This document shows, piece by piece, positions 1-64,000 of a DNA stretch of 64,000 nt (positions within the stretch are counted from its first letter, which is position 1; each line of letters opens with the position of its first letter). A program made the translations under genes and the position numbers. A model generated the notes under the pieces. It was not told the origin of the DNA, did not search any database, and saw only the letters and a list, made by a program, of their open reading frames with translations. Origin of the DNA: Dyadobacter fermentans DSM 18053 (GTDB lineage: Bacteria; Bacteroidota; Bacteroidia; Cytophagales; Spirosomataceae); contig NC_013037.1 in the NCBI RefSeq assembly GCF_000023125.1, positions 5,868,501 through 5,932,500 of the forward strand, given 5' to 3'.

Positions 1-489
1 ATTGCTGTTCGAAAGGCCGGTGATTTGTTCGATTTCCTCGATCGGGCTGTCATTGAGATAATATAATGTGACGATCAGCGCTTCCAGTTTGGGCAGTCGG
101 TTGATCGCATCCTTCACAAACTGCTCTCGTTCACGTGTTTGCAGCGCTTCCAGCGGCGGCGGGCTGTATTGGTAATCGTAGTTTTGTTCCAGTTCTTCAT
201 CAATGTGCTGCAATGCCAGTTGCCGCGCCTGTAATTTGGAAACCGCCGTTCGGTAAACAATCGTGTAGAGCCATGTGGAGAATTTCGACTTGCCCTCAAA
301 GCTGCCGATCTGCATGTAGGCCTTCACGAAACTTTCCTGCGCCGCATCCTCGGCGTCCTGCGTATTGGGCAGGATTTTCTTCGCCACGGTGAATGCCATG
401 TTCTTATACTTGTCGACCAAGTAGGTATACGAAGCCAGGTTTCCCTGCTTTACCTGCTCAATATGAATCCGGTCGTCCTGGTTTTTCAT
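1..489 (-). CDS. RNA polymerase ECF-type sigma-70 factor (3' end outside window)
   Basis: The reading frame is open from an ATG at 489 to the window edge (163 codons), so the C-terminus is missing. The N-terminal part has the sigma region 2 pattern (AFTVAKKIL, then EDAAQESFVKAY, then FSTWLYTIVYRTAVSKL), and region 4 begins near the edge (INRLPKLEALIVTLYYLNDS, then IEEIEQITGLS). Region 2 binds the -10 element and core polymerase; region 4 binds the -35 element. The gene is divergent from a DUF6249 membrane protein, a pairing I recall from other Bacteroidota. Family call is firm; the regulon is unknown. No anti-sigma gene is visible on this side. Confidence 0.93.
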   Translation of the reverse strand, partial: MKNQDDRIHIEQVKQGNLASYTYLVDKYKNMAFTVAKKILPNTQDAEDAAQESFVKAYMQIGSFEGKSKFSTWLYTIVYRTAVSKLQARQLALQHIDEELEQNYDYQYSPPPLEALQTREREQFVKDAINRLPKLEALIVTLYYLNDSPIEEIEQITGLSNSN

Positions 490-646
490 GCATGCTGTGG
501 CTACTTTCAGTTAGACAGCCCGGCGGGTAAGCCGGTTACAAGCGTGGCCGTTTATTTTTTTGAAAAAAAATCTGACCTGGACTGTAACCAGGAAAGCGGC
601 GCGGCTGTCCAATGGGTAACATTCGAAATTTAACCATCTTTGAGCC

Positions 647-988
647 ATGAGCGGTGTTCTTATTTCAGTTGCGGCATTTCTGAGCATATTCGGGATCGTT
701 TACGTTTTCCTGATGACGCGCCACCGCGAACGTATAGCCCTGATCGAGAAAGGTGCCGACGCTTCCATTTTTACGGATAAAAACCAGGCATATTATCCTA
801 CACTCAAATTCGGAATGCTGTTTGTGGGCATCGCCCTCGGCATTCTCACCGGTAACTGGCTCGATAAAATGTATGATTTCAGCAAAGGGGTAGCTTACCT
901 CGCCATGGTTTTTTTGTTCGGCGGCCTTAGTCTTATCCTGAATTTCCTGATTGAAAGGTATTTGAATAAACCTGCGAATCGGGAGTAG
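647..988 (+). CDS. DUF6249-like small membrane protein
   Basis: A 113-residue protein with three hydrophobic segments: about residues 3-23, 52-72 and 82-102. Between the first two is a polar HRERIALIEKGAD stretch, typical of DUF6249 proteins as I recall them. It probably sits in the inner membrane with a short charged tail. The ATG at 647 follows AGCC, a context seen at several starts in this window. It is transcribed away from the partial sigma factor, and such proteins often accompany ECF sigma genes in Bacteroidota, so a role linked to that sigma factor is plausible but unproven. Confidence 0.75.
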   Translation: MSGVLISVAAFLSIFGIVYVFLMTRHRERIALIEKGADASIFTDKNQAYYPTLKFGMLFVGIALGILTGNWLDKMYDFSKGVAYLAMVFLFGGLSLILNFLIERYLNKPANRE

Positions 989-1056
989 CCAGCTACTGCC
1001 CGCCGATCAGCCTTGATATTGTGCCATTCATCACTTAATACTAAAAATCAGGCCTA

Positions 1057-1092
1057 GTACCTTGCATCACAAAGTACCTTCCAATACATTTG
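1057..1092 (+). promoter_or_regulatory. Promoter with embedded 21-bp dyad (PadR-like operator)
   Basis: A -33 TTG (1062-1064) and a -7 TACATTTG (1085-1092) are separated by 20 bp, a good Bacteroidota promoter. The -33 lies inside an inverted repeat GTACCTTG-N5-CAAAGTAC (1057-1077) with one mismatch between arms, so a bound dimer would block it. A related dyad occurs at 41762-41782. The resemblance to PadR-family operators is from memory and is inference. The promoter leaves a leader of roughly 120 nt before the ATG at 1219. Confidence 0.6.
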
Positions 1093-1218
1093 TTTCGTAA
1101 ATCGATCGTAGTGAATCAGTCATTATGCTGATGCAAGGCATTGATGTACTGATGGTTGTCTAAAAGAGCCTCAAATCTCTTGCTGGAATTCCTATGCCTT
1201 TTCAAAAATCTATTAGCC

Positions 1219-3678
1219 ATGAATTTTACCTCGATGAAAACTTTACTTCAACTACTCATGTCCATTCTGATCCCGGGGCTGATCTGCTGCCAGGATTCAT
1301 TTGCCCAGGTCGCTCCCGCGGGCGGGAGTATCAAAGGCATCGTGGCCGATTCCGCTTCCGGTAAAACGCTGGATTTTATTACCATTAACCTCATGAAGGA
1401 CAAAACCACCGCCGTGAAAGCCGATTTTTCCAAGGGCGACGGTTCTTTTGTTTTCGCGAACCTGAAACCGATGAAGTACATGGTGGTGCTCGTGGGCGTG
1501 GGATACAAAAGCAGGTCCATCGACGTCGATCTTGCAGACAGCACCCGCCGGCATGTCGATTTGGGCCAGGTTACCATCAGTCCGCAGGCCGTAGGGCTTA
1601 AAGAAGTGACGGTTACCGCATTGAAACCCATTGTAAAGCAGGAGGTCGACCGCATTAGTTACGACCTCGAAGCCGATCCCGAAAGCAAAGTGTACAGCGT
1701 GCTGGATATGATGCGGAAAGTGCCTTACCTGTCGCTCGATGCCGAGGATAACATTTTCCTGAAAGGCAATGCAGATTTCAGGATATTGATCAACGGGAAG
1801 CCGTCGAGTATGGTCGAGCGGAGCTACAAGGACGTGCTGCGGAGTATGCCGGCATCGTCTATCGTGCGGATCGAAGTGATTACTACGCCGCCGGCAAAAT
1901 ACGATGCGGAAGGGCTAGCAGGAATTATCAACATTATTACCAACAAAAAAATCGACAACGGGTATAATGGTACCCTCAACGTCAGTGAACGGTTCCCGAC
2001 AGGCGGGCCGGGAGTCGGTGGTTCGCTCTCGGCCCAGCTCGGGAAGGTGGGAATGTCGGTAAATGCCGGTTTGAGCCAGTATATCAACCCTTCCACACAA
2101 TCGATTACCAACCGGGTCACGACGGGCATTGACCCAACGGAGCTCAACCAGCGCGGGTGGAACAAGGTGAATAACAAAAACGGCTACATTGGCTATGAGA
2201 TTACCTATGAGGTTGATACGCTCAACTTGCTGAGCGCGCAATTGAACGTCAATGGCGGCCGGAACCGGGAGAATGGCTACCAATCGTCGCTCCTGAACGG
2301 CGGCGACGAAATCCTGGAACGTTATAATGTCACCAATGCCAGTTCCGACCGCGGCACAGGCCGGGATGCGGCCGTGAATTATCAAAAGGGTTTCAAAGCG
2401 GATAAGAACCGGTTGCTCACCTTTTCTTACCGCTATTACGGCTACGACAACAAGCAAAAAGGCAACCTCAACATTTCGGACCGCATTAATTACGAGCGCC
2501 CGGATTACCGGCAGATCAACGACCAGAGCTTTTCGGAGCAGACATTCCAGGTGGACCTCGTGTACCCGGTCAAAAAGCTCAGTATCGAAGCCGGTATCAA
2601 AGGCATTGTGCGCGACAATAAGAGCGATTTTCAATACCAGGTTTTCAATGCAGAAACCAATTCCTACGACCTGGATGCGGGCATGAGCAACAAATACAAC
2701 AACATGCAAAAGGTGTTCGGGGCATACAATACTTACCAGTATAACTGGAAGAACTGGGGCATTAAGGCAGGCGCACGGGTGGAGCAGACGATCATTGATG
2801 CGGACTTCATTTCAACGGATTCGAAAGTGAAGCAAAACTATTTCAACCTGATCCCCTCCGTATCGGTTAACCGGAAGCTTAAAAACAATGCGGGTATCAA
2901 TTTAGGGTACAGCCAGCGCATTCAGCGGCCGGGCATCTGGCAGCTCAATCCGTTCGTCGACCGGTCGAACCCGAGTTTCGAACGCACGGGTAATCCGGAC
3001 CTCCGGCCGGCATTCGTGAACGATCTGCAATTGAGCTTCAACAAGGCCAAAAAAGGAAATATCAACTTCGGCGTCGGCTACACCCATTTCAAAGACCTCA
3101 TTTTCCAGATCGCCGTATTTGACCCCGAAACACAGATCACGCGCAGGTCTTATGGCAACACAGGCCGCGCCAGGCTCATCAGCGGTTTGCTGAATGCCAA
3201 TTATCCGATCACAAAAAACTGGAATTTCAGCACCAATCTGCGCATTGCGCACGGCAAGGTAACGGGGTTGGTGAATGGCGTGGAGATCACCAATAGCGGA
3301 TTGATGTACCAGTTTGCGCTCTCCACCGGCTACCGGTTGCCCAAAGACTGGCGCGTGAATGCCAACTTCAATGCAAACGGGCCGAGCGTGAACCTGCAAG
3401 GCACCTCCAATTCCATCCAGAGCACGTCGTTCAGCGTGAATAAGGATGTGGTGAAGGATAAATTGTCGGTTTCGGCTGCGGTGAGCAATCCTTTTACGAA
3501 ATTCAGGAGGTTCCACAATGTAACATCAGGCCCGGATTTCGATCAGTTCAACGATCGCTGGAGCTATTTCCGGTCGTACAATTTCAGTGTGAACTACAAG
3601 TTCGGAAAGCTGAAAAATGGTATTAAAAAGAACAAAAGAGGCATTCGCAACGACGACGTGCAGAATGGCGGAAACTGA
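1219..3678 (+). CDS. Outer-membrane beta-barrel protein with carboxypeptidase-regulatory-like N-domain (TonB-receptor-like)
   Basis: An 819-residue protein starting at ATG 1219; an upstream in-frame TTG at 1156 would add a non-signal-like leader and is rejected. A signal peptide ends near SFAQ. Residues about 33-120 resemble the CarboxypepD_reg-like beta-sandwich. Residues about 130-215 look like a plug (VLDMMRKVPYLSLD, then INGKPSSM, then VEVITTPPAKYDAEG-type segment). The rest is a long aromatic-rich barrel of the OMP_b-brl_3 type, ending in a charged tail. No TonB box was identified. Such proteins act in the outer membrane as channels or receptors; the substrate is unknown. It lies 131 bp upstream of the first permease gene, but a separate operator and promoter separate them. 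Confidence 0.85.
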   Translation: MNFTSMKTLLQLLMSILIPGLICCQDSFAQVAPAGGSIKGIVADSASGKTLDFITINLMKDKTTAVKADFSKGDGSFVFANLKPMKYMVVLVGVGYKSRSIDVDLADSTRRHVDLGQVTISPQAVGLKEVTVTALKPIVKQEVDRISYDLEADPESKVYSVLDMMRKVPYLSLDAEDNIFLKGNADFRILINGKPSSMVERSYKDVLRSMPASSIVRIEVITTPPAKYDAEGLAGIINIITNKKIDNGYNGTLNVSERFPTGGPGVGGSLSAQLGKVGMSVNAGLSQYINPSTQSITNRVTTGIDPTELNQRGWNKVNNKNGYIGYEITYEVDTLNLLSAQLNVNGGRNRENGYQSSLLNGGDEILERYNVTNASSDRGTGRDAAVNYQKGFKADKNRLLTFSYRYYGYDNKQKGNLNISDRINYERPDYRQINDQSFSEQTFQVDLVYPVKKLSIEAGIKGIVRDNKSDFQYQVFNAETNSYDLDAGMSNKYNNMQKVFGAYNTYQYNWKNWGIKAGARVEQTIIDADFISTDSKVKQNYFNLIPSVSVNRKLKNNAGINLGYSQRIQRPGIWQLNPFVDRSNPSFERTGNPDLRPAFVNDLQLSFNKAKKGNINFGVGYTHFKDLIFQIAVFDPETQITRRSYGNTGRARLISGLLNANYPITKNWNFSTNLRIAHGKVTGLVNGVEITNSGLMYQFALSTGYRLPKDWRVNANFNANGPSVNLQGTSNSIQSTSFSVNKDVVKDKLSVSAAVSNPFTKFRRFHNVTSGPDFDQFNDRWSYFRSYNFSVNYKFGKLKNGIKKNKRGIRNDDVQNGGN

Positions 3679-3694
3679 CAATGGCCGAGCACGA

Positions 3695-3712
3695 CTGTCC
3701 GATTTTGAACAG
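3695..3712 (+). promoter_or_regulatory. Operator A: 18-bp dyad CTGTCC-N6-GAACAG
   Basis: Imperfect inverted repeat CTGTCCG-N4-TGAACAG. The same dyad occurs upstream of the permeases at 12963 and 61642 (minus strand). It lies 41 bp upstream of a TTGGTAT box at 3754. Position and repetition suggest an upstream activator or enhancer site; the cognate regulator is not in the window. Confidence 0.65.
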
Positions 3713-3753
3713 TGTTCTTAGGGTAAATGTCTGATAAATAATGGTTTGGGTTA

Positions 3754-3771
3754 TTGGTATGAAATTGTTGC
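3754..3771 (+). promoter_or_regulatory. TTGGTAT...TTGC promoter-like box of permease operon
   Basis: TTGGTAT is followed by ATTGTTGCCGGA, nearly the same as at 12868-12885. The TTGG element resembles a sigma-54 -24 box, but TTGC lies 2 bp further away than the canonical -12 spacing, so sigma-54 use is uncertain here. It sits 38 bp before the ATG at 3810. Confidence 0.4.
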
Positions 3772-3809
3772 CGGAACAAGCGCATCCATAGCCAAGCGAC
3801 CTGACAGCC

Positions 3810-6191
3810 ATGTTAAAGAACTATTTCAAAATTGCCTTCCGGAACCTCTGGAAGCACAAGGTATTTTCACTGATCAACATCCTCGGACTCACCGTAGGGA
3901 TGTCGGCCTGCCTGCTGATTTCCATGTACGTCCATTTCGAGCTGACGTACGACGCGTTCCACAGCAAGGCCGATCGCATTTACCGCGTGGTGACGGACAT
4001 TAAAACGCCTTCGGAGACGATTCATGCGGGAATCACGTCGTGGGCTTACGCGCCCGCCATGAAGCAGGACTTCCCAGAGGTCGAATCCTTTGCGCGGATC
4101 AATGGCGGGAGCTTCCTGGTCCGAAAGGGTGATATCAAATTTCAGGAAGAAGCGACGGTCTTTGCCGACTCGTCGCTTTTTCGTGTATTCGACTTCAAAT
4201 TAGTCAAAGGCGATCCCGGAACGGCGTTGAAAGAGCCGCTAAGCATTGTTTTTACGGAAAAAGCGGCCAAAAAGTATTTCGGCGACAGCGATCCGATCGG
4301 CCAAACACTGCTGCTCTCGGGCGATAGGCTTCCCGCCAAAGTTACCGGTGTGATGCAGGATATGCCCGAAAATTCGCAGATCAAGGGCGATATGTTCATT
4401 TCGATGGCCACCATGACCCAGCGCTTCAACCGGGGCGTCGACGAGGAATGGGGAAATTTCGGCGCTACGTCCTATGTGCTGCTGAAACCCGGGACAAACA
4501 GCAAAGCATTTGAAAAGAAGCTGCCTGCATTTATGGAGCGCCGCGCGGGCAAGCTCATGCAAGAGGCCAAAATGCGCTACACGCTTTTCCTCGAACCGCT
4601 GCGCGACGTGCATTTGCATTCGACCCGCGACGTGGCTGAAAAAGGAAGCATGAACAACGTGTATGTGTTTTCCGTCGTGGCGGTCTTCATTCTGCTGATC
4701 GCCTGCATCAACTTCGTTAACCTCACCACCGCACGGTCGGCCGAACGGGCGCGCGAGGTAGGGATACGGAAGGTCGTAGGCGCCGCCAGGTCTTTGCTGG
4801 CGCGGCAGTTTGTGAGCGAATCGGTGATGCTGTGCCTCATTGCCTTCCTGTTTTCGGTAATGCTTTCGGCCGCGCTTGTGCCGCTTTTCAATAATCTGGC
4901 GGGAAAGGTGGTCGTTACCGGCCTTTTTGCCGATCCGTCGTTCCTGGTCTATATGTTTTTGGCGGCGATCGTGATCGGTGTGCTGGCGGGCATTTATCCG
5001 GCTTTGGTACTGTCGTCGTTTGAGCCGGTCACAGTGCTGAAAGGCCGTTTTACGACAAGTGTGAAGGGTATTTTATTAAGAAAAGGCTTGGTAACGGTCC
5101 AGTTTGCCATTTCCATTGCCCTGATCATCGCCACGATGGTCGTTTTCATCCAAATGCGCTACATGCGCAACCGCGATCTGGGTTTCAGCAAGGATCAGAT
5201 GCTGGTCATCAATACGGAGGGCGACCCGAAACGGGCGGCTTTCAAGGAATCGCTGGTGGGTCTCGCGGGCGTGAAATCCTCGGCTGCGTCGTCCAGCGTT
5301 CCGGGAAGCTTTAATCCAGGCGCTTACTCCGAAATCGAGAACAAAAGCGGTGATTTGCAGGTCGCAAACCTGGATCTGTATTTCGTCGATTTCGACTACA
5401 TTCACCAATTTGGGCTCAAAATGGCTGCCGGGAGGGCATTTTCCAAAGATTTTGGGACGGATACCACGCAGGCTATGGTCGTGAACGAAGCCGCATCCAG
5501 GCTGCTGGGTTACGCCAGGCCGGAAGAGGCGCTGGGCCGCCGGTTCAGGCAATGGGGGCGCGAGGGGACGATCATTGGTGTGGTGAAAGACTTCCATTTC
5601 AGGTCGTTGCAGGAAAATATCAAACCACTCACGATGCGGATCGAGCCGCGTAACTCCGACCTCGTATCCGTAAAGATCGAGGGCGGACGGCTGAAAGAAA
5701 CCGTGGCGGCCATCGAAGAGAAATGGAAGGGACTGATGCCCGACCGGCCATTCAGCTACTATTTCATGGACGAATTTTTCGACCGGCAGTACCGCAGCGA
5801 GGAGCGCTTTGAAAAGCTCTTCCTCAACTTCGCCATCCTGGCCATATTCATTTCCTGCCTCGGATTGCTGGGCCTGGCATCGTACAGTACCATGCAGCGC
5901 ACGAAGGAAATCGGCGTGCGGAAAGTAATGGGTGCGTCCGTTGCCAGCATCGTGGCCCTGCTTTCACGGGATTTTCTCAAGCTGGTCCTTATCGCATTTG
6001 TGGTCGCCTCGCCGGTTGCTTACTTCGGGATGGAGCGTTGGTTGCAGAATTTCGCCTATCGCACAGACATTTATTGGTGGGTTTTCGCCCTGGCGGCGGT
6101 GTTGTCCACGGCCATTGCATTTGGGACTGTAAGCTTCCAGAGCATCAAAGCGGCCATAATGAACCCGGTGAAAAGCCTTCGAAGCGAATAG
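3810..6191 (+). CDS. ABC transporter permease, FtsX/MacB type (paralogue P1)
   Basis: 793 residues with the duplicated layout of large Bacteroidota permeases: N-terminal TM (about 21-41), periplasmic MacB_PCD-like domain to about 280, FtsX core with three TMs (about 285-405, containing LIACINFVNLTTARSAERAREVGIRK split over the TM/loop boundary), a fifth TM near 430-450, a second periplasmic domain to about 670, and a final three-TM FtsX domain (EIGVRKVMGAS) ending in VKSLRSE. No nucleotide-binding domain is present, so it needs a partner ATPase; the only candidate in the window is at 52572. First gene of a three-permease operon; P2 starts 29 bp downstream. The transported substrate is unknown. 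Confidence 0.92.
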   Translation: MLKNYFKIAFRNLWKHKVFSLINILGLTVGMSACLLISMYVHFELTYDAFHSKADRIYRVVTDIKTPSETIHAGITSWAYAPAMKQDFPEVESFARINGGSFLVRKGDIKFQEEATVFADSSLFRVFDFKLVKGDPGTALKEPLSIVFTEKAAKKYFGDSDPIGQTLLLSGDRLPAKVTGVMQDMPENSQIKGDMFISMATMTQRFNRGVDEEWGNFGATSYVLLKPGTNSKAFEKKLPAFMERRAGKLMQEAKMRYTLFLEPLRDVHLHSTRDVAEKGSMNNVYVFSVVAVFILLIACINFVNLTTARSAERAREVGIRKVVGAARSLLARQFVSESVMLCLIAFLFSVMLSAALVPLFNNLAGKVVVTGLFADPSFLVYMFLAAIVIGVLAGIYPALVLSSFEPVTVLKGRFTTSVKGILLRKGLVTVQFAISIALIIATMVVFIQMRYMRNRDLGFSKDQMLVINTEGDPKRAAFKESLVGLAGVKSSAASSSVPGSFNPGAYSEIENKSGDLQVANLDLYFVDFDYIHQFGLKMAAGRAFSKDFGTDTTQAMVVNEAASRLLGYARPEEALGRRFRQWGREGTIIGVVKDFHFRSLQENIKPLTMRIEPRNSDLVSVKIEGGRLKETVAAIEEKWKGLMPDRPFSYYFMDEFFDRQYRSEERFEKLFLNFAILAIFISCLGLLGLASYSTMQRTKEIGVRKVMGASVASIVALLSRDFLKLVLIAFVVASPVAYFGMERWLQNFAYRTDIYWWVFALAAVLSTAIAFGTVSFQSIKAAIMNPVKSLRSE

Positions 6192-6220
6192 AACTCAGTC
6201 TCTCCTAAACTCTTGGTGCC

Positions 6221-8650
6221 ATGTTGAGAAACTACCTGAAAATCATTTTCCGTAACCTCTGGAAAAACAAGGGATACGCCGCGATCAACATCGGCGGGCT
6301 GGCGATCGGCATGGGCGTGGCCATGCTGATCGGCCTGTGGATTTACGACGAGCTCTCTTTTAACCGCTATTTCAACAACTATGAACGGATTGGCCAGATC
6401 CATCAAAATCAGACCCGGAATGGAGAAAAGAAGACAGTGCCTTCATTGCCTGTCCCATTTGTCGGGGAGTTGAAAACACATTATGCGGGTTATTTCAAAC
6501 ACATCGTCGCCTCCACGCAAACGGGAGAATATATACTGACGGCGGGTGACACCAAGTTGTCGCGCAGCGGCCATTTTATCGATGCCGCCGGACCAGAACT
6601 GTTTTCCCTCCGCATGCTGCAAGGCTCGTGGTCGGCGCTGGAAGACAAGCAGGGCATTATCCTTTCGCAGTCGGCCGCCCGGGCGCTTTTCGGCGTCGCC
6701 GACCCGATGAACCAGATTGTGAAGGTGGACACCGATCTCCACCTCAAAGTCACCGGTGTTTACGAGGATTTTCCACAAAACACGAAGTTTAGCGATGTCC
6801 AGTTCATGGGCTCTTGGGACTATTTTCTCGAAAAGAACCGCTGGATGAAGGAGAAGAAATGGGATAACCACGCCATTTGGGTGTTTACGGAGCTGGCTGA
6901 GAATACCAGTTTTGAAGCAGCGAGTACGGGTATCAGGCTGTCGGAACTGAGCGTGATCCGCAGAATGGACGATATGAAGGAAGAGGCCGCCACCCGACCT
7001 GAAATGTGGGTGCATCCGATGAAAAATTGGCATTTGTATTCCGAATTCCGCAACGGCGCTGTGGGTGACGGGCCGGTGAAATACGTTTGGATGGTTGGCT
7101 TGATTGGTTTTTTTGTGCTGTTGCTGGCCTGTATCAACTTTGTAAACCTCAGCACGGCGCGGTCGGAGAAGCGTGCGCGGGAGGTGGGCGTGCGTAAGGC
7201 GATCGGTTCGTTGAGGACCCAGCTCATCGGGCAGTTTTTCAGCGAGTCGTTGCTTGTGGTGACGGTGTCTTTCCTGCTGGCGCTGGCCGGCGTGGTGCTG
7301 GCATTGCCGTGGTTCAATAATCTGGCGGCGAAGCAAATGATCGTTCCCTGGGACAATCCCTATTTCTGGATCTCCTGTGTGGGCTTTGTGCTGATCACTT
7401 CGGTGCTTGCGGGTAGCTATCCGGCTATTTATCTCACGTCTTTTCAGCCTGTAAAGGTCCTGAAAGGCGGAGGCGCTTCTCTCAGGACGCATTTCGGGCG
7501 CTTTGCCTACACGCCCCGTCAGGTTCTGGTTGTTTTGCAATTCACCATTTCGGTGACGCTCATCATTTGTACAACGATCGTCTATCGCCAGATTCAGTTC
7601 GCGAAACAGCGGTCGGTGGGTTACACACGGGAAGGATTACTGATGATACCCATGAAAACCGACGATTTTTATGGAAAAGCCGGGATTTTCCGGGCAGAAC
7701 TCAAAAATACCGGCCTGGTGGAAGAAGTGGCCGAGTCGCAAAGCCCGGTAACCGGTGTCTGGTCGGCTAATGACGGTTTCAGCTGGAACGGAATGCCGGA
7801 AGGATTTACGGAAACTTTCGCAACCCTCACAGTTTCCGCCGACTATGCGCGAACCGTCGGCTGGCAATTCGTGCGCGGACGCAATTTTTCTGCCAGTTTC
7901 GCCTCCGATACTTCCGGCTTTGTGATCAATGAGTCGGCGGCGCGCCTGCTGGGCGTAGCGGATCCGGTCGGGATGGTCGTTTCCTGGAAAAGTCAATGGA
8001 TGACGGACAACATCCGGAAGCAATTCACGGTGCTGGGTGTGGTGAAAGATATGGTGATGGAATCCCCGTTCGAGGCTGTGCGGCCCACCGTGTTTTTCCT
8101 TTCCGGTTCTCCCAACTGGATCAATATCAGGCTTAATGCCCATGTAAGCGCGGCCGAGGCATTACCGGCCATTGAAAACGTATTTAAAAAACTGGTGCCG
8201 GCCGCGCCGTTCGAATACAAGTTTGCCGACACGGAATACGACACCAAGTTCAGGAACGAAGAGCGGGTAGGGAAACTGGCCGGTTTTTTTGCGGCGCTGG
8301 CGATCGTCATCAGCTGCCTCGGACTGTTTGGACTGGCTTCCTTCACCGCAGAGCAGCGAACCAGGGAAATAGGCATCCGGAAAGTACTGGGCGCGTCGGT
8401 AACCGCGTTGTGGCGCATGCTTTCAAGGGATTTCGTCCTGCTGGTGGCGGTAGCGAGCGCCATCGCCGCGCCGCTGGCGTGGTATTCGATGAGCGAATGG
8501 CTGAAAAACTACCAGTACCGCACCGAAATAAGTTGGTGGATATTTGTCCTCGCGGCAGCAGGCGCACTCGTGCTCACGCTCGTGACGGTAAGTTACCAGG
8601 CGGTGAAAGCAGCCTGGCTCGATCCCATTAAAAGTCTGAAAACGGAATGA
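6221..8650 (+). CDS. ABC transporter permease, FtsX/MacB type (paralogue P2)
   Basis: 809 residues with the same architecture as P1: conserved start (MLRNYLKIIFRNLWKNKG), TM1 about 23-43, periplasmic domain, FtsX segment with LLACINFVNLSTARSEKR and REVGVRKAIGS, a second periplasmic domain and a C-terminal FtsX domain (REIGIRKVLGAS) ending in IKSLKTE. The stop codon overlaps the start of P3 by 4 nt (ATGA), implying translational coupling. It lacks an ATPase domain. Divergence from P1 is strongest in the periplasmic domains, which in MacB-like proteins contact the adaptor or substrate; this is the likeliest basis for functional specialisation. Confidence 0.92.
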   Translation: MLRNYLKIIFRNLWKNKGYAAINIGGLAIGMGVAMLIGLWIYDELSFNRYFNNYERIGQIHQNQTRNGEKKTVPSLPVPFVGELKTHYAGYFKHIVASTQTGEYILTAGDTKLSRSGHFIDAAGPELFSLRMLQGSWSALEDKQGIILSQSAARALFGVADPMNQIVKVDTDLHLKVTGVYEDFPQNTKFSDVQFMGSWDYFLEKNRWMKEKKWDNHAIWVFTELAENTSFEAASTGIRLSELSVIRRMDDMKEEAATRPEMWVHPMKNWHLYSEFRNGAVGDGPVKYVWMVGLIGFFVLLLACINFVNLSTARSEKRAREVGVRKAIGSLRTQLIGQFFSESLLVVTVSFLLALAGVVLALPWFNNLAAKQMIVPWDNPYFWISCVGFVLITSVLAGSYPAIYLTSFQPVKVLKGGGASLRTHFGRFAYTPRQVLVVLQFTISVTLIICTTIVYRQIQFAKQRSVGYTREGLLMIPMKTDDFYGKAGIFRAELKNTGLVEEVAESQSPVTGVWSANDGFSWNGMPEGFTETFATLTVSADYARTVGWQFVRGRNFSASFASDTSGFVINESAARLLGVADPVGMVVSWKSQWMTDNIRKQFTVLGVVKDMVMESPFEAVRPTVFFLSGSPNWINIRLNAHVSAAEALPAIENVFKKLVPAAPFEYKFADTEYDTKFRNEERVGKLAGFFAALAIVISCLGLFGLASFTAEQRTREIGIRKVLGASVTALWRMLSRDFVLLVAVASAIAAPLAWYSMSEWLKNYQYRTEISWWIFVLAAAGALVLTLVTVSYQAVKAAWLDPIKSLKTE

Positions 8651-11025
8651 TAGGCAGCTACTTAAAATTTACGCTTCGCAGCCTGTTGAAAAACAGGGTG
8701 TACACGGGAATCAACCTCGCAGGCCTGGCTGTGGGCATGGCAGGTGCAATCGTGATCTTTCAGCTGGTGAAGCACCACCTGTCCACCGACCGTTACCATC
8801 AGAATGCCGCGCGTACCTACCGGGTAGTGGTGGACCTGCACCTGGACGACGGCTCGGTGGAGCAGGAGCGCGGTTCGGCTTTTGTTTTGCACGAAACATT
8901 GAAAAAGGATTTCAGCTCAGTCGGGAATGCTGCTTACGTGGCGCGCAAAGAAGTTACGATACGCGTTGATAGCGGCGGGGCTTCGAGGAAGTTCCTGGAA
9001 AAGGACCTGGTTTTTACCAATGCTGATTACTTCAAAATATTCGACTATCAATGGATCAGCGGGAATGCCTCGGCGATGTCCGCACCGAACCAGGCGATTG
9101 TGACGGAGCGTTATGCCCGGAAATATTTCGGGAATGGCCAGGCATTGGGCAAAGTGATCCGTGCCGATAACCGCGAAAACCTCGTGATTGCAGGCATTGT
9201 AGCCGACTATCCCGCGCAAACCGATTTTCGTTATGATATTTTTGTTTCGCTCCCAACCATCCGAAAGATCGTTCCCGAGTATGGCTACGAAGACTGGGGC
9301 TGGATTGACAGCAACCGTGAAACCTACATTACACTCCGGTCGCCGGACGATAAGGCGGCATTCGAGGCACAGATGCCGGCGTTCGCGCAGAAATATTACG
9401 GTCCCGACGACCGGGTGTTCCATTACCGTTTGCAGGACCTGTCCGATGTGCATTTTAATGTCGCATATGGCGGGAAAATCAAGTATAACACCATCATTGT
9501 CCTCGCAACGGTGGGCATTTTGCTCGTTCTCATCGCGTGTTTCAACTTCATTAACCTATCCACGGCCCAGGCATTCAAGCGCAGCAAGGAAGTGGGCGTG
9601 AGAAAAGTGCTCGGCGTATCGCAGGCGCAGGTATTCTGGCTGTTTATCCAGGAAACCGCATTGCTGACTGTCGTCGCCGGAGCGGCATCCATTGGCATAG
9701 CCTGGCTTTTTGCGCCGGTACTGAGCCGGTGGCTCGGACTAGGTCTACGGGTGAATGTGCTGACAGATCCGCTATTGATGGTATTTTTTGCCGCGCTGCT
9801 GCTTTTTGTAATCGTGCTCGCGGGTATTTATCCGGCATTCGTCATTTCAAATTTCAATCCCGTAAAGGCGATCAAAGGCTTGCTGAAAGATCATAACCGC
9901 AGCTTTTTCTCCGTCAGAAAAGGGCTTGTGGTGACGCAGTTCAGCATTTCGTTTGTCCTGATCGCCGTTTCTACACTGATATTCCTGCAATCCGAATTTT
10001 TGAAAAACAAGGATTTGGGCGTCGACAAAAATCTGGTGCTGCATTTGAACCTGCCGGAAGCCGAAACAAGCAAGCTATCGGCATTGCGCAATGAGCTGGC
10101 GGCATTGCCGGAAGTAGCGGAACTGTCGTTCTTCCGCAGCGCGCCATCGGTGCAGACGAGCGGCGGCGGCACCATTAAGTTCGAAAACCGTGACTGGGAG
10201 AAATTCGTGGCACGTTCCAGGGCAGCGGATGCGCATTTTGTAAAAACCTACGGCCTGAAACTGGTCGCAGGACGGGCTCCGGCGCATTCGGACACGCTCA
10301 ATGAACTGCTGATCAACCGGAAACTGGTGAAAGCACTCGGCCTGAAATCGCCCGAAGATGCATTGAACCGGCGTTTGCACGTGGGCGATGCGGGTAAAAC
10401 GGGCACTATCGTGGGCGTGCTGTCGGATTTTAACAATGGCGACCTCTACACCGGCATCGAGCCGACGATCGTCTATGCCGACCAGAAGCGCTACCGCCGG
10501 GCGGGCGTCAAGCTCAGGCTTATCAGCGCGCCTACCATCCCGCGGATCGCCGCCGTTTGGCAAAAACACTTCCCTGAAAATGTTTTCGAGTATACTTTCT
10601 ACGACGAAGAGATAGCGGCATTCTACCAGCGCGAGGAACTCGCGACGCGCCTGACGACCACTTTTGCATTGCTGTCGGTTTGCCTTTCATGCCTGGGATT
10701 GTTCGGGCTCGCCATTTTCGCAATTGAACAGCGCACAAAGGAAATAGGCATCCGCAAAGTGCTGGGGGCTTCGGTGGCGGGCATTACGGCCATGCTGTCG
10801 ATGGACTTTCTGAAACTGGTGATCGTCGCGATTGTGGTGGCGAGCCCGGTAGCCTGGTATTTTATGGAGCGCTGGTTGCAGGACTTTGCATACCGCGTGC
10901 CGGTCCATTGGGGCATCTTCGTTTGGGCAGGCGCGCTGGCTGCAGGCATTGCCCTGGCGACCGTCAGTTTCCAAAGCATCCGCGCCGCATTGACCGACCC
11001 CGTGAAGAGTTTGAAAAATGAATAG
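8647..11025 (+). CDS. ABC transporter permease, FtsX/MacB type (paralogue P3)
   Basis: 792 residues, third gene of the operon, overlapping P2 by 4 nt. Layout as in P1: TM1 about 18-38, periplasmic domain, TMs around LIACFNFINLSTAQAFKRSKEVGVRK, second periplasmic domain, and C-terminal FtsX domain with KEIGIRKVLGAS, ending in VKSLKNE. The N-terminus (MIGSYLKFTLRSLLKNRV) is the most divergent of the set. It is followed at once by the remnant of a fourth copy (11038-11198), showing that the array was longer. Confidence 0.92.
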   Translation: MIGSYLKFTLRSLLKNRVYTGINLAGLAVGMAGAIVIFQLVKHHLSTDRYHQNAARTYRVVVDLHLDDGSVEQERGSAFVLHETLKKDFSSVGNAAYVARKEVTIRVDSGGASRKFLEKDLVFTNADYFKIFDYQWISGNASAMSAPNQAIVTERYARKYFGNGQALGKVIRADNRENLVIAGIVADYPAQTDFRYDIFVSLPTIRKIVPEYGYEDWGWIDSNRETYITLRSPDDKAAFEAQMPAFAQKYYGPDDRVFHYRLQDLSDVHFNVAYGGKIKYNTIIVLATVGILLVLIACFNFINLSTAQAFKRSKEVGVRKVLGVSQAQVFWLFIQETALLTVVAGAASIGIAWLFAPVLSRWLGLGLRVNVLTDPLLMVFFAALLLFVIVLAGIYPAFVISNFNPVKAIKGLLKDHNRSFFSVRKGLVVTQFSISFVLIAVSTLIFLQSEFLKNKDLGVDKNLVLHLNLPEAETSKLSALRNELAALPEVAELSFFRSAPSVQTSGGGTIKFENRDWEKFVARSRAADAHFVKTYGLKLVAGRAPAHSDTLNELLINRKLVKALGLKSPEDALNRRLHVGDAGKTGTIVGVLSDFNNGDLYTGIEPTIVYADQKRYRRAGVKLRLISAPTIPRIAAVWQKHFPENVFEYTFYDEEIAAFYQREELATRLTTTFALLSVCLSCLGLFGLAIFAIEQRTKEIGIRKVLGASVAGITAMLSMDFLKLVIVAIVVASPVAWYFMERWLQDFAYRVPVHWGIFVWAGALAAGIALATVSFQSIRAALTDPVKSLKNE

Positions 11026-11037
11026 AATCGATTAGCC

Positions 11038-11198
11038 ATGCTGAAAAACTATCTTAAAATCGCATTTTGTAACCTTGTCAAGAGCAAGGGTTAGTCGGCT
11101 ATCAATGCGGCGCTCTATTTGTGACCCTGGCCACGGTGAGTTACCAGGCGGTTCGCGCCGCATTGCTCGACCTCGTGAAAAGTTTGAAGACAGAGTAA
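11038..11198 (+). pseudogene. Deletion remnant of a fourth tandem FtsX/MacB permease
   Basis: The ATG at 11038 begins MLKNYLKIAFCNLVKSKG, the hallmark N-terminus of the family, but a TAG follows at codon 19. After about six more recognisable codons (SAINA) the frame jumps to a family C-terminus: LFVTLATVSYQAVRAALLD then LVKSLKTE and TAA at 11196-11198. About 2.2 kb of the interior is missing compared with P1-P3. The spacing from P3 (12 bp) is that expected of a functional fourth operon gene. Cannot encode a transporter. Confidence 0.88.
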
Positions 11199-11276
11199 AG
11201 TAAAAACGCACCGGTCGTAGCGATATCGCCTCGCGGTCTTTATCTTGCAGGGAAATCCTTCATAAACTGCACTCCC

Positions 11277-12758
11277 TTGCCGAGATCCTTTACTTTCAGT
11301 GTTGCTGCGCTTCTTGCGATTATCTCAGGGCCGGTTTTTGCCCAGAAAAGCACGCTTATGTCGCAGGTGGAGGCAAGTGCCGAAGCGGGTGCCTACTGGT
11401 CGTCCAACAACGAAACGCCGTTTTGGCTTAAAACAAACCAGTTTGGCGCGGTCCCCGACCGCACCACCTCGGGCGTGGTACAAGCGTCGGTGCGGAGAAA
11501 TTATGTTTTCTACGACAGCCTCTCCGCCCGGCCAAGGAAGCTGGACTGGAGTGCCGGCGTGAGTCCGGTAGGGATTTATAACAAAGACAATCGCTTCGAA
11601 TTCGTCTTGCCCGAGGCACATGCCAGTGTGCGCTTTAAGCGTGTGGAGCTGTGGGCCGGGCGCAGGCGCGAGGTAATGGGGCTGGGGGATACTACATTTT
11701 CTTCCGGTTTCTACGCCATGTCGGGCAACTCGCTGCCGGTACCCAAGGTGCAGATCGGAACGGTGGGATTCACCCCGCTGAAATTCACACGGAATTTCAT
11801 AGCGGTCCATGCCGGATTTGCCCACGGCTGGTTCAATGCCGATTATATTCAGGGCGTGCGGCTGCACCAGAAGTTTCTTTACCTGCGTTTCGGGAAAAAC
11901 AAAAGCAAGGTGTACGCCGGATTGAACCATAATGTACTTTGGGCCGGGCATTCGGATTACCTCAAAGAGCATCCGGAGCTTGCCGTGAACGGGGAACTGC
12001 CCTCGTCGTGGTCGATTTACCCGAATGTGGTGTTTGCTTTCACGTCCAAAAAATGGTTTGAAAAGAACGGTTACGGGGCTTTCGATAGCTATCGGGTTGG
12101 TAATCACCTGGGGAGCTATGACATTGCATTTGAAACAACAGTGGGCAAATACCGGCTGTTTGCCTATCACCAGCATCCTTTCGAAGATGTGTCGAGCATG
12201 CTTTTCAAGAACATTCCCGACGGACTTTACGGCATTAATTTGAAACTTAATGGCAAGCCAGGCCGCTTTGCCATTACGCATCTCACCCTGGAATTCCTGA
12301 GCACGAAAGATCAGTCGGGGTCGGAGTTTTATATTCCCGGGAGCAAGTACCAGGGCGCGGACAACTATTTCAACCACACGCAGTACTCGGAAGGGTGGTC
12401 GTACCAGGGCCGAACGGTGGGAACGCCGTTCATTTCGCCCGGAAAGGATATGGACCAGTCGAAGCTGAGCAACTACCGGTATTTCCCCAACAACCGGGTG
12501 AATATGTGGTACCTGGGCATTCAGGGCAAGGCGGGCAGGCTGCTGACGCTCTCGCTACGAGGCTCTTACAGCCGGAATTTCGGGACTCCGGGGGCCGACT
12601 TCGACCCGCCGAGAGGGCAGTTTTCATCGGTACTGGGCGCGCAATATTTGCTTCCCCGCGGCAGGAACCTCAGCATCATAGCGCGCGTAGCCACGGATCA
12701 GGGCGATGTGTTTACCCGGCGGACCGGCGGGTATATCGGTATCCGTAAAGACTGGTAA
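11277..12758 (+). CDS. Capsule assembly Wzi-like outer-membrane protein
   Basis: 493 residues from a TTG at 11277 (no ATG fits). A signal peptide ends near VFAQ. The body has alternating aromatic and polar beta-strand patterns, with segments such as ETPFWLKTNQFG, VELWAGRRREVMGLGD, GFAHGWFNADYIQG and a C-terminal strand ending GGYIGIRKDW, as in the Caps_assemb_Wzi family. Wzi proteins are outer-membrane barrels that attach or assemble surface polysaccharide. No other capsule genes are adjacent. It lies between the decayed permease and permease P5, so its presence in this array may be incidental. Confidence 0.8.
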   Translation: MPRSFTFSVAALLAIISGPVFAQKSTLMSQVEASAEAGAYWSSNNETPFWLKTNQFGAVPDRTTSGVVQASVRRNYVFYDSLSARPRKLDWSAGVSPVGIYNKDNRFEFVLPEAHASVRFKRVELWAGRRREVMGLGDTTFSSGFYAMSGNSLPVPKVQIGTVGFTPLKFTRNFIAVHAGFAHGWFNADYIQGVRLHQKFLYLRFGKNKSKVYAGLNHNVLWAGHSDYLKEHPELAVNGELPSSWSIYPNVVFAFTSKKWFEKNGYGAFDSYRVGNHLGSYDIAFETTVGKYRLFAYHQHPFEDVSSMLFKNIPDGLYGINLKLNGKPGRFAITHLTLEFLSTKDQSGSEFYIPGSKYQGADNYFNHTQYSEGWSYQGRTVGTPFISPGKDMDQSKLSNYRYFPNNRVNMWYLGIQGKAGRLLTLSLRGSYSRNFGTPGADFDPPRGQFSSVLGAQYLLPRGRNLSIIARVATDQGDVFTRRTGGYIGIRKDW

Positions 12759-12774
12759 CCCGGCCTGGCTCAAT

Positions 12775-12798
12775 GCCTTGTCCACCGGTGAACAAGGC
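12775..12798. repeat. 24-bp near-perfect palindrome abutting operator B
   Basis: GCCTTGT-C-CACCGGTG-A-ACAAGGC: one mismatch pair, centre ACCGGT. It lies 16 bp after the Wzi stop and its last base is the first base of the 18-bp operator B. No T-run follows, so an intrinsic terminator is unlikely; it may be a second protein-binding site. Confidence 0.55.
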
Positions 12799-12815
12799 TG
12801 TCCGATTTCGGACAG
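12798..12815 (+). promoter_or_regulatory. Operator B: perfect dyad CTGTCCGA-TT-TCGGACAG
   Basis: Perfect 8-bp arms with a 2-bp centre, the best copy of the element found also at 3695-3712 and 61746-61763. It lies 52 bp upstream of the CTGGCAT box at 12868. Its location far upstream of the promoter-like box fits an activator or enhancer site better than a simple repressor site. Confidence 0.7.
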
Positions 12816-12867
12816 TAGGCACTCGTTTCATCTCTTTAATGTGCTGATTATTAAACCGTTGTTTGTG

Positions 12868-12885
12868 CTGGCATACATTTGTTGC
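12868..12885 (+). promoter_or_regulatory. CTGGCAT...TTGC promoter-like box of permease P5
   Basis: CTGGCAT then TACATTTG and TTGCCGGA. Two readings are possible: TACATTTG (12873-12880) is a perfect Bacteroidota -7 element, or CTGGCAT is a sigma-54-like -24 element with TTGC 2 bp too far downstream. The block is almost identical to 3754-3771. The ATG of P5 lies 77 bp downstream. Confidence 0.45.
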
Positions 12886-12962
12886 CGGAGGCTTATACAG
12901 TCATTGTCAGGGAATTATGTTTTCTGGCAATTGTTGTTTTTAACCCTTTCCAGCACATCGGC

Positions 12963-15359
12963 ATGCTCAGAAATTACCTCAAAATCGCCCTCCGGAACAT
13001 CTGGAAGAACAAGGCTTTTTCGGCCATTAACATCGTTGGACTTGCGGTAGGAATGGCTGCCTGCATTGTGATTATGCTGTTCGTTTCGTACGAGCGCAGC
13101 TTCGATCGGATGCATTCAAAGCATATTTTCCGGCTCAACGAAGTGCAGACGTTCGACGGCATGACTTCACAGAATGTCGCATTGAGCATGTACCCGATGG
13201 GGCCGACGTTGAAACAGGAATTTTCGGAGGTCAAAAGCTTTGTGCGGATCAACGGAACGGGGAAAATGCCGGTTTTTTACAATGGTAAGCGGGTGGAGCT
13301 GAACCAGTCGTTCCTGACCGACCCGGATTTTTTCAGCATGTTTGATTTCAAACTCGAAGAGGGTGACAGCCGTAAAGTGCTGACTGAGCCGAATTCGGTG
13401 GTACTCACGCGCACGACCGTTTCCAAACTGTTCGGCAATGAGGACGCGATAGGCCGGAATATCCACCTTTACGCCAACGACACCCTCACGCTCAAAGTGA
13501 CGGGGATTATGGAGGATGTGCCGGGCAACTCGCATTTGCAGTTTGATGCGCTGGTATCGTTCAATACCATCGCCAAGCCCGATTTCATGGAAAACTGGGG
13601 AAGTAATTACCTCAATACTTACCTCGAACTGGCCGCGCAAACGGACGTGGCAGCTCTGGAAAAGAAGTTTCCGGCTTACCTCAAAAGGCACATGAAGGAC
13701 GAGCACTGGAAGCATTTCAAGCTCTTCTTGCAGCCGTTAAAGGACATCCACGCCGGCTCTACGGACATTACCCATGATTACATCAACTTCCAGAAGTTCG
13801 ACGTCCGGTACACCTATGTATTTTCAATCATCGCGGCGATTGTGCTCATTATCGCCTGTGTGAACTTCATGAACCTGTCCACCGCCCGCTCTGCCGCACG
13901 TGCGAAAGAGGTGGGCATTCGCAAGTCGATAGGGGCGAGGCGGGCCGAACTGGCGAGGCAATTTATCGGCGAATCGGTGCTGCTGGCATTGCTCGCGCTG
14001 GTGCTTGCGGCGGGGATCGTTTGGCTGGTGATGCCGGCAGTGGCGAATTTCAGCCGGCGGCCGCTGGATTTTTCCTTTATCGAAAATCCGTTGCTGCTGC
14101 CGGTGCTGCTTACGGGAACCGTGCTGATCGGTATTGCTTCGGGCGTTTATCCGGCATTCTTCCTCTCGGCCTATGAGCCTGTGAAGGTGCTCAAAGGTTT
14201 GGTGCGTTCGGGCAAAAGCAGTTTCAGGAATGCCCTCGTGGTTGCGCAGTTTTCAAGCGCCGTGTTCCTGATCATCGCTACGGCATTTGCCGTAAAGCAA
14301 TTGAACTACATGCTGGACAAGCATCCGGGATTTGAGAAGGACCAGGTGGTCGTTATTCCGCTGGATTCGCGGTCGGATACGAAATATGAGGCATTGAAAC
14401 GGGAAATGCTGCGCAGCGCATTTGTCGGAAATGTCACCGGTTCGCAGCAGCGGCTGGGTAATAACCTGCACCAAACGGCTGTCAATTTTCAGGGAACGGG
14501 CGCCAAAAGGGAGCTCACCTCGTCGCAAATCATTGTCGATCCCGACTTTTTAAGCCTTTATCAAATTAAACTGATCGCAGGTCGTGACTTTACCGATAAC
14601 CCGGCCGATAACGGGAAAACCTACATCATTAACAAAGCATTGGCCAAAGAGCTGCTCCTGAAAGAGCCGACGCTCACGATGGAAACACTGATCGGCAAAC
14701 GCTTCGGTTTCTACGGAATGGATTCGTTGTCGAGCATTGTGGGTGTGGTGGAGGATTTCAACTTCAACTCTTTGCACCACCAAATCGAACCTTTGTGCAT
14801 TTTCAACCAGAAAGACTGGATGTACTCCGAAATGTCGGTGCGGATCAAAGGGAAGGATGCCCGGCAGGCAGTTACGGCCATGCAGGCTGCGTGGAGCAAG
14901 ATCCTTCCGCAGGAGCCCTTTAGGTACTCTTTCCTGGACGAGCATTTCGCGGAAATGTACCGGGCCGATAGCCAGGTGAGCGAAATCGTAGGCATTCTGG
15001 CGGGACTTGCGGTGTTTATTTCGTGCCTCGGACTGTTTGGGCTGGCGTCGTATTCGGCCGAGCGGAGGATCAAGGAAATCGGGGTGCGAAAGGTCATGGG
15101 CGCCTCGGTAGCGGGCATTGTGGCATTGCTCTCGCGTGATTTTCTCAAACTCGTGCTCCTGGCCATTCTGATCGCCTCGCCACTCGCTTGGTTTGCCGTG
15201 CGGGCCTGGCTGAAAGATTTCGCCTATCGCATCGACATCGAGTGGTGGATGTTCCTGCTGGCGGGCGTGCTGGCCGTGCTGGTAGCATTGCTCACGGTGA
15301 GTTTCCAGAGTATCAAAGCGGCGCTCATGAACCCCGTTAATTCGCTCAGGACCGATTAG
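12963..15359 (+). CDS. ABC transporter permease, FtsX/MacB type (paralogue P5)
   Basis: 798 residues from ATG 12963. An upstream in-frame TTG at 12879 lies inside the promoter box and is rejected; the chosen start gives the family N-terminus MLRNYLKIALRNIWKNKAF. TM1 about 22-42, periplasmic domain, FtsX core (IACVNFMNLSTARSAAR, then KEVGIRKSIGARR), second periplasmic domain, and final FtsX domain (KEIGVRKVMGAS) ending in VNSLRTD. No ATPase domain. It is a single-gene unit with its own operator B and promoter. Confidence 0.92.
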   Translation: MLRNYLKIALRNIWKNKAFSAINIVGLAVGMAACIVIMLFVSYERSFDRMHSKHIFRLNEVQTFDGMTSQNVALSMYPMGPTLKQEFSEVKSFVRINGTGKMPVFYNGKRVELNQSFLTDPDFFSMFDFKLEEGDSRKVLTEPNSVVLTRTTVSKLFGNEDAIGRNIHLYANDTLTLKVTGIMEDVPGNSHLQFDALVSFNTIAKPDFMENWGSNYLNTYLELAAQTDVAALEKKFPAYLKRHMKDEHWKHFKLFLQPLKDIHAGSTDITHDYINFQKFDVRYTYVFSIIAAIVLIIACVNFMNLSTARSAARAKEVGIRKSIGARRAELARQFIGESVLLALLALVLAAGIVWLVMPAVANFSRRPLDFSFIENPLLLPVLLTGTVLIGIASGVYPAFFLSAYEPVKVLKGLVRSGKSSFRNALVVAQFSSAVFLIIATAFAVKQLNYMLDKHPGFEKDQVVVIPLDSRSDTKYEALKREMLRSAFVGNVTGSQQRLGNNLHQTAVNFQGTGAKRELTSSQIIVDPDFLSLYQIKLIAGRDFTDNPADNGKTYIINKALAKELLLKEPTLTMETLIGKRFGFYGMDSLSSIVGVVEDFNFNSLHHQIEPLCIFNQKDWMYSEMSVRIKGKDARQAVTAMQAAWSKILPQEPFRYSFLDEHFAEMYRADSQVSEIVGILAGLAVFISCLGLFGLASYSAERRIKEIGVRKVMGASVAGIVALLSRDFLKLVLLAILIASPLAWFAVRAWLKDFAYRIDIEWWMFLLAGVLAVLVALLTVSFQSIKAALMNPVNSLRTD

Positions 15360-15410
15360 GGCTGATTGCTTCGCACCTTTTAATGCATTGATTTTTAAAC
15401 ACATAATCCC

Positions 15411-15698
15411 ATGAGCCACATTGCCATTCCCATCCCGCCGCTTCAAGGTAAGCAGGAGATCAAAGTAGAGGTTACGATCAACGGAATCAAGCAAAACCTG
15501 TTTTACCGGGTGGAGCTGTTTTATTGGGAAGATTGTACCAATCCGGTTGCGCACCGCGCCGATTGCATCAGCGAAATGCTGTCACATCACGATCCGGAAT
15601 GGACGGTCTATTACATCGGTGCGCCTAACGACGAATTTGTGCCAATCACTTTTGTCAAAAAGGAAAGCAGGGCCCTCTTGCGTGAAGCAATAGCCTGA
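15411..15698 (+). CDS. Hypothetical protein, 95 residues
   Basis: A small soluble, acidic protein without signal peptide or TM segment. It contains a VEVTINGIKQNLFYRVEL beta-rich stretch, a Cys-containing WEDCTNPVAHRADCISEML segment and a WTVYYIGAP motif. I do not recognise the family. It follows permease P5 by 51 bp on the same strand and could be cotranscribed. Codon use looks like the neighbours. Confidence 0.7.
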   Translation: MSHIAIPIPPLQGKQEIKVEVTINGIKQNLFYRVELFYWEDCTNPVAHRADCISEMLSHHDPEWTVYYIGAPNDEFVPITFVKKESRALLREAIA

Positions 15699-15742
15699 CC
15701 CAGGTCGCAAGGGGGCTGATTAATTCTTTTTTAATCTTTATC

Positions 15743-15797
15743 TGCAACAGTGTTGCAATTGTGGTTTTCTTGAAACTACATTTGCATCAATGTTGCA
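15743..15797 (+). promoter_or_regulatory. Promoter flanked by two Zur/Fur-like 15-bp boxes
   Basis: Box 1 at 15743-15757 is a perfect dyad TGCAACA-G-TGTTGCA. Box 2 at 15783-15797 is TGCATCA-A-TGTTGCA (one mismatch). Their starts are 40 bp apart, about four helical turns. A -7 element TACATTTG (15777-15784) touches box 2 and a TTG at 15753-15755 in box 1 is at -33 distance, so both promoter elements would be covered. The downstream gene is AztD-like, which favours a zinc regulator (Zur); this is inference. Confidence 0.65.
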
Positions 15798-15812
15798 TGT
15801 AAAGATTTTTTT

Positions 15813-17021
15813 ATGAAAAAGCATTTATTCAAAGTATTGCTTTCTGTTTCGATGGGCGCCCTGCTGGTGGCCTGCGACGACAAGGAGAAAGATGAGGTAA
15901 CGCCCGTTGAGGAAACCGAATTCAAGTTTATCCGCGTGATGGTGAATGACGAGACGTCCAAAGAGCTGTCGCTCGTAGACCCGGTGAAGCTGTCGGTGGA
16001 AAAGTTTGACGCGCAATTTCCGAAATCGGCGCTGTATGGCACGCAGGGAGGCCGTTTCGGCGCGCTGGTGAATGGCGCCAACAATTTTGTACAGCTCTTC
16101 GATAGCGGTTTCGAAGGTCACGGCGACCATGTGGATGTGAAAGGCACACCCAAGTTCGGCGCGCTCACAGGCGATGGCAACAGGCCGACGCATTTCAAGA
16201 GCAAGGGCGACGAGATTATCACGTTCAACGACGGCGACGGTACGCTCAGCATCGCCCGGGAAGCCGATTTTCACACGGCTGGCAAGAAAATGACGGCTAT
16301 CAATGCAGGCAATGTAGCGCACCACGGCGCAATGACGAAGTTCGACAATGGCACGTACGCCATTACCGAAAAGGACGGATCGGTGGCCGGCACGTTGCCT
16401 GAGCGCGTGAAGATCATCGACGGTTCAGGAAAAACGCTTTTTGCCTCTACGGTTCAAACAAAAGGCATCCACGGAAACGCTACGAATGGCAGCATTTCAC
16501 TATTCGGCTCTTCGAGCGGCATTCTGGCTGTGGAACCGAGCGGTAATCAGCAGCTGATCCCGCATCCCGCTGATTTCGGTGAAGCCTGGTTCGGGTCTAT
16601 CCTGGAAGCGAAAGGCGCCGGCAAATTCCTGGGCTACACCGCCGCGAAAGGCGTGTATATCATTGATGTAGCTGCCAAATCGGTGACGCCCGTGCTGGCA
16701 AGCACCGACATTATGCAGGCAAAGGTGGATTACGCAGGAAATAACCTGGTGGTATTGCTGCACAGCGGCGAGCTCCGGATTTATGATTTGAAATCCAACA
16801 CATTGAAAATCAGTGGTTCGGTGACGGGCGCTACGGCCAAAGACGAAACACAGAAGCCTCAGCTGGAAGCGACCTCGCGGTACGTTTACATTACCCAGCC
16901 CAAAAGTGGCGAACTGCTGGTGGTGAGCACAAGCAATTTGTCTAAAATCAATAAGGTGAAAGTATCGGCTACGCCTTACCGGCTGGCTATTCTCGGCCTC
17001 GAGTCGAGCGAAGGACATTGA
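15813..17021 (+). CDS. AztD-like beta-propeller lipoprotein, putative zinc metallochaperone
   Basis: 402 residues with a lipoprotein signal (LLVAC, Cys21) followed by an acidic linker, so probably anchored in a membrane facing the periplasm. The body has repeated beta-blade patterns (GGRFGALVNG, FNDGDGTLSIARE, TYAITEKDGS, LVVLLHSGELRIYD) as in a seven-bladed propeller. A histidine cluster GHGDHVDV (His103, His106) and VAHHGAM resemble metal sites of AztD proteins, periplasmic zinc chaperones of ABC importers. The doubled Zur/Fur-like operator upstream supports a metal role. No zinc ABC importer genes are adjacent, so the partner is elsewhere or the function differs. Confidence 0.65.
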   Translation: MKKHLFKVLLSVSMGALLVACDDKEKDEVTPVEETEFKFIRVMVNDETSKELSLVDPVKLSVEKFDAQFPKSALYGTQGGRFGALVNGANNFVQLFDSGFEGHGDHVDVKGTPKFGALTGDGNRPTHFKSKGDEIITFNDGDGTLSIAREADFHTAGKKMTAINAGNVAHHGAMTKFDNGTYAITEKDGSVAGTLPERVKIIDGSGKTLFASTVQTKGIHGNATNGSISLFGSSSGILAVEPSGNQQLIPHPADFGEAWFGSILEAKGAGKFLGYTAAKGVYIIDVAAKSVTPVLASTDIMQAKVDYAGNNLVVLLHSGELRIYDLKSNTLKISGSVTGATAKDETQKPQLEATSRYVYITQPKSGELLVVSTSNLSKINKVKVSATPYRLAILGLESSEGH

Positions 17022-17027
17022 TATCCG

Positions 17028-17062
17028 AAACCCGGCAGGCCTTGTGGTTTGCCGGGTTTTTT
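17028..17062. terminator. Intrinsic terminator between convergent genes
   Basis: Stem AAACCCGGCA / TGCCGGGTTT with a 12-nt loop followed by a T-run on the plus strand. It ends the AztD-like gene and, with an A-tract on the left, may also act on the opposite strand. Confidence 0.85.
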
Positions 17063-17067
17063 AAAAA

Positions 17068-17934
17068 CTATTTTGCCTTTCCTACTGCCTCGCCGCTGAA
17101 ATGCAATTTGCCCCAGTACTCGGGATAATGCATATTGATAATGCCTTGCGGCGACCATACCCAATTGTATTCAGGGATAACCTTCCCGGTTTCCGCGTTG
17201 CGCTTCCGGGCGTAGCGGCCTGTCTCGTCCACCTCGTGCTGCCAGTTCACGCGTGAGAAATTAATCCGCCATTCCGAACCGTCCGCCGGTATCAGCGGTT
17301 TGACCGTCTCAGTGGAAAGCGATTCAAAAGGAATCGCGATTTCGACGAACCAGCGCTTGTCTTTATCCTTCGCATTGTTGACCGTCCCAACGATCGAAAC
17401 GGCCGTTTTCAGCCCCTCAATGTCCCATTTGATCTGCGCTTTTCCGCCTTTGCGATAAGGTTTGGGCAAAAACAGGTCGAAGGTATTGTTGATCGCATTC
17501 ACTTCCAGCTCATAATAATTGTCGGTATCGCCATCGGGGTCGATAAATACCTCGAAATCGTTTTCCAGGTACACAATCTGGTCTTTCTTGTCCTGATAAG
17601 CCCATATATGCTCCTCCTCGATTTGGGCCGCGATGTAGAGGTAACGGTCGTCCCAGAGCATTTTTACCCGCGTTTCTTGCAAGGGAAGTGGTTTTTTGTC
17701 CCCTTCAATATCGACGAATGAATCGGTCCAGGCGGCTTTTTTCCAGGACTGTTCATTCAGTTTTCCATCAATGGTCATGTCCTTTCCGGCCCGGTAGCAG
17801 GTGTAACTTTCGGGAGTAGGGAGTGATTGTGCCTGGGAGTCCGAAGTGCTTATGCAGGCGATGGCGGCGAGTGCGGTGGTCGTTCGTAAGAAGGTAAATC
17901 TGTTCTTTCTGCTGAATAAATTAAAGTTTTTCAA
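17068..17934 (-). CDS. CBM9-like carbohydrate-binding domain protein, secreted
   Basis: 288 residues with a long N-terminal signal region (cleavage near DSQAQ). The mature protein is a single CBM9-like (DOMON-like) beta-sandwich: YRAGKDMTIDGKLNEQSWKKA, WDDRYLYIAAQIEEEHIWAY, LENDFEVFIDPDGDTDNYYE, and WRINFSRVNWQ are typical blocks. Such domains bind sugar chain ends or act as accessory proteins in polysaccharide use; no catalytic domain is fused. It is convergent with the AztD-like gene and codirectional with the DUF885 peptidase upstream, but 120 bp separate the two. Confidence 0.85.
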   Translation of the reverse strand: MKNFNLFSRKNRFTFLRTTTALAAIACISTSDSQAQSLPTPESYTCYRAGKDMTIDGKLNEQSWKKAAWTDSFVDIEGDKKPLPLQETRVKMLWDDRYLYIAAQIEEEHIWAYQDKKDQIVYLENDFEVFIDPDGDTDNYYELEVNAINNTFDLFLPKPYRKGGKAQIKWDIEGLKTAVSIVGTVNNAKDKDKRWFVEIAIPFESLSTETVKPLIPADGSEWRINFSRVNWQHEVDETGRYARKRNAETGKVIPEYNWVWSPQGIINMHYPEYWGKLHFSGEAVGKAK

Positions 17935-18054
17935 GACCGGTAAAGGGAGTAGTTAAAAGAAGTTCAAGATAGCGCATTGCCACGGAATTTGCAGCAAATG
18001 CGCCGATTTTGATCCTGTCGTTTCAACTCCCTAACTCAATTCGCAGCCGGTCGC

Positions 18055-19365
18055 TCACTGGTTCAGCAGATCGCCCGCTTTGCTTTCATTACTGAGCAAT
18101 TGCTCGAACAGCTTCCATCTCTTGTCCGGGTCCGTGCCGCCATCCTGCGATTCGATGTACTTTTTGACAATGTCCTGCCCGTAATTGTAATTGATCACGT
18201 AGCTTCTGTATTTCCGGATGAAGCGCAGGTAATCCGTGGCGCCTTTTTCCGGCAGAAGGCAATAGTCGGTCAGCCACCGCTTTGCTTCCTTATCGCTCAT
18301 ACCGCGGTCGAGCATACCGCGGGCCACCTCGTTGCGGGCGTAGTTGAGCGCCGAGCGGATCGCCAGCGCTTCGAAATACACCCCGATTTGCGCGGTGTCC
18401 AGCCCGGCCAGCGGTATCAGCACTTTTTTGCAGAACTCCTGTTGCTCGTTACCGGGAAATGCCATCGAAATGCCGTAGTTGGCACTTCCCTCGGCGATCA
18501 GCGATTGCGGGCTGAATAACGGGTACAGCGAGATCTCGGTCCAGCCTTTATCACGGAAAAGGTTTTTCTCCAACAATGCATTATAAACATGGTGGCCCGG
18601 ATAGCCCTCATGGCAAGCCAGGTCGATTGCACGCTCGATGTAAATCGGCTGGCTGACATTGATCTGGATCACGCTTTTGTAATTGCCCTTGTACCAGTTG
18701 TACCCCGACCACGGCTTGTCCTCCACATATTCCAGCCTGAAATCCTCCCCGGCCGGCAAGGTGTAATGCACCATCGTGCGTTTGCGGGCTTCGGTAATGG
18801 CGGCGCGGAATACGGTGTCGATCTTGTCCTTAGGGATCAGGAAGCGGTTGGCCAGGGCCTGGTATCGGTTCGGGATAGGCCCTTTGCCGGGCAGCAGGGC
18901 GTCGAGCCGGGTGATGAGTTCGCGGAAATGCTGCTCTTCATGCACAGGTGCCACCGCATCGAAAAGCGCTTTGGATTCGGCATCGAATGGCACGAATGTA
19001 CCGGAAAATATGTGCACGCGCCGCTGAAATGCCGTGAGCTGGGCGGACATCCACCGCGCGCGGCGGGCAGCCGTGTCGTTTTCCGTTTGCGACGAAAACT
19101 CGGTGAGTGCCTTCTTCAAGCCGGCGATCTTCCGCAGAAACGCTTCTTTGGGAAATTGTGAAGTGTCTGTTTTTGCCGGCCGCAGCGAATCCGGCCCGTA
19201 ATAGGCATCCACGAAATCGCCGTCGTACCGTCCGATCGAGAGCCCGAGCTTCACGTACTCGTGCGCAATGCTGTCGAGGTGGCCGGTGTGGGTGGCAGGT
19301 TTGCTTGGCCGGCTGCACGAAACGGCGATGAATGCGGCGATCAGGATCAGACAATTTTTTAGCAT
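18055..19365 (-). CDS. DUF885 family zinc-peptidase-like lipoprotein
   Basis: 436 residues with a lipobox (AVSC, Cys17). The signature HEGYPGHH (residues 252-259) and a downstream AEGSANYG (Glu292) match the metal-binding pattern of DUF885 proteins, which are predicted zinc-dependent hydrolases or carboxypeptidases with mainly helical fold. The protein is shorter than typical full-length members of about 550-600 residues, but both key motifs are intact. Likely acts in the periplasm or on the cell surface; substrate unknown. It is divergent from the ECF sigma factor at 19564. Confidence 0.82.
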   Translation of the reverse strand: MLKNCLILIAAFIAVSCSRPSKPATHTGHLDSIAHEYVKLGLSIGRYDGDFVDAYYGPDSLRPAKTDTSQFPKEAFLRKIAGLKKALTEFSSQTENDTAARRARWMSAQLTAFQRRVHIFSGTFVPFDAESKALFDAVAPVHEEQHFRELITRLDALLPGKGPIPNRYQALANRFLIPKDKIDTVFRAAITEARKRTMVHYTLPAGEDFRLEYVEDKPWSGYNWYKGNYKSVIQINVSQPIYIERAIDLACHEGYPGHHVYNALLEKNLFRDKGWTEISLYPLFSPQSLIAEGSANYGISMAFPGNEQQEFCKKVLIPLAGLDTAQIGVYFEALAIRSALNYARNEVARGMLDRGMSDKEAKRWLTDYCLLPEKGATDYLRFIRKYRSYVINYNYGQDIVKKYIESQDGGTDPDKRWKLFEQLLSNESKAGDLLNQ

Positions 19366-19563
19366 AACATATGGATATTCAGTGTGTAAGCCGGTACGGG
19401 AGATTTATGAATGGGAGCGCGGGCAGGCAGCTTACGTCCGGATAGCACGCCCCAATTCGAGCTTAAAATACACAGGTTATCGCGAAAGTGGAGCTGGAAC
19501 AGAAATATTAACAGTCCACTTGCCAGGAAATATCTCGTGGCACGTACTTGAAAAGGGGGAACA

Positions 19564-20139
19564 ATGAACAGGGTCGATGTCCGATACAGGGAAGATGAAC
19601 TCGTTATGATGCTCAAAGCGAACAATCGCAGTGCTTTTGAGTTCTTGTATGACCACTATTCGGCAGCGCTGTACGGGGTTGTTCTCCGGATCGTCAGGGA
19701 AGAGGAGTGTGCTGCCGACGTTTTGCAGGACAGCTTTCTGAAAATCTGGCGTAATATCGGCAGCTATTCGGCGGAGAAAGGCACGCTGTTCACCTGGATG
19801 CTCAACATTGCGAGAAATACCGCCATCGACAAACTCCGTGTTGAAGCCAAAATAGAGCGGAATGTCGTTCGGCTGGATTTGCCCGGCGGTATTGCTCACG
19901 AGGTGGCCGACGGCTCGAACTACGCACTATTTGAAATCGACGTGAAGACGTGGGTCGGGCGGTTAGCGCCGGACCGCCGCATGCCGATCGAGCTCGTGTA
20001 CTTACACGGGTACACGCATGAAGAAGCCGCAAAGGTACTATCGATCCCGCTCGGCACGTTGAAATCGAGGGTTCGTAAAGGTCTTCAGGAACTCCGTTCG
20101 GTGTTTTCTACCCCGGAAATCCAACTAAAAATTGCCTAA
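19564..20139 (+). CDS. RNA polymerase ECF sigma factor (SigK/RpoE-like)
   Basis: 191 residues. Sigma region 2 is seen at about 27-95 (FEFLYDHYSAALYGVVLRIV, ADVLQDSFLKIWRN, GTLFTWMLNIARNTAIDKLR) and region 4 at about 130-180 (IELVYLHGYTHEEAAKVL, IPLGTLKSRVRKGLQELR). A G-rich AAGGGGGA stretch precedes the ATG, unusually Shine-Dalgarno-like for this window. ECF factors of this type are commonly followed by an anti-sigma gene; here a long AT-rich non-coding stretch follows, so any anti-sigma is encoded elsewhere or absent. Confidence 0.93.
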   Translation: MNRVDVRYREDELVMMLKANNRSAFEFLYDHYSAALYGVVLRIVREEECAADVLQDSFLKIWRNIGSYSAEKGTLFTWMLNIARNTAIDKLRVEAKIERNVVRLDLPGGIAHEVADGSNYALFEIDVKTWVGRLAPDRRMPIELVYLHGYTHEEAAKVLSIPLGTLKSRVRKGLQELRSVFSTPEIQLKIA

Positions 20140-20170
20140 AATCCTATTTATGATTTGATGCCTTTTGTAA

Positions 20171-20190
20171 AAATAACTCGAGAGTTATTT
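20171..20190. repeat. 20-bp inverted repeat after sigma factor gene
   Basis: Arms AAATAACTC / GAGTTATTT of 9 bp with a 2-bp centre, 31 bp after the sigma factor stop. The tiny loop makes it a poor terminator; it is more like a protein-binding dyad. Confidence 0.5.
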
Positions 20191-20476
20191 GGCGTCACCG
20201 CATTTTCACGGCCCGATTATTCTGCCGGACGTGTTAAATGGCGGTGTTTTTTATTGCTATGCTGCGGTAAAATGAGAAATTATTTGGCACAAAAACGCAT
20301 AAATCCGAAGAGGATGTAGCTAAAATGCTGGAACACAGTAATAAATTGATTGTATTTTGTTCGTAGTCGCAATAAACCTTGTAGAAGTGACCATTTGAGT
20401 GAAAAAAAGTTTTGTCGAAATTCTTCAGTGAAAACGCTCATTCGGCGACAGCAAGTCATAGACGCGACGAGTGCCA

Positions 20477-20517
20477 TTAGTTCCTCAAAACACGCATTTA
20501 GTACCTCAAAATGCGCC
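20477..20517. repeat. Two tandem 21-bp repeats TTAGTWCCTCAAAA
   Basis: TTAGTTCCTCAAAA at 20477 and TTAGTACCTCAAAA at 20498, with similar (R)CGC flanks after each. The 21-bp period equals two helical turns, so two proteins could bind the same face of the DNA. No gene starts close by. Confidence 0.55.
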
Positions 20518-20935
20518 TTTCGATAATTTTAAGTGTAGAAGTTTTACTTCCGCCGCCGTCACGATTGCGACTAAGCGATGATTTTGGAATAGCAGCTAAC
20601 CTGTACGAAGTGCGTACCCGATTTCCCATGTAACTGACCTTTACGGCAAAATAATGTTCTGTTCGGATGTAACCGATCGACCTGTGCGTTGTTGTTGTCG
20701 ATGTGCCGCTGAATTGGAAAAGTTATATTATTAGTTTTAGCGAATGTTGCAACCACTTTGAATTCATCTTAAAAACTATTTTCTGAATTATCGCTTATTA
20801 AAGCTAATTAATTCATCTATTTTTTGTAGAAATAATTATTGAAACTGGAATAGAAATATTTGAAAATTGCTGTTAAACATAATTATTACGTAACTGTCAT
20901 ATAAAAAAAGTGCTATTTTCTCTTGATCTAATTTT

Positions 20936-20943
20936 TACCTTTG
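20936..20943 (+). promoter_or_regulatory. -7 element TACCTTTG of the T9SS protein gene
   Basis: Perfect TAnnTTTG match, 56 bp before the ATG at 21000. No convincing -33 TTG at the usual distance; preceded by an AT-rich tract. Confidence 0.55.
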
Positions 20944-20999
20944 CAGCGTACATTTTGTTGGCAAGCGAATCAGCTAATCAATTACTAATCAATTATGTT

Positions 21000-22973
21000 A
21001 TGAAAAATTTTACGTTTCTCTTTACCCTTTTACTCTTAACCCTGGGCTTCGCCTTCCAGGCCAGCGCAACGAGTTATTGCGATTGCGAGAACAATAAGCT
21101 TAACAATGGCGGCTTCGAAAGCGGGACTAACGGCTGGACAACGGTCTTCGGAAGCTTCGGAACCAACGACTATTACAAGATGTGTGGTTGGAAAGGCGGT
21201 GTCATTGGCGATAACAAGGACAACGCGGCAAAGATTTATCAGGATGTTAACATCACCGGCGGTAGCGAAGTAACGCTCACCGTATATGGTGGTACGCACA
21301 AGAGCCGGTACGACCATACATTCTCACTGATCTTCCTCGACTCCAACGGCAATCCTGTGGGTGATGCGGTGGTTAAGCAGGTAGATTACGTGGTTAATAA
21401 CAGTAATTTGCAGAAGTATACGCTCGTCGGAACGGCACCGTCCAATGCGGTGAAAGTTCGTTTCCAGGCTTACGCGCAAAAAGATTATCTGAAAATTGAC
21501 GCGGCATGTATGAAGGTGAAGACTAAAACACCTGTAAGCTGCGAGTGCGTTGAAAACAACCAGTATATCAAGAATGCAAGCTTCGAAAACGGCACGGCTG
21601 ACTGGCAATGGGTTCCAGGACAGTCACAGGCTACATTCACGAAGGACGAAGGCTACAACATGTGCGGTGATAAGAATGGTTTGCTCTACAAAAAAGGAAA
21701 AATCTATCAGGACATTTCCTTGGTGCCGGGTTCATCCATTCAGATCAGCGCCTACGGCGGTACCCATACGAACGACAATTGGAACAGACATTATTTCAAA
21801 ATCACTTTCTACGACGGACAAGGTAACTTGCTGGGTGATTCATCCCGCGTGCTCATGGATCACATCGTAGGTAGCGACAAGCAACTGAAAAAATTCGATC
21901 TGTCCGCAACTGCCCCTGCGGGTTCGGTAAAGGCACGTTTCACGGTTGAGTCAACCGGCGATTATTTCAAGGTAGATGCGATTTGTACGACTGTAACGCA
22001 GCCTATTACCTGTCTGGAATGTAATGGCAACACGCTCAAAAACGCGAGCTTCGAGGATGGTACGAACAACTGGAGCGTAACCGGTACATTGTCGGTAGAT
22101 GCGCTGTACGCTGTGTGCGGTTCGAAAGGTGCCAAACTGACCGGCGCGGGCAAGTTCTGGCAGGATGTGGAAGTTCAAACGACTTTCGGAAGCCAGGTGA
22201 GCCTTACCATCTATGGCGCATTCGACAATGCCAATAGCCAGGTTTTCCAACTATTGTTCCTGGATGAAACCCAGTCGGAAATCGGCCAGGTAACCAAAGA
22301 GGTGACCAAATCGCTGACGACAAGCCCGTGGGGCCTTGAAAAATATACATTGTCCGGAACGCTTCCGAGCAATACCAAATACGTTCGCGTGCTTGCATCA
22401 TCGGCCGGTGGAACATTTGTGGCAGACAATGCATGTCTCGTATTCTCGGGCCCTCCATTGCCTGTAACACTGTCGGCATTCTCTGCAAAAAAAGAAGGTG
22501 CTACCGCGCAACTGACCTGGGCAACTACTTACGAAACCAACTCGGCTTACTTCGAAGTGCAGCACAGCCAGGACGGCAAGAAATGGACGGCGCTGACGCA
22601 ACTGGATGCCAAAGGCGAAAGCAAGCAGCTTGAAACTTACACTTATACGCACACCAATCCATTTGCCGTGAACCTGTATCGCCTGAAAATGGTGGATCTT
22701 GACGAAACTTTCGCTTACAGCGCGATCAAGAGCCTGAATTTCGATGGCCAGGAGCAAATGAACGTTTATCCGAACCCGACTGTGGATCGTATTAAAGTGA
22801 GCAGCAACCAGCTCGTTACCAATGTGAAAGTGTACAGCGCGAACGGTGTGCTGGTACTCAACACGAAGCCTGATCCTGCCAGCGAAGTGGATCTGACGCG
22901 GCTTTCACAAGGCACGTACTTTGTGAAAATCAATGACGGCCCGCTGATGCGCAAAATTCTGATCGTGAGGTAA
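21000..22973 (+). CDS. Secreted three-module protein with T9SS type A sorting domain
   Basis: 657 residues from ATG 21000; an upstream in-frame TTG at 20910 precedes the promoter and is rejected. The signal peptide ends near SATS. Three homologous modules of about 150 residues follow, each opening with a Cys pair and an NxxFExGTxxW motif (NGGFESGTNGW, KNASFENGTADW, KNASFEDGTNNW) and containing a YxxCGxKxG block, like CBM4/9-type beta-sandwiches. A fibronectin-like spacer (LPVTLSAFSAKKEG) leads to a C-terminal type IX sorting domain (VYPNPTVDRIKVSS ... LSQGTYFVKI). The protein is probably exported by T9SS and displayed or released; the modules may bind glycans. Confidence 0.88.
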   Translation: MKNFTFLFTLLLLTLGFAFQASATSYCDCENNKLNNGGFESGTNGWTTVFGSFGTNDYYKMCGWKGGVIGDNKDNAAKIYQDVNITGGSEVTLTVYGGTHKSRYDHTFSLIFLDSNGNPVGDAVVKQVDYVVNNSNLQKYTLVGTAPSNAVKVRFQAYAQKDYLKIDAACMKVKTKTPVSCECVENNQYIKNASFENGTADWQWVPGQSQATFTKDEGYNMCGDKNGLLYKKGKIYQDISLVPGSSIQISAYGGTHTNDNWNRHYFKITFYDGQGNLLGDSSRVLMDHIVGSDKQLKKFDLSATAPAGSVKARFTVESTGDYFKVDAICTTVTQPITCLECNGNTLKNASFEDGTNNWSVTGTLSVDALYAVCGSKGAKLTGAGKFWQDVEVQTTFGSQVSLTIYGAFDNANSQVFQLLFLDETQSEIGQVTKEVTKSLTTSPWGLEKYTLSGTLPSNTKYVRVLASSAGGTFVADNACLVFSGPPLPVTLSAFSAKKEGATAQLTWATTYETNSAYFEVQHSQDGKKWTALTQLDAKGESKQLETYTYTHTNPFAVNLYRLKMVDLDETFAYSAIKSLNFDGQEQMNVYPNPTVDRIKVSSNQLVTNVKVYSANGVLVLNTKPDPASEVDLTRLSQGTYFVKINDGPLMRKILIVR

Positions 22974-23001
22974 TCTTCCGATAACCATACCGGTCAATCT
23001 T

Positions 23002-23043
23002 AAAGCCCTTCGTCCGCAGTTTCCGGACGGAGGGCTTTTGTTT
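23002..23043 (+). terminator. Intrinsic terminator after T9SS protein gene
   Basis: A long GC-rich stem (AAAGCCCT-CGTCCG paired with CGGACG-AGGGCTTT, one bulge) followed by TTTTGTTT. Confidence 0.85.
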
Positions 23044-23090
23044 ACATATTAGTTTTAACTTTCGTACATAAAAGCTAATCGGTTACGGGT

Positions 23091-24494
23091 TTGACAACGC
23101 TTATTGATCATCATATAAAGGATTCGGGGTATGAGCAGGCGGTAGCAGGGCCATTGTCGCGGGCCAGCTTCGGAAGCGATTTTAAATGGGGCGTAGCCAC
23201 GGCGGCCTACCAGATCGAAGGTGCAGTGAACGAGGATGGCCGCAGTGATTGTAACTGGGATGTTTTTACCAGAAAGAAAGGTAAAATCAGCAACGGCGAC
23301 CATGCGCGGCATGCCTGTGACTTCTACCATCGCTACGAGCAGGATCTGGAACTCGTGAAGGAATTAGGCTTTAAGGTATTTCGTTTTTCGCTTTCATGGT
23401 CGCGGATATTGCCTGATGGCCATGGACGGGTGAACCAGGCCGGGATCGATTTCTACAACCGGCTCATCGACCGCTCCATTGCGCTTGACATTGAGCCCTG
23501 GATCACATTGTACCATTGGGACCTGCCGCAAATCCTCGAAAAATCGGGCGGCTGGAAAAACCGGCGGGTCGTTGAATGGTTCGCCGAATACACGGCCGTG
23601 TGCGCCCATGCATTCGGCGATCGTGTGCGGCATTGGATCGTGCTGAACGAACCGCTGGCCGTGGCGGGCCTCGGCTACACCACCGGTGAGCACGCGCCGG
23701 GAAGTAAAGGCATTCATAACTTTCTTCCAGTGGTGCATCATCTGGCGCTGAGCCAGGCGGAAGCAGGCCGGGTATTGCGGGCAATATTGCCCCACGCACG
23801 GATCGGCAATGCGATTTCCTGCTCCTATGTGCATCCCAACAGCCAGAGCGCGGCGGATGTGCGTGCGGCAAGGCGCGCCGATGCGATCATGAACCGGCTT
23901 TTTATTGAACCGGCACTAGGCCTGGGTTATCCCAAAGATGCATTTCCGTTTTTGTCCAATATCAAAAGGTTTATGCGTGAGGGCGACCGGGAGAAGCTGA
24001 AATTCGATTTCGATTTCTGGGGGTTGCAAAACTATTTCAGCGTAGTGGTACAGCATTCGTACCTCGCGCCGGTGTTGTGGTTGAAAGAAGTGCCCGCTAC
24101 GCTGCGCAACGCGCCCACAACGGCGCTGGGTTGGGAAATCAGCCCGGCCGGGATGTATGAAATACTGAAACAATTCAGTCGCTATGAAGGCGTGCGGGAA
24201 TTGGTCATTTCGGAAAATGGAGCGGCTTTTAAGGACAAATTAAAAGACGGAAAAGTGGACGATACCGCCCGCCAGGCCTATTACCATGATTACCTGGGCG
24301 CAGTGCTGAAAGCCCGGAACGACGGCGTGAATGTGACCGGCTACTTCGCCTGGACGCTGCTCGACAATTTCGAATGGGCGCACGGATACTCCGCCCGTTT
24401 CGGCCTGGTGTATGTCGATTTTAAAACGCAGGAGCGTATTGTGAAGTCGTCAGGCCGATGGTTTGCCGACTTCCTGAATCAGGAAGAAAAGTAG
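23091..24494 (+). CDS. GH1 family beta-glycosidase (beta-glucosidase)
   Basis: 467 residues from a TTG at 23091; no ATG is in frame before conserved sequence begins (FGSDFKWGVATAAYQIEG, the GH1 N-terminal signature). The acid/base is Glu187 in LNEP and the nucleophile Glu375 in ISENG; both are present, as are the sugar-binding YHWDLP and WTLLDNFEWAHGY segments. It lacks a signal peptide and should be cytoplasmic, cleaving beta-glucosides or related disaccharides after uptake. Length is typical of bacterial GH1. No transporter or regulator gene is beside it. Confidence 0.93.
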   Translation: MTTLIDHHIKDSGYEQAVAGPLSRASFGSDFKWGVATAAYQIEGAVNEDGRSDCNWDVFTRKKGKISNGDHARHACDFYHRYEQDLELVKELGFKVFRFSLSWSRILPDGHGRVNQAGIDFYNRLIDRSIALDIEPWITLYHWDLPQILEKSGGWKNRRVVEWFAEYTAVCAHAFGDRVRHWIVLNEPLAVAGLGYTTGEHAPGSKGIHNFLPVVHHLALSQAEAGRVLRAILPHARIGNAISCSYVHPNSQSAADVRAARRADAIMNRLFIEPALGLGYPKDAFPFLSNIKRFMREGDREKLKFDFDFWGLQNYFSVVVQHSYLAPVLWLKEVPATLRNAPTTALGWEISPAGMYEILKQFSRYEGVRELVISENGAAFKDKLKDGKVDDTARQAYYHDYLGAVLKARNDGVNVTGYFAWTLLDNFEWAHGYSARFGLVYVDFKTQERIVKSSGRWFADFLNQEEK

Positions 24495-24556
24495 CCTGGC
24501 TTCCAACTATTTCTGAAAACGGGGTGTCTAACCGACATATTTAAACCCGTAAAAAC

Positions 24557-24913
24557 ATGAAAATCCTGATCGTCGTTTTCGGTTTGCTGGCCTGGATAGG
24601 CTGTCACGACGAAAGCAAAGACATTAACCTGGAAATATACGAAGCCGAGGCAACCTGGACCAACATGCTCGCGGTGGACGGCTGCTCCTGGCATTTCAGC
24701 GTCGCTTCGGGCGACTCAACTGTATCGCTGCTGCCCGACGAAGCCTCCAAAGTCAAAATCGAGAAGGAACTGGGCAAATCCGAAGACTATTACAGCTTTA
24801 CCAAAGTACGCCTCAAATACAGCCTCACCGGTGCCAAAGCAACCGTTCCCTGCGGCTGGGGCGCCACCGGCACTTTCGATGAGATTAAAATCGTTGAAAT
24901 CAAGAAACAATAA
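24557..24913 (+). CDS. Small hypothetical lipoprotein
   Basis: 118 residues with a lipobox WIGC (Cys16). The mature part of about 100 residues is acidic and beta-rich, with two Cys residues (VDGCSWHF, VPCGWGATG) that could form a disulfide and an ELGKSEDYYSFTKVRLKYSL core. Family not recognised. It follows the GH1 gene by 62 bp on the same strand and converges on the small gene at 24917 with only 3 bp between the stops. Confidence 0.75.
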   Translation: MKILIVVFGLLAWIGCHDESKDINLEIYEAEATWTNMLAVDGCSWHFSVASGDSTVSLLPDEASKVKIEKELGKSEDYYSFTKVRLKYSLTGAKATVPCGWGATGTFDEIKIVEIKKQ

Positions 24914-24916
24914 TCC

Positions 24917-25147
24917 TTACAATTGGAGGATCTTTTTCGCCTCCTGTTCCGAGTAGTAAGGACCCAATTCCGCTTCATCAATAATCTCCTGCACCTGCTC
25001 ATCCGTGGCAGGTGTAGCTGCTTTAGAGGTAGCCTCCGGGTGCTCTTCTTCGAACACGATCGTGCCTTTTCTCTGAAGTGTTTGCAGGATTTCAAATACT
25101 AATGTCTCTTCGGACTCGCTGACGGCTTTTACGCGAAATGTTTTCAT
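24917..25147 (-). CDS. Small hypothetical protein, antitoxin-like size
   Basis: 76 residues from ATG 25147 (MKTFRVKAVSESEE); an upstream ATG at 25180 would add an unlikely 11-residue leader. The protein is acidic, begins with a beta-strand and helix pattern (TLVFEILQTLQRKG) and ends with a helix YYSEQEAKKILQL. This arrangement resembles small Bacteroidota proteins annotated as antitoxin-like, but no toxin gene is adjacent, so no function is assigned. Confidence 0.65.
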   Translation of the reverse strand: MKTFRVKAVSESEETLVFEILQTLQRKGTIVFEEEHPEATSKAATPATDEQVQEIIDEAELGPYYSEQEAKKILQL

Positions 25148-25228
25148 ATCAATAACTGATTTAGAATTGAGAAACTGCAAAAATTATACCGTCGCAAACT
25201 TTTAATTTATGCCATGCAACTTCACGGC

Positions 25229-25236
25229 TAAGTTTG
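25229..25236 (+). promoter_or_regulatory. -7 element TAAGTTTG of DUF4097 gene
   Basis: Perfect TAnnTTTG match 31 bp before the ATG at 25268. A -33 TTG is not clear. Confidence 0.5.
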
Positions 25237-25267
25237 GCATCATTGGGTGGAACAAATCCCAACGACC

Positions 25268-26311
25268 ATGAAAATTAAACAACTACTTACGCTCGTCCTG
25301 TCTGCGTTCGCTTTCGTGAGCGTGTGTGCGCAAGGCGATAATGACAAACCTTACGTTACTAAAAACTTCAACGGCTCATCCCTGAAAGCATTACAGGTAG
25401 AAACTTCCGGCGGCTCGATCTCAGTGCTCGGCGGACAGTCGGGCGGATTCAAAGTGGAAATGTACGTTCGCGGCAACGGCTGGAACAGCAATAAGGAACT
25501 GACAAAAGAAGAAATCGAGGACCGCCTGGAAGACTACGACATCCTGATCGGCACGGAAGGCGACAAGGTAGTGGCCACCGCCCGCCGGAAAAATAACCTG
25601 CAATGGAATGAGAAAAGAAACATTTCCATTGCATTCAAAGTAACCGCGCCGCGTAATGTCGCCACGAACCTGAAAACGAGCGGCGGCAGCATTAAAATCG
25701 CCTCACTCACCGGCGAGCAGAATTTCACAACCAGCGGCGGAAGCCTGAAAATCGAGGATCTGGATGGCGTGGTCAATGGCCGGACTTCCGGCGGCAGCAT
25801 TGATGTGGCGCGTTGCAGCAAGGAAATCAACCTGCACACCAGCGGCGGAAGCATTAAGGCGAATGAACTGAAAGGTAAAATCGAACTGAAAACTTCGGGC
25901 GGAAGCATTGAACTGGCGCAGCTGAATGGCGATATCGTGGCGCACACCAGCGGCGGGAGCATCCGGGGTGAAGGCGTGGACGGTTCACTGGATGCGGGTA
26001 CTTCGGGCGGGTCGGTGCGGCTGGCCAACGTGTCGGGCAGCGTGCGTGCGAGCACCAGCGCAGGAAGCATTGAACTGGAACTCAAATCCCTGGGCAAGTA
26101 TGTAGACCTCTCGACTTCTGCCGGAAGCGTACGCGTTTCGATGCCGTTGGATAAAGGAGTGGACCTGAATCTGAAAGGTAACAAAGTAAATATCCCGCTG
26201 AAAAACTTCGACGGTTCGGTTGAAAAAGACCGCGTGCAGGGCAAAATGAACGGCGGAGGCATTCCGGTGACATTATCCGCAAGCGCAGGAAGCGTTTATG
26301 TGAATCAGTAA
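25268..26311 (+). CDS. DUF4097-like secreted beta-repeat protein
   Basis: 347 residues from ATG 25268 (MKIKQLLTLVLSAF); the GTG at 25247 is rejected because it precedes the signal peptide. Cleavage is likely near SVCAQ. The body is a run of TSGGSI/TSAGSV repeats at roughly 20-residue intervals (about ten copies between residues 40 and 340), predicting a right-handed beta-helix or beta-roll of the DUF4097 (putative adhesin) family. The final copy is SASAGSVYVNQ. Likely periplasmic or outer-membrane associated; function unknown. Confidence 0.88.
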   Translation: MKIKQLLTLVLSAFAFVSVCAQGDNDKPYVTKNFNGSSLKALQVETSGGSISVLGGQSGGFKVEMYVRGNGWNSNKELTKEEIEDRLEDYDILIGTEGDKVVATARRKNNLQWNEKRNISIAFKVTAPRNVATNLKTSGGSIKIASLTGEQNFTTSGGSLKIEDLDGVVNGRTSGGSIDVARCSKEINLHTSGGSIKANELKGKIELKTSGGSIELAQLNGDIVAHTSGGSIRGEGVDGSLDAGTSGGSVRLANVSGSVRASTSAGSIELELKSLGKYVDLSTSAGSVRVSMPLDKGVDLNLKGNKVNIPLKNFDGSVEKDRVQGKMNGGGIPVTLSASAGSVYVNQ

Positions 26312-26326
26312 AATATATTTGAATGC

Positions 26327-26369
26327 AACACAAATGAGCAGGCGGTTTACCGTCTGCTCATTTGTGTTT
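26327..26369. terminator. Strong hairpin terminator after DUF4097 gene
   Basis: Perfect 15-bp stem (AACACAAATGAGCAG and its complement) with a 12-nt loop; short T-rich tail only, since the arms themselves are AT-rich at the base. Confidence 0.75.
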
Positions 26370-26427
26370 AAAAACCTGTTACCAAAAGACGGTTCGTACG
26401 TCAAAATGGGAAAACAAAAGCCCAGGT

Positions 26428-27369
26428 ATGTACCGTAAAATTTTAAATGCACTACAGGATTTTTTCGGCATATCCCGAAAAGAAGCCCGGGGCGCGCTGG
26501 TAATGATGCTATGCTGCGCCGTGGTCATCTGGACGCCCTTTGTATTTCGCCGCTGGGTGCTGCCCCTCGTTCCGGCCGGCGTTCCACCGGAGCGAAAAGT
26601 GCTGGACAGCATTGCCGTGCTACTCGAAAAGCAGCAGGCGGCCGGTTACCGTAGGGGAAAACGGGCTGGTGGTGAGCCGCGGCCATTGCCTCCGAAGCAT
26701 ATCGTGCTCGCCCGGTTCGATCCCAACGAAGCATCCGAGGAGGTGTTGATGGGTGTCGGCATTCCGGCGTTCATCGCGCGGCGCATCGTCAAGTTCAGGA
26801 TCAAGGGCGGGCGATTCGCGCGGAAGGAGGATTTGATGAAAATATACGATTTCCCGCCGGAGCTCTATGCCCGTTTGGAAAGGTTTATAGTCATTGAAAA
26901 TGCTCCCGCGGCGGTGCAAAGCGGCATTTCGGAGACGCGCACCTATGCCAGGCAGCAGGTTAAAGTTAATATTGCACCGTTCGACATTAACCAATGCGAT
27001 ACCACGGCGCTCATTCGGCTGAAAGGCATTGGAAGCAAGCTGGCGCAGCGGATACTGAAATTCCGCGACGGCCTGGGAGGGTTCCACTCGGCAGACCAGT
27101 TTGCCGAGGTCTACGGTCTGGATTCGCTCGCGTTGTCGGAGTTGAAGCGCTATGCGAAAGTGAACAGCGACGTGCGAAAGGTGCCCATTAACACAGCCAC
27201 CGCCGAGGAAATGGGCAGGCATCCGTATCTACGAAACCGGAAGCAGGTGCAGGTGTTGCTCAATTATCGCGCGCAGCACGGGCCTTTCAGGTCGCTGGAC
27301 GATCTGCGTGCGGTGAAGGTGCTCGACGAAGCCACGATACAAAAAATAGGGCCATACCTGTCTTTCTGA
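26428..27369 (+). CDS. Helix-hairpin-helix (ComEA-like) membrane-anchored protein
   Basis: 313 residues from ATG 26428; the ORF extends upstream to a TTG inside the terminator, which is rejected. One N-terminal TM (about 24-44, ALVMMLCCAVVIW) is followed by a linker and three HhH-type modules: about 95-150 (FDPNEASEEVLMGVGIP), about 180-230 (INQCDTTALIRLKGIGSKLAQRI) and about 255-310 (INTATAEEMGRHPYL). HhH motifs bind DNA non-specifically; ComEA-like proteins take part in DNA uptake. Here a periplasm-facing, DNA-binding role is plausible but unproven. Confidence 0.85.
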   Translation: MYRKILNALQDFFGISRKEARGALVMMLCCAVVIWTPFVFRRWVLPLVPAGVPPERKVLDSIAVLLEKQQAAGYRRGKRAGGEPRPLPPKHIVLARFDPNEASEEVLMGVGIPAFIARRIVKFRIKGGRFARKEDLMKIYDFPPELYARLERFIVIENAPAAVQSGISETRTYARQQVKVNIAPFDINQCDTTALIRLKGIGSKLAQRILKFRDGLGGFHSADQFAEVYGLDSLALSELKRYAKVNSDVRKVPINTATAEEMGRHPYLRNRKQVQVLLNYRAQHGPFRSLDDLRAVKVLDEATIQKIGPYLSF

Positions 27370-27401
27370 CGGCATGGCCTTTTCGAAGAATGCTTTCGTT
27401 G

Positions 27402-28172
27402 CTAGAAGTTGGGTTTCAGCAGGTATTTCGAGTAGAATGTGTCGATCACTTTTACGGCCTCGTCGGGCGTGTCTACTATGCTGATCAGTTTCAGGTCTTC
27501 CGGATTGATATTGTGTTCGGTGAGCATAGTCCCTTTGATCCAGTCGAGCAGGCCCGACCAGTAGGTGCTGCCCACGAGCACGATCGGGAAGCGGCCGATT
27601 TTTTTGGTTTGGATGAGCGTCATCGCCTCAAATAGCTCGTCGAGCGTGCCGAATCCGCCGGGCATCACGATGAAGCCCTGCGAGTATTTGACAAACATGA
27701 CTTTCCGCACGAAAAAGAAGTCGAAATTGATGCTCTTGTCGTGGTCGATGTAAAGGTTGCTGTGCTGTTCAAACGGCAGTTTTATATTCAATCCGACCGA
27801 CTTTCCGCCTTGTTCGAAAGCCCCTTTGTTACCGGCTTCCATGATACCCGGCCCGCCGCCGGTGATCACGCCATATCCGTGGCGCACGAGTTTGGCGGCA
27901 ATGTCTTCCGCGGTTTTATAGTAAGGGTTGTCGGGCAAAGTACGGGCAGAACCGAAAATGGAAACGCACGGGCCGATTTTGGCCAGTTTATCAAATCCTT
28001 CCACAAATTCGGCCATTACCTTGAAAACAACCCACGAATCGGCACTCTTGATCTCGTTCCAGTTGCGGTCTTCAAACGCCTCCTTGATCCTCTTCTCATC
28101 CTCGGGAACGGCCGGGTTGAGGAGAGAAACGTCCACTAATTCTCCGTTGGTAGGTTTTACTTCTTCACTCAT
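27402..28172 (-). CDS. LOG family protein (TIGR00730), nucleoside-5'-monophosphate phosphoribohydrolase-like
   Basis: 256 residues from ATG 28172 (MSEEVKPTNGEL); an earlier ATG at 28223 overlaps the divergent promoter and is not chosen. The Rossmann-like fold contains FGSARTLPDN, GGGPGIMEAGNKGA and PGGFGTLDELFEA, the last matching the PGGxGTxxE signature of LOG enzymes, which release a base from nucleoside 5'-monophosphates (cytokinin activation in plants; nucleotide salvage or unknown in bacteria). Cytoplasmic. The upstream region is shared with rpiB. Confidence 0.9.
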   Translation of the reverse strand: MSEEVKPTNGELVDVSLLNPAVPEDEKRIKEAFEDRNWNEIKSADSWVVFKVMAEFVEGFDKLAKIGPCVSIFGSARTLPDNPYYKTAEDIAAKLVRHGYGVITGGGPGIMEAGNKGAFEQGGKSVGLNIKLPFEQHSNLYIDHDKSINFDFFFVRKVMFVKYSQGFIVMPGGFGTLDELFEAMTLIQTKKIGRFPIVLVGSTYWSGLLDWIKGTMLTEHNINPEDLKLISIVDTPDEAVKVIDTFYSKYLLKPNF

Positions 28173-28205
28173 ATTTAGGAATCCATTGAGTTGTTGATAA
28201 GTATA

Positions 28206-28223
28206 ATGGTAACTTTGTACCAT
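28206..28223 (+). promoter_or_regulatory. rpiB -7 element inside an ATGGTA-N6-TACCAT dyad
   Basis: The -7 TAACTTTG (28210-28217) is centred in a 6+6 bp inverted repeat, so a bound dimer would cover it. It lies between the divergent LOG and rpiB genes, 77 bp before the rpiB ATG. Confidence 0.5.
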
Positions 28224-28300
28224 TCATACCAATAATAAAAAACTTTTCACCGTGCCCGCCGTATTTTATCGACCGGTGGGTTGTAATTAACAAAAAAGTA

Positions 28301-28732
28301 ATGAGAAAAATTGCTATCGGCTCCGATCACGCAGGTTTCCCCTACAAGCAACCGGTTATCGACTGGCTTACCACGAATGGTTTTGAAGTAAAGGACTTTG
28401 GGACATACAGCGCCGACTCGGCCGACTATGCGGATTTTGCGCATCCTGTGGCGAGCGGAGTGGAAAGCAAGGAGTTCGAAAAAGGGGTGTTGCTCTGCGG
28501 AAGCGGCCAGGGCGTGTGCATTACGGCGAACAAGCATCAGGGCGTGCGCGCTGCGCTCGTGTGGGATTTGCCTTTGGCCCCGTTGGCGCGCCAGCATAAC
28601 GATGCGAATGTGATCTGCTTCCCCGTGCGTTTCATCGAGCTGGAAACGGCATTGGCTAGTCTGGAAGCATTTTTAAGCACCGAGTTTGAAGGCGGCCGTC
28701 ACCAGACGCGCGTCGATAAGATTTCCTGCTAG
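28301..28732 (+). CDS. rpiB: Ribose-5-phosphate isomerase B
   Basis: 143 residues with the RpiB/LacA fold signatures: GSDHAGF (residues 7-13), CGSGQG with the catalytic-type Cys66, TANKHQGVRAAL and ARQHNDANVI (His99). It interconverts ribose 5-phosphate and ribulose 5-phosphate in the pentose phosphate pathway. The length is normal for the family. Its TAG stop lies in a CTAG tetramer that also holds the stop of the convergent gene, so the two coding regions overlap by 4 bp. Confidence 0.95.
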   Translation: MRKIAIGSDHAGFPYKQPVIDWLTTNGFEVKDFGTYSADSADYADFAHPVASGVESKEFEKGVLLCGSGQGVCITANKHQGVRAALVWDLPLAPLARQHNDANVICFPVRFIELETALASLEAFLSTEFEGGRHQTRVDKISC

Positions 28733-30141
28733 TAAGCCCTTTGGTAAATACCTTTCCAGGGGCTCTGGACATATTGTTTCTTCAATGCCGGAACCCGGTT
28801 CAGGAGTTTCGGCATGATATTTACCTTATCGATCACGTACTCGGGCGGATCTTTGCGGAAATTGTTGTAGACGTGGATCACGCTGTCGAAATTATCGAGG
28901 TTTTGGACGTCGTAGCTTGCCAGCTCCCAGTTGAGGTAGGGTGTGGCGGTGAAATTATTGATATACTCCCCTGAATTCTGCCCCAAAACGAGGATACGCC
29001 TGTTCCGGATCTGATCGGGCAGGTTAGCCGGCTTGGCGCGCAAGTTTTCCAGCTTTCCCATTGCCACGCCTGGCAGCACGCCGCGCAATCCCTGGTATTG
29101 AATGAGCACGATCATCGCGCCCATAAGCGTAAACTGCAATTCGTCGGCCCAGCTGTTCTTCTTGAAACTCTGAAAGTAATGCGTGGCGAAAAACGCGGCC
29201 GGCGGGATGAAAATGACAAACTGCATCGGCGCGAGAAACTGCATGAGCGGAATGGTGAACACCGCCGCGATGAACCAGAGCGCCATTACCTGCTGAATGC
29301 GCGTTTGGTAGTTCACAAACCGCAGCGTTGTGAATATCCGCATAAAACCCATGACCCCGAAGCCCAGCGGCAGCAACAGCGATGCAAGCAGGGACGAGAA
29401 GTCGTTGAGATTATATTGTTTCACCTGAAATACCGACGTGAGCAGGTTTCTGTTGAGGCTTTCCATGCCATTGTTCAAATAAAAGAACAGCACGACCATC
29501 AGCAGCGGAAACACCGACCCGAACAGGCCCAGCAAATGGTGCCGGAACGTGGAACCGGTGTAGAAAAGCAAAGCCAGAAACGCCCAGATCATAAACAGCG
29601 ACGCCGGCAGGTAAAACAAAGTGGCGATCCCGATGTAAAGCCCCAGCTCGAAAACCTGCGTCGTAACCTCCCGTCGGACCAGCATTTTAACAATGGACCC
29701 GAATGCGAAAAGCAAAAAGGTATTGGCCAGCAGCATAGGCGACAGTGTGCCCATGTCGAAGGAAATGTTCAGAAACAGCGCATACAATGCGCCCGGCAGG
29801 TAGGTGCGCTCGGGAAAAACGTCGCGGGAGTGGATTACGTAATTGAAATACAGGATCTGCACCAGCGAAACGCCCATGGCCGCGAGCTGGTAAACCCATT
29901 GCGCCCGGCCGAAAAGGCTGTCGATAAACCAGTAGGTGAGTCCCGAAAATGGGCTTACATTATCCCAAACGTCGCGATAAAGCATGAACCCGCGGCCCAT
30001 TTGCTCGCCCACCAGCATCCAGCTAAGCTCGGGTATCAGCAGCGGCGCGCCACCCAGAAAAAAGGGGAGACGAAGCAGCAGGAAGAATACTACTAGGCTG
30101 ATGGTCTGGTACCGTGCATTTACGCGAAAAAAACTAAGCAA
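28729..30141 (-). CDS. Multi-spanning membrane protein, DUF6427-like
   Basis: 470 residues with about ten hydrophobic segments from residue 13 to about 370, followed by a soluble C-terminal part (LVLGQNSGEYINNF, YLNWELASYDV). The N-terminal RLPFFLGGAPLLIPELSWMLVGE pattern recalls DUF6427 proteins of Bacteroidota, which look distantly like polysaccharide or glycosyltransferase membrane proteins. The assignment is from memory. It is divergent from rbfA and convergent with rpiB (shared CTAG stops). Function unknown. Confidence 0.75.
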   Translation of the reverse strand: MLSFFRVNARYQTISLVVFFLLLRLPFFLGGAPLLIPELSWMLVGEQMGRGFMLYRDVWDNVSPFSGLTYWFIDSLFGRAQWVYQLAAMGVSLVQILYFNYVIHSRDVFPERTYLPGALYALFLNISFDMGTLSPMLLANTFLLFAFGSIVKMLVRREVTTQVFELGLYIGIATLFYLPASLFMIWAFLALLFYTGSTFRHHLLGLFGSVFPLLMVVLFFYLNNGMESLNRNLLTSVFQVKQYNLNDFSSLLASLLLPLGFGVMGFMRIFTTLRFVNYQTRIQQVMALWFIAAVFTIPLMQFLAPMQFVIFIPPAAFFATHYFQSFKKNSWADELQFTLMGAMIVLIQYQGLRGVLPGVAMGKLENLRAKPANLPDQIRNRRILVLGQNSGEYINNFTATPYLNWELASYDVQNLDNFDSVIHVYNNFRKDPPEYVIDKVNIMPKLLNRVPALKKQYVQSPWKGIYQRAY

Positions 30142-30213
30142 GCGGCAGGTGGATTAGGTATCTGACGGGAAATAAGTTTCACGAAATTACAATGCGGGCT
30201 TCTACAAAAACAA

Positions 30214-30239
30214 AATAAGTACGGATATTTGTACTTATT
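30214..30239. repeat. 26-bp inverted repeat in the rbfA upstream region
   Basis: Perfect 9-bp arms AATAAGTAC / GTACTTATT with an 8-bp spacer, located between the divergent starts at 30141 and 30269. It may be an operator or a leader hairpin. Confidence 0.5.
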
Positions 30240-30268
30240 GAAAGGAGAGAGGGAATGACGTTTATCAT

Positions 30269-30652
30269 ATGGAATCCAAAAGACAACAAAAAGTAGGCAG
30301 ACAGATACAAAAGGACCTGGGGGAAATATTCCAGAAAGATGCGCAGCACCTTACCCATGGCTCGTTTGTAACGATCACTGCCGTACGGGTCACGCCCGAT
30401 TTGAGCATCGCCAGGGCTTACCTGAGCTTTTTGCCCGATAAAAATAAAACCATGCTGCTGGAAACGATCCGGGAAAATACCCGATTCATCCGCCAGAAAC
30501 TCGCCGAACGCGTCCGTCACCAGCTGAGGATCGTTCCGCACCTGCAATTTTATATCGACGACACGGCCGAATACGCAGCCAAAATGGATCAGTTGTTTGC
30601 GGACCTGGTGATCCCGCCCGCACAGCCCGACGAGGAGGAAGATACCTACTGA
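30269..30652 (+). CDS. rbfA: Ribosome-binding factor A
   Basis: 127 residues with the RbfA KH-like fold: RQQKVGRQIQKDLGEIF helix, VTITAVRVTPDLSIARAYLSFL strands and RFIRQKLAERVRHQLRIVPHLQF, the last a highly conserved block. RbfA binds the 30S subunit and helps mature the 16S rRNA 5' end, notably in cold. An acidic tail (DEEEDTY) ends the protein. The LolC/E-like permease gene starts 17 bp downstream; rbfA-lolE order is common in Bacteroidota, as I recall. Confidence 0.95.
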   Translation: MESKRQQKVGRQIQKDLGEIFQKDAQHLTHGSFVTITAVRVTPDLSIARAYLSFLPDKNKTMLLETIRENTRFIRQKLAERVRHQLRIVPHLQFYIDDTAEYAAKMDQLFADLVIPPAQPDEEEDTY

Positions 30653-30669
30653 TTTCAAGTTGAGCCATC

Positions 30670-31896
30670 ATGGATATTTCCTACCGGATTGCCGTTCGCT
30701 ACTTTTTTTCGCGTAACAAACGGAGTTTCATCAGTCTGATCGCGCGCATTGCCATGGCCGGCGTGGCGGTCGGGACGATGGCTATGGTGGTGGTATTGTC
30801 TGTGTTCAATGGAATGGAAGATCTTAACCGTAAGATTTTCAAGACATTCGACTCGGATGTGCGCATTACGCCTGCGGAAGGCAAGCGCTTCAAGGTCACG
30901 CCGGGCATGCTGCAAGCGGTGCAGACTGTGCAGGGCGTGAAACTCGTGACGCAGGTGATCGAAGACAATGCGCTGGCCCGCTACGGCAACCAGCAAACCA
31001 TTATCCGGCTGAAAGGCGTGGATAGCACTTTTGAAAAGCAAAAGCAGCTCGACACGGCGATGGTGGAAGGCACACTTCGGCTGATCGGCGACAATGGAAC
31101 GCCCTACGCCATTATTGCCGAGGGTGTGCGGAATGCATTGTCGATTTCACTCGAAGACATATTCACGCCGCTGGAACTGCTTTATCCGCGCACGGGCACG
31201 AGAACGCTCAACCTGACATCGCCGGAGGCATTCAACCAGCTCAATCTGCGCCCGGGGGGTATTTTTTTTATTGAAAACCGCTACGACGACTACATCATCG
31301 CGCCATTGAAGCAGGTGGAAGGGCTGATGGGCTACAATCAGGAGCGCTCCGCCCTGGAAGTGTACCTGCGGCCCGGCTATGCGGAAAAAGACGTGAGCGA
31401 CCAGATCGGCGCAAAGCTCGGAAAAGCATTTGTGGTAAAAGACCGCGACTCGTTGAATGCCGATTTGCTCCGTGCGATAAAAATGGAAAAGCTTTTTGTG
31501 GCAGTGACCCTTTCGCTGATTATTTTAGTGGCTGCAATCAATATCTTTTTCTCACTCAGCATGTTAGCGATCGAGAAAAAGAACGATGTGTCGATGCTCT
31601 TCGCAATGGGCGCCACGCAGTCGCTGATCCGCCGGATTTTCATCGCCGAAGGTGCTATCGTGGCGTTTTCGGGCGCTATTGCTGGGCTTTTGGGCGGGAT
31701 CGGGATTTGCTGGTTGCAAATGCGGTACGGCCTGGTGTCGATGGGCATGACCACCTCGCTGGTAGATGCCTATCCGGTTAAATTAATTTGGGAAGACATA
31801 CTCTACACAGGCGTGATTGTCGTTATGATAACTATGGTTGTTTCGTACATCCCGGCCAGAAGGGCCGCAGCAGCCGGTGCGCTACTGCGGGTGTAG
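30670..31896 (+). CDS. Lipoprotein-release ABC permease, LolC/LolE family
   Basis: 408 residues: N-terminal TM (about 22-44, ISLIARIAMAGVAVGTMAMVVV), a periplasmic MacB_PCD-like domain to about 265, and a three-TM FtsX domain (about 275-395). It has the conserved IEKKNDVSMLFAMGATQ segment and ends in RRAAAAGALLRV. LolCDE extracts lipoproteins from the inner membrane. It is half the size of the P-series permeases in this window and belongs to the housekeeping class. The LolD ATPase gene is not adjacent. Confidence 0.9.
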   Translation: MDISYRIAVRYFFSRNKRSFISLIARIAMAGVAVGTMAMVVVLSVFNGMEDLNRKIFKTFDSDVRITPAEGKRFKVTPGMLQAVQTVQGVKLVTQVIEDNALARYGNQQTIIRLKGVDSTFEKQKQLDTAMVEGTLRLIGDNGTPYAIIAEGVRNALSISLEDIFTPLELLYPRTGTRTLNLTSPEAFNQLNLRPGGIFFIENRYDDYIIAPLKQVEGLMGYNQERSALEVYLRPGYAEKDVSDQIGAKLGKAFVVKDRDSLNADLLRAIKMEKLFVAVTLSLIILVAAINIFFSLSMLAIEKKNDVSMLFAMGATQSLIRRIFIAEGAIVAFSGAIAGLLGGIGICWLQMRYGLVSMGMTTSLVDAYPVKLIWEDILYTGVIVVMITMVVSYIPARRAAAAGALLRV

Positions 31897-31977
31897 CCTT
31901 GGCCCGATACCGTCAGAAAATCGTTTATTAATTCATTTACATTGACTTACTTCCTAGCAATCAATCAGAAAGCGGAT

Positions 31978-34569
31978 ATGACCGGTGATAATACAAGACC
32001 TTTTTTGAACCGATTGATTTTTACAATTCTTGGAATACTTTCTTTCGCATTCAGTACGCCGGCGCAGGCCGGAACCGATGCCGACACACTTTACAGAAGA
32101 AATCCCGGAACAATCACCCCAAAAGGCCCCTACCGGCCGGAAAGACCCCGCAAGAACGACATTTTATACACTCGACTGGACGTTCAGCTGGATTGGGCGA
32201 AGCAGCAGGTGCCCGCGTCGGCCATATTGAAGTTCAAACCGCATTTTTATCCCCAAAACACCCTCGAACTCGATGCCAAAGGCTTTGAGATCAAGGGTAT
32301 TTCAATGCTCGACACGACCGGTGAATACGGCGATCTGACGACGGAGGAAATCGCGGGGAAGGTGAAGAAAAAACTGGAATTCAGCTACGACAAACGGAAG
32401 CTGACCATTAAGCTGGGCCAGGAGTACACCCGCAAAGACACGCTTTTTGTTAAAATAGATTACATCGCCAAGCCTAACGACGTGCCGAGAGGCAAGGAAG
32501 ACGACAGCGCTTCGGATAAAGGGCTCTACTTCATCAATGCCGACGGCCTCGACGAAGGCAAGCCGCGCCAGGTGTGGACGCAAGGCGAAACCGAAGGCAG
32601 CTCGTGCTGGTTTCCGACGATCGACGCGCCTAACCAGAAATTTACCCAGGACATTTACATCACCGTCGACAGTACCTACAAAACGCTCTCAAACGGCCTG
32701 CTGGTAGGGCAGGAGGAAGGCAAAAAGGGCACGCGCACCGACCACTGGAAGCAAACCCTCCCGCACGCGCCTTACCTGGCCATGATCGCCGTGGGTGATT
32801 TTACGGTGGCAAAAGACATGATGCCCAACGGGCTGGAACTGAGCTATTACGTCGAACCGAAATACGGCGCCGATGCACACGCCATTTTCGGGCGCACGCC
32901 GGAAATGATGGGCTTTTTTACGAATGTTTTCGGGGTAGAATATCCCTGGGAAAAATACGCGCAGATCGCCGTAAGGGATTTTGTGGCCGGAGCAATGGAG
33001 AACACGACTGCCACTGTGCACGAAGAAGGCGTGCAGAATGACGCCCGTTCGCTCGTAGATGGCAACTCAGATGCCGTAATCGCCCATGAACTGGCCCACC
33101 ATTGGTTTGGGGACTACGTAACCGCCGAAGAATGGGGCCAGCTGCCGCTGAACGAATCATTTGCGAACTACGCCGAATACCTTTGGAGTGAATATAACGA
33201 CGGTCGTTTTGAGGCGGACTGGGGCAACTTGCAGGAAATGAAGGAATATCTGGCCGAATCGGAAACCAAGCAGGTGCCGATGATCCGGTACTTTTACAAA
33301 GACCGCGAAAATATGTTCGATGCGCACTCCTATGCCAAAGGTGGGCGCATATTGCACATGCTGCGCTCGCTCGTGGGCGACGACGCGTTTTTTGCCGCAT
33401 TGCAGCACTATTTGAAAGCACACGCATTCGGCACAGCGGAAATCGATGACTTGCGCAACTCATTCGAAAAGATAACCGGCCAGGACCTGAACTGGTTTTT
33501 CGACCAATGGTTCCACAAACCCGGCCACCCCGTGTTGAAAATCGACCAGCAATATGTGGCCGCGCAGGGAAAAGTGATTTTGAAAGTAAAACAGGCGCAG
33601 GACACCGTAGCAACGACCGTTTACCGATTGCCTGTGAAAGTGGATGTGTGGGTTTCGGGCAAAATGAACCGGTACGACGTAGTGCTGGACAAAGTGACCC
33701 AGACGCTGGAGTTTCCGGCCGCCAAAAAGCCGGAACTGGTGGTATTCGATGCCGACGCCCAGCTGCTGGCCGTTGTGGAGCACGACAAGAACCGTCCTGA
33801 AATGGAATTCCAATACCTGCACGCCGATCGTTTCTTGCATAAATATGAGGCGCTGGCATCGCTGGAAGGCGCTTTGGCCGATACAACGGCGAGGAAAATA
33901 CTGGTGAAAGCCATGGACGATCCGTTCTGGAAACTCCGGCAGATGGCGATCAGCAACTTTGCGGAGTATGCCGGCGAGGGTTTCGCGGACATTGAAAAAG
34001 TAATCCAGGCCCGCGCGCAAACCGATCCGCACCCGCAGGTACGCGCGGAGGCGATCATTACCCTGGCCTCATTCGGCGACAATAACAGCGACCAGATATT
34101 CAAGGCGGCATTGGCCGACAGTTCGTACCTCGTGGCTTCGGTGGCGATTGAAAAATACCTCATGAGCCAGCCTAACGACGCCGCCGAAATAGCCGCGCAG
34201 TTTGAAAATTCGCCTAATGATGCCATTATCACCGCCGTGGGTAACTATTATGCGGGCCTCGCTGAGCCCGAGCGTTTCGATTGGTTCCTGACCAAAATGA
34301 AGGCGATGAAGCCCGGCGATAAATACAATTTCCTGCAAGTATTCGGGAAATACCTGATCAAATCCAAGCAGGATGTGCAGCGCAAAAGCATTCCGGTCCT
34401 CGAAGGCCTCGCGCGCGACAATTCTTCGTATTTCGTGCGTTTCGGCGCATTCCAGGCGCTTGGGTTGCTTACCGACATTCAGGGCGTATCGGCACTTCGC
34501 AAGGACATCCGCGCGAAAGAAACCGAGCCCAGGCTGAAAGAAATGTACAGCCAGTTCGGCGATTTGTAG
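31978..34569 (+). CDS. M1 family aminopeptidase, secreted
   Basis: 863 residues from ATG 31978; an in-frame TTG at 31942 is rejected since a signal peptide (cleavage near PAQAG) follows the ATG. The exopeptidase motif GAMENT and the zinc motif HELAHHWFGD (about residue 370) with a downstream NESFANY Glu are intact. C-terminal residues from about 620 form HEAT-like helical repeats (DPFWKLRQMAISNF, ALGLLTDIQG). M1 enzymes remove N-terminal amino acids from peptides using zinc. Likely periplasmic. Only 3 bp separate its stop from that of the convergent LacI-type regulator. Confidence 0.93.
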   Translation: MTGDNTRPFLNRLIFTILGILSFAFSTPAQAGTDADTLYRRNPGTITPKGPYRPERPRKNDILYTRLDVQLDWAKQQVPASAILKFKPHFYPQNTLELDAKGFEIKGISMLDTTGEYGDLTTEEIAGKVKKKLEFSYDKRKLTIKLGQEYTRKDTLFVKIDYIAKPNDVPRGKEDDSASDKGLYFINADGLDEGKPRQVWTQGETEGSSCWFPTIDAPNQKFTQDIYITVDSTYKTLSNGLLVGQEEGKKGTRTDHWKQTLPHAPYLAMIAVGDFTVAKDMMPNGLELSYYVEPKYGADAHAIFGRTPEMMGFFTNVFGVEYPWEKYAQIAVRDFVAGAMENTTATVHEEGVQNDARSLVDGNSDAVIAHELAHHWFGDYVTAEEWGQLPLNESFANYAEYLWSEYNDGRFEADWGNLQEMKEYLAESETKQVPMIRYFYKDRENMFDAHSYAKGGRILHMLRSLVGDDAFFAALQHYLKAHAFGTAEIDDLRNSFEKITGQDLNWFFDQWFHKPGHPVLKIDQQYVAAQGKVILKVKQAQDTVATTVYRLPVKVDVWVSGKMNRYDVVLDKVTQTLEFPAAKKPELVVFDADAQLLAVVEHDKNRPEMEFQYLHADRFLHKYEALASLEGALADTTARKILVKAMDDPFWKLRQMAISNFAEYAGEGFADIEKVIQARAQTDPHPQVRAEAIITLASFGDNNSDQIFKAALADSSYLVASVAIEKYLMSQPNDAAEIAAQFENSPNDAIITAVGNYYAGLAEPERFDWFLTKMKAMKPGDKYNFLQVFGKYLIKSKQDVQRKSIPVLEGLARDNSSYFVRFGAFQALGLLTDIQGVSALRKDIRAKETEPRLKEMYSQFGDL

Positions 34570-34572
34570 TCG

Positions 34573-35637
34573 CTACTGGGGATCGAGGTAGTAATCCAGG
34601 TTTTCTTTCGTGATAATGTCAAGCGGAAGGAACTTGATAGCCGGGATCTCTTTCTTGAAAATCAAATGGTTGGCCAGTTGGTGAATGCCCCAGTATCCCT
34701 GGCCCAGCGGGTTCTGGTTGATCAGGAAATCAATAATGCCCTTATTGAGGTATTGCTGGTTATGTTCGATCAGGTCGTAACCTACGAGTTTAATGTCCGT
34801 TAATGCATTCTTTTCGAGGTAGGCGGCCACTTCAAATGCCTTCGAATTGGTGACGTACACCGCGCCGAGGTCGGGGTATTGCTGGCGGAGCTCGTCGAGC
34901 TGCTTGTCCGGCCCTTCTTCATCGGGGAAATTAATCTCCTTACTGATTACTTTAAACGTATCGTCCAGCTTTTCGCCTTTGAAATAGTCGCGGAAGCCGT
35001 CTTCTTTGGTAATCAAATGCGCCGAATTGGAAATATCCTCGTTCACGTGCGCAACCAGCACCGTTCCGGGCGAATGCAGTCCGAACCGAAGGATTTTAGC
35101 CGCCAGCGAGCCGCTACGGTAAGAGTCCTGGCCAATGTAGCACAGCGGGTTCACATGTTCGATCTGCGTGTTGAAAAGCACATAAGGAATGCCCATTTCC
35201 TCCCATTCCTTAAAAAACGGCAATGCTTCCTTGTAAAAGATAGGCGCAATGAGCAGTCCGTCCGGATGCTCGCGTGTAACTTCTTTGGCTTTCGCGATGA
35301 ACGACGGCTCGGCATGTGAGTTGAAAATGAACTTGCTGATATGCACACCATATTGCCGGAGCTCTTTCTCGGCCTTTTCGAGGCCATCATGCGGCGCTTC
35401 CCAGTACGAGTCGAGGTTGGGGTCGGGGATGAGGGCGGCGAGGTTGAATGCCCGTTGCGATTTCAGGGATTGCGCTATCAGGTTGGGCTCATAGTTCAGC
35501 TCCTTGATGATCGCCAGGATTCGTTCACGCACATCGTCGGCTACCCGCCCGCGGTTATGTAAAACGCGGTCCACCGTGCCTTTGGAGGTCTGTGCCCGCT
35601 CCGCAATATCTTTAATTCTGACAATTTTCTTTTTCAC
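34573..35637 (-). CDS. LacI family transcriptional regulator
   Basis: 354 residues. The N-terminal HTH (IKDIAERAQTSKGTVDRVLHNRG) and hinge helix (ERILAIIKELNYEPNLIAQSL) are clear; the rest is a periplasmic-binding-protein-like sugar sensor domain with AALIPDPN, GLLIAPIFYKEA and YVLFNTQIEH. The TVDRVL variant of the usual TVSRVL motif is typical of a Bacteroidota subgroup. Ligand and target are unknown; no sugar-use operon is adjacent, and the 423-bp region upstream holds a possible RNA rather than a target gene. Confidence 0.93.
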   Translation of the reverse strand: MKKKIVRIKDIAERAQTSKGTVDRVLHNRGRVADDVRERILAIIKELNYEPNLIAQSLKSQRAFNLAALIPDPNLDSYWEAPHDGLEKAEKELRQYGVHISKFIFNSHAEPSFIAKAKEVTREHPDGLLIAPIFYKEALPFFKEWEEMGIPYVLFNTQIEHVNPLCYIGQDSYRSGSLAAKILRFGLHSPGTVLVAHVNEDISNSAHLITKEDGFRDYFKGEKLDDTFKVISKEINFPDEEGPDKQLDELRQQYPDLGAVYVTNSKAFEVAAYLEKNALTDIKLVGYDLIEHNQQYLNKGIIDFLINQNPLGQGYWGIHQLANHLIFKKEIPAIKFLPLDIITKENLDYYLDPQ

Positions 35638-36060
35638 ACTCGACTATAATTCAGGGATTTTTGGTACCAGTTCAGCAAATCTAACAAGTAATTGGCAAGA
35701 TGGGCGAAATAGTGCATTTCTAGTAAAAGCCGACTATTCAGAACAAAATGATTCAAATTTTTTCTATAATAAATTTGAGATTCTGACCGCCGGCCATTAG
35801 TTTTACCTGACAGAAAACCACTATAAGAAGCCCATGTCGTGTACGAACCCGGCGTGTCTTTTGTAATGCGTGCTCGAACACTTTTTTAAATTTTGTTAGG
35901 AAAATCCGATTTGGCAAGTAATTTTGTAAATAAGATAAGAAAGAAAATTTTATTCTTTAATACTCCTAACCTTTAACCTTTTCAGGAATTCAATCATTGA
36001 AATTCCTCTAATCCTAAACCTAACAGAAGCGTACGGCATCGTCTGTGCGCTTCTTTGTTT
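35638..36060. other. 423-bp AT-rich intergenic region with orphan promoter and terminator
   Basis: No credible ORF. The left two thirds (35638-35910) show nothing recognisable beyond the regulator's own upstream region. The right part has a TAATTTTG element (35919-35926) and a terminator-like hairpin ending at about 36064; see the candidate RNA entry. Confidence 0.6.
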
Positions 36061-36064
36061 TTAC
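35932..36064 (+). ncRNA. Candidate small RNA (promoter-terminator pair without ORF)
   Basis: A perfect -7 TAATTTTG at 35919-35926 predicts a start near 35932. About 130 nt later comes AGAAGCG...CGCTTCT (36024-36054) followed by TTTGTTTTT on the plus strand, an intrinsic-terminator shape. Between them a smaller stem AGGAATT...AATTCCT (with inner TCAATCATTGA) could form. There is no ORF and no plus-strand gene downstream for over 4 kb. Alternatively the hairpin serves the convergent minus-strand reductase gene, though no U-run exists on that strand. No known RNA family recognised. Confidence 0.35.
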
Positions 36065-37113
36065 TGCTGCCTGAATTCAACCACTACATTATCGCTATCC
36101 ACATACGCCGAGCAGGTAAGTATCCAGCCTTCCGCGAGGTCGCGGTCGGTGAGGACTTCGTTTACACTCATATGCACGGTACCTTGTGTGCACACCGCGG
36201 CGCACGAGGAGCAGCGGCCGCCTTTGCAGCTGTAAGGCAGCTGAATCCCTTGGGCCAATGCGGCATCCAGCACGGTAGCATGCGCCGGAACGAGCAGGTT
36301 GTGAACGTTGCCATCGTAGCGGAGCGTGATATGGTGCGGGTGCGAAACCGGCGGCGGTGGCGGGGGAGAGGTGATCACAAAGTTCTCCTTGCGGATTTGT
36401 GTGCCGTGGAAGCCCATGAAATGCAGCGTGATGCCAGCGGACCGCATTAGCTCGAAAGGCCCGCAAATGAAGAAACGGGCGTCCTCGCGCCTGTATCGAA
36501 TGGATTTCGCCACGAGTTGTTCCAGTCGCGTGTTGTTGATCCGTCCCTGAATGCCGGCCCATTCCTCGGTAGGCTGGCTGTGAATGTGAACGACGTGGAG
36601 CCGCTCGGGAAACCGTGCCTGCCATTCGATAATGTGATTCCAGAAAAGTGTGCTGCGCACATTCCGGCTGGCGTAAATGAGCGTTACGTGGCTGTCCGTT
36701 TCCTGGGTAAGGGTTTGTTTCAAAAGTGAAAACAGCGGTGTAATGCCGCTGCCCGCGCCGATCAGCACGATGTCGCGTTCGCCTGCATCGTCTTCTTCCA
36801 GTACAAACCGGCCCGACGGTGCGAGTACGCGAAACGTGTCGCCTGCTTGGACGAGATCGATCCAAAACCGGGAAATCTCGCCATTAGGCACTCTTTTTAC
36901 GGTGATCGCCGGAAATTCATCCACGCCCGGCGCCGAGCTCATCGAGTAGGAGCGGCGGACCTCGTGCCCATGCATGTTGATCAGGAAAGTGAGAAACTGG
37001 CCTGCCTTGTAATGCAATGTGCTACCGTCGAGTGTTTCGAAGACGAACGTTTTGGCATCGTCGGTTTCGCGGATGATCTCGCGGAGTTTCAGTGCTATCG
37101 TGTGGTCTGCCAT
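36061..37113 (-). CDS. Ferredoxin-NADP reductase-like oxidoreductase with C-terminal 2Fe-2S domain (PaaE/HmpX-like)
   Basis: 350 residues. The FAD-binding barrel carries RRSYSMSSAP, the NAD(P)-binding domain GAGSGITPLFSLL and a CGPFELM motif, followed by a P-rich linker (TSPPPPPPVS) and a plant-type ferredoxin domain with Cys residues in CKGGRCSSCAAVC and a distal LTCSA. It moves electrons from NAD(P)H through FAD and the 2Fe-2S centre to a partner oxygenase or desaturase. It lies 23 bp downstream of the DxDDTA-motif gene (37137) and is probably cotranscribed with it. Confidence 0.92.
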   Translation of the reverse strand: MADHTIALKLREIIRETDDAKTFVFETLDGSTLHYKAGQFLTFLINMHGHEVRRSYSMSSAPGVDEFPAITVKRVPNGEISRFWIDLVQAGDTFRVLAPSGRFVLEEDDAGERDIVLIGAGSGITPLFSLLKQTLTQETDSHVTLIYASRNVRSTLFWNHIIEWQARFPERLHVVHIHSQPTEEWAGIQGRINNTRLEQLVAKSIRYRREDARFFICGPFELMRSAGITLHFMGFHGTQIRKENFVITSPPPPPPVSHPHHITLRYDGNVHNLLVPAHATVLDAALAQGIQLPYSCKGGRCSSCAAVCTQGTVHMSVNEVLTDRDLAEGWILTCSAYVDSDNVVVEFRQQ

Positions 37114-37136
37114 CGTTCGTTGCTCGTGTTGGATAT

Positions 37137-38231
37137 TTATAAAGCGCCGCGGGGCTGCTGCTGGTTCCAGAGTGCCTCATATTCGGCCAGGAGCGTCCAG
37201 CAATGCGCCTCGCATGTCCAATGCATATGCACCAGCGGGTTTACCGACAATTTGTATAAAAGCGGATGTTCGTAGGCCGTGAGCAGCCCGGCTATGAAAA
37301 AGTAAAAGCCCTTGAAATCCCGTTCGGTAAATGTCTCCACCGGAATGCGTTCCTTGCGCACCCCAAAGCGCATGAGTGATGTGGATAGCAAAACCCGGTC
37401 CATGCGGTTGCGGGTATTTTTCAAAAGGTTTTCGGTATCGAGGATCAGCTGCTTGCGGATGGGCTGTAATGCGGGCGGATCGAAGGCCGCTACGAGCCTG
37501 GACACGTGGTAAATGATCAGCGGCGTGCGCGGATATTGGTGTGCGCATCGAAATGGGGCAGTAATGTACCGTCGCGTTTCAATGACCGAACGGATGTATT
37601 CCAAGCTCGCCTCGTCGTGCACATTCAGCGGTAATTTGTAGTGCAAAATGCAATACAGCATATTGGTGAGCACGCTCACATCAAATTCGACATACATATT
37701 CTTGCCAAACCACGTCGAGTACGCCGGCAGCCGTTTGTACTCGGGATAGGTGTTCCTGATCCACAGTTTGGCGCCATTGGCGTGCAGCGTGAGTTTATCT
37801 TTTAGCCAAAACAACTCCTCCTGCGAGGGCCGGGTGGTGAGATAGGCAAATGCCGTGTCGTCGATATCGTCCGGAATGCGGAAGTGTTCGAAGCGCCGGA
37901 ACCACTTACCGTTCGGAAAGTGGCGCGAAGGTTTGGTTTTCCAGAAGTTGTAGGTTTTCAGGCCGTCCTTGTTCTGGAAATCGGGATAGTTGGCGGTTAC
38001 CGCGTTGTGGATTTCGTCGATTTTAGCTTGACTTTCCGCGCTGCAAAACGCGCGAATGCATTGCAGTGTGAATGCCGAAATGGCCGAAAAGAACATTGTG
38101 GTGTCGGGGCGGCGGTAACCCAGCATGGAGTTGGACCGCTGCGCCGGGAAAATGCCTTTGGGGAACAATGCATTGCCGGTCGATTGCAATGCCCGAATGC
38201 GGTCTATAAATGCGTCCAGCGGTGGGTTCAT
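37137..38231 (-). CDS. Hypothetical protein with DxDDTA motif (alpha-barrel terpene-cyclase-like?)
   Basis: 364 residues, no signal peptide or clear TM segment. Mostly helical. Residues 121-127 read DDIDDTA, matching the DxDDTA motif that protonates substrates in class II terpene cyclases; flanking segments FWKTKPSRHFPNGKWFRR and RPSQEELFWLKDKL recall prenyltransferase/squalene-cyclase-like helical barrels. The protein is shorter than classical cyclases (about 500-650). It lies upstream of, and probably in one operon with, a PaaE-like reductase. I do not recognise the family; the cyclase link rests on one motif and the apparent helical character. Confidence 0.7.
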   Translation of the reverse strand: MNPPLDAFIDRIRALQSTGNALFPKGIFPAQRSNSMLGYRRPDTTMFFSAISAFTLQCIRAFCSAESQAKIDEIHNAVTANYPDFQNKDGLKTYNFWKTKPSRHFPNGKWFRRFEHFRIPDDIDDTAFAYLTTRPSQEELFWLKDKLTLHANGAKLWIRNTYPEYKRLPAYSTWFGKNMYVEFDVSVLTNMLYCILHYKLPLNVHDEASLEYIRSVIETRRYITAPFRCAHQYPRTPLIIYHVSRLVAAFDPPALQPIRKQLILDTENLLKNTRNRMDRVLLSTSLMRFGVRKERIPVETFTERDFKGFYFFIAGLLTAYEHPLLYKLSVNPLVHMHWTCEAHCWTLLAEYEALWNQQQPRGAL

Positions 38232-38254
38232 GCGCCGAAACTAACAAAACACGG

Positions 38255-38290
38255 CAAAAAAAGAAACCCTGCCGCGCTGCGACAGGGTTT
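38255..38290 (-). terminator. Intrinsic terminator of nfu gene
   Basis: Stem AAACCCTG / CAGGGTTT with an 11-nt loop; on the minus strand it is followed by CTTTTTTT. Confidence 0.88.
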
Positions 38291-38311
38291 TAGATGGATA
38301 TGTTTGAGGCA

Positions 38312-38908
38312 TTAAACGCCTTCGGCTACTACTTCTTTCACGTCCGGCACCATGCGCGTGAGCAGGTTTTCGATACCGGCTTTCAATGTAAGTGTCGACG
38401 ACGGGCAGCCGCTGCAAGAGCCTTGCAAAAGCACTTTCACCACGCCCGAACCTTCGTCGAACGAGTGGAAGTTGATCGCGCCACCGTCCGATTCAACCGC
38501 CGGGCGCACATATTGATCCAATGCAGCCTTGATTTTCTGCACCGTGTCGGAATCGCGTGCATCGACGATCAGCGTGTTGGTATCGATCGTCTTTTGCTCG
38601 AATACCGGATGATTTTCTTCAAAATAGATCTTGATGAACTGCTTCGTGTCGCGCAAGACTTCTTCCCAGGCAATGTCGTCGCCTTTGGTGATGGTAATGA
38701 AGTTGCTCGCGATGAATACGCGCTTCACGTGCGGAAACTGGAACAGGTCGGCCGCAAGCGGCGACGCCTTGCCTTCTTCCAGCGCAGCTTCGAGCGAAGG
38801 ATAGTCAAACGAAAGCCCATCGGGCACCAGCTCGAAATTCAGTACGAATTTCATGGAGTTGGGGTTGGGGCTCAATTCGGTATATACAAAAACGGGTCGT
38901 GACAGCAT
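38312..38908 (-). CDS. NifU/Nfu-type iron-sulfur scaffold protein
   Basis: 198 residues from ATG 38908 (MLSRPVFVYTELSPNPNSMKF); the longer ORF start is rejected as the extension is not conserved-looking. Residues 5-95 form the Nfu N-terminal domain (SPNPNSMKFVLN is its hallmark) and residues about 115-195 the NifU C-terminal domain with CSGC that binds a 4Fe-4S cluster. Nfu proteins carry clusters to apo-enzymes. A monocistronic gene with its own terminator. Confidence 0.93.
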   Translation of the reverse strand: MLSRPVFVYTELSPNPNSMKFVLNFELVPDGLSFDYPSLEAALEEGKASPLAADLFQFPHVKRVFIASNFITITKGDDIAWEEVLRDTKQFIKIYFEENHPVFEQKTIDTNTLIVDARDSDTVQKIKAALDQYVRPAVESDGGAINFHSFDEGSGVVKVLLQGSCSGCPSSTLTLKAGIENLLTRMVPDVKEVVAEGV

Positions 38909-39001
38909 TGGATGGTCGATATTGATAGGGTATAAAACAACTTTCCGGTTTAGAGAACACGGAACGGGTGCTTTTGGTTTGGCGACAGGCGTATTAACCA
39001 A

Positions 39002-39033
39002 TAAAAAACCCGTCAAACAAATGCCTGACGGGT
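39002..39033 (-). terminator. Intrinsic terminator of rplU-rpmA operon
   Basis: Stem ACCCGTCA / TGACGGGT with a 10-nt loop; on the minus strand a TTTTTTAT tail follows. Confidence 0.85.
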
Positions 39034-39088
39034 CTCTTTTAACTTCATTCGGGAAGCGGACTTCCGGAAGTAATGTCGTTGCGTTGGC

Positions 39089-39367
39089 TTATGCTTCCGC
39101 AGCAGCTTCAACCGCGATCGGTTCGATGTGAACGTAAGATCTGTTTTCACGGGTCTTACGGAACACCACGTTACCATCAACCAATGCGAACAATGTGTGG
39201 TCGCGGCCGATACCTACGTTTTTACCTGGGTTGTGCTTGGTTCCACGCTGACGAACCAGGATGTTACCTGCTTTTGCCAACTGGCCACCGAATAATTTTA
39301 CACCAAGACGTTTGCTTTCCGACTCACGTCCGTTTTTCGAGCTACCTACACCTTTCTTATGTGCCAT
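39089..39367 (-). CDS. rpmA: 50S ribosomal protein L27
   Basis: 92 residues, starting [20 protein letters not shown], the standard L27 N-terminus without the cleavable extension seen in Firmicutes. The core [21 protein letters not shown] and [10 protein letters not shown] blocks are intact. The C-terminal AVEAAAEA tail is a short extension. L27 reaches into the peptidyl-transferase centre. Second gene of the rplU-rpmA operon, 61 bp after rplU. Confidence 0.97.
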
Positions 39368-39428
39368 GATATCTTATACTTAAATTGTAATTTCCTGTTT
39401 TGAACTGTTTCAGGCTTCCGCCCAATCA

Positions 39429-39740
39429 TTAGGCAACGATTTCGTCGATGCTGATTTTGGTCAGATACTGACGGTGACCGTTTTTAACACGGTATCCTTT
39501 GCGGCGTTTCTTTTTGAAAACGATCACTTTTTCACCTTTCAGGTGTTCGAGAACAGTTGCTTTTACAGAAGCGCCTGCTACTGTCGGAAGACCTACCTGT
39601 ACTGTGCCTCCGTTGTCAACGAGTAGGACTTTGTCAAATACAAGTGCAGCGTTCACGTCACCTTCAAGCCTATGCGTGAAGATTTCGCGACCCTTTTCAA
39701 CTTTAAATTGCTGACCTGCGATTTCTACGATTGCGTACAT
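39429..39740 (-). CDS. rplU: 50S ribosomal protein L21
   Basis: 103 residues, starting [17 protein letters not shown], with [20 protein letters not shown] in the C-terminal part, both diagnostic of L21, which binds 23S rRNA. First gene of the operon, with a well-placed promoter at 39780-39810. Confidence 0.97.
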
Positions 39741-39779
39741 GTTAATAATTATATTAAACTGGATTCAAAATTTGAGGTG

Positions 39780-39810
39780 CAAAGATAAGTATAGGGTGGC
39801 AGAATCACAA
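39780..39810 (-). promoter_or_regulatory. rplU-rpmA promoter (TTG-N20-TATCTTTG)
   Basis: On the minus strand a -33 TTG (39810-39808) and a -7 TATCTTTG (39787-39780) are separated by 20 bp, the same spacing as at 1062-1092. The leader to the rplU ATG is about 35 nt. Confidence 0.7.
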
Positions 39811-40076
39811 TGCATTAGGAGGATTATTCGTCTTTTTTTGATATCTCGCGATCGGGCCGCATGCATTTCAGGGTAAAAGGACATTCAGTTGTCTTTTCCA
39901 CAAGCATCCCGCCGGCAGATTTATCGGCATCCGAAATGGTTATAAATGCTCAAAAAGCTACCTTTATATGATCCGCGGGGGCAGGCGCGTTTAGACATGG
40001 AGCGTAATGTGGCTCCTTAACAAAATTTAACGGGTGGCGCTTTTACTTTTCCCTGATATTGGGGTCTAAGAGACAG
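39811..40076. other. Divergent intergenic region, nothing further recognised
   Basis: The region between the rplU promoter and the -7 element at 40077 has no credible ORF, terminator-type hairpin or clear repeat. Confidence 0.5.
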
Positions 40077-40084
40077 TAGATTTG
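40077..40084 (+). promoter_or_regulatory. -7 element TAGATTTG, near-leaderless start
   Basis: Perfect TAnnTTTG ending only 6 nt before the ATG at 40091. With the start site usually 4-7 nt after this element, the mRNA would have no or almost no leader. Confidence 0.6.
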
Positions 40085-40090
40085 GAAAAC

Positions 40091-40744
40091 ATGAAAATAA
40101 GAATCAGTCTGTGGGTTTCGATGATTTTATGCCTGTCGTTGCTGGCGGGCCCGGCCTCGGCGGAAGATGGCGAGCGGGGAGCGAGCAGGCAATCCCAGAG
40201 AGGTTATCAGGTAGGCGATGCGGTGTCTAATTTCCGTTTGAAAAACACCAACGGAAATATGGTGTCGCTCTCGGATTTTGCCAGTTCCAAAGGTGTAATC
40301 GTCGTTTTTACCAGTAACCATTGCCCGTTCGCGAAGGCCTACGAGGACAGGATCATTGCTCTGAACAACAAATTCGCAGGCCAGGGCTTTCCGGTGATCG
40401 CCATCAACCCGAGCGATCCGGGAACGCACCAGGACGATACATTTGAAAAAATGAAGGAGCGGGCTGCTGCCAAAAATTACGGTTATCCTTATCTTGTCGA
40501 CGACGCACAGCAGGTAGCCCGGGCATTCGGGGCCGCGCGCACGCCGCAGGCATTTGTGTTGCAGAAAAACGGTGCGCAGTTTGCCGTGCGGTACGTGGGC
40601 ATGATCGACGACAACCCGCAGGATGCTTCCGGCGTCACCAAGTTTTATGTGGACGAGGCCGTGACCAACCTGGCCGGCGGGAAGCCGGTCGTGACAACGC
40701 TCACCAAACCCGTGGGCTGCGCCATCAAGTGGAAAAACCAGTGA
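40091..40744 (+). CDS. Thioredoxin-like family protein (PRX_like1 type), secreted
   Basis: 217 residues from ATG 40091; a TTG at 40082 overlaps the -7 element and is rejected. A signal peptide ends near ASA. The thioredoxin fold begins about residue 40 (YQVGDAVSNFRLKN), with SNHCPFAKAYEDR carrying one active-site-type Cys instead of CxxC, and ARTPQAFVL providing the cis-Pro. A second Cys near the C-terminus (PVGCAIKW) could pair with it. Probably a periplasmic redox protein. Followed after 20 bp by the SMP-30 gene, probably in one operon. Confidence 0.88.
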   Translation: MKIRISLWVSMILCLSLLAGPASAEDGERGASRQSQRGYQVGDAVSNFRLKNTNGNMVSLSDFASSKGVIVVFTSNHCPFAKAYEDRIIALNNKFAGQGFPVIAINPSDPGTHQDDTFEKMKERAAAKNYGYPYLVDDAQQVARAFGAARTPQAFVLQKNGAQFAVRYVGMIDDNPQDASGVTKFYVDEAVTNLAGGKPVVTTLTKPVGCAIKWKNQ

Positions 40745-40764
40745 TTTTTTGATGAAATTGCCCT

Positions 40765-41676
40765 ATGACCAGATTTTTACCTATCCTCCTCTCCATCACG
40801 TTGTTAGCACCGGGAATCGGGCAGGCACAGACAAAAAGTAAGAAATTTTCGAACGAAGGGGAATTTACGAGCAATTGCGAAGGCCCCGCCGTGGACGAAG
40901 ACGGCAATGTGTACGCCGTCAACTTCGCGCGCGATGGCACGATAGCGCAGCTCAGCAAGAAAGGCAATGCCAGCTTTTTCGTGACTCTGCCCAAAGGCAG
41001 CACGGGCAACGGGATCCGGTTTGTGGATAAAAACACTTTCTATGTCGCCGACTTCACGGGGCACAATATCCTGAAAGTGGACATGGTTACGAAGGACGTT
41101 TCGGTGTTCGCCAACGAGCCGAAGATGAACCAGCCCAACGACCTGGCCGTAACCGCCTCCGGCCATATTTTCGCATCCGACCCGAACTGGAAGGAGGGAA
41201 CCGGGCAAATATGGCACATTACCCCCGAAGGAAAAGTGAGCCTCGCCGTTGGAAACATGGGAACTACCAATGGCATCGACGTCAGCCCCGACGAGAAGAA
41301 GTTGTACGTCAACGAAAGCGTGCAGCGCAATGTGTGGGCGTTCGATCTTGCGCCGGACGGTACATTGTCCAACAAGAAACTGCTGCATCATTTCGAGGAC
41401 GGCGGCATGGACGGCATGCGCTGCGATGTGGCCGGTAACCTCTACATCACCCGGCACGGCAAGGGCGAAGTGGCCGTACTTTCGCCCGAAGGAAAAGTGA
41501 TCCAGACCATTCAAACAATAGGCAAGAAGGTTTCCAACATCTGTTTCGGGGGCAAGAATGGCAAAACCTGCTACATTACCCTGCAAGACCGCGGCTGTCT
41601 GGAAACGTTTAAAGCCAAAACTGCCGGTCGTGAATGGGCCATGATGAAGGCATTCATCGCCAACAGCAAGAAGTAG
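40765..41676 (+). CDS. SMP-30/gluconolactonase family protein, secreted
   Basis: 303 residues with a signal peptide (cleavage near IGQAQ). The six-bladed propeller pattern is visible: CEGPAVDEDGNVYAVNF, GIRFVDKNTFYVAD, QPNDLAVTASGHIFASD, TTNGIDVSPDEKKLYVNE and GMDGMRCDVAGNLYITRHGKGEV. The Glu in CEGP, Asn in QPND, Asn in TTNGI and Asp in GMDGM fit the metal-binding residues of the family. It probably hydrolyses a sugar lactone in the periplasm. Cotranscription with the thioredoxin-like gene is likely. Confidence 0.9.
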   Translation: MTRFLPILLSITLLAPGIGQAQTKSKKFSNEGEFTSNCEGPAVDEDGNVYAVNFARDGTIAQLSKKGNASFFVTLPKGSTGNGIRFVDKNTFYVADFTGHNILKVDMVTKDVSVFANEPKMNQPNDLAVTASGHIFASDPNWKEGTGQIWHITPEGKVSLAVGNMGTTNGIDVSPDEKKLYVNESVQRNVWAFDLAPDGTLSNKKLLHHFEDGGMDGMRCDVAGNLYITRHGKGEVAVLSPEGKVIQTIQTIGKKVSNICFGGKNGKTCYITLQDRGCLETFKAKTAGREWAMMKAFIANSKK

Positions 41677-41761
41677 CCGTTTCGACCGCGGACGCATTCC
41701 TTATGTAACCTTTTGATTTTAAATGCAGCAGACTTGCTTGCAGTTTCCGTTTGTTTTACAT

Positions 41762-41782
41762 TAACTTTGCATTTCAAAGTAC
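41762..41782 (+). promoter_or_regulatory. Promoter overlapping a second PadR-like dyad
   Basis: The -7 TAACTTTG (41762-41769) overlaps the inverted repeat ACTTTG-CATTT-CAAAGT (41764-41780, then AC). Aligned to 1057-1077 it matches 16 of 21 positions. A repressor here would cover the -7, whereas at 1057 it would cover the -33. Confidence 0.5.
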
Positions 41783-41799
41783 TTTAAAACAATTAGACA

Positions 41800-42480
41800 A
41801 TGCTGAGAAACCTGGTCAACTATCTGGAAGGCAATTTGAAAGTTGCGCTCCTTGCATTTGTTTCTGCCGCTGCAATGGCATTATTGTCAGTCAGGATTCT
41901 CCTGGAAAGCTGGCATTTCGTTTTTCTTGCCTGGAACCTCTTTCTGGCCTGGGTGCCGCTGCTGTTTATCAAATGGGTTTGGGAAATGGAGAAGCGCCGG
42001 CCTGCGCCGTTCGGTATCTTGATGATTTACCTGACGGTATGGTTGCTATTTTTCCCTAATGCGCCTTATATCATTACCGACCTGAAACATTTGCGCGGTG
42101 TGCCCGAAAATATGATCTGGTACGACGCATTGATGATTTTTACATTCTCACTCGCGGGATTTATGACCGGCCTATACAGCATCCGCATCGTGCACCGGAT
42201 CATCGCCCACCGCTGGAACGAGCGCCTGGCATGGTTCGCGATCCTGAACTCGATGATCCTGAGCGGATTCGGGATATTTCTGGGACGCTACGGACGCTGG
42301 AACAGCTGGGACATTATCACGCAGCCCGGCGCGCTCGCCAAAGGCATTTACCGCAGCCTGCACGACCCGCTGGCGATCAAACACACCATTACGTTTTCGT
42401 TCGTGCTCATGTTGTTGTACTTTGCGTTCCATATTTTTGCCGAACTGAAACAACATGAACGGACCCATCGATATTCTTAA
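41800..42480 (+). CDS. DUF1361 integral membrane protein
   Basis: 226 residues with six or seven hydrophobic segments. The core NLFLAWVPLLF, LTVWLLFFPNAPYIITDLKHL and WYDALMIF blocks are the DUF1361 signature. The fold and function are not known. The last 26 bp overlap the diacylglycerol kinase gene, showing tight cotranscription and maybe translational coupling. Confidence 0.9.
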   Translation: MLRNLVNYLEGNLKVALLAFVSAAAMALLSVRILLESWHFVFLAWNLFLAWVPLLFIKWVWEMEKRRPAPFGILMIYLTVWLLFFPNAPYIITDLKHLRGVPENMIWYDALMIFTFSLAGFMTGLYSIRIVHRIIAHRWNERLAWFAILNSMILSGFGIFLGRYGRWNSWDIITQPGALAKGIYRSLHDPLAIKHTITFSFVLMLLYFAFHIFAELKQHERTHRYS

Positions 42481-42829
42481 AGCCGTCCGAAGCTTCCGTT
42501 ACGCAGGGGCGGGCATTTACAGCCTGTTCCGCTACGAAAACAATGCCCGCATTCACCTCATCGCCTGCGTGGTGGTAGCCATAGCAGGCGTATTTTTTGA
42601 TCTCTCAGCTACCGAATGGTGCATTATAGTGATCCAGATCGGGCTCGTCTGGGCGGCCGAGGCCTTCAATACGGCCATCGAAAAACTGGCCGATCTCGTG
42701 TCGGCCGATTACCATCCGGTCATCAAAGTGGTGAAGGATACAGCGGCCGCCGGGGTGCTGCTGCTGGCCATTTCGGCGGTAATAGTGGGAGGGATCGTAT
42801 TTATCCCAAAAATCGCATTGCTGTTTTAA
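42455..42829 (+). CDS. Diacylglycerol/undecaprenol kinase family protein
   Basis: 124 residues with three TM segments (about 32-50, 55-75, 97-117) and the DgkA signature AAEAFNTAIEKLADLVS (residues about 69-85), where Glu and Asn bind Mg-ATP. The N-terminal FRYAGAGIYSLFRYENNARIH amphipathic stretch is typical. These enzymes phosphorylate diacylglycerol or undecaprenol in the inner membrane and feed lipid or cell-wall carrier recycling. It overlaps the DUF1361 gene by 26 bp. Confidence 0.93.
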   Translation: MNGPIDILKAVRSFRYAGAGIYSLFRYENNARIHLIACVVVAIAGVFFDLSATEWCIIVIQIGLVWAAEAFNTAIEKLADLVSADYHPVIKVVKDTAAAGVLLLAISAVIVGGIVFIPKIALLF

Positions 42830-42847
42830 CACCGAAGCCGCTATGTC

Positions 42848-42941
42848 TGACCACATCCGATAATTCTTGACCACGCGTGACCATTTCTGACTGCATTCAA
42901 CATCAGTGGACACGCCCGACTATTTCTGACAATCTCTGACT
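42848..42941 (+). repeat. Ten-bp-phased array of YGAC elements upstream of 42966
   Basis: GA dinucleotides, mostly in TGAC, recur at 42849, 42859, 42869, 42879, 42889, (AA at 42899), 42909, 42918, 42928 and 42938: nine of ten positions on a 10-bp grid with a single 9-bp step. All lie on one DNA face. The array ends 25 bp before the ATG at 42966. Confidence 0.6.
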
Positions 42942-42965
42942 GCTACTTTACATTGTGATACATTT

Positions 42966-44123
42966 ATGAGCCCGAATCAGGATTCTTTGCATACTTTGAA
43001 CGAGATCCGCAACCTGATGGAGCGGTCGTCCAAATTTCTTTCACTTAGCGGGTTAAGCGGCGTCTTTGCCGGTATTTTTGCGCTTATCGGAGCCGGAGCG
43101 GCCTACATCCGCTTCAAAACGGACTGGCTGGTAGATATTCTGGTGCCTCTGGGAAGCTATCAGGGGGAATCGCGGCAGGATGTGATCGGTTTCTTGCTCG
43201 TCGACGGCATTTGCGTGCTGGTATCGTCGCTCGCGATAGGCATTCTCCTCACGGTGCGCAGGGGACGCAAAAAAGGCCTGACCGTTTGGAACGGCAGCTC
43301 GAAGCGGCTGCTCGTAGCCATGCTGATACCGCTCGTAACGGGCGGTGTGTTTGCATTGGCAATGCTGCATTACGGCTTTATCTGGCTGGTTTTCCCCGTA
43401 ACGCTGCTTTTCTACGGTCTGGCGCTCGTGAATGCAAGCCGCTTTACTTACCCGGAAGTGTTTTACATGGGTATTTCCGAAATCGGAATCGGTTGCGTAG
43501 CGCTGTTTTTGACCGGCTATTCGCTGATATTCTGGGCAATCGGGTTTGGTCTGTTGCATATCGTTTACGGCCTCACCATGTATAACCGCTACGAAAGGGA
43601 GAAGCTGCCGGGCGGCCAGCTGCCGGGCGGGCAGCATCCTGGCGGGAATATGCCCGGCGGAAAATCCGGACTTGCCGTGGTGACGCTGCTATTGATCGCC
43701 GGCTCGGTTTGCCAGGCGCAGGTGCGTATTCCTTCGGACAGCACGGTGGCAAAAGCGAGAAAATGGTATGATAAGGAAACCATTTATTTGAGAAATGGGA
43801 ATAGTTTTGTCAAAAACAATGTCCTTTACACGGGGCAGAAGGCTTTGCGGAACGAATTTATGGTGTCACCGGAAGGGCTCGGCCTTTACCTGAAATCCAG
43901 AAACACACGCAGCATCGGCCTGGTTATTTCGCTGGCCGGCTCGGCAGGGTCAATCGTTTCGTTGCTTTCGGGCAAACGCGACAATCTGAAAACGTTTTTC
44001 TGGGTATCGGTAGGAACGGGTCTGGTCGGCTCGGCATTCACCATGGCGGCCAACAACCAACGCGACCAGGCTGTGTGGCTCCGTAACCGCGACGCAATGC
44101 TGTTTTTGGAAGCCAATCAATAG
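42966..44123 (+). CDS. Fused membrane protein: permease-like N-part, PGG linker, secreted-type C-part
   Basis: 385 residues. Residues 1-213 have about six TM segments and end in the polar MYNRYEREK; similar stand-alone proteins precede HTH_34 regulators in Bacteroidota, as I recall. Residues 214-233 are four PGG units spaced by two residues. Residues 235-252 (LAVVTLLLIAGSVCQAQ) look exactly like a signal peptide, and residues 253-385 form a small domain with one or two further TM segments (SIGLVISLAGSAGSIVSLLSG). It appears to be two ancestral genes joined. Cotranscribed with the regulator at 44196. Confidence 0.8.
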   Translation: MSPNQDSLHTLNEIRNLMERSSKFLSLSGLSGVFAGIFALIGAGAAYIRFKTDWLVDILVPLGSYQGESRQDVIGFLLVDGICVLVSSLAIGILLTVRRGRKKGLTVWNGSSKRLLVAMLIPLVTGGVFALAMLHYGFIWLVFPVTLLFYGLALVNASRFTYPEVFYMGISEIGIGCVALFLTGYSLIFWAIGFGLLHIVYGLTMYNRYEREKLPGGQLPGGQHPGGNMPGGKSGLAVVTLLLIAGSVCQAQVRIPSDSTVAKARKWYDKETIYLRNGNSFVKNNVLYTGQKALRNEFMVSPEGLGLYLKSRNTRSIGLVISLAGSAGSIVSLLSGKRDNLKTFFWVSVGTGLVGSAFTMAANNQRDQAVWLRNRDAMLFLEANQ

Positions 44124-44195
44124 CGGGGCGACCCATAAATCAACGCCCGGCGTAAGGCGCCAGGCACTCGACGTCCTCGTAACAGGGAACCAATA

Positions 44196-44492
44196 ATGGA
44201 GTGGTTAGAAAAGTTTAATAAGGTATTCGAAAGCAAGATCAGGCTCGGGCTCATGTCCGTGCTCGTGGTAAACGATTCCCTCAGTTTTAACGAATTGAAA
44301 GAGCTGCTGCAACTCACCGACGGCAACCTGGCCTCGCATTTGAAGGCATTGGAAGAAATCAAATACATTGAATTCCAGAAACAATTCAACGGTCGCAAAC
44401 CGCTGACGACCTACAAAGCCACCGAAGACGGCCACAAGGCATTTACGGAGCATTTGCAGGTTTTGGAGAATATGATTAAGCAGAATTTATAG
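44196..44492 (+). CDS. Winged-helix transcriptional regulator (HTH_34-like)
   Basis: 98 residues, a single winged-helix domain: KIRLGLMSVLVVNDSLSF, FNELKELLQLTDGNLASHLKAL recognition region and EFQKQFNGRKPLTTYKATEDG wing. No separate effector domain. Such proteins, often called MarR/ArsR-like, usually regulate the membrane protein gene next to them. The 10-bp-phased array upstream of 42966 is a candidate target. It ends before a strong bidirectional terminator. Confidence 0.9.
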   Translation: MEWLEKFNKVFESKIRLGLMSVLVVNDSLSFNELKELLQLTDGNLASHLKALEEIKYIEFQKQFNGRKPLTTYKATEDGHKAFTEHLQVLENMIKQNL

Positions 44493-44513
44493 CTAGGGAG
44501 GATGGAGGAAGGT

Positions 44514-44557
44514 AAAAGGGACGGGGTGCTATTTTTGGTAGCACCCCGTCCCTTTTT
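44514..44557. terminator. Very strong bidirectional intrinsic terminator
   Basis: An uninterrupted 18-bp stem (AAAAGGGACGGGGTGCTA and its complement) with a 7-nt loop, with A/T runs at both ends. It serves the regulator gene and the convergent DUF2911 gene. Confidence 0.92.
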
Positions 44558-44574
44558 ACGGTAAATTCATTTTG

Positions 44575-45072
44575 TTACTTCACAGGCACGGAGAAGCCGA
44601 CTTTATCCCATTGGAAGTCCAGGGAGTTGTCTTTGACGGTGAAAGTCAGTTTTTCTTCCGAGTTCGGGTAAGTTTTGTTGGGAACGGTGATTTGCGCTAC
44701 GTCTTTGCTTTTGTATTGGTCGTATTTGTAAGCGCCCCACTGGCCGAGCTGGCTGTTCAGGATGATGGTCCACTCTTTTTCGTTAGGCGTAGCGAACATC
44801 GTGTAAGTACCCGCTTTAACAGCCTTTCCGCCGAATGTAACGTCTTTCTTGAAAGTGATCGTCGTTGCGCTGTCCGCGCCGATGCGCCATGGCTTGCCGT
44901 AAGGTTCGAGACTGCCGCTGCCCTGCTTGCCGAAGAGCACGCGTCCTTTCTTAGATGGCTGGCCGTAACGGACGCTCAGGTTCTTGCCGTCGGCAGTCAC
45001 GTGCGGGCTTTGCGCGGAGGCCCAGGTGAATGCAATCAAGGTCAGGAAAAGCGATAACAAGGTGGTTTTCAT
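44575..45072 (-). CDS. DUF2911 domain protein, secreted
   Basis: 165 residues from ATG 45072 (MKTTLLSLFLTLIAFTWASAQ signal peptide split around the cleavage site); the longer ORF start at 45213 is rejected. The mature protein is a beta-rich DUF2911 domain: SVRYGQPSKKGRVLFG, PYGKPWRIGADSATTITF, AGTYTMFATPNEKEWTIILN and WGAYKYDQ are family blocks. Function unknown; probably periplasmic or surface-exposed. Monocistronic. Confidence 0.92.
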   Translation of the reverse strand: MKTTLLSLFLTLIAFTWASAQSPHVTADGKNLSVRYGQPSKKGRVLFGKQGSGSLEPYGKPWRIGADSATTITFKKDVTFGGKAVKAGTYTMFATPNEKEWTIILNSQLGQWGAYKYDQYKSKDVAQITVPNKTYPNSEEKLTFTVKDNSLDFQWDKVGFSVPVK

Positions 45073-45244
45073 AAGTCGTGTAGATTTTGGTAATGGTTTG
45101 GTGGTTTGAGAAATACGAAGCAGCAAGTAAAGCATTAGCAAGTTGTGAATCAAGCGGGTTGTAGCCAAAAACGGAAGAATAGCTACTCCGTTAACAGAGA
45201 TTAACATTTGCACCCTGCAAACCGGGTTTTTGGGGATTTCAGTT

Positions 45245-45252
45245 TATATTTG
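45245..45252 (+). promoter_or_regulatory. -7 element TATATTTG directly before recG
   Basis: Perfect TAnnTTTG ending 4 nt before the recG ATG at 45257, predicting a leaderless or nearly leaderless mRNA. No good -33 at normal spacing. Confidence 0.5.
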
Positions 45253-45256
45253 AATA

Positions 45257-47377
45257 ATGACTTCTGCAACAAACCCATCCGTTAGAACCCGTTTTTTCGA
45301 CACCAAGATCGAATTCCTGAAAGGCGTGGGGCCGCAAAAAGCTGCCTTGCTCAATCAGGAACTGAGTATTTTTACCTTCGGCGACCTTATCCAGCATTAT
45401 CCTTTCCGGCACGAAGACCGTAGCGTGTTCCACAAGCTCAGCGACCTGAACGAACAAATGACCGCCGCCCAGGTGAAAGGCCGTTTGCGGGAATTTTCCG
45501 TGATTGGGGAGGGAAGCAAAAAGCGGCTGGTCGGTACATTCCAGGACGGGACGGGCTTTCTCGATTTGGTTTGGTTCCAGAGCATTTCGTGGTATGAAAA
45601 GTGGCTGAGACGCGGCGGGGAATATATCGTTTACGGAACGCCCGTGCTGTACGGCGGGAAATGGAGCATTACCCATCCAGAAATAGAAGTGCTGACGCCG
45701 GAAAACGCGTCGGCGGGCTATTGGCAACCCATTTACCCGCTTACCGAAAAGCTGCGCAAGAAGTTTCTGGACAGCAAGGCGCTGAGCAAAATGATGCGTA
45801 ACCTGCTGGAAATCGCGCATACGCACATCCGCGAAACGCTCCCCGCGCCGCTCGTCGAGAAATACCGGCTCGTGTCCAAAGCGCAGGCATTGTGGCATTT
45901 CCACTTGCCGCAGGATAACCGAACACTGCACCAGGCGCAGCGACGGCTGAAATTCGAAGAGCTTTTTTACAACCAGTTCCGGTTAATCAAAAACAAGCTG
46001 CTCCATAAGACGGAGTACCCGGGACTGATATTCGATAAAACCCTGCTCGTGAAGGAATTTTACGAACAGCATTTGCCATTTAAACTCACCGGCGCGCAGA
46101 TCCGCGTGCTGCATGAGATCCACGAAGACCTCAAAACAGGTAAGCAAATGAACCGCCTCCTGCAAGGCGATGTGGGCTCCGGAAAAACCATTGTGGCGTT
46201 CATTACCATGCTCTTTGCATTGGATAACGATGCGCAGGCCTGCCTCATGGCACCCACCGAAATCCTCACCGACCAGCATTACCAGGGCCTCAAAAAGTTT
46301 GCCGACCTGCTGGGCGTGAACATCGCGAAGCTGACGGGCTCCACCAAGAAAAAGGAGCGCGAGGTAATCCACCGCGAGCTGCTGAATGGCACTTTGCACA
46401 TCATCGTTGGCACGCACGCATTGATCGAGGACGCGGTGCAGTTCAAAAACCTCGGCCTGTGCATTATCGACGAACAACACCGGTTCGGGGTCGCGCAGCG
46501 GGCCAAGCTTTGGGCTAAAAACAAACGCATTAATCCCCACATGCTCGTGATGACGGCCACGCCCATTCCCCGGACGCTCGCGATGACGCTCTACGGCGAT
46601 CTCGATATTTCGGCGATCAACGAGCTTCCTGCCGGACGCAAGCCCATTAAAACGGTCCATCGCTTTGATAAAAACCGTTTGCAGGTCTTTGGCTTTCTGA
46701 AAGAAGAAATCGCCAAGGGCAGGCAGGTTTACATGGTGTATCCGCTGATCGAAGAATCGGAGAAAATGGATCTCAAAGACCTGATGGATGGTTATGAAAG
46801 CGTGGCGCGGGCATTCCCAGGCGTGCCGCTGAGTATCGTGCACGGCAAAATGCGGTCGCAGGACAAAGACTTCGAAATGGGCCGCTTCGTGCGCGGCGAA
46901 ACGAAAATCATGGTCGCGACGACGGTGATCGAAGTGGGCGTGAATGTGCCGAATGCGTCGGTGATGGTGATCGAGAATGCGGAGCGCTTCGGATTATCAC
47001 AGCTGCACCAGCTGCGCGGCAGGGTAGGGCGAGGCGCGGAGCAATCGTATTGCATTTTGATGACAGACTACAAGCTGAGCAAGGATACCAAGCTGCGCAT
47101 CGAAACCATGTGCCGCACCAACGACGGTTTTGAAATAGCGGAAGTAGACTTGCAGCTGCGCGGTCCCGGGGATATTTCGGGAACGCAGCAAAGCGGTCTG
47201 GTGGATTTATTGGTAGCCAACCTCGCCCAGGACGGCGAGATTCTGAAGGCGGCACGGGCATCGGCAGAGGAAATTCTCACCACCGATCCCGATCTGCTCC
47301 AGCCGGTTCACCAACCCATTCGCAGCCATTTGGAAAATCTGCGTAAGGAAGAAACCAACTGGAGTCGGATCAGTTGA
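45257..47377 (+). CDS. recG: ATP-dependent DNA helicase RecG
   Basis: 706 residues. An N-terminal wedge/OB-fold domain (about 60-170; FLKGVGPQKAALLNQEL near the start) is followed by the helicase core: Walker A GDVGSGKT (about residue 303), APTEILTDQH, DEQHRFGVAQR (about 405), MTATPIPRTLAMTLYGDLD, and motif VI block QLHQLRGRVGRG. RecG unwinds branched DNA such as stalled forks and Holliday junctions. Length is typical. It converges on the FGGY kinase gene with 3 bp between the stops. Confidence 0.97.
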   Translation: MTSATNPSVRTRFFDTKIEFLKGVGPQKAALLNQELSIFTFGDLIQHYPFRHEDRSVFHKLSDLNEQMTAAQVKGRLREFSVIGEGSKKRLVGTFQDGTGFLDLVWFQSISWYEKWLRRGGEYIVYGTPVLYGGKWSITHPEIEVLTPENASAGYWQPIYPLTEKLRKKFLDSKALSKMMRNLLEIAHTHIRETLPAPLVEKYRLVSKAQALWHFHLPQDNRTLHQAQRRLKFEELFYNQFRLIKNKLLHKTEYPGLIFDKTLLVKEFYEQHLPFKLTGAQIRVLHEIHEDLKTGKQMNRLLQGDVGSGKTIVAFITMLFALDNDAQACLMAPTEILTDQHYQGLKKFADLLGVNIAKLTGSTKKKEREVIHRELLNGTLHIIVGTHALIEDAVQFKNLGLCIIDEQHRFGVAQRAKLWAKNKRINPHMLVMTATPIPRTLAMTLYGDLDISAINELPAGRKPIKTVHRFDKNRLQVFGFLKEEIAKGRQVYMVYPLIEESEKMDLKDLMDGYESVARAFPGVPLSIVHGKMRSQDKDFEMGRFVRGETKIMVATTVIEVGVNVPNASVMVIENAERFGLSQLHQLRGRVGRGAEQSYCILMTDYKLSKDTKLRIETMCRTNDGFEIAEVDLQLRGPGDISGTQQSGLVDLLVANLAQDGEILKAARASAEEILTTDPDLLQPVHQPIRSHLENLRKEETNWSRIS

Positions 47378-47380
47378 TCA

Positions 47381-48724
47381 TCAAGGTTTTATTTCACGGA
47401 TTTCACCAGCGAACTCGTAGGTCTGCGGGCGTGTCACGTGCAATGCGGCGCCGAGTGAAGTCGCGTAAGGCAAGTCCGACACGTATACTTTATGGTTCGG
47501 ATAGTGCCTTGCCAGGAGTTTTGTGAATATTTCGTTGCGGGCAAATCCGCCATCGACGTAAATGGCATGTACATCCTTGATATTCACCAGGTCCAGCGAT
47601 ACGAAAAGCAGTTCGGTGAGGCCTTTCAGCAAATGGTGGTAAGCCGCCTCAGCCGAAGAAAATGCGCTGATCTGCCATTCCTGGGTGTTCGGTTCGGGGA
47701 AAGGCCCATTGCCGGTCATGCAGGCAGTGTAGAATTTCGGTGTGTCCTGTTGCAGGATTGCTTCGTCGAAAGCTACATTTTTGTAGAAATCAGGGGCTAC
47801 TTTGAAATATTCTACAATGCGAGCCACCTGGTAATCATGCTCACGACCCATGAAGAGGCGTGAAGCGGTAACACCGCTGCCTTCCGGCGTAAGGTAATTC
47901 ATGCAATCGCGTTCCAACTGATAGGAAGTCAGTGGTTTAGATGCAAACGAATTGAAATTGATACACCAGGTTCCCGTCGAAAGCAATACGAACGGCTTTT
48001 TAACAGCCATGCGGTAAGGGATCAGCGCCGAGGAGCTGTCGTGCAGCCCGAAGCCCGACTGAATGCCCTTGTCGCCATGCCGGTAAATGAACGACGACGA
48101 CGCCAGCACGGGCGCAAGTTTCTTATGGATGCCTTCCTGCTTCACCCACTCGTGGTAATCCCACATTTCGAAGCTCCACAATGCGGTGTGGCAGCCCAGC
48201 GAGGTGTAATCGCTCACTTTGCGGCCGGTGAGCAGGTATAATATGTATTGCGGTAAATGCAAAGTGGTGGCGATCTGGCTATAAATCTCCGGTTTGGTGT
48301 GTTTGAGCCAGTACAGCTGCATGCCCGAGTTGAGCATACCCATCGCCGGTGAGCCGGTTTGCAGGGAAATACGCGTAGGGTCGCCGTAGGTGCTGTAAAA
48401 TTGCTTCAAAAGTTCTTCCGGGAACGGTTTGAGGTACGAATACAGCGGGGTAAGCGGGCGGTTCGCGGCGTCGAGATGCACGAGGCTCGCCCCGTAACCG
48501 GCTACGTTCACGGCCTTGATGTCGAATTCCGGGTTCGCCAGCAGTTCGGCCCAGCGGTCCTGCACCCATTTCGTCAACAATTCACAATCTTCGGTAGGAA
48601 AGCCGTCTTCGTCAACTGTTTCGGGGAGGGATTCTGAAAACTCGTGAACGATGTCATACTTTTCGTTGAAAAGTACATACTTCTTATTGGTCCTGCCAAT
48701 ATCAAAAACCGCTGTTACTTTCAT
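47381..48724 (-). CDS. FGGY-family carbohydrate kinase
   Basis: 447 residues with the actin-like fold: phosphate-1 motif FDIGRTNKKYVLF, a central GYGASLVHLD, adenosine-side motif LLSTGTWCINF and C-terminal VDGGFARNEIF. FGGY kinases phosphorylate sugars such as rhamnulose, fuculose or xylulose. The sequence seems nearest to rhamnulokinase- or fuculokinase-like members, but specificity cannot be read with confidence, and no isomerase or aldolase gene is adjacent. Monocistronic. Confidence 0.9.
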   Translation of the reverse strand: MKVTAVFDIGRTNKKYVLFNEKYDIVHEFSESLPETVDEDGFPTEDCELLTKWVQDRWAELLANPEFDIKAVNVAGYGASLVHLDAANRPLTPLYSYLKPFPEELLKQFYSTYGDPTRISLQTGSPAMGMLNSGMQLYWLKHTKPEIYSQIATTLHLPQYILYLLTGRKVSDYTSLGCHTALWSFEMWDYHEWVKQEGIHKKLAPVLASSSFIYRHGDKGIQSGFGLHDSSSALIPYRMAVKKPFVLLSTGTWCINFNSFASKPLTSYQLERDCMNYLTPEGSGVTASRLFMGREHDYQVARIVEYFKVAPDFYKNVAFDEAILQQDTPKFYTACMTGNGPFPEPNTQEWQISAFSSAEAAYHHLLKGLTELLFVSLDLVNIKDVHAIYVDGGFARNEIFTKLLARHYPNHKVYVSDLPYATSLGAALHVTRPQTYEFAGEIREIKP

Positions 48725-48851
48725 TAGTGGAATATCACTTTTTTACCCGGAAATGTATTTTTTCGGTCAATATAGTGACTTTACGTTAAAACCAATACCC
48801 TTATCTGTTCTTTTAAAATCTTTCCGAAAAACCGTAAAGTGCAGGATACTT

Positions 48852-49547
48852 TCAGACTGATTTTTCCAGTATCGGGCGGAACACTTTCGTCCATCTTTTG
48901 TAACCTTCCTCGTTCATATGCAGGCTGTCGCTCACGAAGATAGCGCCGTCCGGGCGGCCGTCTTTGAGCATCACCGGCCACACGTCGATGTAATGGTGGT
49001 TCTTATCTTTTCTAATATAATCCTGGATCAGTTTGTTGGCCTTGATCACATCCTCCCGCTTCGCCCACCGCGACGGCGAGGGTTTCAACGACACGCCGTA
49101 AAGCTGCACGTCCGGCTGTTGCGCGCGGAGCTTTTTTACGAGCGTCACATACGCGTCGCGCACCTGCTCGGGCGATTTTGGTTTTTTACCGAACATATCG
49201 TTTTCGCAATAGATCACGACCGTTTTCGGCTTGTATTTGGAAATCGTGCGATCCGAATAATGGATCACTTCGGGTAATGTAGAGCCGCCGAAGCCGCGGT
49301 TGATGATCGGCAGCGGCGCAAGATCTTGCGCGGCACCCTGCCATTTGGTAAATGAAGAGCTACCTGTGAAAACTATTCCGCCCGGTGCAGGCATTTGTGC
49401 GGCGTCTTTTTTCTCGAATTCCTTGATCGCATTTTCCGAACGGGTAACATCATAGTCCGGCTCCCACGGCGCGGCAAGGTTGGTTGTCTGGGGTTTATGG
49501 CAGGCGCTGAATGCCGCGAAAAGGACAACTAAAAAATGTTTTTTCAT
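48852..49547 (-). CDS. SGNH/GDSL-type esterase lipoprotein
   Basis: 231 residues with a lipobox (FSAC, Cys16). Block I is FTGSSS with the likely nucleophile Ser; block II contains NRGFGGST; block III has YCENDMF with the oxyanion Asn; block V is DSLHMNEEGY with the catalytic Asp and His. It hydrolyses esters, perhaps acetyl groups on polysaccharides, at the cell envelope. It is read in the same direction as the two beta-barrel genes upstream, but a terminator lies between. Confidence 0.88.
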   Translation of the reverse strand: MKKHFLVVLFAAFSACHKPQTTNLAAPWEPDYDVTRSENAIKEFEKKDAAQMPAPGGIVFTGSSSFTKWQGAAQDLAPLPIINRGFGGSTLPEVIHYSDRTISKYKPKTVVIYCENDMFGKKPKSPEQVRDAYVTLVKKLRAQQPDVQLYGVSLKPSPSRWAKREDVIKANKLIQDYIRKDKNHHYIDVWPVMLKDGRPDGAIFVSDSLHMNEEGYKRWTKVFRPILEKSV

Positions 49548-49550
49548 TAT

Positions 49551-49588
49551 AAATAAAAAGTGGATATGGCCTTAAAAGCCATATCCAC
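49551..49588 (-). terminator. Intrinsic terminator after beta-barrel gene pair
   Basis: Perfect 11-bp stem GTGGATATGGC / GCCATATCCAC with a 7-nt loop; on the minus strand followed by TTTTTATTT. On the plus strand a GGTTTTT also follows. Confidence 0.85.
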
Positions 49589-49623
49589 GGGGTTTTTAAT
49601 GTGTTTTAAGCGATTATCTTCAA

Positions 49624-50325
49624 TTATTTCATGCCATAAAAGTACCGGAATCCCAGCCCGATCGAACCGGACGACAGGTCCGGCGCGAACCGGTAGCTGA
49701 GCGCGCGCGAATCGCTCTTTGCATATTGTCCGTCCGGAAGAGGATTGGCGGTTTGCTTTGAATACCCGAATCCATACGAAACGTTAATGGGGCTTAGGAA
49801 GGCAAAGCTTCCGTAAATGGCCCATTTGGGTGCAACGCGCCACGCGATCCCGGCGCTCACTCCCAGGTCCAGCGAAAATACGTTTCCGTGCAGCTCTCTT
49901 ACGATTACATTGTTATTGAATTCGACCTCGTTTTTCACCGCATAAGTCACCCCAGCGGACGGACGCGCATACAATGCGAACTTGTCGTTCAAAGGTTTGT
50001 AAAATTCCCAGAACCGGTTTACACCAAAACTGAGTGATTGGATCGGCTTCGGATCGACGTTGAAATTCCTGAGTTTTTGATGGACAAGTCCGTGGTTAAA
50101 GCCCCAGCCCGTGGCAAATGTGCTGCTTTTAAACTTTCCCACTGATACATTTATATTGTGAGAGTACCGTTTGTTATGGCTATCGAAGTTCTTCGCTTTG
50201 GAGTCGTAAGCATTCAGGTAGAACGAGCCGCTCACGAATGATTCGCCCTCCCGGAATTGCGCCTGCGCCATCGAATGAACCATTATTGATGCGACGATTA
50301 AAATTTTGGTCGTAAGGTTTTTCAT
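49624..50325 (-). CDS. Outer-membrane beta-barrel protein (small)
   Basis: 233 residues with signal peptide (cleavage near MAQAQ). Alternating hydrophobic and polar strands with aromatic girdle residues (FGVNRFWEFYKPLN, WAIYGSFAFLSPINVSYGFGY) and a C-terminal strand IGLGFRYFYGMK suggest an eight- to ten-stranded barrel. It is 6 bp downstream of a paralogous barrel gene (50332-51000); both begin REGESFVSG or QKGMKYWGA-type strands after the signal peptide and probably arose by duplication. Function unknown. Confidence 0.85.
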   Translation of the reverse strand: MKNLTTKILIVASIMVHSMAQAQFREGESFVSGSFYLNAYDSKAKNFDSHNKRYSHNINVSVGKFKSSTFATGWGFNHGLVHQKLRNFNVDPKPIQSLSFGVNRFWEFYKPLNDKFALYARPSAGVTYAVKNEVEFNNNVIVRELHGNVFSLDLGVSAGIAWRVAPKWAIYGSFAFLSPINVSYGFGYSKQTANPLPDGQYAKSDSRALSYRFAPDLSSGSIGLGFRYFYGMK

Positions 50326-50331
50326 GGCCGA

Positions 50332-51000
50332 TTAGTTTTTAGGTTGGATATAGCGTGCAATGCGGAGGGAGAAGTAAGACGGGAAGTTTGTATTCAGGCC
50401 AGATGAAACCGTAATTTCCCTGCCGTTGTCCCTGGGGAATGGGAAATAGTTGAAGCCGAGGGAGAGAAAGTTGGTGTAGGCCTCCACCGACCATTTTTTG
50501 TTCGGAAAAGTGTAAACCACTCCTGGCTTAACAGTGAGCCCATACTGCCAATAGTCGTTTTTGTCGGTATCTATACTCTTATTTATCACCTTCGACCAGG
50601 AATAATTCGGCCCTAATTCGCCGTGGATGAATATCGCCCATCGGTCGTTCATACTGAAATACCGGCGAATGAAAGGTAACAATTGGAGGTTCTGGCTCAA
50701 CGAGCGCGACTCGAAGTCGGAGGATTTGATAGCGGTCTTTTGATAAGTCAAACCATACCTTAATCCAACACCCAGCATGACTTTGTCGGACACGAACCAT
50801 CCCAGCTGCGCCTCAGGAGAAATGGCCGGGCGGGAAGTTTTATTGACCTCATTATCGTATGCCGGAACTTCATCCCTGGAAAACTCGCCGGAAAAATTAA
50901 CCGTCGCTCCCCAGTACTTCATCCCTTTTTGCAACTGCGCATGCGCGCTTCCTGCGCCCAACGCGAGGGCTGGCAGTAACAATAGAAAAAGTTTTTTCAT
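50332..51000 (-). CDS. Outer-membrane beta-barrel protein (small), first gene of pair
   Basis: 222 residues from ATG 51000 (MKKLFLLLLPALALGAGSAHAQ as signal peptide, cut after the last Ala-Gln region); an ATG at 51006 adds MT and is possible. The mature protein has strands such as YWGATVNFSGEF, AQLGWFVSDKVMLGVGLRYGL and a final YFSLRIARYIQPKN. Same fold class as the following gene, with 6 bp between the two. Cotranscription is very likely; a terminator follows the second gene. A dyad (51021-51050) lies just upstream. Confidence 0.85.
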   Translation of the reverse strand: MKKLFLLLLPALALGAGSAHAQLQKGMKYWGATVNFSGEFSRDEVPAYDNEVNKTSRPAISPEAQLGWFVSDKVMLGVGLRYGLTYQKTAIKSSDFESRSLSQNLQLLPFIRRYFSMNDRWAIFIHGELGPNYSWSKVINKSIDTDKNDYWQYGLTVKPGVVYTFPNKKWSVEAYTNFLSLGFNYFPFPRDNGREITVSSGLNTNFPSYFSLRIARYIQPKN

Positions 51001-51020
51001 GGTCATTCATTTTTAAATTT

Positions 51021-51050
51021 GGTTACCAATATACATTCCTTAATGTAACC
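51021..51050. repeat. Nested dyads before the beta-barrel gene pair
   Basis: Outer arms GGTTAC / GTAACC (51021-51026, 51045-51050) enclose an inner ACATT-N4-AATGT (51033-51046). It lies 21 bp upstream of the ATG at 51000 and could be an operator. Confidence 0.45.
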
Positions 51051-51075
51051 ACCTAATCATTTAAATTTATTTAAC

Positions 51076-51110
51076 AAAAAAAGAAGCAGCCAATGCGCCT
51101 GGCTGCTTCT
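51076..51110 (-). terminator. Intrinsic terminator of the ATPase-TolC operon
   Basis: Stem AGAAGCAGCC / GGCTGCTTCT with a short loop, followed on the minus strand by TTTTTTTG. It lies 128 bp past the TolC stop, with the heptamer repeat between. Confidence 0.85.
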
Positions 51111-51150
51111 AAGAATTACCGATACCAAATTTAACCTAACAGTCATTAGG

Positions 51151-51239
51151 GCTTTAAGCTAAGCCTTAGGCCATAAGCTGAACCCGATTAATGTCTTCCT
51201 GCATAAAGCTTATAGCCTATCGCCTACTGCTTACAGCCT
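51151..51239. repeat. Degenerate heptamer repeat (GCYTANN) at the TolC 3' end
   Basis: GC dinucleotides recur exactly every 7 bp at 51201, 51208, 51215, 51222, 51229 and 51236, each followed by YTAnn or ATAnn. A further block at 51151-51178 shows the same period with one 5-bp step, and reads GCTTTAA, GCTAA, GCCTTAG. The array runs into the TolC stop codon. Confidence 0.6.
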
Positions 51240-52551
51240 AAAAAATCCCCTGCCAGTTGCCCTGGCGGTAATATTGTAACAGTCTTTGTTGCATCAGATA
51301 GTCATATTTCGCCTGAATGGCGGTGCCCTGGGCTTGTGCCAGCTTGGCCTTCGAGAGTGTGTATTCGAAAATACTCGAGACACCGGCGTTGAACTTGCTC
51401 TCGACCACCGCAAATGCCGCTCCCAGTGATTCTACCTGCCCTTCGGCCGCCGCGTATTTGTCGGCCATGGTGTTCAGGCTGAGCACGGCGGCTTCGATCG
51501 CCTGGCGGAGTTGCTGGTTGGCGATGTCGAGGGTATTCTGGGCCTGGCGCTCCTGGACTTTCGCCAGTTCCACACGCGGCCGGGTTACCCAGCGGCCCAT
51601 GATCGGGATGTTTAGGCCGAGCGTGATAGAACCATTCCGCGTCGCATTCAACTGGTTGAAATAATCAAGGTTCTTGTTGGTGGAAGCGTAAAACGCACGC
51701 ACATTGGTGTTCAGGTCCAGCGACGGATAGTTCAATGCCTTAATCGACTTCACCAGGTACTTAAAACTCTCGCGGTTCAGTTCGGCGCTGCGTATTTCCG
51801 GGAATGCTTTCGAAGCATGATCATACAATTCCGTGGCATCCGCCGCAGCGGGCGTAATGTTCTCCTTCGGCAGCAGCGGTTCGAACTCTACCTGGTCGTC
51901 GGGCGTGATGTTCATCCGCTGGAACAATGCGAGCCGCGCCGTACGGTAATTGCTCAATGCCGTTACCTGCAAAAATTTGTCATTGGAAAGCTGAGCTTTA
52001 ATCTCCGCAAGAAGGTTGTTACCGGCGGTCCCGGCGTCTACCTGCCTCTGTACCTTGTCCACCTGCTGCTGCGACGAAGCCAATTGCTGGTCGGCTGCTT
52101 CGAGCAATGCCTTGGTTGCCAGTACATTCACGTAGCCTTGCATGAGCAGGATCGTTTGCGCATTCAGCACGGCAATGCGGTTTTCCATCGCCGACTCTTT
52201 GAGCAGTGTCCCCTGGCGTGCCTGGTTTGCAAGTCGCCCGGCCTGGTAAACGGGTAACTGGAATCCCGTACTCACCGAGTTATAGGTATAAAGCTGGTCG
52301 ATATACTCGTTGGTGTACTGGTCAATGCTCCGGCCGAGGTTAAGACTCTGGTTGGCCGAAATATAGATTTGGGGAAGAATTTGTGACTTTGTCTGCCGTA
52401 GCTGCGCCTGCGCCGCTTCCGCCTGCAATGTGCCCTGCTGGTAAATGAGGTTGTTTTTGGCCAGCAGGTCCACGCATTCGGCGAGGCTCAGTCTGGTCTG
52501 GGCCTGCCCGAGGAGAGGCAGGAGGCAGAAAAGTAAAATAATGCGTTTCAT
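51238..52551 (-). CDS. TolC family outer-membrane efflux protein
   Basis: 437 residues, signal peptide ending near LGQAQT. Two repeats of the OEP domain are visible as long heptad helices: LAECVDLLAKNNLIYQQ through EAAQAQLRQTKSQ, and LRQAIEAAVLSLNTMADKYAAAE through FEYTLSKAKLAQAQ. TolC proteins form the trimeric outer-membrane duct of tripartite efflux systems. The gene follows the ABC ATPase gene by 20 bp and is read with it. No adaptor (HlyD/MacA) gene is present nearby, which is unusual for such an operon. Confidence 0.93.
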   Translation of the reverse strand: MKRIILLFCLLPLLGQAQTRLSLAECVDLLAKNNLIYQQGTLQAEAAQAQLRQTKSQILPQIYISANQSLNLGRSIDQYTNEYIDQLYTYNSVSTGFQLPVYQAGRLANQARQGTLLKESAMENRIAVLNAQTILLMQGYVNVLATKALLEAADQQLASSQQQVDKVQRQVDAGTAGNNLLAEIKAQLSNDKFLQVTALSNYRTARLALFQRMNITPDDQVEFEPLLPKENITPAAADATELYDHASKAFPEIRSAELNRESFKYLVKSIKALNYPSLDLNTNVRAFYASTNKNLDYFNQLNATRNGSITLGLNIPIMGRWVTRPRVELAKVQERQAQNTLDIANQQLRQAIEAAVLSLNTMADKYAAAEGQVESLGAAFAVVESKFNAGVSSIFEYTLSKAKLAQAQGTAIQAKYDYLMQQRLLQYYRQGNWQGIF

Positions 52552-52571
52552 GGCTAATAGATTGATTCAGG

Positions 52572-53234
52572 TCACGCCAGCCAGCCGTCCTTCAACCGGA
52601 CGATCCGGTTGCCGTAGCCCGCGTTCGTTTCGGAATGGGTTACCTGGACGATGGTGACTTTGTCTTCCTGGTTAAGTTTTTGAAATAATTCCATAATCTC
52701 GATCGCCTGTTCCGAATGGAGATTTCCGGTCGGTTCGTCGGCGAAAATCACTTTCGGGTTGTGCACGATTGCCCGGGCAACACCCACCAGCTGCTGCTGG
52801 CCACCCGAAAGCTGGTGCGGGAAAAGGTCTTTTTTGGCAACCATATTGAAGCGGTCGAGCAGCTCGGCCACGCGACTTTTGCGTTCGGAGGACGACGTGC
52901 CTTTGTACAAAAGCGGTGTTTCGATGTTTTCATAAACCGTCAGCTCGTCGATCAGGTGGTAGGCCTGGAACACGAAACCGATGTGGTGACGGTGCAATTC
53001 GGTGCGTTTCTTTTCGGAGAGCTTCTGGACCGGCTCGTCGAGGAAAAGGTATTCGCCTTCGGACGGCTCTTCGAGTAAGCCGAGAATATGCAGGAGGGTG
53101 GATTTGCCGGAGCCGGACGGGCCCATTATCGACACAAACTCACCTTCTTTAATGTTCAAATCAATGTGGCGCAATACATAGGTTTTGCCAAAACCTGCCG
53201 GGTAATATTTGGATATCTTTTCTAACTGGATCAT
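52572..53234 (-). CDS. ABC transporter ATP-binding protein, MacB/LolD-type
   Basis: 220 residues from ATG 53234 ([14 protein letters not shown]); the ORF's earlier ATG at 53291 would begin within the predicted transcribed leader and is rejected. Walker A GPSGSGKS (38-45), Q-loop FVFQ, signature LSGGQ (142-146), Walker B VIFADE (162-167) and His200 are present. The signature runs into QQLVGVARA, with Leu where Arg usually stands (QQQRVAIARA). This is the only ATPase in the window that could power the P-series permeases. First gene of an operon with tolC. Confidence 0.93.
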
Positions 53235-53269
53235 AAAAAGTTGGAGTTTGAGATTTGGTATGTAATAAC

Positions 53270-53282
53270 GGACAACATGTCC
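53270..53282. repeat. 13-bp dyad GGACA-ACA-TGTCC in ATPase leader
   Basis: Perfect 5-bp arms. It shares the TGTCC/GGACA core with operators A-C, but lies downstream of the predicted promoter, about 35 bp before the ATPase start. Confidence 0.45.
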
Positions 53283-53303
53283 TAAAAACAAATGCGTACA
53301 TCC

Positions 53304-53319
53304 GCGTCTCTTATGCCAG
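53304..53319 (-). promoter_or_regulatory. Sigma-54-like promoter of ATPase-TolC operon
   Basis: On the minus strand CTGGCAT-AAGAGAC-GC: GG (53317-53316) and GC (53305-53304) are separated by exactly 10 bp, the canonical -24/-12 arrangement; the -12 half is ACGC rather than TTGC. A large palindrome lies 75 bp upstream, as expected for an enhancer site. Confidence 0.45.
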
Positions 53320-53393
53320 TCCTATTTTAAAAAGGCTTGCCAAAAGTGTAAAGAATTGACTGTCAGTTAATTTTGAATTAAACCTGCCTGCCT

Positions 53394-53434
53394 CGCGTCC
53401 GATACCGTACAAAATGTGTACGCATTCGGACGCG
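53394..53434. promoter_or_regulatory. 41-bp palindrome CGCGTCCGA...TCGGACGCG (enhancer-like)
   Basis: Outer arms CGCGTCCGA / TCGGACGCG (9 bp, perfect) and inner GTAC pairs; 13 of 17 arm positions match, with a 7-bp centre. It lies 35 bp after the stop of permease P6 and 75 bp upstream of the -24 box for the ATPase. No T-run follows on the minus strand, so a terminator role is less likely. Confidence 0.6.
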
Positions 53435-53468
53435 GTACGGACGGACGTTCGCCGGTGCAGAAATCCAC

Positions 53469-55877
53469 CTATTCCGACCGCAGAACGCGGACCGGATCGG
53501 CGGCCGACGCGCGCATGGCCTGCGCGAATACCGTCACCAGCGCCAGCCCGAGCGCCGCCATACCCGGCGCCGCGTACATCCACCACGACATTCCCGCATG
53601 ATAGGCGAACTGGCCGAGCCAGGAGTGCATCAGATAATGGCCCGCAACCGACGCCAGCGCAATGGCGACTGTTATGGTCCTGATGAAATTGCGGGAAAAA
53701 ACAATGGCAATATCGAAACCGGTAGCACCCAGCACCATCCTGATGCCCGTTTCGCGCCTGCGCTGGGCAATGGCCAGATGTGCCAGTCCGAATAGCCCCA
53801 GGCTGCAAATGAGAACGGAAACGATCGTGGCGGCATTGATGATCCGTTGCCAGCGCAGTTCGGCCGCGTAGGCCTTTGTATTGGCGTCGTGTAGGAAGGT
53901 GTATTCAAAAACAGCGCTGGGTAGAATGGTTTTGAACGTTTTTTCGAGCTTCCGGACCGCGAAATGTTCCTCTCCGCGCGCTATTTTGACCCATAATGCA
54001 TCGCCTCCGTGATGTGCGCTCATGGGCATGACCAGCGGTCCGATGCGTTCTTTGAGGGAGCTGAAATGGAAATCGCTCACGACGCCGATAATGGTAAGCC
54101 CCTGCGCGCCGAAACGCTCATCAGGCATTAGTGTTTGCCCGATCGGGTCGGTCATGCTGGTTTTCCGGACGAACGCCTGATTTACCAGCACGCCAAACTG
54201 CCCATCGGAAGCAAATGCGGGTGAAAAGTTGCGGCCTGTAAGAAGCTTCATTTCCAACATCGGCAGATAATCAGCATCTACCGTACGCACATTTGTCAAA
54301 ATTTTTTGCCCCTTCACCACTACATCACGAAGCCCGAATTCGCCCGAAAGCGACACCGGCCCGAATGCGGGATCACCGGCCAGTTCATGTTTGAAACGGT
54401 CGTAAATCTGCTGAACGTTACGCGCGCCACCAATCCCGATTTTGACGATCCGGTCGGGATTGTAGCCAAGATTTTTGGAACGGATAAAGTCCATTTGTGT
54501 GTAAAATACGACGCTGGCAATGCCCAGCAGCACCGCCATGGCAAACTGGAACACCATCAGCACATTACCAGCCGGATTGCTGCCCGCCAGCCGGGCTTTT
54601 GCATAAAGTGTTTCAATGGGGTTCAGTCGCGAGATTAGCCAGGCGGGGTAAAGCGCCGCCAATGCAATAGCGACAATAAATATGCCTGCGATCCAGCCAA
54701 GCAATCCGGGGCTCCACAGGCGGTGGAAGGGTATATGCTTTTGTGCCAGCTCATTAAATGCCGGCAGGAAGAGGATCATGATCAGCAATGCAAGCGCCAT
54801 CGCTATGCCCACGACGATTGCCGATTCACCAAGAAATTGCGCGATAATAGCGCCGCTTCCACTTCCCGTAGCCTTCCGAATCCCAACTTCCTTCGCCCGC
54901 TTCATCGACGACGCGATTTGTATGTTGATGAAATTAATACTCGCCATTAGCAGAATAAAGCCGGCCATACCTATAAAGATGTAGGAGTAAATGGGCCTGC
55001 TCGTCATCACAATGCCCGATTCGATATTCTGGTTAGGGATTGCCTGACCATTCAAATGAATGTCAGTCATTTTTTGCAGGCCATAGGTGATCGCCGATGC
55101 CTCAGGCTGGTCTTTGCGCTGGGTTTGGGACAATGCGTGGGCAATGCGATTGAACTTTCGCACCACTTCCGTTGCACGCGCATCGGCACGGAGGACGATA
55201 AACGTGCCCAGGTAGGCATTCAGCCAGCTCGTATCCTCGAACGACAATTTCATGAATTCGAACGGAAAGAGTACGTCGAACTGAATAGAGGAGTTGGTCG
55301 GCGGATCTTCCGTTACGCCGGTAACCACCAGCGGCTTTCCAAGTCGCATGGCCGACGGGTCGGCGTCCATTTCCAGCAACTGGCCCACCACGTCCGTGCG
55401 GTTGAAAAACTTCAGGGCCGTGCGCTTCGACATAACCACCGAGTTGACATTCCGCAATGCCGAGCGCGCGTCCCCGTGCAGTAATTTGAATGAGAATACA
55501 TCAAAAAACGACGAATCGACGAAGAGGAGCTGCAATTTGAATGCATCGTGACCGTGCCGTACATCGCCGTAAATGTCGCCGCCCATCACGCGTGCATAAT
55601 GCGTAATCTCGGGCATACGTGCCTGAAACGCCGGTCCCTGCACCTGCCCGGTGCCGCCAGTGGAGATGGTCTGGCCGTGGTCGCGGTAGGTGCTGGTGAT
55701 GCGGTAGAGATGCGGATTGGTCGCATGAAAGCGATCGAAACTTTGCTCGTCGTGAATGTAAAGCCCGGCCATAAGCGCGCAAGCGGTAGCCACCGCCATC
55801 CCGGCTACATTAATGACCGCATACAGCCTGCCCTGCCAGAGCTGCCGCACTGCAATTTTAAAGAAGGTCTTGAACAT
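53469..55877 (-). CDS. ABC transporter permease, FtsX/MacB type (paralogue P6)
   Basis: 802 residues with the family layout: MFKTFFKIAVRQLWQGRLYAV start, TM1 about 22-42, periplasmic domain, FtsX core (LMASINFINIQIASSMKRAKEVG split at the TM boundary, then IRKATGSGSG), second periplasmic domain and a C-terminal FtsX domain (RRETGIRMVLGATG) ending in VRVLRSE. The last FtsX signature departs from the KEIGxRKVxGAS of the others. The gene follows the membrane-anchored regulator by 8 bp and is surely cotranscribed, so it seems to have its own control. Confidence 0.92.
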   Translation of the reverse strand: MFKTFFKIAVRQLWQGRLYAVINVAGMAVATACALMAGLYIHDEQSFDRFHATNPHLYRITSTYRDHGQTISTGGTGQVQGPAFQARMPEITHYARVMGGDIYGDVRHGHDAFKLQLLFVDSSFFDVFSFKLLHGDARSALRNVNSVVMSKRTALKFFNRTDVVGQLLEMDADPSAMRLGKPLVVTGVTEDPPTNSSIQFDVLFPFEFMKLSFEDTSWLNAYLGTFIVLRADARATEVVRKFNRIAHALSQTQRKDQPEASAITYGLQKMTDIHLNGQAIPNQNIESGIVMTSRPIYSYIFIGMAGFILLMASINFINIQIASSMKRAKEVGIRKATGSGSGAIIAQFLGESAIVVGIAMALALLIMILFLPAFNELAQKHIPFHRLWSPGLLGWIAGIFIVAIALAALYPAWLISRLNPIETLYAKARLAGSNPAGNVLMVFQFAMAVLLGIASVVFYTQMDFIRSKNLGYNPDRIVKIGIGGARNVQQIYDRFKHELAGDPAFGPVSLSGEFGLRDVVVKGQKILTNVRTVDADYLPMLEMKLLTGRNFSPAFASDGQFGVLVNQAFVRKTSMTDPIGQTLMPDERFGAQGLTIIGVVSDFHFSSLKERIGPLVMPMSAHHGGDALWVKIARGEEHFAVRKLEKTFKTILPSAVFEYTFLHDANTKAYAAELRWQRIINAATIVSVLICSLGLFGLAHLAIAQRRRETGIRMVLGATGFDIAIVFSRNFIRTITVAIALASVAGHYLMHSWLGQFAYHAGMSWWMYAAPGMAALGLALVTVFAQAMRASAADPVRVLRSE

Positions 55878-55885
55878 GGATTTTG

Positions 55886-56776
55886 TCAGGAATGTACTTC
55901 CATTTTGTAGCCTACGCCGTGAATGGCGATGATTTTAACATGCGGATCAGCCGCCAGCAACTTGCGCAGGCGTGACACGAACACGTCCACACTGCGCCCG
56001 ACCGTAACGCCCTCATCCTCCCAAACCGATTTCAGGATTACATCCCTTTCCAGCACCTGATTGCTGTTTTTGGCAAACAATGCAAGCAGCTTGGCTTCTC
56101 GGAAGGTGAGCGTTTGGATACTTTCGCCGTTGAAAAGCGTCTGATTAGCCGTATCGAGCCACGAGCGGCCCATTGCAATCCGGGAGGAACCGGCGGGCGC
56201 TTCTTGCGGAGGGTTCTCCGGCTCCCTCTTGTTTCTCGTCCGGTTCCAGGCGATGAATCCGAGCCCGGCCAATGCACCGCCGGCGGTGAGCAGCAGCCAA
56301 GTGTTATTGGCGGCCTCAGGCCTGGGAGCAAGCTGCTCGAAGCGGATTTGCAACGTGTAGCAGCTTTCTTCCCGTGACCGGCCGCCGCAGGGCACGCCGC
56401 CGGGTTGTTTCAGGTCGAAAAGCTGGTAACCCAGCTTGATTTCGCCGGTCTGGCAATCCAGCAGCGTGACGGTGTAAGGGCGGTCGATGTAGTAGGCTTC
56501 GAGTGAGCGCTGCAAGGTTTCGGGTAGTTTGTCGTAGTCGAATAGCCGCGCTATTTGTACGGAAAACGTATTGGCGTCCGTCTGCTTCACCGGCGGGATC
56601 TGCGAGAGCGAGTCGCCATTGGCCCGGAGCAGGATGTCGGCCGTCCGGCGGAGCGACAGGTTCACATTTTCGGAAAACCGCGTTGCGTCGCTGTTGCCCA
56701 CGGCAATGCCGGAGAGCCCCGCGCACAAGCCGGTGAGAAGAGCGATTTTTCTGAAAATGACCTCGAAATACCTCAT
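55886..56776 (-). CDS. Membrane-anchored winged-helix regulator (OmpR-type DNA-binding domain)
   Basis: 296 residues. An N-terminal signal-anchor (about 9-27) leads to a periplasmic sensor domain of about 130 residues, with two Cys in CGGRSREESC; a TM at about 157-176 (WLLLTAGGALAGLGFIAW) is followed by a basic linker and a C-terminal OmpR/PhoB-type winged helix (LTFREAKLLALFAKN, LERDVILKSVWEDEG, RSVDVFVSRLRKLL, VGYKMEV). This ToxR/CadC-like plan couples periplasmic sensing directly to transcription. Organised as an operon with permease P6, which suggests that it senses a state linked to that transporter. Confidence 0.9.
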   Translation of the reverse strand: MRYFEVIFRKIALLTGLCAGLSGIAVGNSDATRFSENVNLSLRRTADILLRANGDSLSQIPPVKQTDANTFSVQIARLFDYDKLPETLQRSLEAYYIDRPYTVTLLDCQTGEIKLGYQLFDLKQPGGVPCGGRSREESCYTLQIRFEQLAPRPEAANNTWLLLTAGGALAGLGFIAWNRTRNKREPENPPQEAPAGSSRIAMGRSWLDTANQTLFNGESIQTLTFREAKLLALFAKNSNQVLERDVILKSVWEDEGVTVGRSVDVFVSRLRKLLAADPHVKIIAIHGVGYKMEVHS

Positions 56777-56798
56777 AAGACAACCGCGAAGAGATGCT

Positions 56799-56806
56799 CA
56801 AATTTA
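56799..56806 (-). promoter_or_regulatory. -7 element TAAATTTG of regulator-P6 operon
   Basis: Perfect TAnnTTTG on the minus strand, 22 bp before the ATG at 56776. No clear -33. Confidence 0.5.
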
Positions 56807-56813
56807 ATGAATT

Positions 56814-57062
56814 TCAGCAATTGTCCTTTTTGGTTTTCGGAAGATAAAACCACTGGTACTGCGTTACCGGCTGCGTCTTTTTGGTGTCAATGACTTTTTT
56901 GACGGCAGGTTTTTGAGAAGCGGGAACGATTTTGGCGGGCGTGGCCGCTCTGGCGGAATCGGCTGCGGTATTGGAATCGGCCGCGTTCGGCAATGCGACC
57001 GACGCCTGCAATGTGCAAAACAGCACTGCGGCCATTGTGATGCGGATGGTTTGGGATTTCAT
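56814..57062 (-). CDS. Small secreted Ala/Lys/Pro-rich protein
   Basis: 82 residues from ATG 57062 (MKSQTIRITMAAVLF); ATG 57071 would add MPF. A signal peptide ends near SVALP. The mature part is low-complexity (NTAADSARAATPAKIV, QKPAVKKVIDTKK) and ends WFYLPKTKKDNC. Family not recognised. It lies 37 bp upstream of the regulator start on the same strand and may be part of the same sensing unit or simply a neighbour. Confidence 0.65.
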   Translation of the reverse strand: MKSQTIRITMAAVLFCTLQASVALPNAADSNTAADSARAATPAKIVPASQKPAVKKVIDTKKTQPVTQYQWFYLPKTKKDNC

Positions 57063-57096
57063 AAAAGGCATGATTTTGGTGAAAAATGAACCTCGT

Positions 57097-57104
57097 CAAA
57101 AATA
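57097..57104 (-). promoter_or_regulatory. -7 element TATTTTTG of small secreted protein gene
   Basis: Perfect TAnnTTTG on the minus strand, 34 bp before the ATG at 57062. Confidence 0.45.
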
Positions 57105-57289
57105 CCGGGGCGCCTTATCACGCCTGGCATGGCCGCTGTAAAACATTGTAAACGAAATGTAAAAGATTGGTTATGGCATTCCACCAGCGTTTTGTTGAAC
57201 ATAAACGGGTAATCGAATTAATTTTCAGTTAAAGCAGAACATTATCGGAGATTCCGGATGTTAGCTTTTTATAACTCCATAACACTCAC

Positions 57290-58534
57290 TTGAAAACAGT
57301 AGCTTCCAACGATCCTTACGTAGCACTCCGCTATTCCGATTTCCGGTTTTTTGTATCCAATTCCTTTCTTTTTTCTGCCACGATCCGCATTCAGGAGGTC
57401 ATTGTCGGGTATGAGCTTTATAAAACCACCCACGACCCGCTCGCGCTGGGGCTGGTGGGCCTGGCCGAGGCGATCCCGTTCATCGTTACGTCGCTGTTCG
57501 GAGGCTACGTGGCCGATCAGAAAAACAAGATTTCCATCATGCATATCAGCCTGGTGGTGATCCTGCTGGGTTCGGGTATTCTGTACACGGCTTTTCAACC
57601 GGGCGTTTACAATAAGCTGGCGGAATGGCAGCATCTGGCTGTTATTTATGGTGTTTTTGGAATAATAGGTTTTGCCAAAGGCTTTTACTCGCCGGCAGCG
57701 AGCTCGCTCAAACCGTTCCTCGTGCCCCGGACGATTTACCATAACTCCTCCACTTGGAGCAGTTCGTTTTCACAGGCGGGCGCCATTATCGGTCCGGCCG
57801 CGGCGGGTTTTATGTATGCTTACCTGGGGCTTACGCAAACGCTGCTGATCGTGATCGTCAATTTCCTCGTTTGCTGGGTATTGCTGGGCATGATCAAAAC
57901 GCGCCCTGAGTTTCCAAAAATCGTGACGCCGATGATGGAGAGCCTGAAAGAGGGTTTCAAATTCGTTTTCAAAACCCGCATTGTATTGTATGCCATGACG
58001 CTGGATTTGTTCTCCGTGCTTTTCGGCGGGGTAATTGCATTGCTGCCCATTTTTGCGGAAGACATCCTGAAAGTCGGGCCGGAGGGGCTCGGGTTACTCC
58101 GCGCGGCACCGTCCATCGGCTCCATGCTCACGATGTTTGCGATGGCCTACTTCCCGCCGACGCATAATGCCTGGCGCAATATGCTGGTCGCCGTGGCCGG
58201 TTTCGGTGTCTTCACGCTCGTGTTCGCCGCATCCACCAACTTCATGCTTTCGTGCGGCGCTCTTTTTGCCACGGGCGTGTTTGATAGTGTGAGCGTCATC
58301 ATCCGACAAACGATACTGCAAATTTACCCGCCCGACGAAATGCGCGGCCGCGTAGCCGCCGTAAACGGCATGTTCGTCAGCTCCTCCAACGAACTCGGCG
58401 CTTTCGAATCCGGCGTGATGGCCAAGGCCTTCGGCACCGTGCCGTCGGTGATGCTCGGCGGCGTGCTGACACTCGTGGTAGTCACATGGGTGTATCTGCG
58501 CTCGAAGGATTTGTTTTCGGTTAGGTTGAGTTAG
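57290..58534 (+). CDS. MFS transporter, EntS/MFS_3-like
   Basis: 414 residues from a TTG at 57290 (MKTVASNDPYVALRYSDFRFF), the natural N-terminus for the family. Twelve TM segments are expected; the loop 2-3 motif GGYVADQKNK resembles the MFS motif A, and the central NSSTWSSSFSQAGAIIGP and PPDEMRGRVAAVNG blocks are typical of the EntS-like exporter group. It probably exports a small molecule; the substrate is unknown. Not linked to the permease system except by position. Confidence 0.9.
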   Translation: MKTVASNDPYVALRYSDFRFFVSNSFLFSATIRIQEVIVGYELYKTTHDPLALGLVGLAEAIPFIVTSLFGGYVADQKNKISIMHISLVVILLGSGILYTAFQPGVYNKLAEWQHLAVIYGVFGIIGFAKGFYSPAASSLKPFLVPRTIYHNSSTWSSSFSQAGAIIGPAAAGFMYAYLGLTQTLLIVIVNFLVCWVLLGMIKTRPEFPKIVTPMMESLKEGFKFVFKTRIVLYAMTLDLFSVLFGGVIALLPIFAEDILKVGPEGLGLLRAAPSIGSMLTMFAMAYFPPTHNAWRNMLVAVAGFGVFTLVFAASTNFMLSCGALFATGVFDSVSVIIRQTILQIYPPDEMRGRVAAVNGMFVSSSNELGAFESGVMAKAFGTVPSVMLGGVLTLVVVTWVYLRSKDLFSVRLS

Positions 58535-58598
58535 CGGGAGGTGGTGGTGTTTGTTACAAATTTTCTAATTTTATAATTGCATAAATTGATGAATCGAG

Positions 58599-58832
58599 AT
58601 GGATACCGCGGTTAAATTAAATGAGGACGGGAAATTGAATGATTTGCAAATCAGTATTTTGCGAATGTTTAATCATGGAATCAGCGATGCGCAGACCTAC
58701 GAATTGCGGAAGATACTGCTGGCATACTTTGATGCCGAGCTCAGAAAGGAATTGGAAAAGGTTCAAAACGAAAAGCAATACACGCAGGACGACTACGACA
58801 GAATGCTAACCGATGACAACTTTTTTAAATGA
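58599..58832 (+). CDS. Putative antitoxin of PIN toxin-antitoxin pair
   Basis: 77 residues, helical, highly charged (LRKELEKVQNEKQYTQDDYDRML), with no obvious DNA-binding fold. Placed 3 bp upstream of a PIN-domain gene, the usual antitoxin position. Base composition is more AT-rich than the neighbours, as is the toxin, suggesting acquisition as a unit. The antitoxin family is not recognised; its role is inferred from position, size and charge. Confidence 0.75.
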   Translation: MDTAVKLNEDGKLNDLQISILRMFNHGISDAQTYELRKILLAYFDAELRKELEKVQNEKQYTQDDYDRMLTDDNFFK

Positions 58833-58835
58833 TAG

Positions 58836-59234
58836 ATGAAAATTGTTGTCGATACAAATTGTTTAAGAGCTTCAATTCCTCCTCAGAGCAAGTATTATCA
58901 GCTATATCTTGAATTTCACGCTGAAAAATTTGATTGGTACGTCAGCAATGAAATTTTGCTGGAATATGAAGAAATTCTGACACGGACCTTCTCGATCAGG
59001 ACGGCACAGACGGTACTCTACCAGCTGAGTTTGGCGCCGAATACAGTACATGCCGAACCGGCGTTTCGATGGAATCTTGTAGCAGATCCCGACGACAACA
59101 AATTTTCTGACCTTGCTATCAGCTGCAATTGTGATTACCTGGTAACTAACGACAGAGGGTTCGATGTTTTTAAGTCATTAGACTTCCCCAAACTGAAAAT
59201 TATCGCCTTGTCAGCTTTCCTTCAATTATTTTAA
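58836..59234 (+). CDS. PIN-domain toxin (TIGR00305-type), predicted RNase
   Basis: 132 residues of a PIN fold. Acidic metal-binding residues are visible in VVDTN (Asp6), ILLEYEEIL (Glu), DPDDNKFSDLA (Asp pair) and VTNDRGFD. PIN toxins are Mg-dependent endoribonucleases held inactive by the cognate antitoxin, here the upstream gene. Length fits the family. AT-rich codon use relative to the flanking MFS and permease genes hints at horizontal gain. Confidence 0.88.
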   Translation: MKIVVDTNCLRASIPPQSKYYQLYLEFHAEKFDWYVSNEILLEYEEILTRTFSIRTAQTVLYQLSLAPNTVHAEPAFRWNLVADPDDNKFSDLAISCNCDYLVTNDRGFDVFKSLDFPKLKIIALSAFLQLF

Positions 59235-59245
59235 ACATTTCTCCC

Positions 59246-61642
59246 TTACTCCGCCTTCAACACCTTCACCGGATTAGTCAGCGCTGATTTCAATGCCTGC
59301 GAGCTTACCGTGAGCAGCGCGATGGCGATGGCGATAAGCCCGGCCAGGGCGAATATCCACCAGGATAGCGTTTCGCGGTATTCGAAATTTTGCAGCCATT
59401 TGTGCATGGCGTAGGCGGCGATGGGCGTGCCGATTGCGATGGCGACGAGCACCGGTTTTACGAAATCCCGCGACAGCATCAGCACCACATCCTGCACACT
59501 GGCACCGAGCACCTTGCGCACGCCGATCTCTTTCGTGCGGGCCTCCGCAGCAAATGCAGCGAGTCCGAACAAGCCCAGGCATGCGATAACGATCGCAAGC
59601 ACCGCAAATGCCAGCAGTATATTGCCCTGGCGCTGCTCCGACTGGTATTGTTTGGCAAAATTCTCATCAAGGAACTGGAATTCGGGGCGGGCTTCGGCGT
59701 CGAATGTCTTGTAAACCCGGCCAATGTGCGCAAGCGCTTCGGTGGTTTTGGCGGCGTTGATGCGGACGTATACATTGTCCTGCTCCGAAGGCGGCGCGAG
59801 CTGGATCACCAGCGGTTCAATTTTGTGTTGCAGCGAATAAGTGTGAAAGTCGCTCGTTACACCCACAACGGTCAGCTCTTTCACTTTCCCTTCCCCGTCT
59901 GCAGGGTAGCGCATGCGCTTGCCGAGGGGACTTTGCCATCCTTGCTTTTTCACCAATGCTTCATTCACGAGCACGGAGCCGGCCAGGTCGGCGGATGAGT
60001 TGGCAATGAAATCGCGGCCTTGCAAAAGTTTGATCTCCATCGTGCGCAGGTAATCGGCGTCGGCCATGAAACGCTGCGTCATTTGAGTGGTAGCGGGCAT
60101 TTCGCCGGTGTTGGTTTCTACAAACAATGCGGTGGAGCCGATGCTGTTGTTGCCGATGGGGTTACTCGCCGCCGCGGCGCTTTCCACTACCGGATTTTGT
60201 TCCAGTTTTTCTTTCAAAGCGCCCACCTGGGTCCGCACATCGTTTTTATCAATATGAAATGTGAGGACTTGATTTTTGTTAAAACCAAGGTCCTTGTGAT
60301 TCACATAACTGATTTGCCGGTACACAATGCCCGCGCACGCGATCATGACCACCGTGGCCGCAAACTGGAACACCACCAGCGACTGCCGGAAACCCGCACC
60401 GCCCGGCTGGTTGCCCAGCTGCCCTTTCAAGGCCATCACCGGCCGGTAGCCCGATAGCATTAATGCCGGGTACATGCCGCTCAGCAGTCCGATCACCAGC
60501 AGGAATGCCGCCGCAATGCCCAGCGTAAGGAGGTCGTCGTTGCGGTAATGCAGCGTCAGCGTTTTTTCGGCCAGTTGGTTGAAGAATGGTAAGGCCGCTT
60601 TTGCGAGCAGAAATCCCGCCAGGCCGGCGAGCAGGGTCATCAGAAACGACTCCGTCAAGAACTGGCCCACGAGCTGGAACCGCTGCGAACCGATAGCCTT
60701 GCGCACGCCCACCTCGCGAATGCGTTTGAGCGAACGGGCGGTGTAGAGGTTCACATAATTGATGCAAGCGATGACGAGGATGAGCAAGGGGATGGCAGAG
60801 AAAATGTAAACCGTGTTGATATTACCATTCGGGCTGATCTCGTAATCGAGCTGCGAATGCAGGTGAATGTCTGTCAGTGGCTGCAAATCCATGTGGTAAT
60901 CCGCATCGCCAATCTCTTTTTGCAGGTATTTGGCATAAAAGGCAGGGAATTTCGCTTCCAGTTTGGCCGCGTCGGCGCCTTCTTTGAGCAGAATATAAGT
61001 GTAAATGTCGCCAGCCTGCCAGCCGCTGGTGTAGTCGGGCGGCAGCGAGCGCAATGCGCTGAAATGCAGATGTGAGTTTACCGGAGTGTCTTCAATTACG
61101 CCTGTAACCGTGTTGGGAAAATTGTTGGAAAAGAATACGGTCTGCCCCATTGCCCGCGACGCATCGCCGAATAGCTTGGTAGCGAGGGTGTTGGTGAGCA
61201 CGATTTTCTGCGGACCGATGAGCGCCGTCGCCGGATTGCCGTGGAGAAAAGGGTAAGAGAAAACATCGAAAACGGATGGGTCGGTGAAATAAATGTCGTA
61301 AGCATCCACCTGCTTTTCCTGGAAACGGATCTTCCCGCCACCCTCGACGCTGATCCGAACCGTCTTTTCGATCTCCGGATATTCGTTTTGTAATGCAGGT
61401 GCGAATGGCGCCGAAGTAGGGGCGAGCTTGAAACTGCCCGTGGCCCATTGTGCCTGTTGCGTGACACGGAAAATACGGTCGGCTTTGGCGTGGAAGCGGT
61501 CGTAGCTGAGCTCGTCGGCAACGTAAAGAACCATCAGCCAGACGGCCGCAATGCCGATCCCCAGCCCGAGGATATTAAGCCCGCTGAACAGTCGCTGCTT
61601 GCGGATGTTCCTGAGCGATATTTTGAGGTAGTTGAATAGCAT
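59246..61642 (-). CDS. ABC transporter permease, FtsX/MacB type (paralogue P7)
   Basis: 798 residues: MLFNYLKISLRNIRKQRLFSG start, TM1 about 22-42, periplasmic domain, FtsX core (VIACINYVNLYTARSLKRIREVG across the boundary, then VRKAIGS), second periplasmic domain, and C-terminal FtsX domain (KEIGVRKVLGAS) ending in VKVLKAE. No ATPase domain. Single-gene unit with its own operator C and promoter on the minus strand; it converges on the PIN toxin gene with an 11-bp gap. Confidence 0.92.
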   Translation of the reverse strand: MLFNYLKISLRNIRKQRLFSGLNILGLGIGIAAVWLMVLYVADELSYDRFHAKADRIFRVTQQAQWATGSFKLAPTSAPFAPALQNEYPEIEKTVRISVEGGGKIRFQEKQVDAYDIYFTDPSVFDVFSYPFLHGNPATALIGPQKIVLTNTLATKLFGDASRAMGQTVFFSNNFPNTVTGVIEDTPVNSHLHFSALRSLPPDYTSGWQAGDIYTYILLKEGADAAKLEAKFPAFYAKYLQKEIGDADYHMDLQPLTDIHLHSQLDYEISPNGNINTVYIFSAIPLLILVIACINYVNLYTARSLKRIREVGVRKAIGSQRFQLVGQFLTESFLMTLLAGLAGFLLAKAALPFFNQLAEKTLTLHYRNDDLLTLGIAAAFLLVIGLLSGMYPALMLSGYRPVMALKGQLGNQPGGAGFRQSLVVFQFAATVVMIACAGIVYRQISYVNHKDLGFNKNQVLTFHIDKNDVRTQVGALKEKLEQNPVVESAAAASNPIGNNSIGSTALFVETNTGEMPATTQMTQRFMADADYLRTMEIKLLQGRDFIANSSADLAGSVLVNEALVKKQGWQSPLGKRMRYPADGEGKVKELTVVGVTSDFHTYSLQHKIEPLVIQLAPPSEQDNVYVRINAAKTTEALAHIGRVYKTFDAEARPEFQFLDENFAKQYQSEQRQGNILLAFAVLAIVIACLGLFGLAAFAAEARTKEIGVRKVLGASVQDVVLMLSRDFVKPVLVAIAIGTPIAAYAMHKWLQNFEYRETLSWWIFALAGLIAIAIALLTVSSQALKSALTNPVKVLKAE

Positions 61643-61679
61643 AGGGAAGCAGGTTTGTTAGTCAGTGCTATGGAACGGT

Positions 61680-61695
61680 TCAATTTATATGCCAA
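61680..61695 (-). promoter_or_regulatory. Sigma-54-like promoter of permease P7
   Basis: On the minus strand TTGGCAT-N5-TTGA (61695 down to 61680), matching TTGGCAC-N5-TTGC at the normal spacing with C to A at the last -12 base. It lies 50 bp downstream of operator C and 38 bp before the ATG at 61642. Confidence 0.5.
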
Positions 61696-61745
61696 CCGGT
61701 TTTTGCTTGATTATTAGCTGATTATGAAGGTTGATGCGGCATATG

Positions 61746-61772
61746 CTGTTCGTTAGCGGACAGCCCTGTTCG
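61746..61772 (-). promoter_or_regulatory. Operator C: dyad plus extra half-site
   Basis: On the plus strand CTGTTCG-N4-CGGACAG (61746-61763), followed by another CTGTTCG at 61766-61772, so three half-sites of the CTGTYCG type alternate in orientation. It is the third copy of the operator found at 3695 and 12798, upstream of permease P7 on the minus strand. Confidence 0.65.
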
Positions 61773-61848
61773 ACGGCGTACGCGCGTTTGCTGAAAATTA
61801 AGCGGGGAATTCCGCCCGGCAGGGGATAGGCAATGCCGTCAAAATCCC

Positions 61849-61856
61849 TAATTTTG
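61849..61856 (+). promoter_or_regulatory. -7 element TAATTTTG of glyS
   Basis: Perfect TAnnTTTG, 61 bp before the ATG at 61918. No clear -33. Confidence 0.5.
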
Positions 61857-61917
61857 CCAAATTCATGATTTTGATGGATTTAATAGTTTTTTTCTTATTG
61901 ATTTTTAAACGAATAGA

Positions 61918-63402
61918 ATGAGCCAGGCACCTGCTACCTCTTTGCAAGACATTGTTGGGCATGCGAAGGAATACGGTTTCGTGTTCCCTTCTTCCGAAAT
62001 ATATGATGGTTTACAAGCCGTTTACGATTATGGCCAGAACGGCGTAGAGCTGAAAAACAATCTGAAAGCGGCCTGGTGGAAGGCCATGACGCAGCTGAAC
62101 GACAATATCGTCGGCATTGATGCGGCCATTTTCATGCATCCGCTCACCTGGAAAGCTTCCGGCCACGTCGATGGTTTCAACGATCCGATGATCGATAACA
62201 AGGATTCCAAAAAGCGCTACCGCGCCGATCAGTTGCTGGAAGGCAAGGCGGAACAATATGAAAAAGACGGCCAGCCCGAAAAAGCGAAAGCGTTGCTGGC
62301 TGAAATGGGCCGGTTGCTCAGCGCCGAGGACCTGAACGGCGTCCGCGAGCTGATTATCGCAGAAGATATCAAATGCCAGGTGTCTGGCACGACCAACTGG
62401 ACGGAAGTGCGCCAGTTCAACCTCATGTTCAGCACGCAGGTGGGATCGGTGGCCGAGGATGCCAACATGATTTACCTTCGTCCGGAAACGGCACAGGGGA
62501 TTTTCGTCAACTTCCTCAATGTGCAGAAAAGCGGCCGTATGAAGGTTCCATTCGGTATCGCGCAGATCGGTAAGGCATTCCGTAACGAAATCGTGGCGCG
62601 CCAGTTCATCTTCCGCATGCGCGAGTTCGAACAAATGGAAATGCAATTCTTCGTACGCCCCGGCACCGAGCAGGAGTGGTACGAGAAATGGAAAGAGGCA
62701 CGCCTGAAATTCCACAAGGCAATAGGCCTGCCCGCTGAAAAACTGAAATACCACGACCACGACAAGCTGGCGCATTATGCCAAAGCGGCTGTCGATATCG
62801 AGTTCGAATTCCCGTTCGGGTTCCGCGAGATTGAAGGTATCCACTCCCGCTCCGACTTCGATTTGCGCAATCATCAGGAGCTTTCGAAGAAAAAGCAACA
62901 GTATTTCGACGCCGATCTGGATGAGAATGGCAAGCCTTACGGAAATTACATCCCTTACGTGGTGGAAACGTCCGTTGGCGCCGACCGTCTGTTCCTGGCG
63001 ACATTCTGCAATGCGTACACCGTGGAATCGGTAGGCGAGGGCGATGCCGCCAAAGAGCGCACCTTCCTGAAACTGCACCCCGCGCTGGCGCCTTTCAAAG
63101 CAGCGGTGCTGCCGTTGGTTAAGAAGGATGGCCTTGCTGAAAAAGCGCAGGCGCTGGCCAACTCGCTGAAATCGTCGTTCCGCACTGTTTACGACGACAA
63201 CGCGGCGATCGGCAAGCGTTACACCCGTCAGGACCTGATCGGAACACCTTACTGCATTGTGGTCGACTACCAGACAATGGAAGACGACACCGTAACGATC
63301 CGCCACCGCGACACCATGGAGCAAGAGCGCGTCCATATCAGCGAGTTGAAAGAAAAAATCGGTTACCAGGTAGCAATTGAGCGAATTCTCGAAGCGATCT
63401 GA
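61918..63402 (+). CDS. glyS: Glycyl-tRNA synthetase, single-chain (alpha2) type
   Basis: 494 residues, a class II synthetase of the eukaryote/archaea-like dimeric form rather than the alpha2beta2 form. Motif 2 region FRNEIVARQFIFRMREFEQMEMQFF (split by the loop), YLRPETAQGIFVNF and GIHSRSDFDLRNH with the motif 3 segment ETSVGADRLFLA are intact, followed by an anticodon-binding domain (LHPALAPFKAAVLPLV, YDDNAAIGKRYTRQDLIGTPYCIVVD). It charges tRNA-Gly. Divergent from permease P7. Confidence 0.97.
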   Translation: MSQAPATSLQDIVGHAKEYGFVFPSSEIYDGLQAVYDYGQNGVELKNNLKAAWWKAMTQLNDNIVGIDAAIFMHPLTWKASGHVDGFNDPMIDNKDSKKRYRADQLLEGKAEQYEKDGQPEKAKALLAEMGRLLSAEDLNGVRELIIAEDIKCQVSGTTNWTEVRQFNLMFSTQVGSVAEDANMIYLRPETAQGIFVNFLNVQKSGRMKVPFGIAQIGKAFRNEIVARQFIFRMREFEQMEMQFFVRPGTEQEWYEKWKEARLKFHKAIGLPAEKLKYHDHDKLAHYAKAAVDIEFEFPFGFREIEGIHSRSDFDLRNHQELSKKKQQYFDADLDENGKPYGNYIPYVVETSVGADRLFLATFCNAYTVESVGEGDAAKERTFLKLHPALAPFKAAVLPLVKKDGLAEKAQALANSLKSSFRTVYDDNAAIGKRYTRQDLIGTPYCIVVDYQTMEDDTVTIRHRDTMEQERVHISELKEKIGYQVAIERILEAI

Positions 63403-63415
63403 TTGGGGGGAGTTT

Positions 63416-63473
63416 TGAATGATTGAATGATTGAATATTGAGTCATTCAATCATTCAATCATTCAATCATTCA
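63416..63473. repeat. Octamer repeat forming a 21-bp perfect hairpin
   Basis: Left arm 63416-63436 is built of TGAATGAT-type units; the right block 63445-63473 is built of ATTCAATC units and contains the exact complement of the left arm, twice in register. Loop of 8 nt at minimum. Lies between the convergent glyS and XRE genes and could act as a bidirectional transcription stop. Confidence 0.75.
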
Positions 63474-63474
63474 G

Positions 63475-63732
63475 TCATTTACTGGTATGCAACTGCACCA
63501 GCTCCTCCGCGTCGCCGTTGAGCAAATCCACCGAATCTACGTCGAGAATCTGCGCGATCTGGATCAGGCGTTCGAGTGTGATGCGCGTGTAGGCGAGCTC
63601 GATTTTACTGTAAGCATTTTGTGAAATTCCCAGTTTCATAGCCAGGTATTCCTGGGTGTAATCGCGGTACTCCCTGATTTTCCTGATGTTACGCGCCACA
63701 GCCCGCATCTTTGCCTCTATCGTGTTACTCAT
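63475..63732 (-). CDS. XRE-family helix-turn-helix protein
   Basis: 85 residues, a single HTH_3 domain: NIRKIREYRDYTQEYLAMKLGISQNAYSKIE is the classic helix 2-3 region, split around the turn, followed by LERLIQIAQILDVDSVDLLNG. A DNA-binding regulator without effector domain. Similar short XRE proteins are frequent in Bacteroidota. Target unknown. Convergent with glyS. Confidence 0.93.
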   Translation of the reverse strand: MSNTIEAKMRAVARNIRKIREYRDYTQEYLAMKLGISQNAYSKIELAYTRITLERLIQIAQILDVDSVDLLNGDAEELVQLHTSK

Positions 63733-64000
63733 GGAATAAACTATAAGTAGTATGTAGCAGGTTACTCAATTTCAAAACATACGACTCAAATGGTGCGGCC
63801 GATTACTTCTCTGGTAAAATCGGGGAGTATGCCGAACTAGTTTCTCCGATTGGGGATAAAATCGACAGAAGCGTTTCTACCTCCCGCCGATTCTTAGTTC
63901 GAACGTCTATGGCATCAGCCTGCCCGGCCGCTAGGTTCTCCGAAAAGGCCCGCATACCTGCTCTCGCAACCGCCCGCATTCCGCATTATTTCTGTGCCTT
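63733..64000. other. Window-end region without recognised gene
   Basis: No ORF or family was recognised in the last 268 bp. CCGATT recurs three times (63799, 63856, 63887 approximately) with partial inverted copies (AATCGGGGA), possibly part of a regulatory region. Confidence 0.4.

Follow-up and report, generated by a model that had tools for sequence, protein, structure and literature searches.

A conserved dyad upstream of dispersed FtsX/MacB-type permease units in Dyadobacter fermentans is the putative enhancer of an NtrC-type regulator

Results

The window analysed here, a stretch of 64,000 nucleotides of Dyadobacter fermentans DSM 18053 (genome positions 5868501-5932500 of a single 6.97-Mb contig), contains three permease units that share an upstream dyad. 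Unit 1 lies on the plus strand and consists of three permeases in tandem, of 793 aa with two MacB_PCD and two FtsX stretches (3810..6191), 809 aa (6221..8650) and 792 aa (8647..11025). The dyad CTGTCC-GATTTT-GAACAG (3695..3712, plus strand), a putative enhancer (UAS) scoring 21.0 in the matrix described below, stands before the first of these genes only, and the second and third have no dyad of their own. It is followed by a putative -24/-12 box, TGG-N7-TTG, at 3755..3767 (plus strand), 43 bp past the dyad core. Unit 2, on the same strand, is a permease of 798 aa with MacB_PCD and FtsX domains (12963..15359), preceded by the putative enhancer dyad CTGTCCGATTTCGGACAG at 12798..12815, whose matrix score of 24.5 is the highest among 29 permease promoters, and by a second dyad, TTGTCC-ACCGGT-GAACAA, 20 bp further upstream (12778..12795). 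Between dyad and gene lie a weak IHF-like site at 12849..12861 (position set by eye; one mismatch to the IHF consensus WATCAA-N4-TTR) and the putative -24/-12 box TGGCATACATTTG, with N7 spacing, at 12869..12881, 54 bp past the core. Unit 3 is encoded on the minus strand, where a permease of 798 aa, again MacB_PCD plus FtsX (59246..61642), is preceded by the putative enhancer dyad CTGTCCGCTAACGAACAG with an exact core (61746..61763), by a weak second dyad 20 bp upstream (61766..61783; matrix score 4.3) and, 52 bp past the core, by the putative -24/-12 box TGGCATATAAATTG with N8 spacing (61681..61694).

These observations bear out an initial annotation of the window, which had described three dyads with these letters and positions, a box downstream of each, a large FtsX/MacB permease after each box, and units on both strands. 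TGG starts at 3755, at 12869 and, on the minus strand, at 61694, and the permeases that head the units have 793-798 aa. The spacing of 41-52 bp given there needs a small revision, as 43, 54 and 52 bp separate the 16-bp core (TGT...ACA) from TGG. Two dyads had been missed, namely those at 12778-12795 and, weakly, at 61766-61783. Both PF12704 and PF02687 exceeded their cut-offs in all seven permeases scanned. Allowing up to three mismatches, the window holds 15 dyad matches, a number reached in none of 100 shuffles (mean 7.7), and at zero or one mismatch the three annotated dyads are the only ones.

Across the genome the dyad is enriched above background, chiefly before permeases. Because the strict 18-letter pattern stayed close to its control (146 versus 89 per strand at two mismatches), the 16-letter core was used instead. 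The exact form TGTYC-N6-GRACA occurs at 31 sites, versus 11 for a reversed-pattern control, and 16 of the 31 belong to 14 promoters, of which 10 serve large permeases, 3 serve PadR-permease operons (PadR above the Pfam cut-off in all three) and 1, with two dyads, serves an adaptor-ATPase-permease operon. The remaining 15 are not near such genes and are about as numerous as the control matches; 14 of them are located within a mechanical open reading frame of at least 120 codons, a weak mark since 5 of the 16 relevant dyads also carry it. When TGG-N8-TTG was additionally required 38-68 bp downstream, eight matches were obtained against none in the control. Six of the eight precede a permease of the PF12704 list; the other two belong to a PadR-permease operon and to the adaptor operon. 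At about genome position 3825500 (L198, 2499-3999), a permease that follows a PadR gene and a dyad seems to be broken across two frames; the PF12704 list does not contain it.

An independent matrix divided the large permeases into two groups. It was built from 64 18-mers, in both orientations, found upstream of the regulator described below in genomes outside Dyadobacter, and was applied to the 330 bp before each of 29 permeases with an open frame of 789-897 aa. Fifteen promoters scored 11.2-24.5 and the other 14 at most 2.2; in 280 kb of background from the same genome only four sites reached 10, the best at 13.5. Ten of the 14 permeases without a dyad have a same-strand open reading frame ending within 150 bp, and two sit behind PadR genes that themselves have an upstream dyad; the permease at 2221986 is divergent from a dyad-bearing unit, and that at 5851489 lies within a permease cluster. 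Seven of the 15 dyad-bearing permease promoters carry a second dyad (matrix score above 4) at a distance of 20-22 bp. Five weaker sites found with the matrix bring the total to 19 promoters. Permeases account for most of the regulon proposed in the initial annotation but not for all of it, as an adaptor-ATPase operon and PadR-permease operons are also included.

The distance between dyad and box is tightly constrained. In D. fermentans the gaps are 41, 52, 53, 54, 55, 64, 64 and 65 bp, and in relatives, where 38-68 bp was allowed, 137 of 148 among the matches listed, which repeat some genomes and orthologous sites, have a gap of 51-55 or 62-66 bp, compared with 48 expected if gaps were uniform. 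The two clusters are about one helical turn apart, and being only two they cannot fix the helical period (concentration 0.73 at 10.5 bp versus 0.74 at 11-11.5 bp). Such spacing would be expected if the DNA looped with dyad and box on one helical face, and we regard it as the strongest sign that dyad and box work together. With respect to the box itself, the usual sigma-54 spacing is one base longer than TGG-N7-TTG, the form of two of the three window boxes (3755 and 12869); among the 19 promoters, 11 have an N8 box, 4 an N7 box and 4 no box by that pattern. IHF-like sites with at most one mismatch lie between dyad and box in 9 of the 19 promoters, as many as in none of 200 shuffles (mean 2.2); the support for a bend site comes from this test, in which the shuffler is an approximation.

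Comparison with sister genomes showed that the dyad is retained before orthologues of all three window units. Unit 1 orthologues in G002, G041 and G044 (84, 87 and 77% identity) have the dyad with 0, 0 and 2 mismatches, and the unit 2 orthologues in the same genomes (75, 75 and 70%) have it with 0, 0 and 1 mismatch, each together with the second dyad at -20 and with a TGG-N7-TTG box at 54 bp, the same position as in the window. In G002 and G041, the orthologues of the two internal unit 1 permeases lack a dyad, the closest match having 4 mismatches. For unit 3 the only orthologue found (68%) is in G038, a genome that lacks close orthologues of units 1 and 2, and its exact dyad lies 97 bp upstream; the stretches examined of G002, G041 and G044 yielded no orthologue of this unit.

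In a wider set of 148 relatives, the combined dyad and box pattern gave 486 matches versus 39 for the control, and 61 of these genomes have at least three matches, a number that no genome reached in the control. We examined the downstream gene at 29 relative loci, 27 of which could be oriented. A permease or adaptor was detected by tblastn within 500 bp in 12 of the 27, and reading the first open frame added five PadR-permease operons, two adaptor-like genes, one outer-membrane efflux gene (OEP) and one ATPase (labels assigned by eye, except for the OEP), giving 21 of 27; no such gene was near the dyad in the other 6. There is no broad spread through the phylum, in a sample of which 73 of 296 genomes match, mostly with 0-2 matches per genome. 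Among 27 chosen genomes, a comparison that is biased because they were picked partly for high or zero counts, 19 have a regulator relative at E <= 1e-130, and in 10 of these the combined pattern is absent; of the eight without such a relative at that threshold, one (G048) has two matches.

The initial annotation had called for a genome-wide enrichment scan, a comparison of sister species and a look for sigma-54 activators in the neighbourhood of such genes, and all three gave results in its favour. Neither of the two outcomes it had named as refuting, a background frequency of the dyad across the genome and a lack of conservation before orthologous permeases, was observed. Among 20 PF00158 hits in the genome, the candidate regulator is an NtrC-type response regulator at genome 5843666-5845033 on the minus strand (PF00158 hit at 5844068), about 23 kb before the start of the window, in line with the earlier statement that the regulator is not in the window. 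It contains REC (PF00072), Sigma54_activat (PF00158) and Fis-type HTH_8 (PF02954) domains, all above cut-off, and its divergent neighbours are an HlyD/RND-type adaptor, an ABC ATPase and a cluster of permeases; the intergenic stretch between regulator and adaptor carries two tandem dyads 20 bp apart together with TGGCATAGTGATTGG. Its loop reads GAFTDA, not GAFTGA, as it does in 19 of 20 orthologues compared, and other activators of the same genome have either GAFTGA or GAFTDA. All NCBIfam equivalogs matched by the regulator remained below their cut-offs, and its identity to named Dyadobacter contigs reaches 98%. One match to PF04552 marks the sigma-54 gene of D. fermentans, a presence that does not discriminate, since all 30 relatives tested also have PF04552.

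The linkage between regulator and dyad extends well beyond this species. Among relatives of the regulator in named genomes (the best 80 of 115, many of them close kin and so not independent), 64 loci have an exact dyad in the 500 bp preceding the regulator, Chitinophaga included, and the other 16 have none in that interval; two dyads 20 or 21 bp apart are present in 50 of the 64. Within 1.04 Mb of regulator loci we counted 121 dyads, 114 of them in the upstream stretches of at most 500 bp, against 3 control matches. An adaptor is divergent from the regulator at 70 of these best 80 loci, and 64 of the 70 have the exact dyad; at two of the other six (L138 and L140) the dyad lies further off, beside an insertion and 1.2-1.7 kb from the regulator start, and the remaining four have dyads with one or two mismatches. 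None of the 10 loci without a divergent adaptor has an exact dyad (three are short contigs; L182 and L188 have a one-mismatch dyad), and three match-rich genomes (G051, G055 and G113) have no dyad in the 1.5-kb flanks of the regulator. A box follows the dyad in 63 of the 64 adaptor promoters, with dyad-to-TGG gaps of 53-55, 64-65, 74-75 and 85 bp (one promoter whose first hit is at 34 bp also has one at 64), and exact IHF-like sites are few there (10 of 64).

A histidine kinase adjoins or follows the regulator at 39 of the same best 80 loci, and HATPase_c was found in all five kinases scanned. The D. fermentans relative of this kinase has 72% identity and lies 11 kb from the regulator, the next best hit having 28%; it is the candidate partner kinase (genome 5831280-5832605). 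The 28% hit adjoins a second activator gene, L053, in the region 6747810-6752941 (L036, L053), where that activator, with a GAFTDA loop, lies beside MacB-type genes of 452 and 392 aa; the region is perhaps a parallel two-component permease system. Regulator paralogues with GHSQEAVTDA in place of the GAFT(G/D)A loop occur in Dyadobacter tibetensis (L186) and in G029 (L227), at loci with no exact or one-mismatch dyad. The second regulator copy of G029 (L238) has GAFTDA and an exact dyad nearby.

Discussion

These results are best read as the initial annotation supposed, with one enhancer-dependent activator common to a dispersed regulon of permeases. Very probably, the dyad TGTYCG-N4-CGRACA is the enhancer of one signal-controlled NtrC-type activator, the product of 5843666-5845033, which would switch on a large and scattered family of export permeases in this bacterium and its relatives. 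The sequence itself shows the motif, its enrichment, phasing and conservation, and how it is linked to permeases and to the gene of the regulator. We infer binding of the dyad by this protein, its phosphorylation, the use of sigma-54 and activation in preference to repression from sequence, as we do the existence of a signal and of a cargo. In this model, the partner histidine kinase, for which 5831280-5832605 is the candidate, would phosphorylate the regulator upon a signal. Dimers of the phosphorylated regulator would bind the dyads, often doubled at 20-22 bp, and then oligomerise, and the oligomer, by DNA looping, would contact the sigma-54 polymerase held at the -24/-12 box and bring about promoter opening. 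The distance between dyad and box would step by a helical turn (about 43, 53, 64 or 75 bp), and an IHF-like bend between the two would sometimes assist. At least 19 dispersed promoters would be switched on, including those of the window units, the adjoining adaptor-ATPase-permease operon, the PadR-permease operons and further large FtsX/MacB-type permeases with two domains. Control of the regulator's own gene may also act through the intergenic stretch it shares with the adaptor. Adaptor, ATPase and permease occur together, joined in one relative by an outer-membrane channel, a set that suggests tripartite export across the envelope.

Could the dyad belong to a different NtrC-type activator? 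The paralogue L053 (genome 6750941), a neighbour of the MacB-type genes of 452 and 392 aa, shares the GAFTDA loop with the regulator and has a similar recognition helix, and the dyad would then adjoin the 5843666 regulator only because a neighbouring gene is a target. The dyad does track the adaptor promoter and not the regulator start, as seen at L138 and L140 and at the dyad-less loci that lack the adaptor. However, by coordinates no exact dyad among the 31 adjoins L053 or any activator hit other than the 5843666 regulator, and the linkage of regulator and dyad at 64 of 80 loci reaches Chitinophaga, so that we consider this alternative unlikely. Still less probable is that the dyad is the operator of a repressor, PadR or another dimeric regulator, overlapping ordinary permease promoters. 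A palindrome by itself cannot separate activator from repressor, and at least three D. fermentans units have a PadR gene after the dyad; but most dyad units of this genome have no PadR gene, and an operator would not be expected to keep helical phase with a -24/-12 box 43-75 bp away, to be repeated in tandem at 20-22 bp, to have intervening IHF-like sites or to be linked to a sigma-54 activator gene. That the dyads are chance palindromes, or were merely carried along by recent duplication of permease units, is very improbable given the reversed-pattern control, the matrix from other genera, the strict spacing, the absence of dyads before internal operon permeases and the conservation of the dyad across genera though its flanks differ, even if the permeases are paralogues whose promoters could have been copied along and no relevant gene accompanies 15 of the 31 exact dyads. 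We rejected a PadR operator, chance palindromes and mere duplicates as explanations.

Returning to the NtrC-type activator encoded at 5843666-5845033, we can speculate further. It is possible, and we put it forward tentatively, that nearly all of the paralogous permease family answers to a single two-component signal by way of a portable promoter cassette, composed of paired dyad, bend site and -24/-12 box and kept through duplication and dispersal. Many interchangeable permeases would then be produced jointly around a single adaptor-ATPase core, and sigma-54 in these bacteria would tolerate a conserved -24/-12 spacing one base shorter. For a large uncharacterised permease family of Cytophagales and Chitinophaga, we can name probable candidates for regulator, kinase and enhancer together with a list of likely targets, and the question of permease function therefore becomes testable: deletion of the single regulator gene should shift some 19 promoters together. 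The dyad also provides a sharp motif with which to locate the same regulon in further genomes.

The link between sigma-54 and these permeases is not new, because sigma-54 control of COG0577/FtsX-like permeases in Bacteroidia was predicted from promoter matrices in 2025 in a study that presents this as the first such evidence (PMC12316311). That work resembles ours in tying sigma-54 promoters to the same permease family in the same phylum; its passages on these permeases give no enhancer motif or specific regulator, and the terms 'UAS' and 'bEBP' are absent from its main text. In the literature searched we found no description of the enhancer, its phasing, the regulator or the kinase, and an earlier description of the motif is possible.

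Sigma-54 regulons with tandem enhancers are well known for the NtrC family (NtrC, ZraR and PspF type). The present system shares with them a REC-AAA-Fis activator, dyads paired at about two helical turns, an IHF-like site, a -24/-12 box and phased spacing, and differs in its enhancer sequence, in the GAFTDA loop, in having mainly one large paralogous permease family as targets and in four N7 boxes of its own. The adjoining operon resembles the darobactin exporter DarBCD and MacAB-type tripartite exporters, in which adaptor, ATPase and two-domain permease are likewise joined in one operon; however, the Dar models stay below their cut-offs (DarC 185 of 450, DarD 274 of 375, DarB 92-173 of 700), and there are far more permeases here. 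Among the duplicated orphan permeases (ADOP, TIGR03434), a link to PadR is known from acidobacteria. The present family resembles ADOP in its full-length two-domain match and in its PadR-linked members; the five D. fermentans permeases scored reached 235-364 bits, below the TIGR03434 cut-off of 622.3.
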